Shown: piece after piece, positions 1-64,000 of the stretch
How the letters are laid out: the number at the start of each line of letters is the position of its first letter
Numbering within the stretch: the first letter of the stretch is position 1
DNA from: Synechococcus sp. CB0101
Lineage (GTDB): Bacteria > Cyanobacteriota > Cyanobacteriia > PCC-6307 > Cyanobiaceae
Direction of reading: 5' to 3'
DNA length: 64,000 bases
Assembly (NCBI RefSeq): GCF_000179235.2
Contig: NZ_CP039373.1
Coordinates: 1,891,860 to 1,955,859, forward strand
Made by a program: the position numbers and the translations under genes
The notes under the pieces: model-generated
Databases searched by the model: none
The model's input: the letters and a program-made list of their open reading frames with translations, nothing else
Told to the model about the DNA's origin: nothing

Positions 1-399
1 TGGCGGCCGGATGGCGAGGCTGCCAGACCCCTCAGTGCCCTGGAGCAGCGCGATCTCCTGGAGGTGATTGCCATGGCGCGGGAGCTCTTGCCGCCCGAGG
101 TTCATCTGCAGACCCCTCCCAATCTCTGGCCCCTCGCCCAGTTGCCTGCGGCACTCGAAGCAGGCATCAACGATCTCGGCGGGATCGACTGCGTGGATGT
201 GATCAATCCGGCCTATCCGCAGCCCACCCCCGAGGTGTTGCGGCAGCTGCTCGCTCCCTTGGGTTGGCGGCTCGAGCCCCGCACCTGCGTGCATCACCAT
301 TGGTGGCCCCTGCTGCCTTCCGCCCTGAAACGGCACGTGGAGCAGTGTGCGCGCTTGTTAGCGTCCGATCCGGCCCAGGCCCACGCGCCCCACACCTGA
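1..399 (+). CDS. cofG: FO synthase subunit CofG, C-terminal part (5' end outside window)
   Basis: The frame is open from the first base of the window, so only the last 132 residues are seen. They match the C-terminal part of the CofG radical SAM subunit of 7,8-didemethyl-8-hydroxy-5-deazariboflavin (FO) synthase: the segment LQTPPNL is followed by an AGINDLGGID stretch and a conserved NPAYPQP region. CofG acts with CofH on tyrosine and a ribityl uracil to make the deazaflavin chromophore, which cyanobacteria use in photolyases. The catalytic CxxxCxxC motif lies upstream of the window. It ends 6 bp before the next gene, so the two are probably co-transcribed. The assignment rests on recalled family similarity of the C-terminus only. 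Confidence 0.75.
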   Translation, partial: WRPDGEAARPLSALEQRDLLEVIAMARELLPPEVHLQTPPNLWPLAQLPAALEAGINDLGGIDCVDVINPAYPQPTPEVLRQLLAPLGWRLEPRTCVHHHWWPLLPSALKRHVEQCARLLASDPAQAHAPHT

Positions 400-405
400 C
401 TGCCA

Positions 406-1992
406 GTGCGACACGCCTCCCTGGAGGAACAGCGGGTGCTGCTGGTGCGCCTGCCTTGTAACCCCATCTTTCCGATCGGCCCCGTTTACCTGGCCGATCA
501 CATCCACAAACAATTTCCCCAGGTTGAGCAGCGCCTGCTCGATCTGGCGGCGGTTCCGCTTCTGGATGTGGACGCTGTGCTGCGCGAGCAGATCGAACGG
601 TTTGAGCCTTCGCTGCTGGTGTTCTCCTGGCGCGATATCCAGATTTATGCCCCGGTGGATGGGCGCGGCGGCAATCCGCTCCAGAACTCCTTTGAGGTGT
701 TCTATGCCCGCAATCCGCTGAAGCGTTTGCGCGGTGCCATCGGTGGACTGCGCCTGATGGGCTCCTTCTACGGCGAACTGTGGCGCAATCTGCGCTTGGT
801 GCGCCGAGGCCTGCGGGCCGCACGCCGCTTCCAGCCTGAGGCCCGTGCCGTGCTCGGCGGTGGCGCCGTGAGTGTGTTTTACGAGCAGCTGGGTCGCCAA
901 TTACCCCGCGGCACCGTGGTGTCGGTGGGGGAAGGGGAGCCGCTGCTGGAGAAGCTGATTCGCGGCGAATCCTTGGAGGGTGAGCGCTGCTTCATCGCTG
1001 GCGCGGAGCCCAGGCCCGGGCTGATCCACGAGCAGCCGGCCGGCATGGAGAAAACTGCCTGCGATTACAGCTATATCGCCTCAATTTGGCCCCAGCTCGA
1101 CTGGTATCTCGACGGCGGCGACTTCTACGTGGGCGTGCAGACCAAGCGCGGCTGTCCTCATAACTGTTGTTACTGCGTGTACACCGTGGTGGAAGGCAAG
1201 GCGGTGCGCGTGAACCCCGTGGAGGAGGTGATCGCCGAGATGCGTCAGCTCTACGCCAAGGGGGTGCGGGGCTTCTGGTTCACCGACGCGCAGTTCATCC
1301 CGGCTCGCCGCTACATCGAAGACGCCAAGGAGCTGCTGCGGGCGATCCAGGCCCAGGGCTGGAGCGACATCCGCTGGGCTGCCTACATCCGTGCCGACAA
1401 CCTCGACGCCGAGTTGGCGGAGCTGATGGTGGCCACGGGGATGGATTACTTCGAGATCGGCATCACCTCCGGCTCCCAGGAGCTCGTGCGCAAGATGCGC
1501 ATGGGCTACAACCTGCGCACCGTGCTGGAGAACTGCCGCCTGTTGGCCCGGGCTGGTTTCCGAGAGCACGTGTCGGTCAACTACTCGTTCAACGTGATCG
1601 ACGAGCGTCCGGAGACGATTCGCCAGACGGTGGCGTACCACCGCGAGCTGGAGCGCATTTTCGGAGCCGACAAGGTGGAGCCGGCGATCTTTTTCATTGG
1701 CCTCCAGCCCCATACCCACCTGGAGCAGTACGGCTTCGATCAGGGTCTGATCAAGCCGGGCTACAACCCGATGAGCATGCTCCCCTGGACCGCCCGCCAG
1801 CTGCTCTGGAATCCCGAGCCCATGGGCAGCACCTTCGGTCGCATCTGCCTGGAGGCGTTTGAGCGCAACCCCGCCGATTTCGGGCGCACGGTGATGGATC
1901 TGCTCGAGCGCGATTACGGCATCGCCCCCCTGGAGGAGGCGTTGCATGCTCCGGTGGAGGGCCGGCGCGCCTTGGCGACCGCCACCCGCTGA
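406..1992 (+). CDS. B12-binding-type radical SAM protein
   Basis: A 528-residue protein with a GTG start 6 bp after cofG. The N-terminal ~220 residues look like a degenerate cobalamin-binding (Rossmann) domain, with LLVRLPCNPIFPIGP near the start and VLGGGAVS and VVSVGEGEP further on. The radical SAM core follows with C250-x3-C254-x2-C257 in GCPHNCCYC, which should hold the [4Fe-4S] cluster. The substrate is unknown. The protein resembles the cyanobacterial family that annotation pipelines call a photosystem II high-light acclimation radical SAM protein; I recall that name but cannot verify it here. It meets the histidine kinase tail to tail with no spacer. Confidence 0.8.
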   Translation: MRHASLEEQRVLLVRLPCNPIFPIGPVYLADHIHKQFPQVEQRLLDLAAVPLLDVDAVLREQIERFEPSLLVFSWRDIQIYAPVDGRGGNPLQNSFEVFYARNPLKRLRGAIGGLRLMGSFYGELWRNLRLVRRGLRAARRFQPEARAVLGGGAVSVFYEQLGRQLPRGTVVSVGEGEPLLEKLIRGESLEGERCFIAGAEPRPGLIHEQPAGMEKTACDYSYIASIWPQLDWYLDGGDFYVGVQTKRGCPHNCCYCVYTVVEGKAVRVNPVEEVIAEMRQLYAKGVRGFWFTDAQFIPARRYIEDAKELLRAIQAQGWSDIRWAAYIRADNLDAELAELMVATGMDYFEIGITSGSQELVRKMRMGYNLRTVLENCRLLARAGFREHVSVNYSFNVIDERPETIRQTVAYHRELERIFGADKVEPAIFFIGLQPHTHLEQYGFDQGLIKPGYNPMSMLPWTARQLLWNPEPMGSTFGRICLEAFERNPADFGRTVMDLLERDYGIAPLEEALHAPVEGRRALATATR

Positions 1993-3297
1993 TTAGCTCT
2001 GCGGCAGGTGCAGTTCGGCCTGCAATCCCCCAAGCTCGGAGCTATTCAGGGCAAGCCGCCCACCGTGCAACTGGCAGCAGCGTTCCACGATGGTGAGCCC
2101 CACGCCCGAGCGGTTGCGTTGCTGCCGGTCGTCGGCGGGGGCGATGCGGGGCATACCGAGCAGATTGGCGCTGCTTAGACCGCGACCGCTGTCTTCCACC
2201 AGCAGCACCACGTAGTGGCGCTGCTGCTCGGCGGCCAGCCGGATCGGAGGGGCGCCGTAGCGAATCGCGTTGTCGATCAGGTTTTGCAGGGCTCGCTCGA
2301 TCAGGGCTTGATCCAGACGCACCAGCAGCCGTGGCACGGCCAGATCAATCGGCTGCTGGGGATAGCTGGCTGCCACCCGTTCACACAGTTCATCGAGGGC
2401 GCTCAGCCGCGGCCGGAAGGGTTCGGTTTGCTCGCCGGCGGCCTCCTGCAGCAGGTGGGTGAGGCTGATCAGTCGATCGATCTCCACCCGCAGCTGCGGT
2501 AGGGCCTCGCTCCAGGCGGTGGCTTCGCTCGGTTGGTCCTCCAAGCGCTCCACCCGCATCGACAAACGGGTGAGCGGGCTGCCCAGGTCATGGGCCAGGC
2601 CCTGCAGAAAACGGCGCCGTGATTCGTACTGTTGATTGAGCTGCTCGAGCACGCGGTTGATGCGAATGCTCAGTTCGCGCATCGCGCCCATGCCCCCTTC
2701 CGGTACCAGCTCCAGCTCGCCGGAGGGCATGGCCGGCAGTTGTCTGAGCAGTTGTTGGATCGGACGTTGCAGCTGCCACTGCAGAAATAGCGCCATTCCG
2801 CTGCTGCCCCCCAGCAGCAGGCTCCCGATCCGGATCGCTGGCCAGAGCCAGGGCAGGGCGGTGCCGGGGCTGGCATAGACCCATAGCAGTGGCTCTGCTG
2901 CGGTGGAGCGCTGCACCGCCAACCAATAGCCCCCGAGCCAGCTGCGTTGGCTTGGAGGATCGCGGCGCAGGGGCCCGGCTAGCCCCTCATCCTTGAGGCT
3001 GCTGCGTAGGGCGTCGGCTTCTTGCCCTGCGGCAGGAAGGCTCTCCGGCGGCGGTTGTACGGCGGCCCAGATGCGCAGGGGGCGTTGTTGCCCGCGGCTG
3101 GCGGGCTGTCCTTGTAATTGCTTGGCCTGGCGCGTCAGGCTCAGGCTGATCGCCTGGGTGGTGGTGGTTTGCAGCAGCTTGGGCATCCCCAGGCTGAGCA
3201 GAGCGAAGCTGCCCGCCCAGGCACTGGCCACGCAGAGGAGCAAGCGCAGGCTGTCGCTTCCCGTGAAGCCTCGAAATCGGTTGGCCCCCGCCCCCAT
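1993..3297 (-). CDS. Sensor histidine kinase (EnvZ-like)
   Basis: A 434-residue membrane sensor kinase. A first membrane helix spans about residues 17-39, an extracytoplasmic region of ~115 residues follows, a second helix lies at about 155-173, then a HAMP-like linker. The dimerisation/phosphoacceptor box is AHDLGSPLTRL with His236. The ATPase domain shows NLIDNAIRYG (N box), DSGRGL (G1) and SGVGLTIV (G2). It starts 4 bp after the response-regulator stop codon, so the pair forms one two-component system. The sensed signal is unknown; the sensor region is small and matches no domain I recognise. It is the last gene of the minus-strand run starting with dapL or clpS. Confidence 0.9.
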   Translation of the reverse strand: MGAGANRFRGFTGSDSLRLLLCVASAWAGSFALLSLGMPKLLQTTTTQAISLSLTRQAKQLQGQPASRGQQRPLRIWAAVQPPPESLPAAGQEADALRSSLKDEGLAGPLRRDPPSQRSWLGGYWLAVQRSTAAEPLLWVYASPGTALPWLWPAIRIGSLLLGGSSGMALFLQWQLQRPIQQLLRQLPAMPSGELELVPEGGMGAMRELSIRINRVLEQLNQQYESRRRFLQGLAHDLGSPLTRLSMRVERLEDQPSEATAWSEALPQLRVEIDRLISLTHLLQEAAGEQTEPFRPRLSALDELCERVAASYPQQPIDLAVPRLLVRLDQALIERALQNLIDNAIRYGAPPIRLAAEQQRHYVVLLVEDSGRGLSSANLLGMPRIAPADDRQQRNRSGVGLTIVERCCQLHGGRLALNSSELGGLQAELHLPQS

Positions 3298-3301
3298 CCG
3301 T

Positions 3302-4066
3302 TCAGGCCTGGGGGTCGATCTGCACGTCGGCGTTCAGGCGATAACCCCGGCCGCGCACCGCTTCGATCATGCGGCCGCTGCCGCGCTTGCAGCTGTTCAG
3401 CAATTTCCGCAGCTTGGAGATGCGCACATCGATGCTGCGGCTGTTGGTGGCATCCACCAGGCTGCCGGTGGCCTGGCAAAGCTGTTCGCGCTCAAAGGCA
3501 ATGCCGGGTGAGAGGCAGAAGAAGCTGAGCAGCGAGGCATCACCTCGGCTGAGGCTGTTCACCACGCCCGTAGGGCCCTGCAGTTCCAGCCGAGCTGGAT
3601 CAAACACCAAGGTATTGATCCGGAAGATCTGCTCGGGTGGCCGTTGGGGCGTGAGTTCGCGGCGGTAGTCGAGCAGGCGCTCCAGCCGCAGCTGCAGCTC
3701 ACGCCACAGGAACGGTTTGGCCATGTAGTCGTCGGCACCGGTTTCCAGGCCTTCGATGCGTTCATCAGCGGCCCCCAGTGCCGAGAGCATCAGCACCGGG
3801 AAGCGATGGCCCTGCTCGCGCAAACGCTCCAGCAGGTGGGTGCCGCTCTGGCCGGGCAGCAGTCGATCCAGCACCAGCACGTGGGGCATCTCGTCGTGCA
3901 GCGCCTGATCAAGGCCATCGCCGTCTTCAAAGCTGCGGGTCTGCCAGCCGCAGCTGTTGAAGCGCTCCTCCAGCAGAGAGAGGAGGTCGCGATCGTCGTC
4001 CACCACCCACACCCGGGCATCGGGGTGGTTCGAGGTCGCAAGCCGTTGGGCGGTGGTTGCCGTCAT
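3302..4066 (-). CDS. OmpR-family response regulator
   Basis: A 254-residue DNA-binding regulator. The receiver domain has the acidic pocket VVDDD (residues 21-25), phosphoacceptor Asp67 in VLDRLLPG, a switch Ser in MLSALG and the conserved Lys in MAKPF. The C-terminal winged helix shows the typical RSIDVRISKLRKLL recognition-helix region and an RGRGYRL wing. The ATG at 4066 is chosen because it overlaps the upstream protease stop codon as ATGA; a longer start at 4147 would add 27 residues inside that gene. The cognate kinase follows 4 bp downstream. Targets are unknown; it is not one of the RpaA/RpaB regulators as far as I can tell. Confidence 0.9.
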   Translation of the reverse strand: MTATTAQRLATSNHPDARVWVVDDDRDLLSLLEERFNSCGWQTRSFEDGDGLDQALHDEMPHVLVLDRLLPGQSGTHLLERLREQGHRFPVLMLSALGAADERIEGLETGADDYMAKPFLWRELQLRLERLLDYRRELTPQRPPEQIFRINTLVFDPARLELQGPTGVVNSLSRGDASLLSFFCLSPGIAFEREQLCQATGSLVDATNSRSIDVRISKLRKLLNSCKRGSGRMIEAVRGRGYRLNADVQIDPQA

Positions 4067-4884
4067 GGTGCGCTGGAGCTGCTGGTTGTATTCCACCAAG
4101 GCCGGCGGGCCAAGAGCAACAGGCTGAGGCCGAGCATGCCGATCCAACCCCCGATCGGGTTATCGGGACCCATCAGCCAGGCCGGGGTTCCAGGTGGGAT
4201 CAGCACCAGTCCTTGATGCAGCACAAACCAGCCGCCCACCAGGCCGCCATGCAGGCCAATGGCCCCCCAGATCAGCCCTCCATCGGCCCGGCGTTGCAAG
4301 CCCAGGGCCAAGCCGAGCAGCAACAGGCCGATCAGCAGGCCGATCAGCAGCACAGGAGGCAGGTTGAAGCGCGTGTGCACCAGGCTGAACAGGCCTGCTT
4401 GCAGCCAAAGTGCACGCTGGCGCCCAAGCAACAGGCTGAGTTCTCCGAGAAGCCAACCGCGAAACAGCAGTTCTTCCGCGAAGGCCACCCCCAGCCCGAG
4501 GGCGGCGGCGTTCAGCAACAGACCCGCATTGAGGCGGGGCATCCAGCTCAGCTGCCCCGTTAATGCCAATGCCACCAGTACCAGGGCCAACAGGGCGGCG
4601 GCCTTGAACACACCTCGCAGCAGTGCCTTGAGCACCGCAGCGGGGTTGCCCCTCACCCCCAGGCGTCGCCAGGGTTCGGGGTCATCCCAGCAGCGACGCA
4701 CGCGCCTGGGCAGCGTGACCAGCAGGGCTCCTACGGCCGCCAGCGCCGCCAAGCTGGCCTGCAGCGCACTGGGCACACCCAGCGCTTGCAGCAGCAGCTG
4801 AAATCCCAGAAACACAGCCACCAGTGCAGCTGGGTAGAGCACGGTGCTCCACCAGTGCAGCTGCGGACCGGTGGCGTGGTGCAT
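4063..4884 (-). CDS. CPBP-family intramembrane metalloprotease
   Basis: A 273-residue, very hydrophobic protein with about seven or eight predicted membrane helices. The CPBP/Abi family signature is present: an EELLFRGWLLG motif (glutamates plus Arg) and further on LFSLVHTRFN with the metal-binding His; a second conserved His appears in AIGLHGGLVGG. Members are Rce1-like prenyl-protein or membrane-protein proteases, often of unknown substrate. The ATG at 4884 overlaps the clpS stop, and the gene's own stop overlaps the response-regulator start, so three genes are translationally coupled. This coupling to a two-component system suggests a role in membrane signalling, but that is inference. Confidence 0.85.
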   Translation of the reverse strand: MHHATGPQLHWWSTVLYPAALVAVFLGFQLLLQALGVPSALQASLAALAAVGALLVTLPRRVRRCWDDPEPWRRLGVRGNPAAVLKALLRGVFKAAALLALVLVALALTGQLSWMPRLNAGLLLNAAALGLGVAFAEELLFRGWLLGELSLLLGRQRALWLQAGLFSLVHTRFNLPPVLLIGLLIGLLLLGLALGLQRRADGGLIWGAIGLHGGLVGGWFVLHQGLVLIPPGTPAWLMGPDNPIGGWIGMLGLSLLLLARRPWWNTTSSSSAP

Positions 4885-5252
4885 CAGCTTTCCGGTTCGA
4901 TCGTGCTGGTGAGCCCTTTGGCTTTGAGCGTTTCGCTGTAAAACTCCGCCGGCTCGATATCGCACACGATCACCAGGCCCACGCCAGTGTTGTGGGCCTC
5001 CAGCATCACGGCGATGGCGTCTTGCTCGCTGAGCGAGGGCACCACCTGCCTCAGGGTGCCCACCACGTATTCCATGGTGTTCACCGGGTCGTTGTGCAGC
5101 AGCACCTTGTAGCGGGGCGAGGGCTTGCGCACCCGCTCCGGGGCTTTCTCCATCACGGCGCCGCCGCCGCTTTCACGGCCGGGCGTTTGGGTGGCGGTGA
5201 AAGCGGCTGTGCAGGGGGTGGATCGAGGCATCCAGTCCAACTCCGGCATCAC
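4884..5252 (-). CDS. clpS: ATP-dependent Clp protease adaptor ClpS
   Basis: ClpS binds the N-terminal domain of ClpC/ClpA and delivers N-degron substrates. The core begins at SPRYKVLLHNDPVNTMEYVV, the family's hallmark, and continues through an EAHNTGVGLV stretch to a typical end. The longest reading gives 122 residues with a poorly conserved 33-residue N-terminus; ATG codons at 5231 or 5153 could be the true start (115 or 89 residues). It lies 23 bp after dapL and overlaps the CPBP protease start by ATGA. The position next to dapL also occurs in other picocyanobacteria, as I recall. Confidence 0.9.
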   Translation of the reverse strand: MMPELDWMPRSTPCTAAFTATQTPGRESGGGAVMEKAPERVRKPSPRYKVLLHNDPVNTMEYVVGTLRQVVPSLSEQDAIAVMLEAHNTGVGLVIVCDIEPAEFYSETLKAKGLTSTIEPES

Positions 5253-5275
5253 GACAGCGGACTTTAGGCAGCAAC

Positions 5276-6526
5276 TCAGGCCGCAGCGGCTGCTGGAGCC
5301 AGGGCGGCCTGGATGCGACGCATCGCTTCCAGCACGTTCTCGCGGCTGTTGAAGGCCGAGAGGCGGAAGTAACCCTCGCCGGCGGCGCCGAAGCCGCTGC
5401 CGGGGGTGCCCACCACGTTGGCCTGGTTGAGCAGCAGATCGAAGAAGCCCCAGGAATCCACGCCCTCAGGGGTTTTGATCCACACATAGGGGGCTTGCTC
5501 TCCGCCGTACACCTGCAGGCCGGCGGCGCTCAGCTCGCGGCGAATAATCGCAGCGTTCTCCATGTAGAAGCTGATCAGGGCCTTCACCTGGGCCTGGCCT
5601 TCAGGGGAATACACCGCTTCGGCGCCGCGCTGCACGATGTAGCTCACGCCGTTGAACTTGGTGCACTGGCGGCGGTTCCACAGGGCCCACAGCTCCACCG
5701 CTTCCCCATTGGCGGCGGTGCCCATCAGGCCGCGGGGCACCACGGTGAGGGCGCAGCGGGTGCCGGTGAAGCCAGCGTTTTTGGAGAAGGAGCGGAATTC
5801 GATCGCGCACTCGCGGGCGCCTTCGATCTCATAGATCGAGTGGGGCAGCGCGGGGTCCTGAATGAACGCCTCATAGGCCGCATCGAACAGGATCAGGGCG
5901 CCGTTGGCACGGGCGTAGTCCACCCAGGCCTTGAGCTGTTCCTTGGTGGCCACCGCACCCGTGGGGTTGTTGGGGAAGCAGAGGTAGATCAGATCCACCT
6001 TCTCGCTCGGGATCTGGGCGGTGAAGTTGTTGGCGGCGTTGATCGGCAGGTAGGTGAGCCCGCCGTACTGGCCGGCGTCATCGGCATCGCCGGTGCGGCC
6101 CGCCATCACGTTGCTGTCCACATACACCGGATACACCGGGTCGGTGACGGCGATGCGGTTGCCTTCGCCCAGGATGTCGAGGATGTTGGCGCTGTCGCAC
6201 TTGGAGCCGTCGGAGACGAAGATCTCCTCGGCGCTGATCTGGCAGCCGCGGGCCTGGAAATCGTGCTGGGCGATGGCCTCACGCAGCCAGAGGTAGCCCT
6301 GCTCGGGGCCATAGCCGTGGAAGCCTTCGCGGGTTCCCATTTCATCCACCGCGGCCTTCATGGCGTTGCGGCAGGCCTCGGGCAGCGGTTCGGTCACATC
6401 GCCGATGCCCAGGCGGATGATCGGGGCGTTGGGGTTGGCTTCGCTGAAGGCCTTCACCCGCCGAGCGATCTCGGGGAAGAGATAACCAGCCTTGAGCTTG
6501 AGGTAATTGCCGTTGACCTGGGCCAT
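5276..6526 (-). CDS. dapL: LL-diaminopimelate aminotransferase
   Basis: A 416-residue PLP-dependent class I/II aminotransferase that converts tetrahydrodipicolinate directly to LL-diaminopimelate for lysine and peptidoglycan, the plant/cyanobacterial route. The start at 6526 gives the usual N-terminus with [19 protein letters not shown]; the open frame extends 28 residues further but without family resemblance. Seen motifs are [32 protein letters not shown] and the PLP-lysine region [12 protein letters not shown]. It is divergent from the radical SAM/DUF2344 gene across about 113 bp, which must hold both promoters, and heads the minus-strand run with clpS. Confidence 0.95.
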
Positions 6527-6639
6527 GTCGCGACTGGGCCACGCGGGCCCCTTGGGTACTGGGCGCGATTGTCCTATGCGGTGGTGGCCTTCCGGGGTGC
6601 ACCGCTGCATACGATCGATGCAGCGCTGCCGCCGCCACC

Positions 6640-9276
6640 GTGACTGTTGCTCCCGCTCAGCCGGTGGATTTCGAGGCCTTGGTGGATCGCACCATCGCCA
6701 AGCCGGGCCGCTACCTCGGCAATGAGCTCGGCGTGCAGCCGCGCGACTGGGATCAGGCCTGGCCGGCCGCTGGCGTGCGCTGGGCGCTCACCTACCCCGA
6801 GATCTACGAGGTGGGGTCGAGCAACACCGGTCACATCATTCTCTATTCGATTCTGAACAGCGTTCCGGGTCAGCTGTGTGATCGCAGCTATCTGCCTGGC
6901 CCGGATCTGGCGGAGCGGTTGCGTGCCCGCGGTGAGGCCCTCTTTGCGGTGGAAAGCCGCAGGCCCCTCCCCGCGTTCGACATTCTCGGGTTCTCGCTCA
7001 GCTACGAGCTGGGCGCCACCAACATCCTCTCGATGCTGGAGCTGGCCCAGGTGCCGCTCCGGGCCGCTGATCGCGGTGATCTCCCCCTATCGGATCCGGC
7101 GGCTCCGCCGCTGATCTTTGCCGGCGGCCCCACGGCCACCAGTAACCCCGAGCCATTCGCGGCCTTCTTCGACTTCGTGGTGCTGGGGGATGGCGAAGAG
7201 GTGCTGCCGGAGATCGGGCTGGTGGTGGCCGAAGCCAAGGCCGCTGGCCTGAGCCGGCGCGAGCTGTTGATCGATCTGGCGCAGGTGCCGGGTGTGTATG
7301 TGCCGGCCCTCTACGGCCCAGCTGCCGATGGCGTGACCCAAGTGCCGCTGCTGGCAGGAGTGCCAGAGCGGGTGCTGCGGCGCACCGCCACGCCGATGCC
7401 CCACTACGCCATGGGGTTGGTGCCCCACATCGAAACGGTGCACGACCGGCTCACGGTGGAGATTCGCCGCGGCTGCACCCGCGGCTGCCGCTTCTGCCAG
7501 CCCGGCATGCTCACGCGCCCCGCCCGCGATGTGGAACCCGAAGCGGTGATCGAGGCGATCGAAACCGGCATGGAGCGCACCGGCTATTCCGATTTCTCGC
7601 TGCTGTCGCTGAGCTGCTCCGATTACCTCGCCCTACCGGCCGTGGGGGTGGAGCTGCGCAACCGCCTCGCCGATAAAAATGTGAGCCTCACGCTGCCCAG
7701 TCAGCGGGTGGACCGCTTCGACGAGAACATCGCCCACATCCTCGGGGGCACCCGCAAGGCGGGCCTCACGTTTGCACCGGAAGCCGGCACTCAGCGCCTG
7801 CGCGACATCGTGAACAAGGGCCTCACCGACGAGGAGCTGCTGCGCGGGATCCGCACCGCCATGGAGAACGGCTACCGCAAGGTGAAGCTCTATTTCATGA
7901 TCGGTCTGCCAGGGGAAACCGATGCCGATGTGATTGGCATCGCCGACACCTGCCGCTCGCTCCAGCAGCAGTGCCGTGATCTGGGGCGCCTGGAGCTGAA
8001 CCTCACCATCAGCAATTTCACCCCCAAGCCCCACACGCCCTTCCAGTGGCACAGCGTGAGCACGGCGGAATTCCAGCGCCGTCAGCAGCTGCTGCGCGAT
8101 GAGCTGCGGCGGATGCGTGGCATCAAAACCAACTACACCGACATCCGCCTCTCCGCGATGGAGGACTTCGTCGGCCGCGGTGATCGCCGCTTGGCGCCGG
8201 TGATCGAAGCCGCCTGGCGCGCCGGCGCCGGCCTCGATGCCTGGTTTGAGGCGGCCGATCGCACCTATGAGGCCTGGACCTCCGCCATTGAGGCTGCGGG
8301 CCTCGGGGGGCGCTACCGCGACCTGGAGATGGGCGAGTGGAGTGCCGCCGAAGGGATGGATCCCGACGATCTGGCCGCCTTCTGCAGCCAGCCTCTGCCT
8401 TGGGATCACATCGATTCCGGTGTGGAGAAAACCTGGCTGGCAGAGGATCTGCGCCAGGCCCTGGCCGCGGCCGTGGTGCCGGATTGCTCGTTTGAGGGCT
8501 GCAGCAGCTGCGGGGTGTGCGGCCCCGAGTTGGGCCACAACGTGGTGGTGCCGCCGCCGCCGATTCCGGAGCAGCGGCCCCAGCGGGCGCCGGCCAGTGA
8601 TCGGGTGGCGCGGCTGCGCTTCCGCTTCAGCAAAACCGGCTCCATGGCCCTGCTCAGCCACCTCGATCTGGTGCGGCTGATGGAGCGGGCCCTGCGCCGT
8701 AGCGGTCTGCCGGTGAGCTTCACCGGTGGCTTCCATCCGCTGCCGAGGGTGCAGTTCGCCTTGGCCTTGCCGCTGGGGGCGGAGGCCGACGGCGAATGGA
8801 TGGACATCGAATTCACCCGAGGGTTGGATCCGGCGGAGGCCCTGCAGCAGCTTCAGCCCCAGTTGCCCGAGGGCTTTGCGCTGTTGCAGGTGGAGCCTGT
8901 GGCGGTCTCTGGCGAGAGCTTGTCGCAGGAGCTGGTGGGTGCCCATTGGCAGCTGGAGTTGCGCCCTGCAGTGGATCGCTGCGAAGCGGCGCTCTGGCAG
9001 GCGGCGGCTGCAGCGCTGCTCGCCAGCGAGAGCTGGATCTGGCACGACACCGACAAAAAAGGTCGGCCGCGGCAGCGCGACTGCCGCCCCTTCTTGAAAA
9101 GCCTGGATGTGACCGCGGCGGCCGACACCGTGCAGGTTCGCTACGGCGCTGTGGTGGATCCGGCCGGCCGCAGTTTGCGGCCGGAGCAGCTGCAGCACTG
9201 GTTTGCCCAACAGCTTGATACCGAGCTGGAGATGGTGAGCCTGCGCCGTGAATCCCTGCAGCTTCGGCAGAGCTGA
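6640..9276 (+). CDS. B12-binding radical SAM protein fused to DUF2344 (TIGR03960/TIGR03936-like)
   Basis: An 878-residue two-part protein with a GTG start. Residues ~1-240 form a cobalamin-binding-like domain, ~260-600 the radical SAM core with C279-x3-C283-x2-C286 in [14 protein letters not shown], and after ~650 a DUF2344 domain begins ([27 protein letters not shown] split here as [13 protein letters not shown] and [10 protein letters not shown]). Between them is an extra cysteine group C616, C621, C624, C627 that could bind a second cluster. In many bacteria the two parts are neighbours of ribonuclease E/G genes, and here rne is the next gene downstream, which supports a link to RNA or ribosome modification; the reaction is not known to me. 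Confidence 0.88.
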
Positions 9277-9660
9277 AACCCCTGAAAACACCCGTGCTAG
9301 CGTGCGTTCACCGGTTCAACCAGAAGCAGGCTTAGCCAATCAGCTCTGCTATCGCTTCGGGTTCCGCATCAGTTTTCACGAACCTCTCTTCCTGAAAGCT
9401 GCCCGATGCGGCGCCGGCAGACGGGTTCCATTCAGATCTGGATCTCGCAAGCAACGGGCTTCGGCCCACCTCCACGAAGGCCAAAGGCCTGCCGCCGTTG
9501 ATTGACCGGCGTTCTCACTGAATTTTTCAAGCACCACTCCTCGTTTCTTCCCTTGCATCGGCGATGCAAGTCGGAGCCCGTGGATGGTTGCTCTGGCGCT
9601 GAGCGCCACTCTCTGCCTCTGATTCCGGCCTGCGTCATGCAGGTCCTCTCCTGACCTTCC
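9277..9660 (+). other. 384-bp intergenic region, rne upstream region
   Basis: No convincing gene. The stretch probably holds a long 5' leader of rne, as RNase E messages in other bacteria carry long leaders used in autoregulation. It is less GC-rich than the neighbouring genes, with pyrimidine-rich patches around 9377-9390 and 9516-9555. I could not single out a promoter with matching -35 and -10 boxes or a strong terminator for the upstream gene. Confidence 0.4.
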
Positions 9661-11727
9661 ATGCCTCAGCAGATCGTCATCGCCGAGCAGCTGCGGATCG
9701 CCGCAGTGCTCACCGATGACCGGGTGGATGAACTGGTGGTGGCCCAGGGCCGCTATCAAATTGGCGACGTCTATCTCGGCACCGTTGAAAACGTGCTGCC
9801 GGGGATCGACGCCGCGTTCGTGAACATCGGCGAAGGCGAAAAGAACGGTTTCATTCATGTGACCGATCTGGGGCCACTGCGGCTCAAGAAAGGCACCCTC
9901 GGCATCACCGAACTGCTGGAGCCGCGCCAGAAGGTGCTGGTGCAGGTGATGAAGGAGCCCACCGGCACCAAGGGCCCTCGCCTCACGGGCAACCTCACCC
10001 TGCCGGGCCGTTTTCTGATCCTGCAGCCCCATGGCCAGGGAGTGAACATCTCCCGGCGGATCAATGCGGAAAGTGAGCGCAACCGCCTGCGCGCCTTGGG
10101 TGTGCTGATCAAGCCACCCGGCGCTGGCCTGCTGATCCGCACCGAGGCCGAAGGGGTGAGCGAAGAGCTGCTCATCGACGACCTCGAAGCGCTGTTGCGT
10201 CAGTGGGAGGCGATTCAGACCGCTGCGGAAAGCGCCACGCCGCCGGTGTTGCTCAACCGCGACGAAGATTTCATCCACCGCATCCTGCGCGATCACTACA
10301 GCCCCGATGTGGCGCGGATCGTGCTCGATAGCGCCGATGGCGTGAGCCGGGTGAATGCCTTCCTGGGGCCTGATCAGAGCCAGGTGCAGGTGGAGCAGCA
10401 TCTCGATTCCAGCGAGATCCTCGAGGCGTTCAAGGTGAACGCCGCCATCCGCGATGCCCTCAAGCCCCGGGTGGATCTTCCCTCAGGCGGCTACGTGATC
10501 ATCGAGCCCACCGAGGCCCTCACGGTGATCGATGTGAACTCGGGCTCCTTCACTCGCTCGGCCAATGCACGGGAAACCGTGCTCTGGACCAACTACGAGG
10601 CCGCCACGGAGATTGCGCGTCAGCTGAAGCTGCGCAACATCGGTGGTGTGGTGATCATCGACTTCATCGACATGGAGTCGCGGCGCGACCAGCTGCAGGT
10701 GCTCGAGCACTTCACGGCCGCCATGCGCCCGGATTCGGCCCGCCCCCAGATCGCCCAGATCAGCGAACTGGGGCTGGTGGAGCTGACCCGCAAGCGCCAG
10801 GGTCAGAACATTTATGAGCTGTTTGGCCGGGCCTGTCCCAGCTGCGGTGGTCTGGGCCATGTGGCCGTGCTGCCTGGAAAAGACAGCCTCCAGCCCCTGG
10901 CAGCCGCACCGGGCTTGGTGCGCTCTGCCGCATCGGCTCGCGCTGAAGTGTTCAGCCCCGCCGGCGCTGAATCCGGCAGTGGCCGCCGCCGCCGTGGTGG
11001 CCGCGGTGGCCGTGGCGGTAGCGATGCCGCCGAGCTCAGCAGCTACGACGACACCACGCCGGCGGGCGTCTCCAACGACGCCGCCACCGCTGCCGCGGCA
11101 GAGCCTTCGTCGCGGCGCCCGGAGCCTGAGCTGGTGGCCGTGCCGATGGATCCCGAGCAGGAACTGGTGTACGGCTGGCTGGGACTGAATCCAGCCCTGC
11201 TGCTGGATCCCGTTCCGGCGGCCGACAACCTGGTGGTGCGGGTGGTGCGTCCTGGAGAGGACGCTGAAGCGGTGCTTGAGGAGGCTCGTCAGCAGTTGGC
11301 TGCTGCGGGTCCCCGTCGCCGCCGACGCGGCCGCGGTGGTGCCAATGGTCAGGGGGCTGGATCCGCAGCACCGTCTGTGCATGAGGCATCCCCTGAGGCC
11401 TCAGCCTCCACGCAGACCCTGCCGGTCACGGTGGAGATCACACCGCTGCCCGTCGAAACCTTCCCCAGCTATCCCAGCGTTGCGGTGTTGCCCGACAGCG
11501 GCCTGGAGCTTGTGGCTGCTGCGGCAGAGCCGGAGGCAGCCAACGGACGGCGGGTGCGGAGTCGGCGCCGCAGCGATGCCTCTGCCGGGTCACCCGCACA
11601 TGCGGCGGCGGCCGTTGCCGTTCTGCCGGTGGTGGAAACCGGCGCCGCCAGCGATGCAGCGCCACCGGAACCCGACGACGCCTCCGAACCTCGTCGCCGT
11701 CGCCGCCGCTCCTCAGCGGCCGAATGA
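9661..11727 (+). CDS. rne: Ribonuclease E/G
   Basis: A 688-residue endoribonuclease. The catalytic part (~residues 1-400) has the S1 RNA-binding domain ([19 protein letters not shown]), the metal-binding DNase-I-like core with VIDVNSGSF and [12 protein letters not shown], and the zinc-link motif CPSCGG. The rest is low-complexity and rich in Arg/Gly and Ala/Pro, with blocks such as [12 protein letters not shown]. The extreme C-terminus ends in a six-arginine run followed by SSAAE, the type of tail shown in cyanobacterial RNase E to bind polynucleotide phosphorylase. The stop codon overlaps the rnhB start by ATGA, coupling two RNA-processing nucleases. Confidence 0.95.
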
Positions 11728-12326
11728 GGGGGCGCAGCGATCCCCTGCTCCAGCGGATCGCGGGCGTTGATGAAGTAGGCCGCGGCTGCTGGTTCGGCCC
11801 CGTGTTTGCCGGGGCCGTGATTCTCCCGGCTTCGGCGCGATCCGCTCTGGCAGCCGCCGGACTCACCGACAGCAAGAAGCTCACCGCCCGCCGGCGCGCT
11901 CAGCTCGTGCCGCTGATCCAGCAGCATGCCGAGAGCTGGGCCCTGGGGCAGGCCTCGGCCCGCGAGATCGATCAAGTGGGCATTCGTGCGGCCACTGAAC
12001 GGGCGATGCTGCGCGCACTTCAGCGCCTGAGCGCACCGCCGCCAGGGCTGGTGCTGGTGGATGGGGTGTTGCCCTTGCGGCTCTGGGAGGGGCCCCAGCA
12101 GACCGTCGTGCGCGGCGACAGTGAACACCTGGAAATTGCCGCCGCCAGTGTTCTCGCCAAGCAAGCCCGCGATGCCCTGATCACCCGCCTGGCTGCGCGC
12201 TATCCCGCCTATGGCCTGGAGCGCCATGCGGGCTACGGCACTGCGCTGCATCGCGCTGCCGTGCTGGAGGCCGGGCCGACCCCACTGCACCGGCGCTCGT
12301 TTTTGGGCAAGGTGCTGGCGGCTTAG
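11724..12326 (+). CDS. rnhB: Ribonuclease HII
   Basis: A 200-residue enzyme that cleaves RNA in RNA/DNA hybrids and starts removal of single ribonucleotides from DNA. The family start [10 protein letters not shown] supplies the first acidic residues (DE), followed by [21 protein letters not shown] and a later VLVDGVLPL with the catalytic Asp; the His/Tyr motif near the end reads [10 protein letters not shown]. The ATG overlaps the rne stop codon (ATGA). Length is typical. It meets the DUF1997 gene tail to tail with 4 bp overlap. Confidence 0.95.
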
Positions 12327-12844
12327 CGCGCTGCGGGGGCCAGGCACCAGGCGTTGAAGTCATCCAGCAGCTGCTGCTGCACGCGGGTTTTCATCCCGAG
12401 CAGAATGCCCGCCAGCAGCGAGCGGCCGGTGGCCTCGAGCACTTTCACCGGAATCAGGCGCAACAGGCTCGGCTGGCTCACGCTCACGGCCAGGCAAGCC
12501 TCGCCGTGGAGGCCTTCTGCACTCGCCTCCAGCCACGATTCCAGCGTCAGCTGAAAGTCGTCGACGATGCCAAGCCCTTCCAGTTGGCAATCGATGGCTT
12601 CGAGTTCGATGCGCTCGGCGCTGCGGCGGGCCACCAGCTCCACCACTGGTTGGATCTGCAGCTGGAACACCTGCAACCGGGTCACGGTGTAGCGGTAGTG
12701 GCTGTTGCCGAGGTTCTCCAGCTGCTCGGGATCCAGCAGGGCACCGATCACCCGTTCCTCGTCGTTGAGGTAGTCGGGCAGCAGGTGGGCCTGGTGAGGA
12801 ACCGACAGCTGCAAGGCTTGGCTGGCGCTGAAGGCCAAAGGCAT
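12323..12844 (-). CDS. DUF1997 family protein
   Basis: A 173-residue protein resembling the DUF1997 family found in cyanobacteria and chloroplasts. Visible features are an N-terminal [21 protein letters not shown] segment (shown here in two parts [10 protein letters not shown] and [11 protein letters not shown]), a middle rich in beta strands and a C-terminal helix with [14 protein letters not shown]. It has no signal peptide or membrane helix. The fold recalls lipid-binding START/SRPBCC-like proteins, but no function is established to my knowledge. A TAGGAT hexamer on the minus strand at 12868-12873 could be its -10 box. It is divergent from pheA. Confidence 0.75.
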
Positions 12845-12897
12845 GGCTCGTTGGCCGGCGCGTCATGATCCTATCCAGCACGGCCGGCACAACCCGC

Positions 12898-13740
12898 ATG
12901 CGCATTGCATTTCTTGGTCCTGTCGGCACCTATGGCGAGCAGGCTGCAATCCGGCTGTGTGAGCTGGAGGGGATCGAGGCTCCCGAGTTCATGCCACAGG
13001 TGGGAATCCGCGCCGTGGTGAAGGCGGTGGCGGAGGGGCGCTGCGATGCCGCTGTGGTGCCGGTGGAGAACTCCGTGGAGGGTGGGGTCACCGCCTGCAT
13101 GGACGCCCTTTGGGAGCATCCCGAGCTGCGGGTGGCCAGGGCGCTGGTGTTGCCGATCCGCCATGCGCTCTTGGGCAGCGGCCCCCTGGACGGGGTGAGC
13201 GAGGTGCTCTCCCACCCCCAGGCCCTGGCCCAGTGCAGCCAGTGGTTGGGTGATCAGTTGCCTGCCGCGTTGCAACTCCCCACCAGTTCCACCGCTGATG
13301 CTGCCCGGATGGTGGCGGGCAGCCGCTTTAGAGCCGCGATTGCATCCCTCCAGGCCGCCCAGGAACACGGGCTTGAGGTGTTGGCCTACCCGATCAACGA
13401 CGTGGCCGGCAACTGCACGCGCTTTTTGCTGCTGCGTCAAGGCGAACGCACCCTGGCGGGCCCGATGGCCAGCCTCGCCTTCTCCCTGCATGCCAATCGC
13501 CCAGGGGCCCTGCTCGAGGCCTTGGCCTGTTTTGCCCGCCGCGACCTCAACATGACGCGGATCGAATCACGCCCCTCCAAACGCGAGATGGGCGAATACA
13601 TCTTCTTTGTGGATCTGGAGCTGCCTAAGGGCGAGGAGCCGTTGCATCAGGCACTCGCTGAGCTGAAACCCCTTTGCGAACACCTGGCGCTTTTCGGGGG
13701 ATACCCCATGACGCAGCTCGAAGCGGGCGCATCGGCCTAA
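12898..13740 (+). CDS. pheA: Prephenate dehydratase
   Basis: A 280-residue monofunctional prephenate dehydratase, making phenylpyruvate for phenylalanine. The start at 12898 gives the usual N-terminus (MRIAFLGPVGTYGEQA); an in-frame ATG at 12865 would add 11 residues. Motifs are VVPVENSVEGGVTACMD, LSHPQALAQC, and the TRF motif in NDVAGNCTRFLLL. A C-terminal ACT domain (ALLEALACFARRDLNMTRIESRP, here cited by its ends ALLEALACF and NMTRIESRP) gives phenylalanine feedback control. There is no chorismate mutase domain. It ends 4 bp into the convergent methyltransferase gene. Confidence 0.95.
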   Translation: MRIAFLGPVGTYGEQAAIRLCELEGIEAPEFMPQVGIRAVVKAVAEGRCDAAVVPVENSVEGGVTACMDALWEHPELRVARALVLPIRHALLGSGPLDGVSEVLSHPQALAQCSQWLGDQLPAALQLPTSSTADAARMVAGSRFRAAIASLQAAQEHGLEVLAYPINDVAGNCTRFLLLRQGERTLAGPMASLAFSLHANRPGALLEALACFARRDLNMTRIESRPSKREMGEYIFFVDLELPKGEEPLHQALAELKPLCEHLALFGGYPMTQLEAGASA

Positions 13741-14726
13741 GCCGGCTTGCGGCCCCGGAATACCCCGAACTGCATCATTCCGGTGTCGAAGCCCCAGTGC
13801 ATCAGCAGCAGCGTGGGGGTTTCGCGCAGCCCCATCAGCACAGCCCGAGGCCCAAGGCCCAGCACCGCGGCTGGGCGCCGTGCGCCTTCGAGGATGGAAT
13901 CAATCCAGGAGGGCAGGGTTTCGCGGCTCCAATCGCCTGTCTCCACCTGAAGACGTTCGTGCGTTGAGCCTGAGGACCAGCGGCTCTGCTCGAGGTTTTG
14001 GCGGAAGCCGGGGATGCTGGCGAATTCCGGATGAGCCCATTGCACGAGCAATTGGTGCATCACCCAGCGCTCGAGGCGGTTGAGGGGTTTCACCGAGGGG
14101 TCGCGGCGGTTCCAGTCGGCCACCGCCAGGAGCCCCCCGGGCTTGAGCACCCGCAGTAATTCATCGGCGTAGCGCTGTTTATCCGGCATGTGGGGGCCTG
14201 CTTCCACGCTCCACACCGCATCAAAGCTTTGATCAGGGAGATCCAGGGCCAGGGCATCCATCACCGCAAAACGGCAGCTCAGGCCGTCGGGGGTGAGGGC
14301 TTCGGCCCGCTTGATCTGTCCTGGGCTGATGCTGATGCCCAACACGTTGAGGCCGTAATCGCGGGCCAGGATGCGGGCGCTGCCACCGATGCCGCAGCCC
14401 ACATCCAGCACCGTGCTGCCGGTGGGGAGCTGATCCAGGCCGCTCCAGCGCACCAGCTCATGGACGAACTCTTCCTTGGCCCGGCGGAAATCACGGCGCC
14501 GCGGGGGGCTGCCGTAGTGGCCGAGGTGCACATGCTCGCCCCAGAGCCGCTCGAGCAATTGATCGTCGGTCCAGCGGTCGTAGGCGTCAGCCACGCTGGC
14601 GGTGCTGGTGAAAGCGCGATCACGCCAGCTCCACACCAACAGCCCGATCAGCAGCAGACCCGCCAGAACGGCGACCATCAGCATCAGCCCCCCCGCCAGG
14701 GGGGTGAGCACAGCAAGGACCTGCAT
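13737..14726 (-). CDS. MPBQ/MSBQ methyltransferase (tocopherol/plastoquinone pathway)
   Basis: A 329-residue SAM-dependent methyltransferase with an N-terminal membrane helix (about residues 13-33). After it comes DAYDRWTDDQLLERLWGEH and HLGHYGSPP, then SAM motif I VLDVGCGIGGSARIL, then the strongly conserved VWSVEAGPHMPDKQRY and LKPGGLLAVADWN. This arrangement closely follows Synechocystis Sll0418 (2-methyl-6-phytylbenzoquinone methyltransferase) as I remember it. It would methylate tocopherol and possibly plastoquinone precursors at the membrane. gamma-Tocopherol methyltransferase is the main alternative, but the N-terminal helix and the C-terminus favour MPBQ. Confidence 0.85.
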   Translation of the reverse strand: MQVLAVLTPLAGGLMLMVAVLAGLLLIGLLVWSWRDRAFTSTASVADAYDRWTDDQLLERLWGEHVHLGHYGSPPRRRDFRRAKEEFVHELVRWSGLDQLPTGSTVLDVGCGIGGSARILARDYGLNVLGISISPGQIKRAEALTPDGLSCRFAVMDALALDLPDQSFDAVWSVEAGPHMPDKQRYADELLRVLKPGGLLAVADWNRRDPSVKPLNRLERWVMHQLLVQWAHPEFASIPGFRQNLEQSRWSSGSTHERLQVETGDWSRETLPSWIDSILEGARRPAAVLGLGPRAVLMGLRETPTLLLMHWGFDTGMMQFGVFRGRKPA

Positions 14727-14733
14727 CAGTGGT

Positions 14734-15408
14734 TCAGCGATCCGTGTCGTCGCCGGGCTCCTTCAAATCCCGGAAAGTGTCTTGCAGCACGGTGCGGGCT
14801 GCCAGTTGGCGGCGGGTTTCATCCAGGAGTTCAAATTCCTGCCGCAGTCGCTCTTCGGTGTCGGTGATTTCCAGCAGGGTTTGCTGTTGATCGGCGACGG
14901 GTCCGCCGAGATGGGATCCGATCCAGAAGGAGAGCTCCCGCGGTAGATCCGGCAGATCCGTGGGCAAGCTGGTGGGTTTGCCCATCAGCTTGCCGGTGAG
15001 TTCCACCACATCTTTGAGGGCTTGCTCCACGTTGCTGGAGAGATCACTCAGGCGGTCGTGGTTCTCCGGGTGGTCATCTTCAATCCAGCTCACCAGCCCC
15101 ACCTTGAACGGGGCCTCGCGCACCACCTCGAGCACACGAAAGCGCTGCTGGCCGAGGGTCACGATGTTGCTGCGGTCGTCGGATTGGGTCTGGCACTGCA
15201 GGATCTCGGCGCAGCAGCCCACATCCGCCATCCGACCTTCCTGGGGATCCCAGCGCACCACTCCGAAGCGCCGGTCGGTGTCGAGCACCGTGCGCAGCAT
15301 CATCCGGTAGCGCGGCTCAAAGATGTGCAGCGGCAGCACTTCCTGAGGGAACAGCACCACATCGGGCAACGGGAACAGTGGCAGCTCGCGCACGGCCAGT
15401 TGCGTCAC
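14734..15408 (-). CDS. LON substrate-binding domain protein
   Basis: A 224-residue protein with a GTG start. It contains only the N-terminal domain of the Lon protease family: RELPLFPLPDVVLFP and LPLHIFEPRYRMM are hallmark stretches; there is no ATPase or protease domain. A conserved glycine/arginine segment LGQQRFRVLEV follows and the C-terminal half is helical. Such stand-alone LON proteins are widespread in cyanobacteria and of unknown function, possibly protein binding. It lies 7 bp upstream of the methyltransferase on the same strand, and is separated from rpsJ by a strong terminator, so it begins a new transcription unit. Confidence 0.85.
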   Translation of the reverse strand: MTQLAVRELPLFPLPDVVLFPQEVLPLHIFEPRYRMMLRTVLDTDRRFGVVRWDPQEGRMADVGCCAEILQCQTQSDDRSNIVTLGQQRFRVLEVVREAPFKVGLVSWIEDDHPENHDRLSDLSSNVEQALKDVVELTGKLMGKPTSLPTDLPDLPRELSFWIGSHLGGPVADQQQTLLEITDTEERLRQEFELLDETRRQLAARTVLQDTFRDLKEPGDDTDR

Positions 15409-15512
15409 GTGGCAGGGAGATCAGGGTGGATCGAATCCTAGAGAGCGTTGCTGAGCGGCGCGCGGCGCCTTTGTGTTCGATCCACCGCTCTGGTGCTGTT
15501 GGGGAGGCCAAC

Positions 15513-15536
15513 AAAAAAGCCCGCCTTGCGGCGGGC
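15513..15536 (-). terminator. Intrinsic terminator after rpsJ
   Basis: Read on the minus strand this is a 7-bp perfect GC-rich stem (GCCCGCC/GGCGGGC) with a 4-nt loop followed by six U residues. It ends the str operon about 30 bp beyond the rpsJ stop codon. Confidence 0.93.
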
Positions 15537-15565
15537 CGGGGTCTGATCCTCTCGGAGTCAGCAGG

Positions 15566-15886
15566 TCAGAGCTTCACCTCGATGTCCACGCCGCTGGGCA
15601 GGTCGAGCTTCATCAGGGCATCGATGGTCTTGGCCGAAGGGCTGTAGATGTCGATGATGCGGCGGTGGGTGCGGGTCTCGAAGTGCTCGCGGGAGTCCTT
15701 GTCCACGTGGGGCGAGCGCAGCACGCAGTAGATCTTGCGCTTGGTGGGCAGGGGGATCGGACCGATCGCAGTTGCAGCGGTGTGATCGGCCGTTTCGATG
15801 ATTTTTTCGCAGGAGAGATCCAGCATGCGGCGATCAAACGCCTTCAGGCGGATGCGGATCTTCTGCTGGGCGATAGCGGTGGACAT
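15566..15886 (-). CDS. rpsJ: 30S ribosomal protein S10
   Basis: A 106-residue protein of normal S10 length. It contains [36 protein letters not shown] and the end region [19 protein letters not shown]10 sits in the head of the small subunit and also serves as NusE in antitermination. It is the last gene of the str-type operon, 162 bp downstream of tuf; in cyanobacteria rpsJ typically follows tuf like this rather than heading the S10 operon. The long tuf-rpsJ spacer holds a strong inverted repeat. Confidence 0.98.
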
Positions 15887-15974
15887 GGATCAGGCGGGAG
15901 AGGTCAGCAAGGACCAGCGCTCGATGGGCACGAGGCAACTGGGAAGTTGAAGCTGGATTGTCGAGGTGCGGAAG

Positions 15975-16015
15975 GGGATGGAGAGCGGAAGCCCGATGGG
16001 CCGGCTCTCCATCCC
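15975..16015. repeat. 41-bp nested inverted repeat between tuf and rpsJ
   Basis: A perfect 12-bp stem (15975-15986 with 16004-16015) encloses a second 4-bp stem GCCC/GGGC around a GAT loop at 15991-16001. It has no T tract on either side, so it is not a standard terminator. In the minus-strand message it would form a stable hairpin between tuf and rpsJ, a plausible processing, stability or attenuation element. Confidence 0.7.
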
Positions 16016-16048
16016 GAAACCTAGATCACGGCCGAAGCCAGATCAGGA

Positions 16049-17248
16049 TCACTCGATGATCTTGGACACCACGCCGGCACCGATGGTGCGGCCGCCTTCG
16101 CGGATAGCGAAGCGCATGCCCTGCTCGATGGCCACGGGGCAGATCAGCTCGCCGGTCATCTTGATGCGGTCACCGGGCATCACCATTTCCACGTTGGAGC
16201 CGTCGTCGGCGGTGAAAGCGGTGATCTGACCGGTCACGTCGGTCGTACGGATGTAGAACTGCGGGCGATAGCCAGCAAAGAAGGGGGTGTGGCGGCCGCC
16301 TTCTTCCTTCTTCAGCACGTACACCTCACCCTCGAACTTGGTGTGGGGCTTGATGGAGTTGGGCTTCACGAGCACCATGCCGCGCTCGATGTCTTCCTTC
16401 TGGATGCCGCGGAGCAGCAGACCCACGTTGTCGCCGGCCATGCCCTCGTCGAGCAGCTTGCGGAACATTTCCACGCCGGTGACGGTGGTCTCGCGGGTGT
16501 CCTTGATACCCACGATCTGCACGGTTTCACCAACCTTCACCACACCGCGCTCGATACGGCCGGTGGCCACGGTGCCGCGACCGGTGATGGAGAACACGTC
16601 TTCAACAGCCATCAGGAAGGGCTTGTCGACTTCGCGCTCAGGCTCGGGGATGCCGCTGTCAACGGCTTCCATCAGTTCGGTGATCTTGCCTTCCCACTCG
16701 GCGTCACCCTCGAGGGCCTTCAGGCCGGACACCTTCACCACGGGGATGTCATCGCCGGGGAAGTCGTAGCTGCTCAGCAGCTCGCGCACTTCCAGTTCCA
16801 CCAGCTCGAGGATCTCCTCGTCGTCCACCATGTCGCACTTGTTCAGTGCTACCACCAGAGCGGGCACGCCCACCTGCTTAGCCAGCAGGATGTGCTCCTT
16901 GGTCTGGGCCATGGGGCCGTCGGTGGCGGCCACCACGAGGATGGCGCCGTCCATCTGAGCGGCACCGGTGATCATGTTCTTCACGTAGTCCGCGTGGCCG
17001 GGGCAGTCCACGTGGGCGTAGTGACGACCGTCGGTCTCGTACTCAACGTGAGCGGTGTTGATGGTGATACCGCGCTCACGCTCTTCCGGAGCACCGTCGA
17101 TCTGGTCGTAAGCCTGAGCCTTGGCCTGACCCTTCTTGGCCAGCACGTTGGTGATGGCGGCGGTGAGGGTGGTCTTGCCGTGGTCAACGTGGCCGATGGT
17201 GCCGATGTTGACGTGGGGCTTATTCCTTTCGAACTTCTCGCGAGCCAT
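16049..17248 (-). CDS. tuf: Elongation factor Tu
   Basis: A 399-residue GTPase that brings aminoacyl-tRNA to the ribosome. The G domain shows [10 protein letters not shown] (P loop), the switch I region [25 protein letters not shown] (G3) and NKCDMVDD (G4). Domains II and III follow, including [13 protein letters not shown] and the C-terminal [15 protein letters not shown]. It starts 39 bp after fusA and is the only tuf in the window. Confidence 0.99.
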
Positions 17249-17287
17249 GATGAAAAAGAATCGGGGGGTAAATGGGTATGGGAAAGA

Positions 17288-19363
<2,076 letters not shown>

Positions 19364-19447
19364 GGTTTAGGTCTCCGGAAGGGGAATCGACAAAAAAGCG
19401 GGCGCCACTCTACAAGTCGGCCTCCGGCCGACCTGTGCGGGCGGCGA

Positions 19448-19918
19448 TCAGTAGCGGTAGTGGGCGAAGGCCTTGTTGGCTTCGGCCATCTTGTGGGTCT
19501 CTTCGCGCTTGCGAACAGCGCTGCCGGCCTCGTTGGCGGCATCCATCAGTTCGCCAGCCAGTTTTTGAGCCATGCTGCGGCCGTTGCGGGCACGGGAGAA
19601 GTTCACCAGCCAACGCAGAGCCATGGCGGTGCCGCGCTCCTGACGCACTTCCATCGGCACCTGGTAGGTGGCGCCACCCACGCGGCGGGCACGCACTTCC
19701 ACAAGGGGAGTGGCGTTCTTGACGGCGGTCTCGAACACTTCCAGGGGGTCAGCGCCGGTGCGCTCGCCGATCAGCGTGAAGGCATCGGAAAGAATCCGCT
19801 GGGCGGTGGACTTCTTGCCGTGCTTCATCAGACGGGCCACGATCATGGTGGCGAGACGGCTGTTGAACTGCGGATCCGGCAGGATCGGACGCTTCTCGGC
19901 GGCGTTGCGGCGTGACAT
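19448..19918 (-). CDS. rpsG: 30S ribosomal protein S7
   Basis: A 156-residue S7 protein, the primary binder that nucleates the 30S head. It starts [16 protein letters not shown] and carries [16 protein letters not shown] and [16 protein letters not shown], with the usual end [14 protein letters not shown]. Length is typical of bacterial S7. It is the second gene of the str operon, 46 bp after rpsL. Confidence 0.98.
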
Positions 19919-19964
19919 AGACCTGGAAAAGGGGAATCAGGAAACGGCTACGGCTGGATGGAGA

Positions 19965-20339
19965 TCAGTCCTTCGGAGTCTTGGCGCCGTACTTGGAGCG
20001 CGACTGACGACGATCCTTCACGCCAGCGGTATCGAGCGTGCCGCGAATGATGTGGTAGCGGACACCGGGCAGATCCTTCACACGACCGCCGCGGATCATC
20101 ACCACGGAGTGCTCCTGAAGGTTGTGGCCGATACCGGGGATGTAGGCCGTGACCTCGAAACCGGAGGTCAGACGCACACGGGCAACTTTGCGCAGCGCCG
20201 AGTTGGGCTTCTTCGGGGTGGAGGTGTACACGCGGGTGCACACACCACGGCGCTCAGGGCAGGCGCGCAGGGCAGGCGACTTGGTCTTGCGGGTAAGGCG
20301 CTGCCGCTCACTGCGGATCAGCTGCTGAATCGTGGGCAT
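19965..20339 (-). CDS. rpsL: 30S ribosomal protein S12
   Basis: A 124-residue S12 protein of the decoding centre. The start at 20339 gives [15 protein letters not shown], the family N-terminus; an earlier in-frame ATG at 20384 is rejected. Conserved [30 protein letters not shown] and [14 protein letters not shown] are intact; the lysines that change in streptomycin-resistant strains (in KKPNS and RVKDLPG) are wild type. It heads the str operon, whose promoter must lie in or before the IscA-like gene just upstream. Confidence 0.98.
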
Positions 20340-20393
20340 CGAGGGCCGGTTACAGGAGGTCGGAAAGACCGACCGTGGCGACAATCCGCCACC

Positions 20394-20762
20394 TTACTTT
20401 GTCGCCTGCACCCCCACCCCCGCAGGCTCATCAGCGGGGCTGAAGGCCGCGCCACAGGCGCAGATCCGCAGCTCTCGCCCAGCCCGCACCAGGAATCCGC
20501 CGCCGCTGAGATCGCCGCGATAGTCGAGTTCGAGGCTGCCCAGGCGCTCGCACTGATCGCCCGGAGCAAAGAGGGTGATGCCATCGGCCCGGGCGACGGC
20601 GACCCCCGCCAGATGGCCGGGGCGGATCCGAATCACCCAGCGCTCACAGCTGCCATCCACCAGATTGAGATGCATCATCCCGGGGGTGCCAGCCACCGCC
20701 GCCTGACGCCCCAGTTCAGCGGCTGCGGCAGGAGTGAGGCGCAGGCTGTGGCCCTTGGGCAT
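20394..20762 (-). CDS. Divergent IscA/HesB-like protein
   Basis: A 122-residue protein with the shape of A-type iron-sulfur carriers: LRLTPAAAAELGRQ at the start, GSLELDYRGDLSGGGFLV in the middle and CACGAAFSP at the end. The three cluster-binding cysteines appear as C39, C101 and C103 (C-A-C-G where the usual motif is C-G-C-G), spaced almost as in IscA; Cys71 is extra. Overall similarity is low, so a role in Fe-S carriage is inferred. It lies 54 bp upstream of rpsL on the same strand and 45 bp after the phosphodiester glycosidase gene. Confidence 0.7.
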   Translation of the reverse strand: MPKGHSLRLTPAAAAELGRQAAVAGTPGMMHLNLVDGSCERWVIRIRPGHLAGVAVARADGITLFAPGDQCERLGSLELDYRGDLSGGGFLVRAGRELRICACGAAFSPADEPAGVGVQATK

Positions 20763-20807
20763 GGGTGGAGGTTGGGGCAGTCGTCCCAGTGTGTCAGGGC
20801 TCCTGGG

Positions 20808-22580
20808 TCAAGGGCGCTCCGGCGTGCGCGCCTGCTCCAGCTTGGGCACCAAGCCCAGCCCGTTGTGCACAGCTGCTGCCACACCGCGGCCTTTCACGGT
20901 GTGCACATCCGCCAGCACCAGCCCCGTGGAGCTTCCGCCATCGAGGTTGAGGGCATCTTTCAATCCCTCCTGCCGCATCAGCAGTGCTGTTTCCATCAGC
21001 GTTGGGCCGGGATTGTTCACCCCTTGCAGGGTGATCAGCCAGAGCTGGCGACCATCGCTGCCCACCACGGTGCGCGGGGCGGCCTGGCTCATGAAACCGG
21101 AGCTGAAGCCCTCCGCGCTGCCGTTGAGCACCACCCGGCCGTTTTGCAGCAGCAGTGGCCCGCCTCCCAGCACATTCGGCTGATCGCCCACCGCATTGCT
21201 GGCGCGGCTTTTCAGCGTGAGTTGCTCTCCTTTCTGCCATGGCACGCTCACGCCGCCGCGCGCCACCAGCAAGAGATCGCCATCGCGCAGCGGCACTGCG
21301 GGGCTCAGTTCGCCCAGTTCAAAGCGCTGCTGCACCACCCCTTGGCGCACCAGCACGCCCATCTCGGTGCCGGTGATCGGTTGGTAGCGGCTGCCCCAGT
21401 CCGCGGTGTAGCGGGCCAGGCCCTTCTGCACGTAACCGCTGTTCACGCTGGTCACGGTCCAGCGTTGGCGGTTGCTGTCTTCGATCGTTTCCACCAGCAT
21501 CAGCCGATCGAAGCGGGGTAGCTCGCCTGCCTTCCAGCCAGCGGCCCCGCGGTTGAGGATCGGGCCCGACAGCCAGCGCCCCTGTTCCCGCATCGCTCCG
21601 AGCGGCAGGCGGTTCACGCGATTGAAATAGCCACCGTTGATGGCGATCAGGGCCTGCTCCTGGCGGGCCAGCTGGCTGAGGCTGCTCAGGCCCTGCATGC
21701 CATCGCTGCGGTTGAGCGGCCGCAGCTCCAAGGGCACCTGGCGGGGATCAAGACGCACAGCGTTGATCAGCACCTGGCGTGAGCCGATGCGGCCGATGCG
21801 GCGCTCCAGCTGAAGCCCCTGGCTCTGCAGTGCCACCAGGCGTGGATCCCGCTCGGGCGCTGGCCTCGGGGTGGTGGCCATGCCCTGGTCGGCCGCTTGG
21901 GGGAGATCGAACACCAGCCGCCAGGGGGCGCCCAGGCTGAGGCGTTCACCCTCGCGGGGCACCTGCACGCGCAACCATCCTTGGCTCTGGCTCGGCTTGA
22001 GCCCCAGCTGCTTCAACTGCTCCAGTTGCGGCGCCGTCGCTTCCGTGCCGATCAACAGTTGGCCGTCGCCGCTGCGCACCAGTGCGGGCGCGCTGAGATC
22101 CAGCACCACCCGCTGACCGCTGATGCTCGGCTTGCTCGCGCGAATCGCTTGCAAAGGCCGGCTCGGCAGCTCGAGCTGCAGTTCACGCCCTTGCGTGCTG
22201 ATCTTGATCCCCACGGCCTCCAGTAGGTTGCCCACGGGGACGGCCACCTCGTCATCGAGGCTGCGTTGGCGGTCGGCCCCCAGCTCCAGTTTCTGGCCGA
22301 ACCACTCGAGCACCAAACTGCCGCCGGTGCCGGCGCTGCGGCTCACCCCCAGCTGGCCCTCCAGGACCTCGAGCGGCAGCCAGAGCTCACCGGCGTCCTG
22401 CAGCCAGAGGGCTTGTTGGCGCAGGCCGTTGATGCTGATGCTTGTTCCCTGAACCCGCTTCCCGCCAGCGGGATTAGCCTGGCGCTGCAAGGGTGCCTGC
22501 GGAGCTGGGGCCGGCAAGGGCGGCGGCGGTGTGAGCGGGATGCCGGGGAGCAGAGCCGCCAGCGCCGGCAGGGGGGGCAT
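20808..22580 (-). CDS. Phosphodiester glycosidase (NAGPA/DUF2233) domain protein
   Basis: A 590-residue protein. The first ~240 residues include a proline-rich stretch and a beta-rich region resembling copper-amine-oxidase-like/AMIN-type domains (SINGLRQQALWLQDAGELWL is in it; cited in part). The C-terminal ~300 residues match the NAGPA domain: ALIAINGGYFNR, PQFERLM-like DRLMLVE, NVLGGGPLLLQNG, APRTVVGSDG and the characteristic NLDGGSSTGLV. Members cleave or bind glycosyl phosphodiesters on cell-envelope polymers. No clear signal peptide is visible, although the N-terminus is short and hydrophobic. A stop codon just upstream fixes the ATG as first start. Divergent from gltB. Confidence 0.8.
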   Translation of the reverse strand: MPPLPALAALLPGIPLTPPPPLPAPAPQAPLQRQANPAGGKRVQGTSISINGLRQQALWLQDAGELWLPLEVLEGQLGVSRSAGTGGSLVLEWFGQKLELGADRQRSLDDEVAVPVGNLLEAVGIKISTQGRELQLELPSRPLQAIRASKPSISGQRVVLDLSAPALVRSGDGQLLIGTEATAPQLEQLKQLGLKPSQSQGWLRVQVPREGERLSLGAPWRLVFDLPQAADQGMATTPRPAPERDPRLVALQSQGLQLERRIGRIGSRQVLINAVRLDPRQVPLELRPLNRSDGMQGLSSLSQLARQEQALIAINGGYFNRVNRLPLGAMREQGRWLSGPILNRGAAGWKAGELPRFDRLMLVETIEDSNRQRWTVTSVNSGYVQKGLARYTADWGSRYQPITGTEMGVLVRQGVVQQRFELGELSPAVPLRDGDLLLVARGGVSVPWQKGEQLTLKSRASNAVGDQPNVLGGGPLLLQNGRVVLNGSAEGFSSGFMSQAAPRTVVGSDGRQLWLITLQGVNNPGPTLMETALLMRQEGLKDALNLDGGSSTGLVLADVHTVKGRGVAAAVHNGLGLVPKLEQARTPERP

Positions 22581-22648
22581 CCAACAGCGGCAGCAGGCCT
22601 GGCCACGCTAGCGAGCTCGTTTAGCTGCGCCTAGGGGATACCAGCTCC

Positions 22649-22654
22649 TAGGAT
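22649..22654 (+). promoter_or_regulatory. Candidate -10 box (TAGGAT) of gltB
   Basis: TAGGAT lies 112 bp before the gltB start in the 186-bp divergent region. The same hexamer recurs before cpcT, both cpcC genes and the DUF1997 gene. No good -35 box is visible. Confidence 0.35.
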
Positions 22655-22766
22655 CGGCAGTTCGCAGCGCGGCCCCAGGCCGGGCGAGCCAAGGCCAAGG
22701 CAGCGCTTGCGCGGTGGCTGGTTCGCTCTCGCGCTGGCTCAATTCGCAACAGGTTGTCGCCGGGTT

Positions 22767-25700
22767 ATGTCGCTGTTTTCTCGCCCCGAATGGCCCCATC
22801 GCGACAGCCCCGCCCCGGCGGCGGTAGCCGGCGAGAAGGATGCCTGCGGTGTGGGTTTTCTGGCCAGCCTGAAAGGTGAAGCCAGCCATTGGGTGCTGCG
22901 TCAGGCCTTGCGCGGCCTTGATTGCATGGAGCACCGCGGCGGCTGCGGCGGCGATGGCGATTCCGGCGATGGTGCCGGCGTGCTCTGCGGCATTCCGTGG
23001 AGCTATCTCAATGCGGTGTGGCCGGAGGCCGCTGCCAGTAGCGGCAGCAACCGCGGCCTGGGCATGGTGTTCCTGCCGGCCGATGCGGCTCGCCGCGATC
23101 AGGCCAAGGCCTTCTGTGATGAAGAAGCCGCCAAGCTCGGCCTCACCAGCCTCGGCTGGCGCGCGGTGCCGGTGGATGCCTCGGTGCTCGGTCCCCTGGC
23201 TCGCGGGACTGCGCCGGTGATCGAGCAGTGGCTGCTCGGCGCTTCTGAGGTCGGCGATGCCCTCGAATCGCTGCTGTTCCGCCTGCGCCGCCGCTGCGGT
23301 GATCGGGCTCGGGCGGCTTGGGGCGCCGGCCCCAGCGATCTCTATTTCGCGTCGCTCAGCAGCCGCACCGTTGTGTACAAGGGCATGGTGCGCTCCGAAG
23401 TGCTCTCGGCCTTCTATGGCGACCTGCGCGATGAGCGTTTTGCCGTGAGCTTTGCGGTGTATCACCGCCGCTTCAGCACCAACACCCTGCCCCGCTGGCC
23501 CCTGGCCCAGCCGATGCGGCTGCTCGGCCACAACGGCGAGATCAACACCCTGCTGGGCAACCTCAACTGGGCCCGCGCCTCCGAGGCCGATCTCGATGCG
23601 GTGTGGGGTGAGGCCGCTGCAGACCTCAAGCCGGTGGTGAACCCGGCCTTCAGTGATTCCGCCAACCTCGACGCCACCCTGGAGCTGCTGGTGCGCAGCG
23701 GCCGGCCGATCACCGAGAGCCTGCTCACGCTGGTGCCCGAGGCTTTCCGCGACCAGCCCGAGCTGGCCGATAAGCCAGAAATTCAGGCCTTCTACGAATA
23801 TTCCGCCTGCACCCAGGAGCCCTGGGACGGCCCCGCCCTGTTGGTGTTCGCCGATGGGCGCAGCGTCGGCGCCACCCTCGATCGCAACGGCCTGCGCCCG
23901 GCTCGCTACTGCATCACCAACGACGGCTTCGTGGTGATGGGCTCGGAAACCGGTGTGGTGGAGCTTGAAGAGAGCCGCATCATCGAGAAGGGTCGCCTCG
24001 GCCCCGGCCAGATGCTGGCGGTCGATCTGGAGAACGGTCGCCTGCTGCACAACTGGGAGGTGAAGCAGGAGATTGCTTTGCGCCATCCCTACGGCCAGTG
24101 GCTGGCCGATCACCGCCGCAACCTGGGGGTTCAGCCCTGGGCCCAGGAGCGCCAGCTTGGCGATCTGGATCTGTTGCAGCAGCAGACCGCCTTTGGCTTC
24201 ACCGCCGAAGACTTCGATCTGGTGATCGAAGACATGGCTGGTGCCGGCAAGGAGCCCACCTACTGCATGGGCGACGACATTCCCCTGGCGGTGCTCTCCA
24301 ACAAGCCGCACCTCCTTTACGACTACTTCAAGCAGCGCTTCGCGCAGGTCACCAACCCGCCGATCGATCCGCTGCGCGAAAAGTTGGTGATGAGCCTGGA
24401 GATGCACCTGGGCAAGCGCGGTTCACCGCTGCAGCCCCAGGCGTCTGCTGCAGCCGCGCTGCACCTGAGCAGCCCGATCCTCAACGAAGCCGAGCTGGCG
24501 GCCGTGGCGCAGCAGGGCATCCCCTGCAGCACCCTTTCCACCTTGATGCCGATCACCGATGGCCCCGCCGGCCTGGCGGCGGCGGTCGAGCGGCTCAAGG
24601 TCGACGCCGAAGCCGCCGTGCGCAGCGGCAGCCAGATCCTGGTGCTCAGCGATCGCGGCATCAACGCCACCACCACCTACATGCCGCCCCTGCTGGCGGT
24701 GGGTGCGGTGCACCACCACCTGCTCAATCTCGGCCTGCGCCTGCAGACCTCACTGGTGGCTGATACAGCCCAGTGCTGGAGCACCCACCACGTGGCCTGC
24801 CTGATCGGCTTCGGCGCCAGCGCCGTGTGCCCCTGGCTCACCTGGGAAACAGCGCGCCACTGGCTGGCGCAGCCCAAGGTGCAAACCAACATCGAGCGTG
24901 GCAAATTGCCCGCCCTCACGCCGGATCTGGTGCAGGCCAATGTGCGCAAGGCCCTCGAGGATGGCCTGCGCAAGATCCTCTCCAAGATCGGTATTTCGCT
25001 GCTCGCCAGCTACCACGGCGCGCAGATCTTCGAGGCGATCGGCATCGGCGCCGACTTGATCGAACTGGCGTTCAAGGGCACCACCAGCCGTGTGGCTGGC
25101 CTGAGCCTCAGCGAACTGGCCAGCGAAACCCTGAGCTTCCACGCCAAGGCTTTCCCCGAGCTCAACCGCACCAAGCTCGAGTTCATGGGCTTTGTGCAGT
25201 ACCGCACCGGCGGCGAATACCACCTCAACAGCCCGGAGATGGCCAAGGCGCTCCACTCCGCCGTGGAAGCCGGCCCCGGCTACGACCACTTCTCCACCTA
25301 CAAAACCCTGCTGGAGAACCGCCCGGTTACGGCGTTGCGCGATCTGCTCGAGCTCAAGCCGGCTCCTGCGGCGCTGCCCTTGGATCAGGTGGAGAGCGTG
25401 GAGAGCATCTGCGAGCGCTTCTGCACCGGCGGCATGAGCCTCGGCGCCCTTTCACGGGAAGCCCATGAGGTGCTGGCCATCGCCATGAACCGCATCGGCG
25501 GCAAGAGCAACAGCGGCGAGGGCGGCGAAGACCCGGCCCGCTTCCATGCCCTGCAAGATGTGGACGGCGAGGGCCGCTCCGCCACCCTGCCCACGATCAA
25601 GGGCCTGCGCAACGGCGACACCGCCTGCTCCGCCATCAAGCAGATCGCTTCAGGCCGTTTTGGCGTGACCCCTGAATATCTGCGCAGCGGCAGGCAGCTG

Positions 25701-27350
25701 GAGATCAAGGTGGCCCAGGGGGCCAAGCCCGGCGAAGGCGGTCAGCTGCCCGGCCCGAAGGTTGATCCGTACATCGCCTGGCTGCGCAACAGCAAGCCCG
25801 GCGTGGCGCTGATCTCGCCGCCGCCCCACCACGACATCTATTCGATTGAAGATCTGGCGCAGCTGATCCACGACCTGCACCAGGTGCACCCCGCCGCCAA
25901 GGTGAGCGTGAAGCTGGTGGCCGAGATCGGCATCGGCACCATTGCCGCCGGTGTGGCCAAGGCCAATGCCGATGTGATCCAGATCTCAGGCCACGACGGC
26001 GGTACCGGCGCCTCGCCGCTGAGCTCGATCAAGCACGCCGGCGGGCCCTGGGAGCTTGGCCTCACCGAGGTTCACCGCGCCCTGCTCGAGAACGGTCTGC
26101 GCGATCGGGTGCTGCTGCGCGCCGATGGCGGCCTCAAGACCGGCTGGGATGTGATCATCGCCGCCCTGCTCGGTGCTGAGGAATACGGCTTCGGCTCGAT
26201 CGCGATGATCGCCGAGGGCTGCATCATGGCCCGCGTTTGCCACACCAATAACTGCCCGGTGGGGGTGGCCACCCAGAAGGAAGCGCTGCGCAAGCGCTTC
26301 ACCGGCATCCCCGAGCACGTGGTGAACTTCTTCCTGTTTGTGGCAGAAGAGGTGCGGCAGCTGCTGAGTGTGCTCGGTGTAGCTCGCCTCGAGGATCTGA
26401 TCGGCCGCACCGAGCTGCTGCAGCCCCGCGCTGTGCAGCTGGCTAAAACCAAGGCGATCGATCTCTCCTGCCTGCTCGATCCCATTCCCCAGGCTGCCGA
26501 TCGCTCCTGGCTGCAGCACGACGCCCAAGCCCACGGCAACGGCCCGATCCTCGAAGACCAGCTGCTGGCCGATGCCGAGCTGCTTGCAGCGATCGAGGGG
26601 CATGGCCGCGTGGCCCGCACCCTGCCGATCATCAACACCGATCGCAGCGTGTGCGCCCGCCTGGGCGGCGAGATCGCTGCGCGCCATGGCAACACCGGTT
26701 TCCAGGGCCAGCTCGACCTCACCTACGAGGGCGCCGCTGGTCAGAGCTTCGGTGCCTTCAACGTGCAAGGCATGAACGTGCGCCTGGTGGGTGAAGCCAA
26801 CGACTACGTGGGCAAGGGCATCAATGGCGGCCGCATCACCGTGGTGCCGCCTGCCGGTGGTCGCGATCCCGGCAGCCAGGTGATCCTCGGCAACACCTGC
26901 CTCTATGGCGCCACCGGCGGCGAGCTGTTTGCCCTGGGCCGCGCCGGTGAGCGCTTCGCTGTGCGCAACAGCGGTGCCCGCACCGTGGTGGAAGGCGCCG
27001 GCGACCACTGCTGCGAATACATGACCGGTGGTGTGGTGGTGGTGCTGGGCAGCACCGGCCGCAACGTGGCCGCCGGCATGACTGGTGGCGTGGCCTTCCT
27101 GCTGGATGAAACCGGCGGCCTGAGCGAGCGGGTGAACCCCGAGATCGTGGCCATCTGCGCGCTCACCACCCCGGAGCAGGAAGCACTGCTGAAGCCTCTT
27201 CTGGAAGCCCACCTTGAGGCCACCGGCAGCAGCAAGGCCGCGGCGATCCTGGCCGATTGGAGCAACTGGAAGACGCGCTTCAAGCTGCTGGTGCCCCCCA
27301 GTGAGAAGGCCAATGTGGGCCTGGCCGAGCGGGAGACGGTGGCCGCCTGA
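22767..27350 (+). CDS. gltB: Ferredoxin-dependent glutamate synthase
   Basis: A 1527-residue GOGAT large chain (also called glsF/gltS in cyanobacteria). The start at 22767 leaves a 26-residue propeptide before the catalytic Cys27 in KDACGVGF. The order is: N-terminal glutaminase, central domain, FMN-binding synthase domain (GGKSNSGEGGEDPARF, SGHDGGTGASP), the [3Fe-4S] cluster C1152-x5-C1158-x4-C1163 (MARVCHTNNCPVG) and the C-terminal beta-helix domain rich in GG repeats. It makes glutamate from glutamine and 2-oxoglutarate in the GS/GOGAT cycle. No small NADPH subunit gene lies near, consistent with ferredoxin as donor. No canonical NtcA site is visible upstream. Confidence 0.96.
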   Translation: MSLFSRPEWPHRDSPAPAAVAGEKDACGVGFLASLKGEASHWVLRQALRGLDCMEHRGGCGGDGDSGDGAGVLCGIPWSYLNAVWPEAAASSGSNRGLGMVFLPADAARRDQAKAFCDEEAAKLGLTSLGWRAVPVDASVLGPLARGTAPVIEQWLLGASEVGDALESLLFRLRRRCGDRARAAWGAGPSDLYFASLSSRTVVYKGMVRSEVLSAFYGDLRDERFAVSFAVYHRRFSTNTLPRWPLAQPMRLLGHNGEINTLLGNLNWARASEADLDAVWGEAAADLKPVVNPAFSDSANLDATLELLVRSGRPITESLLTLVPEAFRDQPELADKPEIQAFYEYSACTQEPWDGPALLVFADGRSVGATLDRNGLRPARYCITNDGFVVMGSETGVVELEESRIIEKGRLGPGQMLAVDLENGRLLHNWEVKQEIALRHPYGQWLADHRRNLGVQPWAQERQLGDLDLLQQQTAFGFTAEDFDLVIEDMAGAGKEPTYCMGDDIPLAVLSNKPHLLYDYFKQRFAQVTNPPIDPLREKLVMSLEMHLGKRGSPLQPQASAAAALHLSSPILNEAELAAVAQQGIPCSTLSTLMPITDGPAGLAAAVERLKVDAEAAVRSGSQILVLSDRGINATTTYMPPLLAVGAVHHHLLNLGLRLQTSLVADTAQCWSTHHVACLIGFGASAVCPWLTWETARHWLAQPKVQTNIERGKLPALTPDLVQANVRKALEDGLRKILSKIGISLLASYHGAQIFEAIGIGADLIELAFKGTTSRVAGLSLSELASETLSFHAKAFPELNRTKLEFMGFVQYRTGGEYHLNSPEMAKALHSAVEAGPGYDHFSTYKTLLENRPVTALRDLLELKPAPAALPLDQVESVESICERFCTGGMSLGALSREAHEVLAIAMNRIGGKSNSGEGGEDPARFHALQDVDGEGRSATLPTIKGLRNGDTACSAIKQIASGRFGVTPEYLRSGRQLEIKVAQGAKPGEGGQLPGPKVDPYIAWLRNSKPGVALISPPPHHDIYSIEDLAQLIHDLHQVHPAAKVSVKLVAEIGIGTIAAGVAKANADVIQISGHDGGTGASPLSSIKHAGGPWELGLTEVHRALLENGLRDRVLLRADGGLKTGWDVIIAALLGAEEYGFGSIAMIAEGCIMARVCHTNNCPVGVATQKEALRKRFTGIPEHVVNFFLFVAEEVRQLLSVLGVARLEDLIGRTELLQPRAVQLAKTKAIDLSCLLDPIPQAADRSWLQHDAQAHGNGPILEDQLLADAELLAAIEGHGRVARTLPIINTDRSVCARLGGEIAARHGNTGFQGQLDLTYEGAAGQSFGAFNVQGMNVRLVGEANDYVGKGINGGRITVVPPAGGRDPGSQVILGNTCLYGATGGELFALGRAGERFAVRNSGARTVVEGAGDHCCEYMTGGVVVVLGSTGRNVAAGMTGGVAFLLDETGGLSERVNPEIVAICALTTPEQEALLKPLLEAHLEATGSSKAAAILADWSNWKTRFKLLVPPSEKANVGLAERETVAA

Positions 27351-27382
27351 TCGGTTAGCCGACTCCCTGGTTCGGCTGTCGC

Positions 27383-27413
27383 ACCCGCCGGTCGGTTCGC
27401 CCCACCGGCGGGT
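27383..27413 (+). terminator. Possible weak terminator after gltB
   Basis: A perfect 9-bp stem ACCCGCCGG/CCGGCGGGT with a 13-nt loop lies 33 bp after gltB, but only TTCGG-like sequence follows, so termination would be weak or factor-assisted. Confidence 0.35.
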
Positions 27414-27477
27414 TCGGTTGGCCCGGCCTCGGGTTTCAGTGGCTCTGCATAGCTTGCTGGCACTTGCACCGGCAGCC

Positions 27478-27666
27478 ATGCCTCCCGAATTCGCCCAGCA
27501 CATGCAGCAGCTCTTCGCCCGCCAGATGGCCGTGGCGTTTCTCGAGCACTGCGCCCAACTTCAGGCACCCGTGAGCCTGGTGAACAGCCGCATTGATGCC
27601 CTCGCCGCCGGCCCCATGGCGCTCGAGGCCTGCGCCTTGGAAGCGGAGTTTCTGCTCGATTCCTAG
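27478..27666 (+). CDS. Small hypothetical protein
   Basis: A 62-residue open frame between gltB and lipA that starts [13 protein letters not shown] and ends EAEFLLDS. It is helical, mildly acidic and has no membrane helix or known motif. Codon use fits the neighbours, and the stop codon falls within the last codons of the convergent lipA gene, typical of compact genomes. A GTG at 27439 could give a longer form of 75 residues. Function unknown; it may not be expressed. Confidence 0.5.
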
Positions 27667-28532
27667 CGCGGGTACTGCGCCATCAGCCGTTGCACCTCGC
27701 CGGCGTGATAGCTGCTGCGGGTGAGTGGCGTGCTCACCACTTGCAGAAAGCCCAGTTCCCCTTCCCCGTGCTGGCGGAAGGTCTCGAACTGCTCCGGGGT
27801 TACGAAGCGATCCACCGGCAGGTGCTTGGGCCCGGGGGAGAGGTATTGGCCAATGGTCACGATGTCGACCTGGTGGCGGCGCAGGTCTGCGAGCACCTCG
27901 ATCACCTCGGTGTCGCTCTCGCCCAAGCCCACCATCAGCCCTGATTTGGAGTAGGTGCGAGGCCAGCCTTCCCGCACGCGCTGCAGCAGCTCCAAGGAGC
28001 GCTCATAGATGCCTTGCGGACGGGCTTTCTTGTACAGCCGAGGCACCGTTTCGATGTTGTGGTTCAGCACATCGGGGCTCGCGTCCATCACGGTGGCCAG
28101 GGCCTGCCAGTTGCCGCAGAAATCCGGGATCAGCAGCTCGATCGTGGTGAGGGGAGAGCGCTGGCGCACCTGCTCAATGCAGGCCACGAACTGGCTGGCG
28201 CCTCCATCGGCCAGATCGTCGCGGTTCACCGAGGTGATCACCACGTGTTTGAGCCCTAGCCGCGCCACGGCTTCACCCAGCCGCTGGGGTTCGGTGGGGT
28301 CGAGCTCGCGAACGCTCTTGTCGAAATCGATATCGCAGTAGGGGCAGGCGCGGGTGCAGCCCGGCCCCATGATCAAAAAGGTGGCGGTGCCACCGGCGAA
28401 GCACTCGCCGATGTTGGGGCAGCTGGCTTCCTGGCAGACCGTGTTCAGCTTGAGATCCAAGAGCAGATCAGCTACTTCGCCGATCCGCTCGCGCTGGGGA
28501 GCCTTGACACGCAGCCAGTCGGGTTTGAGCAC
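27663..28532 (-). CDS. lipA: Lipoyl synthase
   Basis: A 289-residue radical SAM enzyme that inserts two sulfurs into octanoyl chains on lipoyl domains. Both required clusters have their ligands: the auxiliary-cluster cysteines in [13 protein letters not shown] and the radical SAM C-x3-C-x2-C in [12 protein letters not shown]. Further conserved regions are [24 protein letters not shown] and a late RSSYHAGE with the Ser ligand. Length is normal. It precedes tRNA-Pro divergently by 124 bp. Confidence 0.97.
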
Positions 28533-28656
28533 AGCGCCACTTCCGCCCGCAGGCGCAGATCAGCTGTTAACTCTAGAAACCGGCCCCATCGCTCAGGCTG
28601 CCGCCTGAGGCAGGCCAGACCCTTTGCAGGAGCGCCATCTCCTACACTCCCGGCAT

Positions 28657-28730
28657 CGGGATGTAGCGCAGCTTGGTAGCGCACTTCGTTCGGGACGAAG
28701 GGGCCGCAGGTTCGAATCCTGTCATCCCGA
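28657..28730 (+). tRNA. trnP-CGG: tRNA-Pro (anticodon CGG)
   Basis: The 74-nt cloverleaf has acceptor stem CGGGATG/CATCCCG, a D arm AGCGCAGCTTGGTAGCGC, anticodon stem CTTCG/CGAAG around loop TTCGGGA, and a T arm with GGTTCGAATCC. The anticodon CGG reads CCG proline codons. CCA is not encoded. It is a single-gene locus between lipA and the cbiG-cobJ gene. Confidence 0.97.
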
Positions 28731-28733
28731 CTT

Positions 28734-30512
28734 TCAGCTGAGCTCGGCGCCTGGGTAGCCCCTGGGGGTCACCATGCGTCCGCCTTCGACGCGGCTGCTG
28801 CTGTTGCCGATCAGCACCAGCGTGAGCATGTCGATCTCCTCGATGGGCAGCGTTCCCAAGCTGTGCAAGCGCACGTCTTCCTCGGGGCGGCCGAGCTGGC
28901 GCGCCACCACCACCGGTGTGTCCGCTGGCCGTTTTGCCAGCAGTAGCTCCTGGGCTCGGCCCAGTTGCCAATCGCGCCCCTTCGAGCGCGGGTTGTAGAG
29001 CGCTACCACGAAGTCGCCGTCGGCGGCGGACTTGAGGCGTTGCTCGATCACCGCCCAGGGGGTGAGGCGATCACTGAGGCTCACGGTGCAGAAATCGTGC
29101 ATCAGCGGAGCACCAGCCCGGGCTGCCGCCAACTGCAGGGCCGAGAGGCCTGGATGCACCTGAAAGGCCGGTCGATCGTGCTCGGCCAGGGCCATCCATT
29201 GCTCCAGGGCCAGACCGGCCATGCCGTAAATGCCGCTGTCGCCCGACGACACCAGCGCCACCGTGAGGCCCTGGCAAGCCAGCTCCAGGGCTTCGCTGCA
29301 GCGCTCGCGTTCCAGGGTGAGTTGCCCGTCGCTGCGGAGTTGATCGGGCCGGCGCAGCGGCTCCAGCAGATCCAGATAGAGGCCATAGCCCACCCACACG
29401 CAGCTCTCCGCCAAAGCAGCGCGCGCATCGGGGGTGAGCAGCGAGAGGCTGCCGGGCCCGCTGCCGATCAGGTGCAGGCAGCCCCGCTGGGGTGCCCATT
29501 GCTGGGGCGCCTCGGCGATGGCCGCTGTGGCGGCCCCTTGCTCGCCGGCGTTGGCGCGCTCGATGTGTTTGGGGCTACGCAGCTGGGCCTTGGGGCCGCA
29601 GGCCAGCAGCGCCGCCGCCTCCGCCACGCTGGCGGTGCCCAGCTCGGCCTCCACAACCGCTGAGGGATTGGGCACCGGTACAGCGCTCAAGGCGGCGCTG
29701 CTGAAGCAGCGCAGGGGCCAGCCGTTCTGTTCGGCCAGTTGCAGCAGGGCTGGTTCATCGGCCTTGCGATCGGCGCTGGCGAGGCCCGCGACGGCTTCGA
29801 TGGCCAGCCCCTCAGCTGCGAGGCTCTGCTCCAGGCAGCGCTGCAGCAGCGAGAGGCTGGTGCCCCGCTCGCAACCCATGCCCACCCACAAGGCCGGTGG
29901 GTGCCAGCGGCACTGATCGCTCCGCTCGACCCCCACACTCAGGGGTACCCCGGCGCTGCTCTGAGGCGGCAAGCCAGGCAGCTCTAGCCAGCGTGGATTG
30001 CCGCTTTGCTGCTCGAGGGCCACGGCTTCAAGGCGGGCGGCCGCTTTCATCAGCGTGTCCCAGTCGCCGGGGCCGCGGCGCCAGCCCCACCGGCTGCCAA
30101 AGGCATCGAGGGCGAGGTGTTGCTGGCTGGTGCTGGTGCCGGTGAGCACGGCTTCTCCCCCCAGCAGCGCCGCCACGCTGTGGGCCAGCGACTCAGCTCC
30201 GGCCCCGTGGCCTCCGAGCAGCGGGATGGCAAAGCGGCCCTGGGCGTCGGCTACCACCACGGCGGGGTCGTGTTCTTTGCCTTGCAGCAATGGAGCGATC
30301 AGCCGCGTGATGGCGCCGCAGGCGCCAATGGCCACAAAGGCACGGCTGCGCTGCCATTCGCTCTCGAGCAGTCGCTGCAGGTCACCGGGTTGCCAGGCCA
30401 TGCCATCGGCGGGGCTGGCGATGCGGTCGATCAGGCCTCGCTCCAGCAGCTGACGCAACAGGGGCAGGGCTTGACTGTTGAGGGCAAAACCCCAGCTCAG
30501 GCGTTCACTCAT
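28734..30512 (-). CDS. cobJ: CbiG-CobJ fusion (cobalt-precorrin-5A hydrolase / precorrin-3B C17-methyltransferase)
   Basis: A 592-residue fusion for two steps of the corrin ring. Residues ~1-330 resemble CbiG, the lactone-opening hydrolase (AIGACGAITRLIAPLL, PLLGGHGAGAESLA). Residues ~350-592 form a tetrapyrrole methyltransferase of the CobJ/CbiH type, with HLIGSGPGSLSLLTPDA, the SSGDSGIYGMAGL motif and YNPRSKGRDWQL. It contracts and methylates the ring with SAM. The combination is known from cyanobacteria. The start overlaps the stop of the upstream lipoprotein gene by ATGA. The 3' end lies 3 bp from the convergent tRNA-Pro. Confidence 0.92.
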   Translation of the reverse strand: MSERLSWGFALNSQALPLLRQLLERGLIDRIASPADGMAWQPGDLQRLLESEWQRSRAFVAIGACGAITRLIAPLLQGKEHDPAVVVADAQGRFAIPLLGGHGAGAESLAHSVAALLGGEAVLTGTSTSQQHLALDAFGSRWGWRRGPGDWDTLMKAAARLEAVALEQQSGNPRWLELPGLPPQSSAGVPLSVGVERSDQCRWHPPALWVGMGCERGTSLSLLQRCLEQSLAAEGLAIEAVAGLASADRKADEPALLQLAEQNGWPLRCFSSAALSAVPVPNPSAVVEAELGTASVAEAAALLACGPKAQLRSPKHIERANAGEQGAATAAIAEAPQQWAPQRGCLHLIGSGPGSLSLLTPDARAALAESCVWVGYGLYLDLLEPLRRPDQLRSDGQLTLERERCSEALELACQGLTVALVSSGDSGIYGMAGLALEQWMALAEHDRPAFQVHPGLSALQLAAARAGAPLMHDFCTVSLSDRLTPWAVIEQRLKSAADGDFVVALYNPRSKGRDWQLGRAQELLLAKRPADTPVVVARQLGRPEEDVRLHSLGTLPIEEIDMLTLVLIGNSSSRVEGGRMVTPRGYPGAELS

Positions 30513-31894
30513 CCACCCAGCTTCTCCCGCAGCCCGGCCAACGGGCCGCGCGGGGTGGGCTGCTGGAGCGACCCATCAGCATTCACCTGGTCGCGGGCCG
30601 AGCCGCTCAGGCTGGTTTGCGGCGCAATCCGCTCCGGTGCCGGTGTTGCGCTGGGTGCAGCCGAAGGCGGCAATGACGGTTCAGGTGACACCGGCTGTTC
30701 CTTGACCTCTTCGGGCTCCGGCTCTGGGGAGGGCTCGTTGATGGCCTCCGTGGTGGTCTCCGTGGTGGTCTCCGCAGTGGCCGGTGCCGGCTCGGCCGCA
30801 GGAGGCACCGGGCTTGCTTCGGTTTGGGGGGCTTCGGCTGGCTCAGAGGCAGCGGGCTCGGGCTCGGCCAAGCCGTTGGCGCTTGGTTCGGGTTCTGGCT
30901 CCGGTTGAGGCTCAGGCTCGGCGGCCATGGGCTCGGGTTCTGGTTCAGGCTCAGCTACAGCTGCAGGCGGTGCCGGGGGCTCAGGGGCCTGTGCTTCGCC
31001 GGCCAGCAGCGCCAGATCGGTCGGGGAAAGCGTGGGGCGCAGCCAGGCCGGCTGGCTACCTGATCCGATCACCACCTCGCGCACCACACTGTTAAACGGT
31101 GGATTGAGGGGGTCGCCCCGACCATCGAGCAATTCCAGCTGCACCGCGTTGCTGCCGCGCTTGAAGCCCTTCAGCCACAGCGGCGTCTGACGGTCCACCA
31201 AAAAGCTGTCGCCATTCACGCTGATGCGCAGGCGCCAGCGGGCATCGTCGCCGCGCAGGTTCTGCAGGGGCGCATCGAGGAGCAACCAATCGATCAGCAC
31301 CGGCTCCATCGCCTGCGGGGCCTCCGGGCTGCTGGCAATCAGCTGGGCACTGCCGCTGGCGGGCAGTTCGGCGGCATTGCGGGCCACGCGGTGGACCCGG
31401 ATCTGGGTGCTGGCGCCTGGAGCCTTCACCGCCTCACCCCAGGGGCGGGCGGCATACACCGTGACCCGATGGCTGCCGGGTCTGAGATCCGGCATCGCCA
31501 CGGCGGCGGCGGCGTCGCTGCTGGTGATCCGAATCGGTGCCTGATCATCGAGCTGCACCACCAGATGGGGGCCCAGTCCAAGCGGGCTGGCATCGCTTAA
31601 GGGCCAGTCGCTCACTTGCAGCTTCAGGGTCCAGGGTCCAGCGGGCAGCAGGGCGTTGTCCTGCGGAGCCAGCACCCGCACCTGAGGTGCCCGATCATTC
31701 AGTCGTTCATTGAGCTGTTGCACGGCTCCCGGAGGCGCTACTTCCTGCAGCGCGCCGGAGGGTGCCGTGGCGTTGAGGTTGCTGGGGCTCGCCGCTGATG
31801 CATCTGGTGCGGTTTTGCTTCCGCAGCCCCCGCTCACCAGCGTGAGCACCACCAGCACCAGGGCTACGAGCGCCCGCCGTGGTGCCGCCAGCAT
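30509..31894 (-). CDS. Lipoprotein with Pro/Glu-rich C-terminus
   Basis: A 461-residue protein. The start at 31894 gives a lipoprotein signal: positively charged PRR, a hydrophobic run and a lipobox LVSGGC with Cys24; an ATG at 31987 would spoil this. Residues ~25-290 are a beta-rich extracytoplasmic part containing LPAGPWTLKLQVSDWPL and LRPGSHRVTVYAARPWGE, like envelope beta-sandwich domains. Residues ~290-430 are low-complexity repeats of P-E-P with A/S/T, a possible spacer across the periplasm or wall. Function unknown. It is translationally coupled to the cbiG-cobJ fusion, which may reflect packing only. Confidence 0.75.
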   Translation of the reverse strand: MLAAPRRALVALVLVVLTLVSGGCGSKTAPDASAASPSNLNATAPSGALQEVAPPGAVQQLNERLNDRAPQVRVLAPQDNALLPAGPWTLKLQVSDWPLSDASPLGLGPHLVVQLDDQAPIRITSSDAAAAVAMPDLRPGSHRVTVYAARPWGEAVKAPGASTQIRVHRVARNAAELPASGSAQLIASSPEAPQAMEPVLIDWLLLDAPLQNLRGDDARWRLRISVNGDSFLVDRQTPLWLKGFKRGSNAVQLELLDGRGDPLNPPFNSVVREVVIGSGSQPAWLRPTLSPTDLALLAGEAQAPEPPAPPAAVAEPEPEPEPMAAEPEPQPEPEPEPSANGLAEPEPAASEPAEAPQTEASPVPPAAEPAPATAETTTETTTEAINEPSPEPEPEEVKEQPVSPEPSLPPSAAPSATPAPERIAPQTSLSGSARDQVNADGSLQQPTPRGPLAGLREKLGG

Positions 31895-32025
31895 GGTGAT
31901 TCCTCCTAAGGCTCGTTTTGAGCTTGTTGAGCACAGTCTGCAGCGTTGCGGACAACAACCCGCTGCGCAAGTGGTGGTTGCTAACAAAAAAGCGCCTTTA
32001 TTTGCTTGCGTCGGCCTACATCAAG

Positions 32026-32045
32026 CGCGTAAACACGCGATTTTT
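32026..32045 (+). terminator. Terminator-like hairpin upstream of psaA
   Basis: A 5-bp stem CGCGT/ACGCG with loop AAAC is followed by A and five Ts. It would act only on a plus-strand transcript begun further left, although the gene there is on the minus strand. It could stop antisense reading from the lipoprotein promoter region or belong to a small RNA. Confidence 0.35.
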
Positions 32046-32105
32046 CGCTGATGTTTTGCTTCCGCGAGAGCTCAGTCCCTGACTGGCGCGGCTCCGGATT
32101 GAACC

Positions 32106-32149
32106 TTTGTAACTGCCAGGCCAAAGGGCTTGGAATTCACTTTTATACT
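32106..32149 (+). promoter_or_regulatory. Candidate psaA promoter with HLR1-like half-site
   Basis: TTTGTAAC at 32106-32113 is the reverse complement of the GTTACA half-site of HLR1, the element bound by RpaB. A good -10 box TATACT is at 32144-32149, 30 bp on. No -35 box is seen at the normal distance, as expected for an activator-dependent promoter. The leader to psaA would be about 205 nt. Confidence 0.5.
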
Positions 32150-32360
32150 TCCGCCAGCGGTCCCCTATCTGGGGCCCAAGCGCCAGTCATGAAAAGGGGT
32201 TTCGGCTTCGGCTGCACCTCCCGCTCATGCCGGCGCCCATGGGTGCATGCGGTTTTCCGCTGTGCCTGTGGCTCCACTGGCCTGTGGCCTCCGGCTTGCC
32301 GGTGCCCCGGGTCGGAAGGGTGGACCTCCACCTCGACCCCGTCCCTCGAGGAACGTCTCG

Positions 32361-34664
32361 ATGACCATCAGCCCACCAGAGCGTGGGAAAACGGCGAAGG
32401 CCCAGGTCGACCGGGTGAACAACCCGGCCACCTTCGAACTGTTCGGTAAGCCCGGCCATTTCGATCGCAGCCTTGCCAAAGGTCCCAAAACCACCACGTG
32501 GGTTTGGAACCTCCACGCCAACGCTCACGACTTCGACAGCCACACCAGTGATCTCGAAGAGGTCAGCCGGAAGATCTTTTCGGCCCACTTCGGTCACCTG
32601 GCCGTCATCTTCATTTGGCTGAGCGGTGCCTTCTTCCACGGCGCTCGCTTCTCCAACTACTCCGGCTGGCTGGCCGACCCCACGCACGTGAAACCCAGTG
32701 CGCAGGTGGTTTGGCCCGTGTTCGGCCAAGAAATCCTCAATGGCGATGTGGGTGCCGGTTTCCACGGCATTCAGATCACCTCCGGCCTCTTCCATGTGTG
32801 GCGGGCCTGGGGCATCACCAACGAAACGCAGCTGATGGCTCTGGCCATCGGTGCTCTGGTGATGGCCGGCTTGATGCTCAATGCCGGCGTCTTCCACTAC
32901 CACAAGGCAGCTCCCAAGCTCGAGTGGTTCCAGAACGTTGAGTCGATGCTCAACCACCATCTGGCCGGTCTGCTTGGTCTGGGCTCCCTGTCCTGGGCTG
33001 GACACCTGATCCATGTGTCGCTGCCCACGACCGCGCTGATGGATGCCATCGACGCCGGCAAGCCGCTGGCGCTGAACGGCAAAACCATCGCCACCTACGC
33101 CGACATTCCCCTCCCCCACGAGTTCCTGAATCAGGACCTCATCGCCCAGCTGTTCCCCGGTTTCGGTGCTGGCATCAATGCCTTCTTCACCGGTAACTGG
33201 GCCGCTTACAGCGATTTCCTCACCTTTAAAGGTGGTCTGAATCCTGTAACCGGCAGCCTGTGGATGAGCGATATCGCTCACCACCACCTGGCGATTGCGG
33301 TGCTGTTCATCGTGGCCGGTCACATGTACCGGACCAACTGGGGCATCGGCCATAGCATCAAGGAGATCCTCGAGGGCCAGAAGGGCGACCCCCTGCTGTT
33401 CCCCGCCTCCAACGGTCATGACGGTCTCTACGAGTTCATGACCACCAGCTGGCACGCCCAGCTGGCTGTGAACCTGGCGCTGCTGGGCTCGCTGAGCATC
33501 ATCGTTGCTCAGCACATGTATGCGATGCCTCCGTATCCCTACATCGGCATCGACTACCCGACCCAGCTGTCGATCTTCACCCACCACACCTGGATCGGTG
33601 GCTTCCTGATCGTTGGTGCCGGCGCCCACGCCGCCATCGCGATGATCCGCGACTACGACCCCGCCAAGCACGTGGACAACGTGCTCGACCGGGTGCTCAA
33701 GGCGCGTGATGCCCTGATCTCACACCTCAACTGGGTGTGCATCTGGCTGGGCTTCCACAGCTTCGGCCTCTACATCCACAACGACACCATGCGTGCCCTG
33801 GGCCGTCCCCAGGACATGTTCAGCGACTCCGCCATTGCCCTGAAGCCCGTCTTCGCGCAGTGGATTCAGGGTCTGCACGCTGCTGCTGCCGGTAGCACCG
33901 CTCCCAATGCCCTCGCCGGCGTGAGCGAAGTGTTCAACGGCACCGTGGTGGCCGTGGGCGGCAAGGTGGCTGCCGGTCCGATCCCCCTGGGAACGGCCGA
34001 CTTCATGGTCCACCACATTCACGCCTTCACGATTCACGTGACGGTGCTGATCCTGCTGAAGGGTGTTCTGTATGCCCGCAGCAGCCGCCTGGTTCCCGAC
34101 AAGGCGAACCTCGGTTTCCGCTTCCCCTGCGACGGCCCCGGCCGTGGCGGTACCTGCCAGGTGTCGGCTTGGGACCACGTGTTCCTGGGCCTGTTCTGGA
34201 TGTACAACTCCCTGTCGATCGTCATCTTCCACTTCTCTTGGAAGATGCAGAGCGACGTGTGGGGCACCGTCAACGCTGACGGAACCGTGTCTCACATCAC
34301 CAACGGCAACTTTGCCAACAGCGCCATCACGATCAACGGCTGGCTGCGTGACTTCCTGTGGGCTCAGGCCGCACAGGTGATCAACAGCTATGGCTCTGCC
34401 ACCAGTGCCTACGGTCTGATGTTCCTGGGTGCCCACTTCGTCTGGGCGTTCAGCTTGATGTTCCTGTTCAGCGGCCGCGGCTACTGGCAAGAGCTGATTG
34501 AGTCCATCGTCTGGGCTCACAACAAGCTGAAGGTTGCTCCCGCCATTCAGCCGCGGGCGCTCTCCATCACCCAGGGCCGTGCCGTCGGTGTTGCCCACTA
34601 TCTGCTGGGCGGCATCGCGACCACCTGGTCGTTCTTCCTGGCCCGCATCATTGCGGTCGGCTGA
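32361..34664 (+). CDS. psaA: Photosystem I P700 chlorophyll a apoprotein A1
   Basis: A 767-residue reaction-centre protein with eleven membrane helices in the thylakoid. The start at 32361 gives [16 protein letters not shown], the usual N-terminus. The F_X iron-sulfur cluster loop [18 protein letters not shown] is intact and supplies two cysteine ligands. Many histidines for chlorophyll are seen, for example [10 protein letters not shown]. With PsaB it binds P700, A0, A1 and F_X. It is followed by psaB 19 bp on. No frameshift is present. Confidence 0.99.
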
Positions 34665-34683
34665 CCTCTCCTGACCTTTCCCA

Positions 34684-36894
34684 ATGGCAACGAAATTTCC
34701 TTCGTTCAGCCAGGGTCTGGCACAGGACCCGACAACCCGTCGTATTTGGTACGGGATCGCCACGGCTCACGACTTCGAGAGCCATGACGGAATGACGGAG
34801 GAGAAGCTTTACCAAAAGCTCTTCTCCACCCACTTCGGTCACCTCGCGATCATCGGCCTCTGGGTTTCGGGCAACCTGTTCCACGTCGCCTGGCAGGGCA
34901 ACTTCGAGCAGTGGGTCGCCGATCCTCTGCATGTCCGTCCCATCGCTCACGCGATCTGGGATCCCCACTTCGGCCAAGGCGCCATCACGGCCTTCACTCA
35001 GGCTGGCGCCTCCTCCCCGGTGAACATTGCGTACTCCGGCGTGTACCACTGGTGGTACACCATCGGCATGCGCACCAACGCCGAGCTGTATCAGGGTTCC
35101 ATCTTCATGATGATCCTGTCGGCCTGGGCTCTGTTCGCTGGCTGGCTGCACCTGCAGCCCAAGTTCCGGCCTTCCCTGGCCTGGTTCAAGAACGCTGAAT
35201 CCCGCCTGAACCACCACCTCGCGGTGCTGTTCGGCTTCAGCTCCATCGCTTGGGCCGGTCACCTCGTGCACGTGGCGATTCCTGAATCCCGCGGTCAGCA
35301 CGTGGGTTGGGACAACTTCCTGAATGTGCTGCCTCACCCCGCGGGTCTGGCTCCGTTCTTCACCGGCAACTGGGGCGTTTATGCCCAGAACCCCGACACC
35401 GCCTACCAGGTGTTCGGTACTTCAGAAGGCGCAGGCACCGCCATCCTCACCTTCCTGGGTGGTTTCCACCCTCAGAGTGAGGCCCTCTGGCTCACCGACA
35501 TTGCCCATCACCACCTGGCGATTGGCTGTCTGTTTGTGATTGCCGGCCACATGTACCGGACCAACTTCGGTATTGGCCACTCGATCCGCGAGATCCTCGA
35601 AGCCCACAACCCGCCCAAGGGCACCCCTGGTGACCTCGGCGCTGGCCACAAGGGTCTCTACGACACCATCAACAACTCGCTCCACTTCCAGCTCGGTCTG
35701 GCCCTGGCTTCCCTGGGCGTTGTGACCAGCCTGGTGGCGCAGCACATGTATTCGATGCCGTCCTACGCGTTCATCGCGAAGGACTACACCACGCAGGCTG
35801 CGCTTTACACCCACCACCAGTACATCGCCATCTTCCTGATGTGCGGTGCCTTCGCTCACGGTGCGATCTTCTTCATCCGTGATTACGACCCCGAAGCCAA
35901 CAAGGACAACGTCCTGGCTCGGATGCTCGAGCACAAAGAAGCGATCATCAGCCACCTGAGCTGGGTGTCTCTGTTCCTCGGTTTCCACACCCTGGGCCTC
36001 TACGTCCACAACGACGTGGTGGTGGCCTTCGGTACCCCCGAGAAGCAGATCCTGGTGGAGCCCGTGTTCGCACAGTTCGTGCAGGCCGCCTCTGGTAAGG
36101 CCATGTACGGCTTCGATGTGCTCCTCTCCAATGGCGCTAGCGCTGCTAGCAATGCCAGCGCCGCCTACATGGGCGGTTGGATGGATGCCATCAACGACGG
36201 TGGCAACGATCTGTTCCTGCAGATCGGCCCTGGCGACTTCCTGGTGCACCACGCCATCGCCCTGGGTCTGCACACCACCACCCTGATCCTGGTGAAGGGC
36301 GCCCTGGATGCCCGGGGTTCCAAGCTGATGCCCGACAAAAAGGACTTCGGCTACTCCTTCCCCTGCGACGGCCCCGGCCGTGGCGGCACCTGCGACATCA
36401 GTGCCTGGGACGCCTTCTATCTGGCTGTCTTCTGGGCCCTGAACACCGTGGGCTGGCTCACCTTCTACTGGCACTGGAAGCACCTCGCCATCTGGCAGGG
36501 CAACGTGGCTCAGTTCAACGAATCCAGCACCTATCTGATGGGCTGGTTCCGCGACTACCTGTGGCTCAACTCCTCTCAGCTGATCAACGGTTACAACCCG
36601 TATGGCAGCAACAACCTCGCCGTCTGGGCCTGGATGTTCCTGTTCGGTCACCTGATCTGGGCCACCGGCTTCATGTTCCTGATCTCCTGGCGCGGTTATT
36701 GGCAGGAACTGATCGAGACCATCGTCTGGGCTCACCAGCGCACTCCGCTCGCTAACCTGGTGGGCTGGCGCGACAAGCCCGTGGCTCTCTCGATCGTTCA
36801 GGCCCGTGTGGTTGGTCTGGCTCACTTCACCGTGGGCTACTTCGTGACCTACGCCGCCTTCCTGATCGCCTCAACTTCCGGCAAGTTCGGTTGA
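34684..36894 (+). CDS. psaB: Photosystem I P700 chlorophyll a apoprotein A2
   Basis: A 736-residue partner of PsaA. It begins [20 protein letters not shown] and carries the second half of the F_X site in [18 protein letters not shown]. The C-terminal domain contains [20 protein letters not shown] (cited to its first 20 residues) near the quinone and P700 region. Co-transcription with psaA is expected. Two hairpins follow the gene, the second a true terminator. Confidence 0.99.
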
Positions 36895-36898
36895 TCCC

Positions 36899-36923
36899 AA
36901 GCGGCTGATTCCTTCAGCCGCTT
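36899..36923 (+). repeat. 10-bp stem hairpin after psaB
   Basis: AAGCGGCTGA pairs perfectly with TCAGCCGCTT around a 5-nt loop, starting 5 bp after the psaB stop. No T run follows. It may protect the 3' end of the abundant psaAB message; the terminator lies 37 bp further on. Confidence 0.7.
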
Positions 36924-36959
36924 CCCCTCACCTCTTGCCCTCTTCGAGGGACGACATCA

Positions 36960-36986
36960 GCCTCCGGCCTTGGCCGGGGGCTTTTT
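36960..36986 (+). terminator. Intrinsic terminator of psaAB
   Basis: A GC-rich 9-bp stem (GCCTCCGGC with GCCGGGGGC, one G-U pair) with a CTTG loop is followed by five Ts. Confidence 0.85.
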
Positions 36987-36998
36987 CGTGTGTTGCGC

Positions 36999-37163
36999 TC
37001 AGCGCTGGCTGGGTTGCCCCGCTAGCAACCAGGCCACCAGCGCCAGCAGCAGCCACGGCAGCCATGCCAGCTCGAGGAGCTCACTGCTGGCCTCCACGGC
37101 GGGCTCCAGTAGCCAGTGGTTGAACCCCAGCAGGGCTGCAATCAACAGGATCAGGGCGCTCAC
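36999..37163 (-). CDS. 54-residue membrane protein
   Basis: A short gene with a GTG start 6 bp after the sua5 stop codon. The predicted protein starts MSALILLIAALLGFNHWLL, has a central acidic stretch EPAVEASSELLE and a second hydrophobic run LAWLPWLLLALVAWLLAG, then ends QPSQR. It therefore looks like a hairpin of two membrane helices. It is the last gene of a run with thioesterase, dprA, prmC and sua5. Its stop is about 12 bp from the psaAB terminator of the opposite strand. I do not recognise the family. Tight spacing and a sensible composition support it as real. Confidence 0.6.
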   Translation of the reverse strand: MSALILLIAALLGFNHWLLEPAVEASSELLELAWLPWLLLALVAWLLAGQPSQR

Positions 37164-37169
37164 GGCAGT

Positions 37170-37766
37170 TCAGGCGTTGGCGCCGAGTTCTGGCGGCAGT
37201 AGAGCACCGGCGCGCAGAAGCTGCCACTGACCCGACGGGAGCCACTCGATCACGGTGCTGCCCTGGCCCGATGGAGCGGGCCAGGGCACGGGGGCCAGCT
37301 GGGCCACCTGGGGAAAGCGTTCAGCGGCTTCCTTGTGATCCAGGCAGGCCGGTTCTCCAGACCGGTTGGCGCTGGTGGTGGCGAGGGGGCCGCTCAGGGT
37401 CAGCAATTCCAGGGCCGCTGGGCAGGCCGGCAACCGCAGGCCGAGCGTGCTGCCGCCGGGATTGAGTTGCTCGAGCCAGGTGCCCCTGGCGGGTAACACC
37501 AGGGTGAGGGCGCCGGGCCAGTAACGATCAGCCATGTGCTGCCAAGCCGGCTCGATCGGTTGCCCCAGGCACTCCAGCAGTGCCTGGCCAGTGGCGGCCA
37601 TCAGGATCACCGGCTTGTGGCGCGGCCGCTGCTTCAGCTCCCACAGCAGCTCCGCCGATTCGGGCTTGGTGGCCAGGGCCGGGAGCGTATCGGTGGGGAA
37701 TAGCGCGGCTTCGCCCGCCTGCAGCCTGTGGGCCAGATCGCTCGGGCTGCAGCTGAGGCTCGACAT
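37170..37766 (-). CDS. Sua5/YrdC-type L-threonylcarbamoyladenylate synthase
   Basis: A 198-residue protein of the YrdC fold, which makes threonylcarbamoyl-AMP for the t6A37 modification of ANN-decoding tRNAs. Seen are AALFPTDTLPALATKP (usual PTDTVYGL is altered to PTDTLPAL), KQRPRHKPVILM with the K-x-R substrate motif, WPGALTLVLP and TTSANRSGEP. The altered PTDT region is also found in picocyanobacterial homologues as I recall. It has no C-terminal Sua5 domain. It follows prmC by 19 bp, pairing two translation-fidelity genes. Confidence 0.88.
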   Translation of the reverse strand: MSSLSCSPSDLAHRLQAGEAALFPTDTLPALATKPESAELLWELKQRPRHKPVILMAATGQALLECLGQPIEPAWQHMADRYWPGALTLVLPARGTWLEQLNPGGSTLGLRLPACPAALELLTLSGPLATTSANRSGEPACLDHKEAAERFPQVAQLAPVPWPAPSGQGSTVIEWLPSGQWQLLRAGALLPPELGANA

Positions 37767-37785
37767 GGCTGAGGGGATCCGTTGA

Positions 37786-38688
37786 TCAGGGTGTAGCGCC
37801 TGGCCGCTGGCCGCTGGCGAAGCGCCAGATTCCTTCGAGGTCGCGGTGGGGGCTCACCTGCTCCAGCCCGGCCCCATTGAGCAGGGCCAAAACGGCCTCG
37901 CTTTGGTCGTGGTGGTGCTCCAGCAGCAACCATCCGCCCGGGGCGAGATGGGCAGCTGCACCCGCTGCGATGGCTCTGATGGCCTCAAGGCCATCACCTC
38001 CGCCATCAAGGGCTAGTGCTGGTTCGTGATCGCGCACGGTGGGCTCCAGTTGCTTCCACACCGCTGTTGGGATGTAGGGAGGATTCGAGATCACCAGATC
38101 CAGCTGGCCCGCCCAGTCCGCCAGTGGGGCCCACCAGTTGCCCTGCCGAAGCTCCACGCGTTCAAGCAGGTGGTGCTTGCTGAGATTTCGCTGCGCCAGT
38201 GCCAGCGCTTCGCTCGATTGATCGACCGCCACCCCGCGGCTCCCCGGCCAGCAGCGGCCCAGGGCTACCGCCAGGCATCCAGAGCCGGTGCCCAGATCAG
38301 CCCAGTGCAGCGGGCTTGCTCCGCTTGGTGCATCGCCACTGCTGCTCAGCCGTTGCTCCGCCAGCTCGACCAGCAGTTCTGTTTCTTGGCGCGGGATCAG
38401 GGCGCCAGGCTGCACCTCCAGTTCCAGATCGCGCCAGGGGCATCGCCCCACCAGGTATTGCAAGGGCGTACCGCTGTTCAGGTGCTGCTGCCAGAGCAAC
38501 TCCAACCGCGGCAGCGGCGCCTCCAGCTCCACGGATTGATCCGGATACAGCCGCAGCTGCTGCAGGGTTTGCCAGCGGATGCCGCCTTCGAGATCCAAGA
38601 GCCAATCGAGCTGGCTGGCTTCACCACCGGCCTCCAGCTGCCTGCGCCGCCACTGCAGAAGTTCAGCTGCGGCAAGCGTGGTGGCCAT
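37786..38688 (-). CDS. prmC: Peptide chain release factor N5-glutamine methyltransferase
   Basis: A 300-residue HemK/PrmC methyltransferase that modifies the GGQ glutamine of release factors. The N-terminal helical domain (with PLQYLVGRCPWRDLELEV) precedes the SAM-binding DLGTGSGCLAVALGR and the catalytic NPPY in DLVISNPPYIP. The QET motif IPRQETELLVE is also present. It lies 25 bp after dprA on the same strand. Confidence 0.95.
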   Translation of the reverse strand: MATTLAAAELLQWRRRQLEAGGEASQLDWLLDLEGGIRWQTLQQLRLYPDQSVELEAPLPRLELLWQQHLNSGTPLQYLVGRCPWRDLELEVQPGALIPRQETELLVELAEQRLSSSGDAPSGASPLHWADLGTGSGCLAVALGRCWPGSRGVAVDQSSEALALAQRNLSKHHLLERVELRQGNWWAPLADWAGQLDLVISNPPYIPTAVWKQLEPTVRDHEPALALDGGGDGLEAIRAIAAGAAAHLAPGGWLLLEHHHDQSEAVLALLNGAGLEQVSPHRDLEGIWRFASGQRPGATP

Positions 38689-38713
38689 GCAGCAACCCTA
38701 AGCAGGGGTGGCT

Positions 38714-39961
38714 TCAGCACGGCCGCCACCACAGCCCCGGTTCACTGCGCAGCACTCCCGCCAGTTCCAGCCGCAGCAGCCGTTCACTGATCACCCCTGG
38801 AGCCAGCCGCAGCCGATCACACAATTGATCCAGGGAGGCACCTGCGCCCAAGGCGGCCAGCAGTGCGGCTTCTCGCTGCAGCAGGGGCGCGGCGGCTGGT
38901 CCAGCAGTGCTGCTGCGGGGTGGCCTGAGCGGCCCCACTCCGAGGCTGGTGGTGAGATCGCTGGGGTTGAGGAGTGGCGTGGCCCCTTGCTGCAGCCAGC
39001 GGTTGCTGCCTGCGGCGCTGATGCGGCCGGCATCAGCCGGCACCACCCAGATCGGCATGCCCAGCTCCCAGGCGAGCTCAGCTGAATGGAGCGCTCCGCT
39101 GTTGGCGGGGCATTCCACCAGCACCAGCGCTTGAGCGAGCCCCACCTGCAGTCGATTGCGCAGGGCGAAGTGGCCGGCGCGCCCCGGGGTGCCTTCCGGT
39201 AACTCACTCACCAGCACCCCCTGCTCGGCCACGGTTGCCTGCAGCTGGCCGTGATGGCGGGGATAAACGCGGTTGAGCGGCGTGCCCAACACCCCGACAG
39301 GGCAGCCTCCGGCTTCCAGGCAGCCCTGGTGGGCCGCCGCATCGATCCCCTCCGCCAGCCCACTTACCACCGGCCAGCCGGCTTCGGCGAGGGCCCGCCC
39401 GATTTGGCGAGCCATGGTGAGGCCATGGCGGGAGGGGCGCCGTGTGCCCACGACTGCCACCGCCTGGCTTTGGCTCAGGGCAGACCACCTCGACCCTTGG
39501 CCTCGCCAGAACAGCTGAAGCGGTGGTCGCTCGAGCTGCAGCATGGCCTCCGGGTAGGTGAGATCAGAGGGGAGCAGGCATGCGGGCGTTGCCCAGCGCT
39601 GCCGTTGCTCCGCGCTGGGTGGCTCACTGATGGGTGCTGGCCCGTGGCTGCTGCGGTAGCGCTCCAGCGCCTCGAGCTCCCGCTGGTGCAGGCGCGTGTG
39701 GCCGCTCAGCCCATGGATCAGGTTGGCTGCACTGGCGCCCCAGGCCAGCTCAAGGCTGCCGAACATCGCCTCCAGTCGCTCCAAGCGCTGCCAGCCGATG
39801 CCAGGGCAGCTCGACCACAGCAGCCGCCATAGGCGTTCGCGTTCAACGCTGGGATCGTGCCCCCGCTGCTGCCGCCGGCCGGCTCGGAGCTGCCGGTGTT
39901 TCTGGGAACCCTTGGGGGCCGTGCTGGCCGCAGCGAATGGCGCCCGCAGCAGTTCTCCCAT
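38714..39961 (-). CDS. dprA: DNA-processing protein DprA
   Basis: A 415-residue Smf/DprA protein that loads RecA on incoming single-stranded DNA in natural transformation. The Rossmann-like core shows VAVVGTRRPSRHGL, VVSGLAEGIDAAAHQGCL, GTPLNRVYPRHH, RAGHFALRNR and NSGALHSAEL. A winged-helix-like C-terminal domain follows (LDQLCDRLRLAPGVISERLL). The N-terminus up to about residue 40 is poorly conserved, so a later start is possible. With the ComF-like gene at 49.8 kb it suggests transformation competence. Confidence 0.92.
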   Translation of the reverse strand: MGELLRAPFAAASTAPKGSQKHRQLRAGRRQQRGHDPSVERERLWRLLWSSCPGIGWQRLERLEAMFGSLELAWGASAANLIHGLSGHTRLHQRELEALERYRSSHGPAPISEPPSAEQRQRWATPACLLPSDLTYPEAMLQLERPPLQLFWRGQGSRWSALSQSQAVAVVGTRRPSRHGLTMARQIGRALAEAGWPVVSGLAEGIDAAAHQGCLEAGGCPVGVLGTPLNRVYPRHHGQLQATVAEQGVLVSELPEGTPGRAGHFALRNRLQVGLAQALVLVECPANSGALHSAELAWELGMPIWVVPADAGRISAAGSNRWLQQGATPLLNPSDLTTSLGVGPLRPPRSSTAGPAAAPLLQREAALLAALGAGASLDQLCDRLRLAPGVISERLLRLELAGVLRSEPGLWWRPC

Positions 39962-40009
39962 GCACCCAATCTCGCCAGTACGTCAGTACTATAGCGAGAG
40001 CGGTGGGTC

Positions 40010-40459
40010 TCAGTCTGGGCCTCGCTCCAGTTGTTGGAGGGCTTGGCTCAGGGTCTGGGGGAGTCGGCGCATCAGCTTGCGTTGCCCCGCTCCGGCTGAC
40101 AAATCCACCAGCACCAGCTCCACCGAGGCCTCGGCTGCCACGCTGCCATCGGCTTTGAGGAAGGCGCTGCGCCAAGGCAGCTTCACCCCTTGCCGCGCCA
40201 GCACCCAGCTGCACACGCACACCTCCTCGCCATGGAGAAGGGCCTGGCGGTACTGGATGGAGAGGCTCACCACCGGCAATTCCAGGCCTTCTGCCGATAG
40301 ATCCGCGTAGGCCAGGCCGGCGGCGCTGAGAGCTTCCACGCGGGCTTCCTCGAGCCAGCTCAAATAGGCTCCGTGCCACATCACGCCGGCATGGTCGGTG
40401 TGTTGGGGCAGCACGCGCCGGATCAGGCGCCAGGGTTGCGGTTGTTGTTGCTCCGTCAC
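40010..40459 (-). CDS. Hotdog-fold thioesterase (4HBT type)
   Basis: A 149-residue acyl-CoA thioesterase. A GTG at 40459 is chosen because it starts VTEQQQPQPWRLIRRVLP just before the domain; upstream in-frame sequence overlaps the divergent stress gene. The family pattern QHTDHAGVMWHGAYLSWLEEAR contains the catalytic Asp of the 4-hydroxybenzoyl-CoA thioesterase class (cited in part as HTDHAGVMWHGAYLSWLEE). In cyanobacteria such proteins include 1,4-dihydroxy-2-naphthoyl-CoA thioesterase for phylloquinone; that specific role is a guess. It is first in the run to dprA, 48 bp upstream of it. Confidence 0.8.
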   Translation of the reverse strand: MTEQQQPQPWRLIRRVLPQHTDHAGVMWHGAYLSWLEEARVEALSAAGLAYADLSAEGLELPVVSLSIQYRQALLHGEEVCVCSWVLARQGVKLPWRSAFLKADGSVAAEASVELVLVDLSAGAGQRKLMRRLPQTLSQALQQLERGPD

Positions 40460-40526
40460 GGTGTTAGCTGCGGTTGGTCCGCGGCGGCGGATCAGCCATA
40501 GGCTGCCCGAGCGCGTTGCAACGGCT

Positions 40527-41375
40527 GTGTTCCGCAACCTTCTGATCGCCGATTCCGGCAAGGGCCACGTTGAAGAGATGGTGCGCATGCTGCGCGACAT
40601 CCCGGCCGTGAAGCAGGCGCGAATCAACCTGCTGCATGTGGTGTCGGAGCAGGCCGGCGAGAACTACGCCGAGCATTCCCAGAAGGCGGCCGGCATCGTG
40701 GCCGAAGCCGTGCAGCGCCTTGGGCTCAATCCCGCGGAGGTGAACACGATCATCCGCCAGGGCGACACCAAGCAGACCGTGCTCAAGGTGGCCGATGAGC
40801 TCGATGCCGACCTGATCGTGATGGGCTCCCGCGGCTTGGGGCGGCTGCAATCAATCCTGAGCAACAGCGCCAGCCAGTACGTGTTTCAGCTCTCCACGCG
40901 GCCGATGCTGCTGGTGCGCGACGACCTCTATGTGCGCCATATCAACCGCGTGATGGTGGCGGTGGATGGCACCGGCGTGGGCGATGACGCCCTGCGGCTG
41001 GCCTGTGAGCTGGTGCGGGACACCCCTGGCGCCAGCCTCACCGGTATCCACATCAGCCGGCAAGACATCACCCCGTCCCGCGGTGGCAAATCTCCTGCCG
41101 ATGAACTGCTGGAGAAAGCCGTGCAGCGGGCCCGTGGCTACGGCGTGGAGATGAAGGCCATCCACCGCACGGGCGACATTGGCCGTGGGGTGTGTGATGC
41201 GGCGGCTGAAGAAAAGTCGGATCTGCTGGTGATTGCCTCCCAGGATCGACGCCCCCTGGTGGCACGGGGCCTGGTGGATATCGATCGCCTGCTCGGCTCG
41301 TCGGTGAGCGATTACATCCGGGTGCATGCGCCGGCACCGGTGCTCCTGGTGCGTGAGCCGGAAGGTCGCCGCTGA
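40527..41375 (+). CDS. Tandem universal stress protein
   Basis: A 282-residue protein of two UspA domains. A GTG at 40527 begins VFRNLLIADSGKGH. Domain 1 ends in the ATP-binding GSRGLGRLQSILSNSAS and a PMLLVRDD strand. Domain 2 starts with INRVMVAVDGTG and ends LLGSSVSDYIRVHAPAPVLLV; its glycine motif is degenerate (ASQDRRPLVARG), so one nucleotide site may be lost. It is divergent from the thioesterase gene (67 bp between starts) and convergent with psbM. Confidence 0.88.
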   Translation: MFRNLLIADSGKGHVEEMVRMLRDIPAVKQARINLLHVVSEQAGENYAEHSQKAAGIVAEAVQRLGLNPAEVNTIIRQGDTKQTVLKVADELDADLIVMGSRGLGRLQSILSNSASQYVFQLSTRPMLLVRDDLYVRHINRVMVAVDGTGVGDDALRLACELVRDTPGASLTGIHISRQDITPSRGGKSPADELLEKAVQRARGYGVEMKAIHRTGDIGRGVCDAAAEEKSDLLVIASQDRRPLVARGLVDIDRLLGSSVSDYIRVHAPAPVLLVREPEGRR

Positions 41376-41399
41376 TCGGCGCCTGCCCATCTCTTACAA

Positions 41400-41423
41400 G
41401 CTGCCAGGAGAAACCCTGGCAGC
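41400..41423. repeat. 9-bp stem hairpin followed by an A run
   Basis: GCTGCCAGG/CCTGGCAGC with a 6-nt loop lies 25 bp after the stress protein gene and is followed by eight A residues, so it is not a plus-strand terminator. The GGCAGCAAAAAA string is then repeated just before the psbM terminator. Confidence 0.55.
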
Positions 41424-41438
41424 AAAAAAAACGGCAGC

Positions 41439-41476
41439 AAAAAACCCCGGAGTCGCCATCAGCTGCTCCGGGGTTT
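41439..41476 (-). terminator. Terminator between psbM and the stress protein gene
   Basis: AAACCCCGGAG pairs with CTCCGGGGTTT around a 13-nt loop. On the minus strand it ends in six or more U residues and closes the psbM transcript; on the plus strand only three T residues follow, so it may also act weakly for the stress protein gene. Confidence 0.85.
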
Positions 41477-41549
41477 CGTGGTGTTTGGGGTGGCCGGTTT
41501 GGGCCTACCGCATCTCAGGTGGCCGAAGGGCCGAAGCGAGTCGCGGGAA

Positions 41550-41654
41550 TCAACCCTGGCGGCTGCTGGTCTGGATATACAGAACCAGCAGGAACACGGT
41601 CGGAACCAGCACGAACATCAGACTGGCGACAAAGCCGAGATCGTTGGTTTCCAT
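41550..41654 (-). CDS. psbM: Photosystem II protein M
   Basis: A 34-residue single-helix protein that starts [19 protein letters not shown] and ends QTSSRQG. This closely follows PsbM of other cyanobacteria, which sits at the PSII dimer interface. It is 48 bp downstream of the [2Fe-2S] gene on the same strand and is followed by the terminator. Confidence 0.97.
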
Positions 41655-41702
41655 TGCAAGAGCCTTTAGCGCGATGACGGTATCACCGCCGCATGGCGCC
41701 GA

Positions 41703-42173
41703 TCAGGCCTCTTCATCGCTCGTAGTGGTTTGGCCAGACGCCGCATCGCCGGAACTGGTTTCTGCGTCGTCATCGTCTTCGCTTTCCTGCACTGGCCAGG
41801 CCGTGGGGCCTGCCGGCAGCGGCTGGGCCTTGGCCTGATTCACCTTCTGATCGAGATCGCTGAGGCCGGTTTGCGGCTTGGTGACCACCAGCACGGATTG
41901 GTTCACCAGGGTCTGGCACGCCAGGCGCCAGGTTTGCGGGCGCCGGCGCAGCTTCTGGTCTTCCACAGCGGTGCGGCCGCTGAGGCTGCCGGGGCTGCTT
42001 TCGCCCACCACATCCACAAAACAGGTGATGCACTGGCCGCAGCCGCCGCAATTGCCGAGCTGGCCCTTCAGGCCGTAGAGGGCGATGCCCTCGCGCAGGG
42101 CCACCTCCCGCAGGTTTTCACCCGGGTAGCACTCCACGTCGCGACCTTCGCGAACAAACCGAATCACGGGCAT
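41703..42173 (-). CDS. [2Fe-2S] ferredoxin-like protein
   Basis: A 156-residue protein with a ferredoxin fold in its first ~95 residues. The start at 42173 gives MPVIRFVREGRDVECYPGEN; the upstream frame is not conserved. Cluster ligands are C42-x5-C48-x2-C51 in NCGGCGQCITC and C86 in RLACQTLV, closer to the adrenodoxin-type spacing than to photosynthetic ferredoxin; C45 is additional. The last ~45 residues are acidic and disordered. The position between psbM and psbB is conserved in picocyanobacteria as I recall, suggesting a role linked to PSII, not shown. Confidence 0.85.
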   Translation of the reverse strand: MPVIRFVREGRDVECYPGENLREVALREGIALYGLKGQLGNCGGCGQCITCFVDVVGESSPGSLSGRTAVEDQKLRRRPQTWRLACQTLVNQSVLVVTKPQTGLSDLDQKVNQAKAQPLPAGPTAWPVQESEDDDDAETSSGDAASGQTTTSDEEA

Positions 42174-42218
42174 GGCAATCCCTGGGCAACAGCCGCATTC
42201 TGAGGCCGAGGGTTGCGT

Positions 42219-42226
42219 TTTGTAAC
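42219..42226. promoter_or_regulatory. HLR1-like half-site in the fdx/psbB divergent region
   Basis: TTTGTAAC (GTTACAAA on the minus strand) lies 45 bp before the [2Fe-2S] gene start and 216 bp before psbB. The same octamer occurs upstream of psaA and cpcC1. A possible minus-strand -10 CAGAAT follows it; no clear psbB -10 box was found. Confidence 0.4.
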
Positions 42227-42441
42227 CGCCGGCTCGCAAGGGATCCGCTGTCAGCGGGCTCCTTGCCATCACGGCACGTTTCAGCTGTGCGGCGATCGAA
42301 TCAGTGAGCCACGCGAACCCCTTACCATCGCCAGCACGGATCAAGTGTCTGCTGGTTTCGACTGGTTGGGCTTGATCGTGTTGCCAACCGCATGCCGGTC
42401 ACCGGCGCGGGCGGCTGATTGTTTCCCCGGACCTAACCCCC

Positions 42442-44001
42442 ATGGGATTGCCCTGGTATCGGGTGCACACGGTCGTGATCAACGACCCGGGCCGATTGTT
42501 GGCCGTGCACCTCATGCACACCGCTCTGGTAGCCGGCTGGGCCGGCTCCATGGCGCTCTACGAGCTGGCCATCTTCGATCCCTCCGACCCGGTGCTCAAC
42601 CCGATGTGGCGCCAGGGCATGTTTGTGATGCCGTTCATGGCCCGCTTGGGTGTGACCGGTAGCTGGGGTGGCTGGAGCATCACCGGTGAAACCGGTGTGG
42701 ACCCCGGCTTCTGGAGCTTCGAAGGTGTGGCAGCTGCTCACATCATTCTCAGCGGCCTGCTCTTCCTGGCCGCCATCTGGCACTGGACCTACTGGGATCT
42801 GGAGATCTGGCAGGACCCTCGCACCGGCGAGCCTGCTCTCGACCTCCCCAAGATCTTCGGGATCCACCTGCTGCTCGCAGGCCTGGCCTGCTTCGGTTTC
42901 GGCGCCTTCCACCTCACGGGTGTGTTCGGCCCGGGTATGTGGGTGTCAGACCCCTATGGCATCACTGGTCATCTCGAGCCGGTGCAGCCCTCCTGGGGAC
43001 CTGAAGGCTTCAACCCCTTCAACCCGGGCGGCATCGTGGCCCACCACATCGCCGCTGGCATCGTCGGCATCATCGCCGGCATCTTCCACATCACCACCCG
43101 TCCGCCCGAGCGCCTGTACAAGGCGCTGCGCATGGGCAACATCGAAACGGTGCTCTCCAGCGCCATTGCCGCTGTGTTCTTCGCCGCCTTCGTCGTGGCC
43201 GGAACCATGTGGTACGGCGCAGCTGCGACTCCCGTTGAGCTGTTCGGCCCCACCCGCTACCAGTGGGACCAGGGCTACTTCAAGACTGAAATCAACCGTC
43301 GCGTGCAAACCGCGCTCGACAACGGCGCTACCAAGGAACAGGCCTACGCCTCGATCCCTGAGAAGCTCGCCTTCTACGACTACGTGGGCAACAGCCCTGC
43401 CAAGGGCGGTCTGTTCCGCGTCGGTCCGATGGTGAATGGCGACGGCCTGCCCACCGGCTGGCTGGGTCACATTGCCTTCACCGACAAGGACGGCCGCGAT
43501 CTGGAAGTGCGCCGCCTGCCCAACTTCTTCGAGAACTTCCCTGTGGTGCTCGAAGACAACCAGGGCATCGTTCGCGCTGACATCCCATTCCGCCGTGCTG
43601 AAGCGAAGTACTCCTTCGAGCAGACCGGTGTGACGGCCACCGTCTACGGCGGTGCCCTGAATGGTCAGACCTTCACCGATCCCGCAGACGTGAAGCGCCT
43701 GGCTCGTAAGGCTCAGCTTGGCGAAGCCTTCGAGTTCGATCGCGAGACCTACCACTCCGACGGCACCTTCCGCAGCTCACCCCGCGGCTGGTTCACCTTC
43801 GGCCACGCCTGCTTCGCGCTGCTGTTCTTCTTCGGTCACATCTGGCACGGTGCTCGCACCCTGTACCGCGACGTGTTCGCCGGTATTGACCCGGATCTGG
43901 GCGAACAGGTGGAATTCGGTCTGTTCCAGAAGCTGGGCGACCGTTCCACCCGCCGCCTGCCGGAGGGCTACGTGCCCCCCGCTGGCACCACCCTCAGCTG
44001 A
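42442..44001 (+). CDS. psbB: Photosystem II CP47 chlorophyll-binding protein
   Basis: A 519-residue core antenna with six membrane helices and a large lumenal loop. It begins [18 protein letters not shown] and contains the chlorophyll histidine pairs such as [18 protein letters not shown] and [18 protein letters not shown] near the C-terminus. It passes excitation to the D1/D2 centre. It is followed by psbT after 18 bp, the normal cyanobacterial arrangement, and is divergent from the [2Fe-2S] gene. Confidence 0.99.
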
Positions 44002-44005
44002 TCGC

Positions 44006-44013
44006 TAGGAGGT
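44006..44013 (+). promoter_or_regulatory. Strong ribosome-binding site of psbT
   Basis: TAGGAGGT lies 6 bp before the psbT ATG. It is a near-perfect anti-Shine-Dalgarno match, unusual in this window, and fixes the start of this very short gene. Confidence 0.8.
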
Positions 44014-44019
44014 TCATCC

Positions 44020-44115
44020 ATGGAAAGCTTCGCTTACATCCTCATCCTGGCGCTCGGGATTTCCACCCTGTTCTTCGCCATCGCCTTCCGCGATCCCCCG
44101 AAGATCGGTAAGTGA
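44020..44115 (+). CDS. psbT: Photosystem II protein T
   Basis: A 31-residue single-helix protein that starts [19 protein letters not shown] and ends PPKIGK, as in other cyanobacteria. PsbT sits at the PSII dimer interface next to PsbM and the D1 Q_B side. It is co-transcribed with psbB and has a strong ribosome-binding site. Confidence 0.97.
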
Positions 44116-44139
44116 TGATCCGCCGCTTAGGCCCATCAA

Positions 44140-44163
44140 CCCCTGCTCCGGCAGGGGTTTTTT
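44140..44163 (+). terminator. Intrinsic terminator of psbBT
   Basis: CCCCTGC/GCAGGGG with loop TCCG is followed by six Ts, 25 bp after psbT. Confidence 0.92.
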
Positions 44164-44274
44164 GTTGTTCGGAACCCGTGCGTTCGGTCAGTCTCACGCT
44201 CTGGCGCTGCTTTGCGCCGATCACAGATCAAAACCCAAGGCAGCATCTCCCTTCTCAATGGGACGAAGACTGTC

Positions 44275-44280
44275 TACACT
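44275..44280 (+). promoter_or_regulatory. Candidate -10 box of nrdR
   Basis: TACACT in GTCTACACTTGC is 31 bp before the nrdR ATG and downstream of the psbT terminator. A matching -35 box is not clear. Confidence 0.35.
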
Positions 44281-44310
44281 TGCTTCACATTTCCGGCGGA
44301 CTTTTGGGCC

Positions 44311-44805
44311 ATGCAGTGCCCTTCGTGCCAGCACACCGACAGCCGCGTTCTGGAATCGCGTTCTGCTGATTCCGGGCGCAGTGTGCGGCGTCGCCGTGAA
44401 TGTCTGCATTGCGAGTTTCGTTTCACCACCTATGAACGGGTGGAAACGGTGCCGATCACCGTGGTGAAGCGCAATGGCAGCCGTGAAGCCTTCAATCGCA
44501 ACAAGCTGCTGCATGGATTGCTGCGGGCTTGTGAAAAAACCGGTTTGGAGCCAAGCCGCCTCGAAACGGTGGTGGATGAGCTCGAGTTGCAGCTGCAGGG
44601 TCGCAGTGGTCGTGAAGTGAGCAGCGGCGATATTGGTGAGTTGGTGCTGGTGCAACTGGCTGAGATGAGCGATGTCGCTTATGTGCGCTTCGCCTCGGTG
44701 TATCGCCAGTTCCAGAGCGTGGGTGATTTCGTTGCCACGCTTGAGGGGCTCCAGGGCGCTTCAGGCCGGCGCAGCAACGCGAAGCGCTTAGCCGCAGTGG
44801 GCTGA
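44311..44805 (+). CDS. nrdR: Transcriptional repressor NrdR
   Basis: A 164-residue regulator of ribonucleotide reductase genes. The N-terminal zinc ribbon has C3-x2-C6 and C31-x2-C34 (MQCPSC and CLHC). The ATP-cone domain (about residues 49-139) contains [16 protein letters not shown] and [16 protein letters not shown]. It senses dATP/ATP. The start at 44311 places the zinc ligands at their usual positions. No nrd gene lies nearby. Confidence 0.96.
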
Positions 44806-44826
44806 GGAGCCTGGGTCCACGGTTTG

Positions 44827-44832
44827 TATAGT
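44827..44832 (+). promoter_or_regulatory. Candidate -10 box of rpsA
   Basis: TATAGT in TTGTATAGTGTG is 78 bp before the rpsA start and 22 bp after nrdR. It matches the consensus at five of six positions; the -35 region is weak. Confidence 0.5.
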
Positions 44833-44909
44833 GTGAGATTCCTCTGCGCCCGTTGGCGGGCGGCGACAGAGGCTCTCTCGTACTGCCCCAGGCAGGCCGC
44901 CGACTCTCC

Positions 44910-45977
44910 ATGACCGTGACCCCTTCCGAACTCACCACCAGCGAGCAGGAGCTCGCCGTGGATCAGGATTTCGCCGCTGACGCGGCTGCTGAGCTTGAAC
45001 TCGGCATTCCGGAAGAGGTGCCCAGTGCCGACGACTCCAGCAGCCGTAACGCCGGCCGCGATCTCGACGGTGTGGGCTTCACCCTGGATGAGTTCGCCTC
45101 GCTGCTGAGCAAGTACGACTACAACTTCAAGCCTGGCGACGTGGTGAAGGGCACCGTGTTCGCCATCGAGCCCAAGGGTTCGATGATCGACATCGGCGCG
45201 AAGACCGCCGCCTTCATGCCCATGCAGGAGGTGTCGATCAACCGGGTGGAGAGCATCAGCGATGTGCTCGAGCCCGGTGAAGAGCGCGAGTTCTTCATCC
45301 TCAGCGAAGAGAACGAAGACGGTCAGCTCACCCTCTCGATCCGCCGGATCGAATATCAGCGCGCCTGGGAGCGCGTGCGTCAGCTGCAGAAGGAAGACGC
45401 CACCATCTACAGCGAAGTGTTTGCCACCAACCGCGGTGGTGCGCTGGTGCGGGTGGAAGGTCTGCGCGGCTTCATCCCCGGCAGCCACATCAGCACCCGC
45501 AAGCCCAAGGAAGAGCTGGTGGCCGACTTCCTCCCCCTCAAGTTCCTCGAGGTGGACGAAGAGCGCAACCGCCTGGTGCTCAGCCATCGCCGCGCCCTGG
45601 TGGAGCGCAAGATGAACCGCCTCGAGGTGGGCGAAGTGGTGATCGGTACCGTCCGCGGCATCAAGCCCTACGGCGCCTTCATCGACATCGGTGGTGTCAG
45701 CGGCCTGCTGCACATCTCTGAGATCAGCCACGAGCACATCGAGACACCGCACACGGTGCTCAACGTGAACGATCAGATGAAGGTGATGATCATCGATCTC
45801 GACGCCGAGCGTGGTCGGATCTCCCTGTCCACCAAGGCCCTCGAGCCCGAGCCCGGCGACATGCTCACCGACCCCCAGAAGGTGTTCGAGAAGGCCGAGG
45901 AGATGGCTGCCCGCTACAAGCAGATGCTGCTCGAGCAGGCCGAAGACAACGAGCCCATGGGCGTCACCCTCGACTGA
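44910..45977 (+). CDS. rpsA: 30S ribosomal protein S1
   Basis: A 355-residue S1 of the short cyanobacterial type with three S1 (OB-fold) domains rather than the six of E. coli. Domain 1 starts KPGDVVKGTVFAIEPKGSMI, domain 2 covers EVFATNRGGALVRVEGLRGF, and domain 3 starts VGEVVIGTVRGIKPYGAFID. The ATG at 44910 is preceded by leader sequence; an in-frame ATG at 44853 gives an unlikely extension. S1 assists mRNA binding; this corresponds to Rps1a of other cyanobacteria. Confidence 0.95.
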   Translation: MTVTPSELTTSEQELAVDQDFAADAAAELELGIPEEVPSADDSSSRNAGRDLDGVGFTLDEFASLLSKYDYNFKPGDVVKGTVFAIEPKGSMIDIGAKTAAFMPMQEVSINRVESISDVLEPGEEREFFILSEENEDGQLTLSIRRIEYQRAWERVRQLQKEDATIYSEVFATNRGGALVRVEGLRGFIPGSHISTRKPKEELVADFLPLKFLEVDEERNRLVLSHRRALVERKMNRLEVGEVVIGTVRGIKPYGAFIDIGGVSGLLHISEISHEHIETPHTVLNVNDQMKVMIIDLDAERGRISLSTKALEPEPGDMLTDPQKVFEKAEEMAARYKQMLLEQAEDNEPMGVTLD

Positions 45978-45984
45978 TCACGCC

Positions 45985-46776
45985 ATGGTGTGCCTGCAGT
46001 TACGCGGCACGGCCCTGGGTTCTGTGGATGCGGTGCTGTTCGACAAGGACGGCACCCTCAGCATCAGCGAGCCTCAGCTCCTCACCCTGGCTTCGGCCAG
46101 GGTTTTTCTTTGCCTGGAGCAGGCTGCCCTGGCCCTACCCGCTGCCGTGTTGCCCGACCTTCAGCAGTTGCTGGAGCGGGCTTACGGCCTCAGCTCAGCC
46201 GCGATCTGCCCGGCGGGCATCACGGCGGTGGCCAGCCGCGACCACAACCTGATCGCCACGGCTACGGCTCTGGTGCAGGTGGGGATGGGGTGGCCTGAGG
46301 CCTTGGCTCTGAGCGAGCAGGTGTTTGCTCAGGCCGACCAGCAGGATGCGCGCCGCAGTCAGGAGGCAGCCGGCCACACCAGCACCACCACCGAGGGGTT
46401 ACGCCCCTGGCTGGAGGAGCTGCAGGCGGCCGGTGTGGTGTGCGCGGTGATCAGCAACGACGACATGGCCGGCATTGAGCACTTCCTCTCCAGCCATGGC
46501 TTAGATCTGTTTTTTGCTGGCCTCTGGAGCGCGGAACACCGGCCTCGCAAGCCCGATCCCGCTGCGGTGCATGGTTTGTGCGAGCAGCTGGGGGTGGAGG
46601 CGCACCGTTGTGCCTTGATTGGCGATGCCAACAGCGATCTGCGGATGGCTGTGGCGGCTGGGATCCCCCATCAGCTGGCCCTCGGTTACACCGCCGCCTG
46701 GAGCAGCCCGCCGCCGCTGGCGGAACCGCACCCGCTCATTCATCACTGGAAGGAGCTCAGCTTGGCCGGCTCCTAG
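45985..46776 (+). CDS. HAD-superfamily hydrolase
   Basis: A 263-residue phosphatase-like protein. Motif I is [10 protein letters not shown] (Asp nucleophile in D-K-D-G-T), motif [10 protein letters not shown], motif III with Lys in RPRKPDP and motif IV in [13 protein letters not shown] helical cap between motifs I and II fits the phosphoglycolate phosphatase/beta-phosphoglucomutase class. The middle D-K-D is typical of a cyanobacterial group without known substrate. It begins 7 bp after rpsA and ends 32 bp before metK. Confidence 0.88.
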
Positions 46777-46808
46777 GGTGGTGGGCTATTTGCCATCCAG
46801 CTGAGCGA

Positions 46809-48077
46809 ATGAGCAGCACCGCCGGGGCGCCATCGCGCTACGTGTTCACCTCGGAATCGGTGACCGAGGGTCACCCCGACAAGATCTGTGATCAGGTGAG
46901 CGATGCGGTGCTCGATGCGCTGCTCGCCCAAGACCCGGCCTCGCGTGTGGCCTGCGAAACCGTGGTGAATACGGGTCTGTGCCTGATCACCGGCGAGGTG
47001 ACCACCACCGCTCGGGTTGACTTCAACACCCTGGTGCGGGGTGTGATCCAGCAGATCGGTTACAGCGGCGCCCGCGCCGGTGGCTTCGATTCCAACAGCT
47101 GCGCCGTGCTGGTGGCTCTCGATCAGCAGTCGCCCGACATCGCCCAGGGTGTGGATGAGGCCGATGACCACGCCGGCGATCCCCTCGATCTCGTGGGTGC
47201 CGGCGACCAGGGAATCATGTTCGGCTATGCCTGCGATGAAACGCCGGAGCTGATGCCGCTGCCGATCAGCCTGGCCCACCGCCTGGCGCGCCGCCTGGCG
47301 GAAGTGCGCCACAACGGCACCCTGGGCTACCTGCTGCCTGACGGCAAAACCCAGGTGAGCGTGGTGTACGAAAACGATCAGCCCGTGGCGATCGACACCA
47401 TCCTGATCTCCACGCAGCACACCGCTGAGATCGATGGTGTGTCGGAGGAGAAGGCCCTGCGCGAGCGCATTGCCGCCGACCTCTGGAGCCATGTGGTGGA
47501 GCCCGCCACCTCCGATCTCAGCCTCAAGCCCTCGAAAGAGGCCACCCGCTTCCTGGTGAACCCCACCGGCAAATTCGTGGTGGGCGGCCCCCAGGGCGAT
47601 GCCGGCCTCACGGGCCGCAAGATCATCGTGGACACCTACGGCGGCTATGCCCGCCATGGCGGCGGCGCCTTCTCCGGCAAAGACCCCACCAAGGTGGATC
47701 GCTCGGCTGCCTATGCCGCCCGCTATGTGGCCAAGGCCCTGGTGGCTGCTGGCCTGGCGCGTAAGGCCGAGGTGCAGCTCAGCTACGCCATCGGTGTGGC
47801 CAAGCCCGTGAGCATCCTGGTGGAGAGCTTCGGCACCGGCGCGATCAGCAACGCCGATCTCACCGCCCTGGTGCAGGAGCACTTTGATCTGCGCCCCGGC
47901 GCGATCATCGAAATCTTTGGCCTGCGGGAGCTGCCCCAGCAGCGCGGTGGCCGCTTTTATCAAGACGTGGCCGCCTACGGCCACTTCGGCCGCAGCGACC
48001 TCAACCTCCCTTGGGAGAACGTGGACGCCATCGCCGCCACCTTGAAGCAGGCCACCGCCAGCCGCGTTGCCGCCTGA
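46809..48077 (+). CDS. metK: S-adenosylmethionine synthetase
   Basis: A 422-residue enzyme making SAM from methionine and ATP. The start at 46809 gives [20 protein letters not shown]. Signature regions are [32 protein letters not shown] and [20 protein letters not shown] slightly longer insertion between the first two regions (around [20 protein letters not shown]) is common in cyanobacteria. The end overlaps the sugar kinase start by 11 bp. SAM from this enzyme feeds the radical SAM and methyltransferase proteins in the window. Confidence 0.97.
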
Positions 48078-49347
48078 ACGCCTGGGCCTGGGCGTTGACC
48101 TGGGCACCAGTGGCTTGAGGCTGGCGGTGGTGAACACCGCCGGCCAATTAGTGGCCGAATGCCAATCGGCGTATCCCGCCGCCTTTGAGCAGCCCTTGGG
48201 CTGGCGTGAGGGTCTGAAGGCGCTATGCCTGCAACTCCCCGCCGACCTGAGGGCGGCGGTGGTGGCCGTCGCCATCGATGGCACCTCCGGCACCCTGTTG
48301 CTCTGCCGTCCAGACGGCAGCCTCGGCCCCAGCCCACTCGATCAGGCTCTGCCGTATCACCTGGCCTGCCCGGAGCAGGCTGAGGCCGCTGCGGCTCTGG
48401 TGGGTGCTGCTGGTGCGGGTTTGCCCGCCGCCAGTGCCAGTGGCAGCCTCGCCCGCGCTTTGCGCCTGCTCGAGCAGCTCGGCGGCACCGCTGAGCGCGG
48501 CCCCTGGTTGCTGCGCCATCAGGCCGATTGGCTGATGGGTTGGCTGTTGGGCACTTGGCGTTGGGGCGAAGAAGGCAACAACCTGCGCCTGGGCTGGGAT
48601 CAGCAGCAGGGCCGTTGGCTCGGCACGATCGCCGAGCAGCCTTGGAGCACTGCCCTGCCGGAGATCTGCCGTTCAGGCCAGCTCCTTGGGCCCTTGGGCG
48701 CCGATGCCGCCTCGGCGCTTGGTCTGCCGCAGGCTTGCCTGGTGGTGGCTGGCACCACCGATGCCAGTGCGGCGGTGCTGGCAGCTGATCTGCAACCGGC
48801 CGATGGCGTCACGGTGCTCGGCACCACCTTGGTGCTCAAGCAATTCAGTGATCAGCCCCTGCAGGGGCCCGGCATCAGCTGCCAGCGGGTGGCGGGCCGG
48901 TGGCTGGTGGGCGGTGCCTCCAATGCAGGTGCCGGTGTGCTGCGCCGCTTCTTCAGCGATCTTCAGCTGGTTGAGCTCAGCCGTCAGATCGATCCACGCA
49001 GCAGCAGTGGCTTGGCGCTGCGGCCCCTGCCGCGCCCTGGCGAGCGTTTTCCGGTGGATGATCCGCTGCTTGAGCCGGTGCTGGAACCCAGGCCCGTGAG
49101 CGATGCGCTCTACCTGCAGGGGTTGCTGGAGGGCCTGGCGGCGATCGAGCAGGCCGGTTGGCAGCGGCTCGAGCAGCTGGGCGCGCCGGTGGTGCAGCGG
49201 GTGATCAGCCTCGGCGGCGGCGCCCGCAATCCCCAGTGGCGTGTCTTGCGCCAGCGCCTGCTGCAGCGCCCGGTGCTCAACCGCCCTCAGTGCACGGCGG
49301 CGCTGGGTATGGCCAGACTGGCGCTCTCCGCTGCACCCACGCCATGA
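48067..49347 (+). CDS. FGGY-family sugar kinase
   Basis: A 426-residue carbohydrate kinase with a TTG start overlapping metK by 11 bp. The N-terminal ATPase lobe shows [15 protein letters not shown] and [12 protein letters not shown]; the C-terminal lobe shows [40 protein letters not shown] and [12 protein letters not shown]. It resembles cyanobacterial D-ribulose/xylulose kinases; the exact sugar cannot be told. The start is set by the conserved N-terminus, as no ATG is available. Confidence 0.88.
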
Positions 49348-49463
49348 ACACCCGCCTGCGCGATTGGTTGGCCATGGGGTTGTTTGTGGTGCTGGCCGGT
49401 TACGTGACCTTCTCGGGTGTGCGGTTGGCCTTGCTGCTCTGGCAGCGCTTCGGCGTGGCCTGA
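49344..49463 (+). CDS. 39-residue single-helix membrane protein
   Basis: The ATG at 49344 overlaps the kinase stop as ATGA. The product begins [19 protein letters not shown], continues with YVTFSGVRLALLLWQRF and ends GVA: a charged N-terminus, then one membrane helix, perhaps two short ones. I do not recognise it. The coupling to the kinase and the 36-bp gap to the next gene support translation. A role in anchoring or regulating a membrane complex is only a guess. Confidence 0.6.
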   Translation: MNTRLRDWLAMGLFVVLAGYVTFSGVRLALLLWQRFGVA

Positions 49464-49499
49464 GCCCCCAGAATCGGGCCCTCCCCCCATCCACCGCCC

Positions 49500-49769
49500 A
49501 TGGCCGCCGATCCCCTCACCAGCGCCGTTAGCGACCGTATCTGCAAGCACATGAACGACGACCACGCCGAAGCGGTGCTGGCCTACGCGCGCCATTACGG
49601 CGGCGTGGCCGCACCGCAACAGGCGCGCATGGTGGCGGTGCGGCCCGAGGCCATGGAGCTCGAGGTGGATGGGGAGCGTCTGGCTGTGGCCTTTGATCAC
49701 ACCCTCAGCGACAGCGAAGACGCCCACCGCACCCTGGTGGCGATGCTGCGGGCCATGCCCCAGGCCTGA
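49500..49769 (+). CDS. DUF2470 domain protein
   Basis: An 89-residue protein with the DUF2470 pattern: AVSDRICKHMNDDHAEAVLA with conserved HMNxDH, then DPEAMEL-like RPEAMELEVDG and a late DSEDAHRTLVAML. The domain is related to the C-terminal part of heme-iron utilisation proteins and to chloroplast proteins with heme or tetrapyrrole roles. Here it stands alone. It lies between the 39-residue membrane protein and the ComF-like gene. Confidence 0.88.
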   Translation: MAADPLTSAVSDRICKHMNDDHAEAVLAYARHYGGVAAPQQARMVAVRPEAMELEVDGERLAVAFDHTLSDSEDAHRTLVAMLRAMPQA

Positions 49770-49821
49770 GGCCAGCGCCAGTGCCAGCGGGGAATGCTCC
49801 CGGTAATCGCATCGCCGCTGG

Positions 49822-50481
49822 ATGGGGCTCCGTCTTTGGCAGCACGCCCTGGATCTGATCAGCACAGCCCGCTGCCGCAGCTGCGGTGGGTCCTGTGAGC
49901 TGGCCAGCTCCAGCCCCCTTTGCGGGCCGTGTCTCGAGACGTTGGCCCTGCCGGAAGGGGGGCTCCAGGGGGATCAGCCGCTGCTTTGGTGTGCCTTGGC
50001 CCCCTACGCCGGCGAGCTGCGCGGCCTGCTGCTGCGCCAGCGACCCACAGCGGATCGGTCTGTCGTTGCCCTCTTGGCGGAGCGGCTGCATCACTGCTGC
50101 GCCTCAGTGTTGCCAGGCGCGTGGTTGGTGCCGGTGCCCAGTTGGAAGCGCTCCGGCAATCCGTTGCCCGTGCTGGTGGCCTGTGCCCTGGCCGAGGCCA
50201 GCGGCGGCAGGGCTGAGCTGGCGCCACCGCAGTTGCTCTGGCGAAGCCGACCCACCCTGGGGCAGCACCACTTGGGCCGCAGCCTGCGGGCCCGAAATTT
50301 GCGCCATGCCTTTGGCGCTGCGCCCGTTCACACTGGCTCGAGCCGGCCGCTCTGGCTGGTCGACGACATCCTCACCACAGGTGCGACCGCCTGCAGTGCC
50401 GCCCACGCGCTCCAGGCCGCGGGGCATGCCGTTCAAGGGGTGCTCGCCTTGGCTCGAACCCCAGCTGGCGTCACGCGGTGA
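49822..50481 (+). CDS. ComF-family phosphoribosyltransferase-like protein
   Basis: A 219-residue protein. The N-terminal zinc-finger-like part has C18-x2-C21 and C34-x2-C37 (CRSC, CGPC). The phosphoribosyltransferase fold carries VPVPSWKRSGNP, then RPTLGQHHLGRSLRARNL and the PRPP-binding LVDDILTTGATACSA. ComF proteins take part in DNA uptake in transformable bacteria. It ends 30 bp before tRNA-Phe. DprA is encoded 10 kb away in the window. Confidence 0.9.
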   Translation: MGLRLWQHALDLISTARCRSCGGSCELASSSPLCGPCLETLALPEGGLQGDQPLLWCALAPYAGELRGLLLRQRPTADRSVVALLAERLHHCCASVLPGAWLVPVPSWKRSGNPLPVLVACALAEASGGRAELAPPQLLWRSRPTLGQHHLGRSLRARNLRHAFGAAPVHTGSSRPLWLVDDILTTGATACSAAHALQAAGHAVQGVLALARTPAGVTR

Positions 50482-50511
50482 TCTAGTATCCGCAGGTCGC
50501 CAAGGCGACGG

Positions 50512-50584
50512 GCCGGGATAGCTCAGTTGGTAGAGCAGGCGATTGAAAATCGCCGTGTCCCCAGTTCAAATCTGGGTCCTGGCA
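50512..50584 (+). tRNA. trnF-GAA: tRNA-Phe (anticodon GAA)
   Basis: The 73-nt cloverleaf has acceptor stem GCCGGGA/TCCTGGC (one G-T pair), D arm AGCTCAGTTGGTAGAGC, anticodon stem CGATT/AATCG around loop TGAAAAT-type with anticodon GAA, and T arm CAGTTCAAATCTG. CCA is not encoded. Confidence 0.97.
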
Positions 50585-50593
50585 TTGCAAAAC

Positions 50594-50613
50594 ATGAGGC
50601 TTTCACGCCTCAT
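50594..50613 (+). repeat. Hairpin after tRNA-Phe
   Basis: ATGAGGC/GCCTCAT with a 6-nt loop is followed by TTCGTTC. It sits between tRNA-Phe and the next start codon and could be a weak terminator or a processing signal. Confidence 0.45.
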
Positions 50614-50620
50614 TTCGTTC

Positions 50621-50857
50621 ATGCCCATTTCGATTCCGGATAAGCCCGGCCAGCTGTTCGACAACGCCGACAGCTTCGCGATGGTGTTCGACGCTGCCTG
50701 GAGCAAACTCCTCGCTCAGCCCGAGGCGGCAGCTATGAGCAGCGACGAGAAGAAGCGCCTGGCTCTGGAGGCCTGCGCCGATCATCCCTTCATGCTCAGC
50801 AATCCCGCCATGGCGGATCAGGTGGCCGATTTCCGCATTCGCTTGCTGGGGCTCTAA
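50621..50857 (+). CDS. Small hypothetical protein
   Basis: A 78-residue soluble protein starting MPISIPDKPGQLFDNADSF. It is helical with EAAAMSSDEKKRLALEACAD in the middle and ends DQVADFRIRLLGL. An in-frame ATG at 50594 lies inside the hairpin and is less likely. I do not recognise a family. It is located between tRNA-Phe and the start of the phycobilisome region. Confidence 0.65.
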   Translation: MPISIPDKPGQLFDNADSFAMVFDAAWSKLLAQPEAAAMSSDEKKRLALEACADHPFMLSNPAMADQVADFRIRLLGL

Positions 50858-50864
50858 GCCGTTC

Positions 50865-50879
50865 CCCATAGGATCCGGC
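50865..50879 (+). promoter_or_regulatory. Candidate cpcT promoter motif CCCATAGGATCCGGC
   Basis: This 15-mer, with -10-like TAGGAT at 50869-50874, is 20 bp before cpcT. The identical 15-mer occurs at 52840-52854 before cpcC1. Confidence 0.5.
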
Positions 50880-50898
50880 CCAACCCCTGCCATCAGCG

Positions 50899-51492
50899 AT
50901 GTCCAGCCCCCTTGCTCGTCTGCTGCGCCAGCTGAGCGCTGGTTTCAGCAATCAGCAGCAGGCCTTCGACAATCCGCCCCTCTACGCCCACATCCTGGTG
51001 AAGTTCCGGCCGCTGCCGCAGCTGGAGCCAGGCTCCCTGCTGCTGGATCAGTCGTATGCCATCAATCCGGCTGCTCCCTATCGCCTGAGGGTGCTGCGGG
51101 CGGAGCAGCGCGGCACTGAGCTGATCATCACCAACCAGGCCATCGCCGATGAGCAGCGCTTCTGGGGCGCCGTCGACGATCCCGAGAAGCGGGCTCAGAT
51201 CAAGGTTGCCGATCTCAAGTCCCTCGAGGGCTGCGCCTATGTGGTGCGCGAAACCGCCGATGGCTTCATCGGTGAGGTGGAGCCGGGCTGCCGCTGCATG
51301 GTGGAGCGCAAGGGGGCGTTGTCGTATCTGGTGAGCAGCTTTGAGCTCAGCGGCCGCGGCATGCGCACCATCGATCGGGGTCACGATCCCGCCACCCATG
51401 AGCAGCTGTGGGGATCGCTGGCGGGGCCGTTTGAATTCGAGCGCACCGACGACTACAGCCACGAATTACCGGCCGATTGGTTGGCTGCGTAA
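50899..51492 (+). CDS. cpcT: Phycobiliprotein lyase CpcT
   Basis: A 197-residue CpcT/CpeT-type bilin lyase, a lipocalin-like beta barrel. Seen are LARLLRQLSAGFSNQQQAFDNP, cited partly, and the family signatures PLYAHILVKFRPLPQL, YRLRVLRAEQRG, DLKSLEGCAYVVRETADG and GCRCMVERKG. CpcT attaches phycocyanobilin to Cys153 of the phycocyanin beta chain, and both cpcB copies here carry that cysteine. It opens the phycobilisome region. No phycoerythrin genes are in the window, so CpcT rather than CpeT is the natural reading. Confidence 0.9.
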   Translation: MSSPLARLLRQLSAGFSNQQQAFDNPPLYAHILVKFRPLPQLEPGSLLLDQSYAINPAAPYRLRVLRAEQRGTELIITNQAIADEQRFWGAVDDPEKRAQIKVADLKSLEGCAYVVRETADGFIGEVEPGCRCMVERKGALSYLVSSFELSGRGMRTIDRGHDPATHEQLWGSLAGPFEFERTDDYSHELPADWLAA

Positions 51493-51578
51493 CCAGGCAG
51501 CGAGGTAAAGCTGTGTAAGGGGCTGAGAACATTGGCGGCTTGCCATCGATAGCTTCGCCGCTGGTTTTCTCTCCCGCC

Positions 51579-52325
51579 ATGGCCCTCCCGCTGCTGGCCA
51601 CCAAGCCGATCACCCAAAACGCTCGGGTGAACAACTTCTGCATCGGCACGGATGAAGCGCCGCGCACCCAAGTGGATGTGGATGAGCAGATCGAGCGTGC
51701 TTATCGCCAGATCTTCTTCCATGCCTTCAAGGTGGATCGCGAGCCGATGCTCGAGATGCAGTTCCGCAACGGCGATCTCACCGCCCGCGATTTCGTACGC
51801 GGTTTGCTCCTCTCCCGCAAATTCCGCGACGGCTTTTACCGCTGCAACAGCAACTACCGGGTGGTGGAGCAGATCGTGGGTCGCGTGCTCGGCCGCGAGG
51901 TGCATGGCGATCAGGAGCGCATCGCCTGGTCGATCGTGATTGCCAATCAGGGGCTGGAAGGTTTCGTGGATGCCCTGCTGAATTCGCAGGAGTATCTCGA
52001 GGCCTTCGGTTTGGAAACCGTGCCTTATCAGCGCTCCCGCGTGTTGGCCGGCCATGCCAAACCGCAGCTTCCTTTTAACCAACAAGCGCCTCGCTACAAC
52101 GCCTACTGGCGTGATGCCAGCGCTCGCCGCGCCCCGGCCAACCCCTTTGCCGGTGGCGGTGCTCAGTTCAGCGGCGGTCAGATGTCAGCCGCCTGGGTGG
52201 GCGGCCAGCCCCCCAAGCTGGCGCAAACCATCTGGCTGGCCCTGGCTGCCATCGGTGGTTTGGAGGTGCTGCGGGTGCTGCTCACCTCAGCCGGCGCCAT
52301 GCTCGGCACCGGCTCCGCCGGTTGA
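51579..52325 (+). CDS. cpcG: Phycobilisome linker CpcG, CpcL-like
   Basis: A 248-residue linker. Residues ~1-180 are the PBS linker domain, starting LPLLATKPITQNARV and containing DEQIERAYRQIFFHAF and FRNGDLTARDFVRGLLLS. A glycine-rich stretch (190-210) leads to a hydrophobic segment at about 217-241 (TIWLALAAIGGLEVLRVLL). Rod-core linkers (CpcG1) lack such a segment, whereas CpcL (CpcG2) uses it to anchor core-less phycocyanin rods to the membrane near photosystem I. One Glu and one Arg lie within it, so membrane insertion is uncertain. No other cpcG is in the window. Confidence 0.85.
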   Translation: MALPLLATKPITQNARVNNFCIGTDEAPRTQVDVDEQIERAYRQIFFHAFKVDREPMLEMQFRNGDLTARDFVRGLLLSRKFRDGFYRCNSNYRVVEQIVGRVLGREVHGDQERIAWSIVIANQGLEGFVDALLNSQEYLEAFGLETVPYQRSRVLAGHAKPQLPFNQQAPRYNAYWRDASARRAPANPFAGGGAQFSGGQMSAAWVGGQPPKLAQTIWLALAAIGGLEVLRVLLTSAGAMLGTGSAG

Positions 52326-52328
52326 GCC

Positions 52329-52733
52329 TCAGGCGCTCAATTCATCCATGAAGGGCTGTTCCTCGTCCTCTTCCGGGAAGGGGTTCAGCTCCAGTTCAGG
52401 CTCGTTGAAGTCAGCGTCGTGGGCGTTGGCTTCCGGCGTGGGCCTTTGCAGCGGATGCACGGTGGCGCGCTGCGGTGCGCTTTGCTCCGTGAGCAGATCC
52501 TCCAGCCGTGCAATTCGCTCTTCGGTGGCGGTGAGCATGTCGGCGGAATCGTTGCTGAGGGTGTTGCTCTGAAGGTGCTGCAATCCCTCCAGTTGCCCCT
52601 CTAATGCGCTCAGTCGTTCCTCCAGTTCCAGGAGCCGCAGCGTGAGGGTTTCACTCACCAGGCTGAGGGCCTGCATCTGTTCGCTGAGCCGCAGTTGCAA
52701 CGCTCCAGCACTGGGGGACGCGCTCGCTGACAT
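52329..52733 (-). CDS. Coiled-coil hypothetical protein
   Basis: A 134-residue protein encoded opposite to the surrounding cpc genes. Residues ~15-90 form a likely coiled coil with leucine heptads (LRLLELEERLSALEGQLEG and TATEERIARLEDLL). The rest is disordered and acidic, ending FPEEDEEQPFMDELSA. There is no membrane helix. I do not recognise a family. The position between cpcG and cpcC1 might mean a structural or assembly role for phycobilisomes, but nothing in the sequence proves it. Confidence 0.65.
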   Translation of the reverse strand: MSASASPSAGALQLRLSEQMQALSLVSETLTLRLLELEERLSALEGQLEGLQHLQSNTLSNDSADMLTATEERIARLEDLLTEQSAPQRATVHPLQRPTPEANAHDADFNEPELELNPFPEEDEEQPFMDELSA

Positions 52734-52797
52734 GCCTTGGGCCGAAAAGGATCTGGCCGGATGGTACCGATGTTGGCGAGTGGCGCCAGGCCTGCGT

Positions 52798-52854
52798 TTT
52801 GTAACGATTCTGAAAGCGTTCTGAGGATGTCATTGAGCACCCATAGGATCCGGC
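52798..52854 (+). promoter_or_regulatory. Candidate cpcC1 promoter with HLR1-like site
   Basis: TTTGTAAC at 52798-52805 followed by GA is an HLR1-like half-site. CCCATAGGATCCGGC at 52840-52854 contains the TAGGAT -10 candidate. The distance between the two, about 38 bp, is nearly the same as before cpcC2. The leader to cpcC1 is about 95 nt. Confidence 0.5.
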
Positions 52855-52949
52855 TCTGGCGCCAACTGTGCTGGCAGCCGTTTCGGTGCGTCTTCTCCCC
52901 CAGGCACGCCTTCCCAAGCAAGCCGTCCAAGCCCGCTTCCCGTAGCCCC

Positions 52950-53795
52950 ATGACCCTCGCCAACGCTGCCTATCTGGGCATCGAGCGTTACGCCAACAAT
53001 CGCGTCAATGAGAACTGGATGACCGGTTCTGCTGACGACAAGACTGCGCTCATCCGCGCCGTGTACCAGCAGGTGCTCGGTAACCAATACGTGATGTCCA
53101 GCGAGCGGCTGGAGGGTCCCGAGTCGTTGTTCAAGCGTGGCTATCTGAGCGTTCGCGAGTTTGTGCGCCAGGTGGCGAAGAGTGGTCTCTATCGCAAGAA
53201 GTTCTTCGAGAGCACCAACCCCTACCGCTTCATTGAGCTCAACTTCAAGCACCTGCTCGGTCGCGCTCCCCAGAACAAGGCGGAGATGCTGCACCACTTC
53301 ACGATCCTGCAGGAGCAGGGTTTCGACGCCGAGATCGACTCCTACCTCGACAGCGCTGAGTATCAAGAGCGCTTCGGTGAGGAAGGCGTGCCTTACCTGC
53401 ACGGCTGGAACTACTCCACCGGTCAGCAGGGCCTGCAGTTCTCCTACATGCTGCAGCTGGCCCGCGGTGCCGCTGCTTCCGTGAAGGGCGACATCACCAA
53501 GAATCAGTCGCGTCTCAATCCCTCCGTGCACGCTGAGCTGCCGGTGCCGGTGGTGAGCCCGATCGCCAAGGGCAACGTGTTCCGCAAGGTGGGCACTGAT
53601 GGTGTGACCCGCCAGGGCGTGGGTTCCGGCGAAGAAGGTCGCACCTTCCGCGTGGAGATCACCGGCTTCAACAACTACCGCCTGCACAAGCGCAGCAATC
53701 GCGTGCGCTTCATCCCCTTCAACAAGCTGCTCGAGTACCAGCAGCAGATCCACCGCGAAGGCGGCCGGATCGCCAGCATCACTCCGGTCAACTGA
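52950..53795 (+). CDS. cpcC: Phycocyanin rod linker CpcC (copy 1)
   Basis: A 281-residue rod linker. The N-terminal PBS linker domain (residues ~1-185) starts MTLANAAYLGIERYANNR and contains SLFKRGYLSVREFVRQVAKS and ELNFKHLLGRAPQNKAEML. The C-terminal CpcD-like domain starts with FRVEITGFNNYRLHKRSNRV and ends GGRIASITPVN. It joins phycocyanin hexamers within rods. It is about three-quarters identical by eye to cpcC2 and is followed 36 bp later by cpcD. The start is set by the conserved N-terminus. Confidence 0.96.
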   Translation: MTLANAAYLGIERYANNRVNENWMTGSADDKTALIRAVYQQVLGNQYVMSSERLEGPESLFKRGYLSVREFVRQVAKSGLYRKKFFESTNPYRFIELNFKHLLGRAPQNKAEMLHHFTILQEQGFDAEIDSYLDSAEYQERFGEEGVPYLHGWNYSTGQQGLQFSYMLQLARGAAASVKGDITKNQSRLNPSVHAELPVPVVSPIAKGNVFRKVGTDGVTRQGVGSGEEGRTFRVEITGFNNYRLHKRSNRVRFIPFNKLLEYQQQIHREGGRIASITPVN

Positions 53796-53831
53796 TCGGT
53801 TCCTTCGCTCCCTGTTACCCCCGTAGCTCCG

Positions 53832-54047
53832 ATGAAGGTTTCTGCAGGCAACCGCGGCACCAGCTTCAGCAACGACCGCCAGGTGTCATTCACCGTGACC
53901 GGTCTGGCCAACAACGACTACTCCCGCACTGCGGATGTGGTCATGAACGTGCCCTACACCCGCATGAACGAGACCATGCGTCTCGTGCAGCGCATGGGCG
54001 GCAAGATCACCGCCGTGAATGTCACCGGCGGCATCGACGCTGAGTGA
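53832..54047 (+). CDS. cpcD: Phycocyanin rod-capping linker CpcD
   Basis: A 71-residue protein consisting of one CpcD domain: FTVTGLANNDYSRTADVVMN and a closing MGGKITAVNVTGG. It caps the outer end of rods and limits their length. The fold equals the C-terminal domain of CpcC. It is the second gene of the cpcC1-cpcD unit and is followed by a terminator. Only one cpcD exists for the two cpcC and cpcBA copies. Confidence 0.95.
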   Translation: MKVSAGNRGTSFSNDRQVSFTVTGLANNDYSRTADVVMNVPYTRMNETMRLVQRMGGKITAVNVTGGIDAE

Positions 54048-54057
54048 TCCAGCTCCA

Positions 54058-54086
54058 CAGAGCGCTTGCTTGATCCGAGCGCTCTG
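54058..54086 (+). repeat. 8-bp inverted repeat after cpcD
   Basis: CAGAGCGC pairs with GCGCTCTG around 13 nt, 11 bp past the cpcD stop and before the terminator. It may stabilise the 3' end of the linker message. Confidence 0.5.
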
Positions 54087-54103
54087 ATGGACTTCAGCAC
54101 GTA

Positions 54104-54129
54104 GCCCCCTCCTGCGAGGGGGCTTTTTT
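54104..54129 (+). terminator. Intrinsic terminator after cpcD
   Basis: GCCCCCTC/GAGGGGGC with loop CTGC and six Ts; it separates cpcC1-cpcD from cpcB1A1. Confidence 0.95.
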
Positions 54130-54256
54130 GTGCGTTCTGGCGGAACGCGCTGTCAGCGTGGTCACAGCGGCGGCGGCTGGCGGCGCTGCAGGCTGGCTTC
54201 AGCGGGCTTTCTCATCTTCCAAATGCGCTGCAGCGCAGTCGCTTTACCCCTTGGAA

Positions 54257-54306
54257 TGACCGTTTGTTAAGCGCTGCTGATGAGGGTGATCAGCTTGTCC
54301 AACAAT
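54257..54306 (+). promoter_or_regulatory. Candidate cpcB1 promoter region
   Basis: TGACCGTTTGTTAAG at 54257-54271 recurs with two or three changes upstream of cpcB2. An AACAAT at 54301-54306 could be a -10 box, 30 bp on. The leader would be about 90 nt. Confidence 0.4.
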
Positions 54307-54399
54307 GACCAGGCCAAGCGATGAGGCGGTTTCGGCCAGCTCCTCGGTTTGGCCCCTCATCCCCCCTCCCCGACTCACGTCGAGAACAGGAGCTTCTCA

Positions 54400-54918
54400 A
54401 TGTTCGACGCCTTCACCAAGGTCGTTGCCCAGGCTGATGCCCGCGGCGAATTCCTGAACGCTGGTCAAATCGACGCCCTTTCGGCGATGGTTGGCGACAG
54501 CTTCAAGCGTATGGATGCTGTGAACCGCATCACCTCCAACGCTTCCAAGATCGTCACCAACGCTGCTCGCGAACTGTTCGACCAGCAGCCCGCTCTGATC
54601 GCCCCCGGCGGCAACGCGTACACCCACCGTCGCATGGCTGCTTGCCTGCGCGACATGGAGATCGTGCTGCGCTACGTGACCTACGCGATCTTCACCGGCG
54701 ACGCTTCCGTGCTGGAAGACCGCTGCCTGAACGGCCTGCGTGAGACCTATCTGGCTCTGGGCGTTCCTGGCGCTTCCGTGGCCGAAGGCATCCGCAAGAT
54801 GAAGGACGCCGCCATCTCGATCGCCAACGATCGCAACGGCATCACCCCCGGCGACTGCTCCGCTCTGATGAGCGAGATCGGCACCTACTTCGATCGCGCT
54901 GCTGCTGCTGTTGCCTGA
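54400..54918 (+). CDS. cpcB: Phycocyanin beta subunit (copy 1)
   Basis: A 172-residue phycobiliprotein with the globin-like fold. Bilin sites are Cys82 in MAACLRD and Cys153 in TPGDCSAL; Cys109 is the conserved free cysteine, and Asn72 in GGNAYTHRR is the methylated residue of the family. A ribosome-binding site AGGAG lies 7 bp before the ATG. CpcT would load Cys153; the Cys82 lyase (CpcS/U type) is not in the window. Identical to cpcB2. The second gene cpcA1 follows after 54 bp. Confidence 0.99.
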
Positions 54919-54972
54919 GGCAACGCTGCTCCGCGTCATTTCTAGGTCCACCCTTCTTCTTCACTTCGAACA

Positions 54973-55461
54973 ATGAAGACCCCCCTCACCGAAGCCGTTG
55001 CAGCCGCTGATTCCCAGGGCCGCTTCCTGAGCAACACCGAGCTGAACGCCGCTTTCGGCCGTTTCGAGCGCGCTGCCAACGCTCTGGCTGCTGCCAAGGC
55101 TCTGACCGCCAAGGCTGACGAACTGGTGAACGGCGCTGCCCAGGCCGTTTACAACAAGTTCCCCTACACCACCCAGATGCAGGGCAGCAACTACGCCTCC
55201 GACGCGCGCGGTAAGGCCAAGTGCGCCCGTGACATCGGCTACTACCTGCGTCAGGTGACCTACTGCCTGGTTGCTGGTGGCACCGGCCCCATCGACGAGT
55301 ACCTGATCGCAGGTCTCGACGAGATCAACCGTGCGTTCGAGCTCTCCCCCTCCTGGTATGTGGAAGCTCTGAACTACATCAAGGCCAACCACGGCATCTC
55401 CGGCGACGCCGGCGTGATCGCCAACAACTACATCGACTACGCGATCGCCGCTCTGGTCTGA
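54973..55461 (+). CDS. cpcA: Phycocyanin alpha subunit (copy 1)
   Basis: A 162-residue alpha chain. Cys84 in [14 protein letters not shown] is the single bilin site, loaded by CpcE/CpcF encoded downstream. It starts [18 protein letters not shown] and ends [12 protein letters not shown]. Length and motifs are normal. Identical to cpcA2. It is followed by a terminator that lies partly outside the repeat. Confidence 0.99.
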
Positions 55462-55497
55462 TTTTCAGATTCACAGCGCAACCGCGAGTTGCCCCGA

Positions 55498-55519
55498 GCC
55501 CCCGCAAGGGGGCTTTTTT
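55498..55519 (+). terminator. Intrinsic terminator after cpcA1
   Basis: GCCCCC/GGGGGC with a GCAA loop and six Ts. The large repeat ends inside the left arm, so the loop and right arm differ from the cpcA2 terminator. Confidence 0.95.
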
Positions 55520-55555
55520 GTGTCTGCGCTTGTTGAACTCCGCAGATCTGCTGAG

Positions 55556-55610
55556 CCTGTAACGAAATGATGCGCGTCTCTCAGGAATCATTCGTTGTTG
55601 CTCATAGGAT
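55556..55610 (+). promoter_or_regulatory. Candidate cpcC2 promoter with HLR1-like site
   Basis: CCTGTAAC at 55556-55563 followed by GA, then CATAGGAT with TAGGAT at 55605-55610, about 41 bp on. The same order and spacing occur before cpcC1. A run of six Ts follows the -10 candidate. Confidence 0.5.
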
Positions 55611-55701
55611 TTTTTGGATGGAACTGTTGTCTCGTTCGGCTGCGTCTGTTGCCGCATTGAGTCGCTGATCTGTCCCCCTCTTTCTCCCCGGTTCGCCTGC
55701 C

Positions 55702-56556
55702 ATGACCCTGGTTAATGCCGCCTATCTGGGCATCGAACGCTTTGCCAACGACCGCAACAATGAAAATTGGTCGGCTGGCTCCAGCCAGAGCGACAAAGCC
55801 GCGTTGATTCGTGCGGTGTATCGCCAGGTGCTGGGTTATCAATATGTGATGGAGAGCGAGCGCCTCACCGGGGCGGAGTCGTTGTTTCGCAACGGTTATC
55901 TGAGTGTGCGTGAATTCGTGAGGGCGGTGGCCAAGAGCGGTTTGTATCGCTCGAAATTCTTCGAAAACACCAATCCGTATCACTTCATCGAGCTCAACTT
56001 CAAGCACCTGCTCGGCCGTGCGCCCCAGGGGCGCGACGAGATGCTGCATCACTTCACGATCCTCCAGGAGCAGGGTTACGATGCCGAGATTGATTCCTAT
56101 CTCGATAGCGCTGAGTATCAGGAGCGCTTCGGTGAGGAGCAGGTGCCCTTCCTGCATGGTTGGGATTACTCCAAGGGGCATGCGGGCCGTCAGTTCTCCT
56201 GGCTGATGCAGCTCACCCGTGGTGCTGCTGCTTCGGTGAAAGGCGAGATCACCGGCATTGCCTCCCGTCTGGGCCCCGCCCTGCACCAGAACCGTGCCGT
56301 ACCCGTGGTGAGCCCCAACGCCGGTGGCTCCGCCGTGCAGCCGGCGGGCGTGGCCAGCACCGCCATCACGGCCATGGCCCAGGGCATCGGCCAGAAGGCA
56401 CGCGTGTATCGCGTGGAGGTCACCGGCCTCAACAACTACCGCTTGCACAAGCGCAGCAACACCGTGCGCTTCATCCCCTTCGACAAAATGCTGGAGGCCC
56501 AGCAGCAGATTCACCGCCAGGGCGGCCGGGTGGCCAGTGTCACCCCGGTGAACTGA
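55702..56556 (+). CDS. cpcC: Phycocyanin rod linker CpcC (copy 2)
   Basis: A 284-residue paralogue of cpcC1 with the same two domains: PBS linker (MTLVNAAYLGIERFANDR at the start, RNGYLSVREFVRAVAKSGLY) and CpcD-like end (YRVEVTGLNNYRLHKRSNTV). The two linkers are most alike in residues 1-180 and at the C-terminus, and differ in the connecting stretch (~195-225), where copy 2 has ALHQNRAVPVVSPNAGGSA. They may join different hexamer pairs, like CpcH and CpcI of Synechococcus elongatus. It is a single-gene unit between two terminators. Confidence 0.95.
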   Translation: MTLVNAAYLGIERFANDRNNENWSAGSSQSDKAALIRAVYRQVLGYQYVMESERLTGAESLFRNGYLSVREFVRAVAKSGLYRSKFFENTNPYHFIELNFKHLLGRAPQGRDEMLHHFTILQEQGYDAEIDSYLDSAEYQERFGEEQVPFLHGWDYSKGHAGRQFSWLMQLTRGAAASVKGEITGIASRLGPALHQNRAVPVVSPNAGGSAVQPAGVASTAITAMAQGIGQKARVYRVEVTGLNNYRLHKRSNTVRFIPFDKMLEAQQQIHRQGGRVASVTPVN

Positions 56557-56575
56557 ACGAACGCCGGTTCAAGAT

Positions 56576-56598
56576 GCCCCGCTTCGGCGGGGCTTTTT
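56576..56598 (+). terminator. Intrinsic terminator after cpcC2
   Basis: GCCCCGC/GCGGGGC closed by a TTCG tetraloop and followed by five Ts. Confidence 0.95.
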
Positions 56599-56687
56599 GC
56601 GTTTCAGCTTTTGCGCGGAATTGCTTCCGATTTTGTTCGCAATTGCCGGGTGGAGCCCTGTCTCCGCCTGCGGTTTCGCCAGAACGG

Positions 56688-56747
56688 TGACCCTTTGTGA
56701 ACTTCCCAGTGGTCCTCGATGATCACGCCGGCAGCCCTGGCCACAAT
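56688..56747 (+). promoter_or_regulatory. Candidate cpcB2 promoter region
   Basis: TGACCCTTTGTGAAC at 56688-56702 resembles the element before cpcB1. A CACAAT at 56742-56747 could be a -10 box, 39 bp on. The leader would be about 160 nt, longer than that of cpcB1. Confidence 0.35.
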
Positions 56748-56912
56748 GCTTGGGTCAGCGATCAAACAAACCGTTCAACACTCCGTTGTTTCGGTATTGG
56801 GTGATTGTGACCATCGCGATCAGCGCGCAACAGGGTTGACCTTCAGCCCCCTTGCTGTTGATGGCACCCCTCATCCCCCTCCCCGACTCACGTCGAGAAC
56901 AGGAGCTTCTCA

Positions 56913-57431
56913 ATGTTCGACGCCTTCACCAAGGTCGTTGCCCAGGCTGATGCCCGCGGCGAATTCCTGAACGCTGGTCAAATCGACGCCCTTTCGGCGA
57001 TGGTTGGCGACAGCTTCAAGCGTATGGATGCTGTGAACCGCATCACCTCCAACGCTTCCAAGATCGTCACCAACGCTGCTCGCGAACTGTTCGACCAGCA
57101 GCCCGCTCTGATCGCCCCCGGCGGCAACGCGTACACCCACCGTCGCATGGCTGCTTGCCTGCGCGACATGGAGATCGTGCTGCGCTACGTGACCTACGCG
57201 ATCTTCACCGGCGACGCTTCCGTGCTGGAAGACCGCTGCCTGAACGGCCTGCGTGAGACCTATCTGGCTCTGGGCGTTCCTGGCGCTTCCGTGGCCGAAG
57301 GCATCCGCAAGATGAAGGACGCCGCCATCTCGATCGCCAACGATCGCAACGGCATCACCCCCGGCGACTGCTCCGCTCTGATGAGCGAGATCGGCACCTA
57401 CTTCGATCGCGCTGCTGCTGCTGTTGCCTGA
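56913..57431 (+). CDS. cpcB: Phycocyanin beta subunit (copy 2)
   Basis: Its 172 residues are the same as cpcB1, with bilin cysteines 82 and 153, free Cys109 and Asn72. The DNA also looks the same, so synonymous sites have not diverged, pointing to recent duplication or continuing gene conversion. What differs is the region more than 38 bp before the ATG, so expression may be controlled separately. Confidence 0.99.
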
Positions 57432-57485
57432 GGCAACGCTGCTCCGCGTCATTTCTAGGTCCACCCTTCTTCTTCACTTCGAACA

Positions 57486-57974
57486 ATGAAGACCCCCCTC
57501 ACCGAAGCCGTTGCAGCCGCTGATTCCCAGGGCCGCTTCCTGAGCAACACCGAGCTGAACGCCGCTTTCGGCCGTTTCGAGCGCGCTGCCAACGCTCTGG
57601 CTGCTGCCAAGGCTCTGACCGCCAAGGCTGACGAACTGGTGAACGGCGCTGCCCAGGCCGTTTACAACAAGTTCCCCTACACCACCCAGATGCAGGGCAG
57701 CAACTACGCCTCCGACGCGCGCGGTAAGGCCAAGTGCGCCCGTGACATCGGCTACTACCTGCGTCAGGTGACCTACTGCCTGGTTGCTGGTGGCACCGGC
57801 CCCATCGACGAGTACCTGATCGCAGGTCTCGACGAGATCAACCGTGCGTTCGAGCTCTCCCCCTCCTGGTATGTGGAAGCTCTGAACTACATCAAGGCCA
57901 ACCACGGCATCTCCGGCGACGCCGGCGTGATCGCCAACAACTACATCGACTACGCGATCGCCGCTCTGGTCTGA
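57486..57974 (+). CDS. cpcA: Phycocyanin alpha subunit (copy 2)
   Basis: Its 162 residues are the same as cpcA1, with bilin site Cys84. It follows cpcB2 after the same 54-bp spacer. Downstream, a terminator of slightly different sequence stands between it and cpcE. The arrangement cpcB2A2-cpcE-cpcF recalls the second cpc set of Synechococcus elongatus. Confidence 0.99.
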
Positions 57975-58010
57975 TTTTCAGATTCACAGCGCAACCGCGA
58001 GTTGCCCCGA

Positions 58011-58035
58011 GCCCCCCGAAAGGGGGGCTTTTTTT
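58011..58035 (+). terminator. Intrinsic terminator after cpcA2
   Basis: GCCCCCC/GGGGGGC with a GAAA loop and seven Ts. It ends 16 bp before the chosen cpcE start, leaving no space for a separate promoter. Confidence 0.95.
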
Positions 58036-58051
58036 GTTGCATCCGTCCGCG

Positions 58052-58972
58052 ATGGGACCGGCGGCGATGGCAGCATCACCATCGCCATCGTTTTGGGCCA
58101 TGGCCGCCGGCGACGCCGACCCATCGATTCCGGGCAACGGAGATCCGATCAGTGAAGAGGAGGCGCTGCGTCGCCTGCGCCTCACCGATGACCCCTCCGC
58201 GCAGTACTACGCGGCCTGGTGGTTGGGCCGCAACCGCAGCACGCATCCCGATGCGGTGCCCCTGTTGCAGGAGGCGTTGCGTCAGCGCCGCCCCCGCGAC
58301 CCCGGGGCTGGCGTGGAAGAAAATGCCGTGGCGCGCAATGCAGCCCGCGCCCTCGGCAAGCTCGGCCAGAGCGCCCAAGCGGCCATTCCTGATCTGCTGG
58401 CCACCCTTGAGGACGACGACCACGGCCTGCGCGAAGCTGCAGCGCGCGCCCTCGGTGATCTGCGTGCTCAAGCGGCAGTTGAGCCCCTGCGCCGCCGATT
58501 AGCTAGTGGCCCGGCGGTGGCCGGAGCCCAGCAACCCGGCACGCCCCGGCTGCAGGAACCCTGTGAAGCGCTGCTCGAAGCCCTTGGAGAGATCGGTGTG
58601 GCCGAGCCGCCGGTGTTGGCGGTGATCGAGCCGTTTGTGGGCCATGAGCGGCCCTTGATCCGCAGCGCCGCCTGTCGGGCCCTGCTGCAGCTCACCCAAG
58701 AGCGCCGCTGGGGTGATCAGCTGGTGCAATTGCTGCACCACCAGCAGTTGCAGGTGCGCCGCGCAGCTCTGATGGATCTGGGGGCCGCCGGATGGCGCGA
58801 GGCCCTGGAGCCCATTGCTGCAACCCTGGCAGAGAACAGCCTCAAGCTGATTGCTCTGCGCGGTCTGGTGGAGCAGGGCGCTGGTTCGGCGGGCGGCCAT
58901 GCCGCTTCGTCAGGCGAGGCACCTGATGCCGCCACCGTGGCGGTGCTCGATGCCATGGATGCCCTGCTGTGA
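58052..58972 (+). CDS. cpcE: Phycocyanin alpha-subunit bilin lyase, CpcE
   Basis: A 306-residue HEAT-repeat protein that with CpcF attaches phycocyanobilin to CpcA Cys84. Repeats are seen as ALRRLRLTDDPSAQYYAAWW, NAARALGKLGQSAQAAIPDL, REAAARALGDLRAQAAVEPL and further copies. Starts at 58052 or 58067 are both possible; a TTG at 58034 would fall in the terminator. The stop overlaps the cpcF start (GTGA). Expression likely depends on read-through from cpcB2A2. Confidence 0.92.
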   Translation: MGPAAMAASPSPSFWAMAAGDADPSIPGNGDPISEEEALRRLRLTDDPSAQYYAAWWLGRNRSTHPDAVPLLQEALRQRRPRDPGAGVEENAVARNAARALGKLGQSAQAAIPDLLATLEDDDHGLREAAARALGDLRAQAAVEPLRRRLASGPAVAGAQQPGTPRLQEPCEALLEALGEIGVAEPPVLAVIEPFVGHERPLIRSAACRALLQLTQERRWGDQLVQLLHHQQLQVRRAALMDLGAAGWREALEPIAATLAENSLKLIALRGLVEQGAGSAGGHAASSGEAPDAATVAVLDAMDALL

Positions 58973-59646
58973 GCACTTCTGTGATGACCCCATCGGATGT
59001 GGCGGCCCTGGTGGAGGCCGTGCAGCGCGCCGATAGCGCTTTAGGCCTTCTGCAGGCCACCCAAGCCCTTGCCGCCTCCGCCCATCCCGATGGTGCGACC
59101 TGCCTGGTGGAGGTGCTGGGCTTCAACAACCCTGGCGCTGCCGTGGCCGCCGTTGATGGCCTGATCGCCATCGGCGTGCCTGCCGTTGACACGATCCTCT
59201 CCAACATCGACGGCTACAACTACGGCGCTCGTGCCTGGGCCGTGCGCGCCCTGGCCGGCATCGGTGATGTGCGCGGCCTGGAGGTGCTCGAAGATGCCCT
59301 CGGCAAAGACATCGGCCCCAGCGTGCGCCGTGCGGCGGCCCGGGGTCTTGGGCAATTGCGGCTCGATGCGCTTCCGCCACCGCAGCGCCGCGCCACGGCT
59401 GAGCGCTGCTTGCACGCCTTGGTGGAGGGTTGCCGCGATGGTGAGTGGGTGGTGCGTTACGCCGTGGTGGTGGGGCTTGAATCGCTCGCGCCCGCCGTGC
59501 ATCCCGAGCTGGCCGAGGGGCCCGTTGCGCAGCAGCGCCTGCACGACGCGCTGATCGGTCTGTGCCGGAATCCAACGGAGGAGGCCCCAGTGGTGCAGCT
59601 CCGGGCCGCCCTGGCCCTGCAGCGCCTGGGGGTGAACCATGGCTGA
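58969..59646 (+). CDS. cpcF: Phycocyanin alpha-subunit bilin lyase, CpcF
   Basis: A 225-residue HEAT-repeat partner of CpcE with a GTG start overlapping the cpcE stop codon. Repeats include ATQALAASAHPDGATCLVEV, VDGLIAIGVPAVDTILSN and ARAWAVRALAGIGDVRGLEV, as well as RDGEWVVRYAVVVGLESL. CpcE and CpcF form a heterodimer and also move the bilin off again. Its end overlaps the phosphatase start by 8 bp. Confidence 0.92.
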   Translation: MSTSVMTPSDVAALVEAVQRADSALGLLQATQALAASAHPDGATCLVEVLGFNNPGAAVAAVDGLIAIGVPAVDTILSNIDGYNYGARAWAVRALAGIGDVRGLEVLEDALGKDIGPSVRRAAARGLGQLRLDALPPPQRRATAERCLHALVEGCRDGEWVVRYAVVVGLESLAPAVHPELAEGPVAQQRLHDALIGLCRNPTEEAPVVQLRAALALQRLGVNHG

Positions 59647-60127
59647 GCAGCGCCTGTTGTTTGTCTGCCTCGGCAACATCTGCCGCTCACCGGCCGCCGA
59701 GGGGGTGTTTTTGCACCTGATCGCCCGCGAGGGTCTGGAAGATCGCTTTGTGGTGGATAGCGCCGGCACCGGTGGCTGGCACGTGGGCAACCCCGCGGAT
59801 CGGCGCATGCGCGCCGCCGCGGAGCGCCGCGGCATTCATCTGCCCAGCCGCGCGCGCCAGATCGAGCTGGCGGATTTCAGCGCCTTCGATCGCATCCTCA
59901 CCATGGATGACGACAACCTGCGCAACGTGCGTTCTCTGGCGCGCGAACTGCGGGATCGGCCGGGTCTGGCGAGGATTGAGCCGATGACCAGCCACTGCCG
60001 CCAGCACCGGGCCAGCGAGGTGCCCGATCCCTATTACGGAGGCGAGCAGGGCTTCGAGCATGTGCTCGATCTGCTGGAGGATGCCTGCGGTGGGCTGCTC
60101 GAGAGCCTGCTGCGCGAGGAGCGCTAG
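59639..60127 (+). CDS. Low-molecular-weight protein tyrosine phosphatase
   Basis: A 162-residue phosphatase. The P loop is C10-LGNIC-R16-S (C-x5-R) and the general acid is Asp130 in PDPYYGG. All catalytic residues are present. The start overlaps cpcF by 8 bp, so it is likely translated from the cpcEF message. Such a gene borders the phycobilisome region in several Synechococcus genomes as I recall; whether it acts on phycobilisome proteins is unknown. It converges with panC-cmk (4 bp overlap). Confidence 0.93.
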   Translation: MAEQRLLFVCLGNICRSPAAEGVFLHLIAREGLEDRFVVDSAGTGGWHVGNPADRRMRAAAERRGIHLPSRARQIELADFSAFDRILTMDDDNLRNVRSLARELRDRPGLARIEPMTSHCRQHRASEVPDPYYGGEQGFEHVLDLLEDACGGLLESLLREER

Positions 60128-61680
60128 GCCGCGGGCTCCGGCCAGGCGTCGTGGGGCACCCGCTGGCGGAACAGCTGCACCAGCTGCTCGATCACCGCGT
60201 CGATGCTCAGGCCATCGGTGATCAGCTCCACCGCATCGCCGGCCTGGGTGAGCGGGGCCACGTCCCGCGTGGAATCGAGATGGTCGCGTTCGGCGATCTG
60301 GGCCTCGAGTTCCGCCAGAGCCGGCACGGCAAAGCCGCGCTGCTCCAGATCAAGGGCGCGGCGGCGGGCCCGTTCGGCCACCGTGGCGGTGAGAAACACC
60401 TTCAGTTCGGCATCGGGAAACACGGCGGTGCCGATGTCGCGTCCTTCGGCCACCAGCCCGCCCCGTTTGCCCATCGCCTGCTGCTGGCGGGTGAGCGCTT
60501 CGCGCACGCAGCCATGGGCTGCCACCACCGACACCTGGGCGGTCACCTCCGGTGAGCGGATTGCCTCGGTCACGTCGTGGCCGTTCACGCTCACCCGTTG
60601 GCTCCCGGCGGCGGCGGTGCTCAGCTGCAGATCGAGGCCCTCCAGCAGCGGCGCCACCGCGGCGGCATCGCTGGCGTCCGCGCCGCTTTGCTGCACCAGC
60701 CAGGTCACGGCCCGGTACATGGCGCCGGTGTCGAGATAGATCAGCCCAAGCCGCTCAGCAAAGGCGCGGGTCACCGTGCTCTTGCCGGCTCCGGCAGGGC
60801 CGTCGATGGCAACGATCGGGGCTCGGCTCATCAGAAACACGTGGTCGATTAGGCGGCTGGGGCCGCAGTGGGCGGCGGCAGCCAGGAGGGTGAGGCCCGA
60901 GAGGCTGCTGCGGGGCTGCAGGCTGCGGGGGCACACCGCTTCTACATAGTCGAGCACCAGGCCGGCCTGCTCCAGCTGCTGCTGCACCTGCGCCAGGGCG
61001 GGGGCCAGGGCGCTGCCAGGGGGCAGCGGGGAGGCGGCGGCAGCCTGCAGCGCCTGGGGCAATGCGCTGGCCTGCTGGCGCTGTGCCGGGCTGAGGTAGC
61101 TGTTGCGTGAGCTCAGCGCCAGGCCGTCGCTCTCCCGCAGGGTGGGGCAGCCCACCACCTGCACCGGCAGGCCCAGATCCGCAGCCATCCGCTGCAGGAT
61201 TACCAGCTGTTGCCAATCCTTTTCGCCCAGCAGGAGCTGATCGGGCCGGATCAACCCCAGCAGCCGTGCCACCACCGTGGCCACGCCGTTGAAGTGGCCG
61301 GGGCGGTGCCGGCCGCATAGGCCCCTCTGCAGGGATTCGGGCGGTTGGATCCGCGTGAGTTCGCCGTCGCCGGCGGGGTAGAGCTCCTCCACGCTGGGGG
61401 CGAAGAGGGCATGGGCGCCGGCGGCCTCGGCCAGCTCGGCATCCCGCTCGAGCTGGCGGGGGTAGCGGCCGAAATCCTCGTGGGCCCCGAATTGCAGAGG
61501 GTTCACGAACACGCTCACCAACACCTGCGGCTGCAGGCCCGCCACGGGCCGTGCAGCCCGGCTGATCAGGCTCTGGTGCCCAGCGTGCAGGGCGCCCATC
61601 GTGGGCACGAAATGCAGAGGCGCCGCACCGGTGCTGCGGCGCCAGGCCTCCAGATCGGTGCAGCGGCGCAGCAGGCGCAC
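60124..61680 (-). CDS. panC/cmk: Bifunctional pantoate-beta-alanine ligase / cytidylate kinase
   Basis: A 518-residue fusion. The PanC part (~1-280) makes pantothenate; it has HFVPTMGALHAGHQSL and later LFLGEKD-like LLLGEKDWQQL and SSRNSYLSP. The Cmk part starts near residue 284 with the P loop IDGPAGAGKSTV and carries IYLDTGAMYRA and AEGRDIGTAVFPDAELKVFL. It phosphorylates CMP and dCMP. This fusion is typical of cyanobacteria. The GTG at 61680 is chosen because a terminator of the upstream gene lies at 61719-61749; the frame is open further to 61761. Confidence 0.92.
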   Translation of the reverse strand: MRLLRRCTDLEAWRRSTGAAPLHFVPTMGALHAGHQSLISRAARPVAGLQPQVLVSVFVNPLQFGAHEDFGRYPRQLERDAELAEAAGAHALFAPSVEELYPAGDGELTRIQPPESLQRGLCGRHRPGHFNGVATVVARLLGLIRPDQLLLGEKDWQQLVILQRMAADLGLPVQVVGCPTLRESDGLALSSRNSYLSPAQRQQASALPQALQAAAASPLPPGSALAPALAQVQQQLEQAGLVLDYVEAVCPRSLQPRSSLSGLTLLAAAAHCGPSRLIDHVFLMSRAPIVAIDGPAGAGKSTVTRAFAERLGLIYLDTGAMYRAVTWLVQQSGADASDAAAVAPLLEGLDLQLSTAAAGSQRVSVNGHDVTEAIRSPEVTAQVSVVAAHGCVREALTRQQQAMGKRGGLVAEGRDIGTAVFPDAELKVFLTATVAERARRRALDLEQRGFAVPALAELEAQIAERDHLDSTRDVAPLTQAGDAVELITDGLSIDAVIEQLVQLFRQRVPHDAWPEPAA

Positions 61681-61718
61681 GGGCTCTTCCGGCTCAAGGC
61701 CGACCCTACCGGGCCAGC

Positions 61719-61749
61719 AAAAAGCCCACCGGCCGAGGCCAGTGGGCTT
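61719..61749 (-). terminator. Intrinsic terminator after rlpA
   Basis: On the minus strand AAGCCCAC/GTGGGCTT forms an 8-bp stem with a 12-nt loop that can pair inside (GGCC/GGCC), followed by five U residues. It fixes panC-cmk as a separate unit. Confidence 0.88.
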
Positions 61750-61770
61750 GGGGGATGCCAATCAAGGCAT

Positions 61771-62304
61771 TCAGGGCTGAAGTACTTCCAGCTTCACGTT
61801 GGCGATGCCGCTGGAGATCAAGCCCAGGTTGTTGGCAGCGCCATGGGCCAGGTCAATCACGCGGTTGCCATGGAAGGGGCCCCGATCGTTGATGCGCACG
61901 ATGGCGCTGCGGCCGTTGCCCAGGTTGGTGACGCGCACCTTGGTGCCGAAGGGCAGGGTGCGATGCGCTGCAGTGAGGGTGCCGGGACGGAACACCTCAC
62001 CGTTGGCGGTGCGGTTTCCGTAGAAGCCGGGGCCGTACCAGCTGGCTTGACCTTTGCTCACCGACTTCACCCGCGGTTGCTGCGGGGGTGTGGCGATGGG
62101 CAGCACGGGTGCGGCGGGTTTGATCGGGAGCTCGTCTGAGGGCTCGGCCGACTCGAGGCTGGGCTCCACGCTGCGGATGGCCAGATCGAGGGAAGGGCTG
62201 CCAGCTTCAGCAGCAACGCGGCCGGTGGTGGCGAAGGCCGGGGGCAAACCAGTGCTGCCGGAGAGCAACAGTGCCGAACCACCAAGGAGACAGAGGCGAC
62301 GCAT
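61771..62304 (-). CDS. rlpA: RlpA-like septal ring lytic transglycosylase
   Basis: A 177-residue secreted protein. A signal peptide covers about residues 1-26 (hydrophobic run after MRR, likely cut at AFA-TT). A linker rich in Pro/Glu follows, and the double-psi beta-barrel RlpA domain takes residues ~85-177: GQASWYGPGFYGNRTANGEV, AAHRTLPFGTKVRVTN, and VRINDRGPFHGNRVIDLAHG with the catalytic-type Asp. Lipobox and SPOR domain are both absent. It probably acts on denuded peptidoglycan in the periplasm. Confidence 0.9.
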   Translation of the reverse strand: MRRLCLLGGSALLLSGSTGLPPAFATTGRVAAEAGSPSLDLAIRSVEPSLESAEPSDELPIKPAAPVLPIATPPQQPRVKSVSKGQASWYGPGFYGNRTANGEVFRPGTLTAAHRTLPFGTKVRVTNLGNGRSAIVRINDRGPFHGNRVIDLAHGAANNLGLISSGIANVKLEVLQP

Positions 62305-62717
62305 AACAAGCGAAACTCGCCGCGATCAACACAGCAGCCACTGGAAAAGGTGTGGCCCATCAACCTCGGACCAATTCGAATCAAGCTGCGCGGAAATTGC
62401 GAGCCGTTTCTGAACTGATGGGATGACGGAGTTCCTATCGGCAATTAACGACGCCGCAAAGTTACTGGTGGTGCGTGGTTGATTTGGTCTTCAATTGCAC
62501 GGATTGGATTGATCAGCATTTGCGATCAAATCCCGAACCTTTGGCTATCGCAGGGATCTGTGGGGTTGGCAAGGGGGGCAATGGATCACGGCCGCTGATC
62601 GCCTGGATAAGCGGGACTGATCGAAGCGCGTGCCAATCTGGCGGCCGGCTGCCCGATTGGCTGTTCCGGTGGGACCTTGGCGGGGCAGGATCGAAGGATC
62701 CGTTAGTGCTTGCAGGG
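62305..62717 (+). other. 413-bp region between rlpA and purM
   Basis: No gene is supported; the purM frame is open leftward to 62475 but the added residues lack conservation. The part 62330-62560 is clearly AT-richer than its surroundings and probably holds both divergent promoters. I could not pick out a reliable -10/-35 pair or a structured RNA. Confidence 0.5.
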
Positions 62718-63752
62718 ATGGACTACCGCACAGCCGGCGTTGATGTGGAGGCGGGGCGTGCCTTTGTGGAGCGCATCCGCTCGAGTGTTGAGTCCACGCG
62801 GCGGCCTGAGGTGCTGGGCGGTCTAGGTGGTTTCGGTGGGCTTTGTCGCTTGCCCCAGGGCATGCGCAAGCCGCTGTTGGTGTCGGGGACCGATGGTGTG
62901 GGCACCAAGCTGGAGCTGGCTCAGGCCCATGGCCAGCACCACGGGGTGGGCATTGATTTGGTGGCGATGTGCGTCAACGACGTGATCACCAGTGGCGCCC
63001 AGCCCCTGTTCTTTCTCGATTACATCGCTACCGGCAAGCTCACCCCTGAGGCCATGGCTCAGGTGGTGGAGGGCATCGCCGATGGCTGCCGCCAGAGCGG
63101 TTGTGCCCTGCTGGGCGGTGAAACGGCTGAAATGCCTGGTTTCTATGGCCCCGGCCGCTACGACCTGGCGGGCTTCTGCGTGGCCGTGGTGGAAGAAGAC
63201 GAACTGATCGACCCAGCGCGGGTGCAGGCCGGCGATCGCATCGTGGCAGTGGCCAGCAGTGGCGTGCACAGCAATGGCTTCAGCCTCGTGCGCCGCATCC
63301 TGGACATGCGCGGGGTCACGCCCGACACCTGCTTGAGCCCCGGTGGCCCGGGTGTGCTGGATGCCCTGCTGGCGCCCACTGTCTTGTATGCCTCGCTAGT
63401 GCAGGCGCTGCTGGCCGATGGGCTCGAGCTCCATGGCATGGCCCACATCACCGGTGGCGGTTTGCCTGAAAATCTGCCCCGGGCCTTGCCCGCTGGTCTG
63501 CATGCCCGTCTCGATGCTGGCAGTTGGGAGCGTCCTGCGCTCTTCCGATGGCTTCAGGAGAACGGTGAGGTGCCCGAGGCCGATCTCTGGAACACCTTCA
63601 ACCTCGGGGTGGGCTTCTGTCTGGTGCTGCCCGAGTCGGCTGTGGATGCGGCCCTGCAGGTCTGCCAGCGCCAAGGGCATCAGGCCTGGTTGCTGGGTCA
63701 GGTGGAGGCCGGTGCAGCCGGATCGACTCCCCTGGCTGGATTGCCGTACTGA
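62718..63752 (+). CDS. purM: Phosphoribosylformylglycinamidine cyclo-ligase
   Basis: A 344-residue AIR synthetase of purine synthesis. The start at 62718 gives [20 protein letters not shown]. Conserved regions are [39 protein letters not shown] (cited as [19 protein letters not shown]), [35 protein letters not shown] and [13 protein letters not shown]. Length is normal for the family. The upstream region is a long gap and the downstream one reaches the window end. Confidence 0.97.
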
Positions 63753-63896
63753 TTCAGCGGCTTCAGCTGCCAAATTGCATCAGCCTGGCGTTTGCGCCCG
63801 GTGAATCCGCTTCAGCCCATTAGGGTCTGGGCACTGCGGTGCGGTTTCGTTCTTAGCCGCGCCGGGTCTGATTGTTCGGTCACGCAGAACTCAGCA

Positions 63897-63921
63897 CATA
63901 GGTTCCGTTCTTCATAGGTTC
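63897..63921 (+). repeat. Direct repeat CATAGGTTC x2
   Basis: Two perfect 9-bp copies at a 16-bp period lie within the 172-bp gap after purM, resembling the CATAGGAT -10 type elements seen elsewhere in the window. They could be tandem promoters or an operator for the next gene. Confidence 0.4.
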
Positions 63922-63924
63922 GAG

Positions 63925-64000
63925 ATGTCGTTAAACGGCTCGCTTTTAAACGCTTCCACCCGAATCACCCGCCGGCGTAGTTCCGCTGGTCCGATCCCCC
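63925..64000 (+). CDS. Possible start of a gene running off the window
   Basis: An ATG at 63925 opens a frame that stays open to the last base and starts MSLNGSLLNASTRITRRRSS. Two copies of CATAGGTTC lie at 63897-63905 and 63913-63921 just upstream, and there is no ribosome-binding site. I cannot tell the product. The true start may lie further right. Confidence 0.3.
   Translation, partial: MSLNGSLLNASTRITRRRSSAGPIP

Follow-up and report, generated by a model that had tools for sequence, protein, structure and literature searches.

A CpcG1-type rod linker with a predicted CpcL-like membrane anchor in the phycobilisome rod region of Synechococcus sp. CB0101

The rod region and the linker proteins of the genome

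The window analysed here, a 64,000-nucleotide stretch of the Synechococcus sp. CB0101 genome, includes the phycobilisome rod region, the features of which are collected in Table 1. Among them is a cpcL-like gene, the cpcGII of Six et al. 2007, the product of which (termed here the window linker) is read from an ATG start with the N-terminus MALPLL. The two cpcBA copies of the region showed no mismatch over 1,142 bp each, suggesting that the duplication is recent or that gene conversion keeps the copies identical. The ORFs starting at 58034 and 58969 were assigned as cpcE and cpcF solely from where they lie.

Table 1. Features of the rod region and of the linker gene (window coordinates).
Feature	Position	Strand	Basis or remark
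tRNA-Phe, bounding the rod region on the left	50512..50584	+	border as given in PMC10053587
cpcT-like gene for a bilin lyase, 86 bp before the linker gene	50899..51492	+	PF06206
cpcL-like gene (cpcGII of Six et al. 2007), 248 aa	51579..52325	+	ORF, PF00427 scan, genome-wide linker survey
PF00427 rod-linker domain, residues 31-152	51669..52034	+	Pfam, E 2.8e-37; single domain found
Variable Gly-rich spacer PFAGGGAQFSGGQMSAAWVGGQ, residues 188-212	52140..52214	+	AlphaFold2, column entropy
Predicted membrane helix, residues 213-243	52215..52307	+	AlphaFold2, hydropathy, conservation
Glu229 codon, partner of Arg232	52263..52265	+	co-occurrence in 135 homologues
Arg232 codon, partner of Glu229	52272..52274	+	co-occurrence in 135 homologues
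134-aa ORF between the linker gene and cpcC1	52329-52733	-	
cpcC1 rod linker (PF00427 and CpcD domain)	52950..53795	+	start inferred from likeness to cpcC2; scanned ORF from 52737
cpcD rod-capping linker	53832..54047	+	PF01383
cpcBA copy 1, exact 1,142-bp duplicate block	54362..55503	+	sequence comparison
cpcC2 rod linker	55702..56556	+	domain scan
cpcBA copy 2, identical to copy 1	56875..58016	+	sequence comparison
Low-molecular-weight phosphatase (ptpA), bounding the rod region on the right	59639..60127	+	PF01451

A search of the genome, a single contig of 2,789,616 bases, gave eight PF00427 matches, namely the window linker, cpcC1, cpcC2, three matches within a single 1,041-aa reading frame at about 1.264 Mb (presumed ApcE), a CpcC-CpcD fusion and a soluble CpcG1 at 2,627,419 (2.63 Mb) with the C-terminus DYLAKVPYRSLGR. 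The earlier note on this DNA had described the linker gene as the only cpcG of its cluster, which this survey bears out; the note had also proposed a search for a second cpcG in the rest of the genome, and CpcG1 is that gene, so that the idea of a genome lacking one was rejected. The linker gene thus lies in the cluster running from tRNA-Phe to ptpA while cpcGI is separate and elsewhere, the arrangement by which cpcGII is recognized. The CpcC-CpcD fusion is a third rod linker located outside the window (L124:1375-2508, minus strand, at 172 kb of the genome), with a PF00427 domain, a CpcD domain and a long tail, and it resembles the cpcCIII chimera that Six et al. 2007 (PMC2246261) describe in WH5701.

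PF01383 was matched six times in the genome, once in a 410-aa protein that also has an oxidoreductase NAD-binding domain and was taken as an FNR with a CpcD domain; FNR is said to sit at the rod ends in both kinds of phycobilisome (PMC9319322). CB0101 therefore has candidate parts for a CpcL-type rod in the form of two CpcC, a CpcD, the duplicated cpcBA and the FNR with its CpcD domain. The suggestion that the duplicated phycocyanin serves CpcL rods specifically found no support, as two identical cpcB-A operons are described for strains lacking phycoerythrin (Six et al. 2007, PMC2246261).

The C-terminal tail and its predicted helix

The linker domain of the window linker carries the FFHAF signature of CpcG1-type proteins and in alignment lacks the two-residue insert of CpcL. 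The NCBIfam models for CpcG1-4 scored 142-169 bits against the protein, all far under their cut-offs of 420-440, and these models therefore do not decide its type. The glycine-rich spacer and the hydrophobic stretch that the note had reported after this domain are both present, and prediction and conservation place a hydrophobic C-terminal helix where the C-terminus of a soluble CpcG would be. The Kyte-Doolittle 19-mer maximum was 1.85 at residues 217-235 (tied with 218-236), compared with values of at most 1.12 over residues 1-178. This maximum was reached by 280 of 10,000 shuffles of the window linker's own tail, so that by composition alone the tail is only moderately unusual and its hydrophobicity is moderate evidence. 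The best 19-mer scored +2.77 kcal/mol (unfavourable) on a position-independent translocon scale and -3.26 kcal/mol (favourable) on an octanol scale.

AlphaFold2, using an alignment of 53 proteins as input, modelled a single tail helix (213-243) with mean pLDDT values of 72-79 in the blocks spanning 211-240, falling to 52 in the final block, whereas the spacer (188-207) was below 50 and the N-terminus was also of low confidence (mean pLDDT 68.2 and pTM 0.52 for the whole model). In a Foldseek comparison of this model with the PDB, CpcG chains ranked first and CpcL (8hfq) ranked 13 with a TM-score of ~0.55 (by query length). The only PDB match to the tail alone, with E 0.0024, was a de novo designed protein and was taken as chance.

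The conservation of the tail was examined in 135 distinct tailed homologues from the picocyanobacterial lineage, collected from an order sample of genomes and from named-collection loci. Gly226 was kept in all 135, Trp219 in 134, Pro211 in 132 and Met241 in 129, and the mean column entropy fell from 2.41 bits in the spacer (185-204) to 1.52 at 217-243; as judged from these sequences, conservation is stronger evidence for an anchor than composition. Of the 135 proteins, 94 had more lysine and arginine ahead of the helix than behind it, 37 had equal numbers on both sides and four had fewer ahead of it, and this general excess on the N-terminal side suggests a cytoplasmic N-terminus.

Tail hydropathy ranged from 1.31 to 2.51 in these 135 proteins, from 1.95 to 3.06 in 19 tailed proteins from outside the lineage and from -0.51 to 1.26 in 89 soluble proteins, the tailed and soluble classes being separated by a cut of 1.3 that was chosen after viewing the distribution and falls in a narrow gap (1.26 versus 1.31). 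The tail of the window linker, at 1.85, is thus less hydrophobic than all 19 outside CpcL tails. The CpcG C-terminal motif VP[YRFV]R was absent from all 135 lineage tailed proteins and all 19 outside tailed proteins; among soluble proteins it was present in 27 of the lineage's 28 paralogues and in 41 of the 61 CpcG from outside.

The note had anticipated that the internal Glu and Arg might preclude a helix. This objection was not upheld, as the two charges are spaced one helix turn apart and come together: Glu229 and Arg232 were both present in 69 of the 135 homologues and both replaced by other residues in the remaining 66, with no protein having a single one. In 61 of these 66, position 232 is Gly, and the median tail hydropathy was 1.87 with the pair and 1.86 without it. 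In a quick tree of 72 rows each charge required five changes, with one contrast only on the starred branches; this tree was built without L021, which had been collapsed into a cluster of close relatives at 88% identity. The linker domains of L021 and L144 are 97% identical, and both charges are lost in L021. The coupling has no exception in these counts but corresponds to few independent events on the tree, and it suggests, short of proving, an intramembrane ion pair between Glu229 and Arg232.

Distribution of the tailed linkers and phylogeny of the linker domain

In the order sample of 150 genomes, 89 had a match to the window linker at E <= 1e-40 and a hydrophobic-tailed ORF was read in 84 of these. 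Outside the 84, matches in G025 and G058 extend to residues 242-243, and G056, G125 and G140 had a CpcG1-type match alone; G040 had a tailed match alone. Among 20 listed of the 61 genomes without a match, 18 were 1.6-1.9 Mb in size. The closest named-collection records, where very near records may be missing, were the MAG “Cyanobacteria bacterium M_surface_7_m2_037” (94%) and Vulcanococcus sp. Clear-D1 (93%).

Some genomes have more than one tailed copy. In G116, a tailed gene with the Glu-Arg pair (L020) and one without it (L039) lie ~3.5 kb apart. In G139, of the same genus as CB0101, one linker match (L016) has an internal stop and a second, different tailed copy nearby (L065) is intact. 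In G073 and G112 (L054, L055), one of two tailed copies is apparently frameshifted just before the helix, and its product would then be soluble. Two cpcGII copies with conflicting phylogenies are also reported for a Baltic contig (PMC4139726).

For the counts and the trees, 286 ORFs gave 258 distinct sequences, from which 10 were removed as short, long or open (leaving 248) and four more as rod-linker-like (two) or frameshifted (two), leaving 244; later counts also omit L114, a frameshifted soluble protein. The outside rows came from 60 stretches picked from the matches listed, plus L125. The main tree used 103 of the 244 rows (44 tailed and eight soluble from the lineage, 16 tailed and 35 soluble from outside) and 186 columns of the linker domain only, with the tail excluded. 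The tailed and soluble labels were fixed before the tree was made. The Synechocystis-type subgroup, named after the tree had been viewed, was identified through L243, which matches PDB 8hfq at 524 bits and has a near copy, L241, in the tree; the Anabaena type was identified through L265 (9wd5).

The tailed proteins of the lineage formed one group (100/85), together with CpcG1 of the lineage (100/96), and two of them, L059 and L089, were long branches. The outside tailed proteins fell at two places, 14 being of the Synechocystis type and two of the Anabaena type inside the Nostoc-type CpcG group. A single clade of all tailed proteins was rejected (AU p = 3.8e-11), as was a clade joining the lineage tailed proteins with the Synechocystis type (AU p = 0.0012, for a subgroup named after viewing the tree). 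A second quick tree of 100 main-tree rows (without L059, L089 and L025) and three rod linkers as outgroup again placed the lineage tailed proteins together in a single group (SH-aLRT 99), with the whole lineage on one side of a branch; it required two changes for the lineage soluble proteins and three for the outside tailed proteins, details that are not firm.

Signature residues agreed with this placement. In Synechocystis CpcL numbering, all 135 tailed and 28 soluble lineage proteins have a gap at Asn55 and Phe at 57, all 19 outside tailed proteins combine Asn or His at 55 with Gln at 57, and the 61 outside soluble proteins have a gap (23) or Ser (38) at 55 and Phe (23) or His (38) at 57. 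The linker domain of the window linker thus groups with CpcG1 of its lineage, apart from the known CpcL, and the CpcL of Synechocystis and Anabaena are themselves separate. Tailed rod linkers therefore occur at three distinct positions in the CpcG family tree, where change counts cannot distinguish gain from loss. Grouping with CpcG1, which the note had named as an outcome speaking against a CpcL-type protein, is true of the linker domain, and the tail is nonetheless conserved; the phylogenetic test therefore separates ancestry from function. These sequence comparisons indicate that the tail anchor was probably gained independently of the CpcL of Synechocystis and Anabaena.

An alternative is that the protein is a canonical CpcL orthologue that inherited its tail and had its linker domain overwritten by CpcG1 through gene conversion early in picocyanobacteria. 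CpcG1 and the tailed paralogue coexist, as such a conversion requires, and one of the 19 outside tailed proteins, L239 (from G151, outside the order), has a picocyanobacterial-like tail (PPK..QIWLGL; 14.9 bits, E 0.008). With whole CpcL frames set aside, the decoys scoring above L239 were four L016/L065 pieces (18.6-19.1 bits), which we take to be a broken linker copy there, and the next decoy scored 9.1. The likeness of the L239 tail hints at shared tail ancestry or at convergence. Against this, the remaining 18 outside tails were unmatched by the picocyanobacterial tail profile at E <= 50, a search of 60 genomes around that of L239 returned only L239 itself and one weak match (E 0.008), and the lineage tailed linker domains form the single, well-supported group described above. 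We regard the gene-conversion scenario as unlikely.

Proposed function and comparison with known systems

We consider it likely, with good confidence, that the window linker has a CpcG1-type linker domain and acts as a CpcL-like linker between rod and membrane. The linker domain would be seated in the basal phycocyanin hexamer and start a CpcC/CpcD rod, and the flexible spacer and one membrane helix would replace the soluble C-terminus of CpcG1, with the N-terminus in the cytoplasm and the C-terminus in the lumen. Core-less phycocyanin rods would thereby be pinned to the thylakoid, most probably beside photosystem I, which by analogy with known CpcL they probably feed, while the separate CpcG1 at 2.63 Mb would make the ordinary phycobilisomes. 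The Glu-Arg pair, carried by about half of the homologues and by the window linker among them, would lie mid-helix, where it may best be explained as an ion pair within the membrane. We lean slightly towards a more specific proposal for picocyanobacterial CpcGII as a whole, namely a CpcG1-derived anchor independent of the Synechocystis and Anabaena CpcL that maintains standing core-less rods directed to photosystem I, has a CpcG-like bilin pocket at position 57 and docks through a helix face formed by the Glu-Arg pair or by Gly232 (61 of the 66 proteins without the pair).

The protein may instead be membrane-anchored with a partner other than photosystem I, such as NDH-1, photosystem II or none that is fixed. 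The lineage tail does differ from the tails of Synechocystis and Anabaena CpcL, and an NDH-1-CpcG2-PSI supercomplex is mentioned in PMC6479007; against this, Anabaena CpcL, which has the same layout, binds photosystem I (PMC11165356), and a different partner appears improbable.

Marine Synechococcus CpcGII occupies the same slot, in a rod region that also contains cpcT, cpcC, cpcD and two identical cpcBA and that ends at the phosphatase gene, and CpcGII of WH 5701 is row L141 of the set analysed here. It was termed a rod-core linker by Six et al. 2007 (PMC2246261), the available text of which mentions no membrane segment for it (“hydrophobic” does not occur there and “transmembrane” occurs once, for unk3). 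Mass spectrometry of phycobilisomes in that study found CpcGI and not CpcGII, low expression was offered as a reason, and CpcGII was left out of a tree owing to its non-detection. In conventional preparations CpcL is preferentially found in the Triton layer (PMC12461855), so that a membrane anchor would explain why CpcGII is missing from phycobilisomes. That the protein is an ordinary second rod-core linker, the tail of which packs on the allophycocyanin core of phycobilisomes where it is a minor or conditional part, would fit the position of its linker domain with CpcG1, the FFHAF signature and an earlier sighting, cited by Six et al. 2007, in which CpcGII ran together with CpcGI in a phycobilisome fraction of WH8102, and the loss of VP[YRFV]R, also seen in 20 of 61 outside soluble CpcG, proves little alone; this reading is nevertheless highly improbable in view of the conserved hydrophobic helix with its invariant Gly226 and near-invariant Trp219, the motif's presence in nearly all soluble paralogues of the lineage and in none of its tailed proteins, and the failure to detect CpcGII in the 2007 gels.

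Neither the existence of CpcL in this lineage nor the idea that the helix was gained repeatedly is new, since a cpcL gene has been reported and rod-shaped phycobilisomes suggested for Cyanobium sp. NIVA-CYA 375 (PMC13342260) and CpcL was assigned by TMHMM tail in 42 of 65 cyanobacteria (PMC9415938). In the accessible parts of the open-licence PMC literature, no statement was found of CpcGII as a membrane-anchored linker, of a separate origin in this lineage or of the Glu-Arg pair. If the anchored reading is right, very abundant phototrophs would have a membrane anchor in what has long been classed as their second rod-core linker, the absence of its product from phycobilisomes purified in 2007 would have a reason, and a second, core-less antenna would be predicted in Cyanobium and marine Synechococcus. 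It would also be a case of repeated evolution, showing what the docking of rods on the membrane needs, and the trait to annotate would be the tail rather than a CpcL clade or CpcL residues.

Among the closest known systems is CpcL of Synechocystis sp. PCC 6803 (formerly CpcG2, PDB 8hfq), which shares with the window linker a PF00427 domain followed by one hydrophobic C-terminal segment and no VP[YRFV]R ending. Specifically, Arg112, Ile129, Leu136, Phe139, Arg181 and Tyr182 of Synechocystis CpcL are identical in the window linker, whereas the two-residue insert and Gln57 are lacking (the latter being Phe, as in CpcG1) and Arg178, Arg163 and Pro137 are replaced by Gln, Ser and Glu, respectively. 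In Synechocystis CpcL, Gln57 and Arg178, which diverge from CpcG, are close to ring D of a particular basal bilin (PMC10322944). They were considered as the cause of the 668-nm red shift and dropped, as the same paper assigns the shift to another bilin; the residues linked to the red-shifted CpcL bilin are Leu136, Pro137 and Phe139 (PMC10322944), which are Leu, Glu and Phe in the window linker. The Synechocystis CpcL tail is unmatched by the picocyanobacterial tail profile, and its linker domain belongs to a different clade.

CpcL of Anabaena sp. PCC 7120 (CpcG3; PDB 9wd5, 9w4j, 9w7k) has the same layout as the window linker and was identified in photosystem I fractions (PMC11165356). The Anabaena type takes the third position on the tree, inside Nostoc-type CpcG, and, unlike the window linker, has both the insert and Gln57. 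The CpcG1 of CB0101 itself shares the FFHAF linker type and 51% aa identity over 186 aligned positions with the window linker and differs in its locus and in its soluble tail, which ends in DYLAKVPYRSLGR. The classification of the protein as a membrane-anchored CpcL type in the earlier note thus holds for its CpcL-like layout, predicted anchor and available rod parts and not for its linker domain, which falls outside both known CpcL groups. From the layout shared with CpcL, the expected job of the window linker would be to initiate a rod and tether it to the membrane, and the name CpcL is probably right for this way of working.
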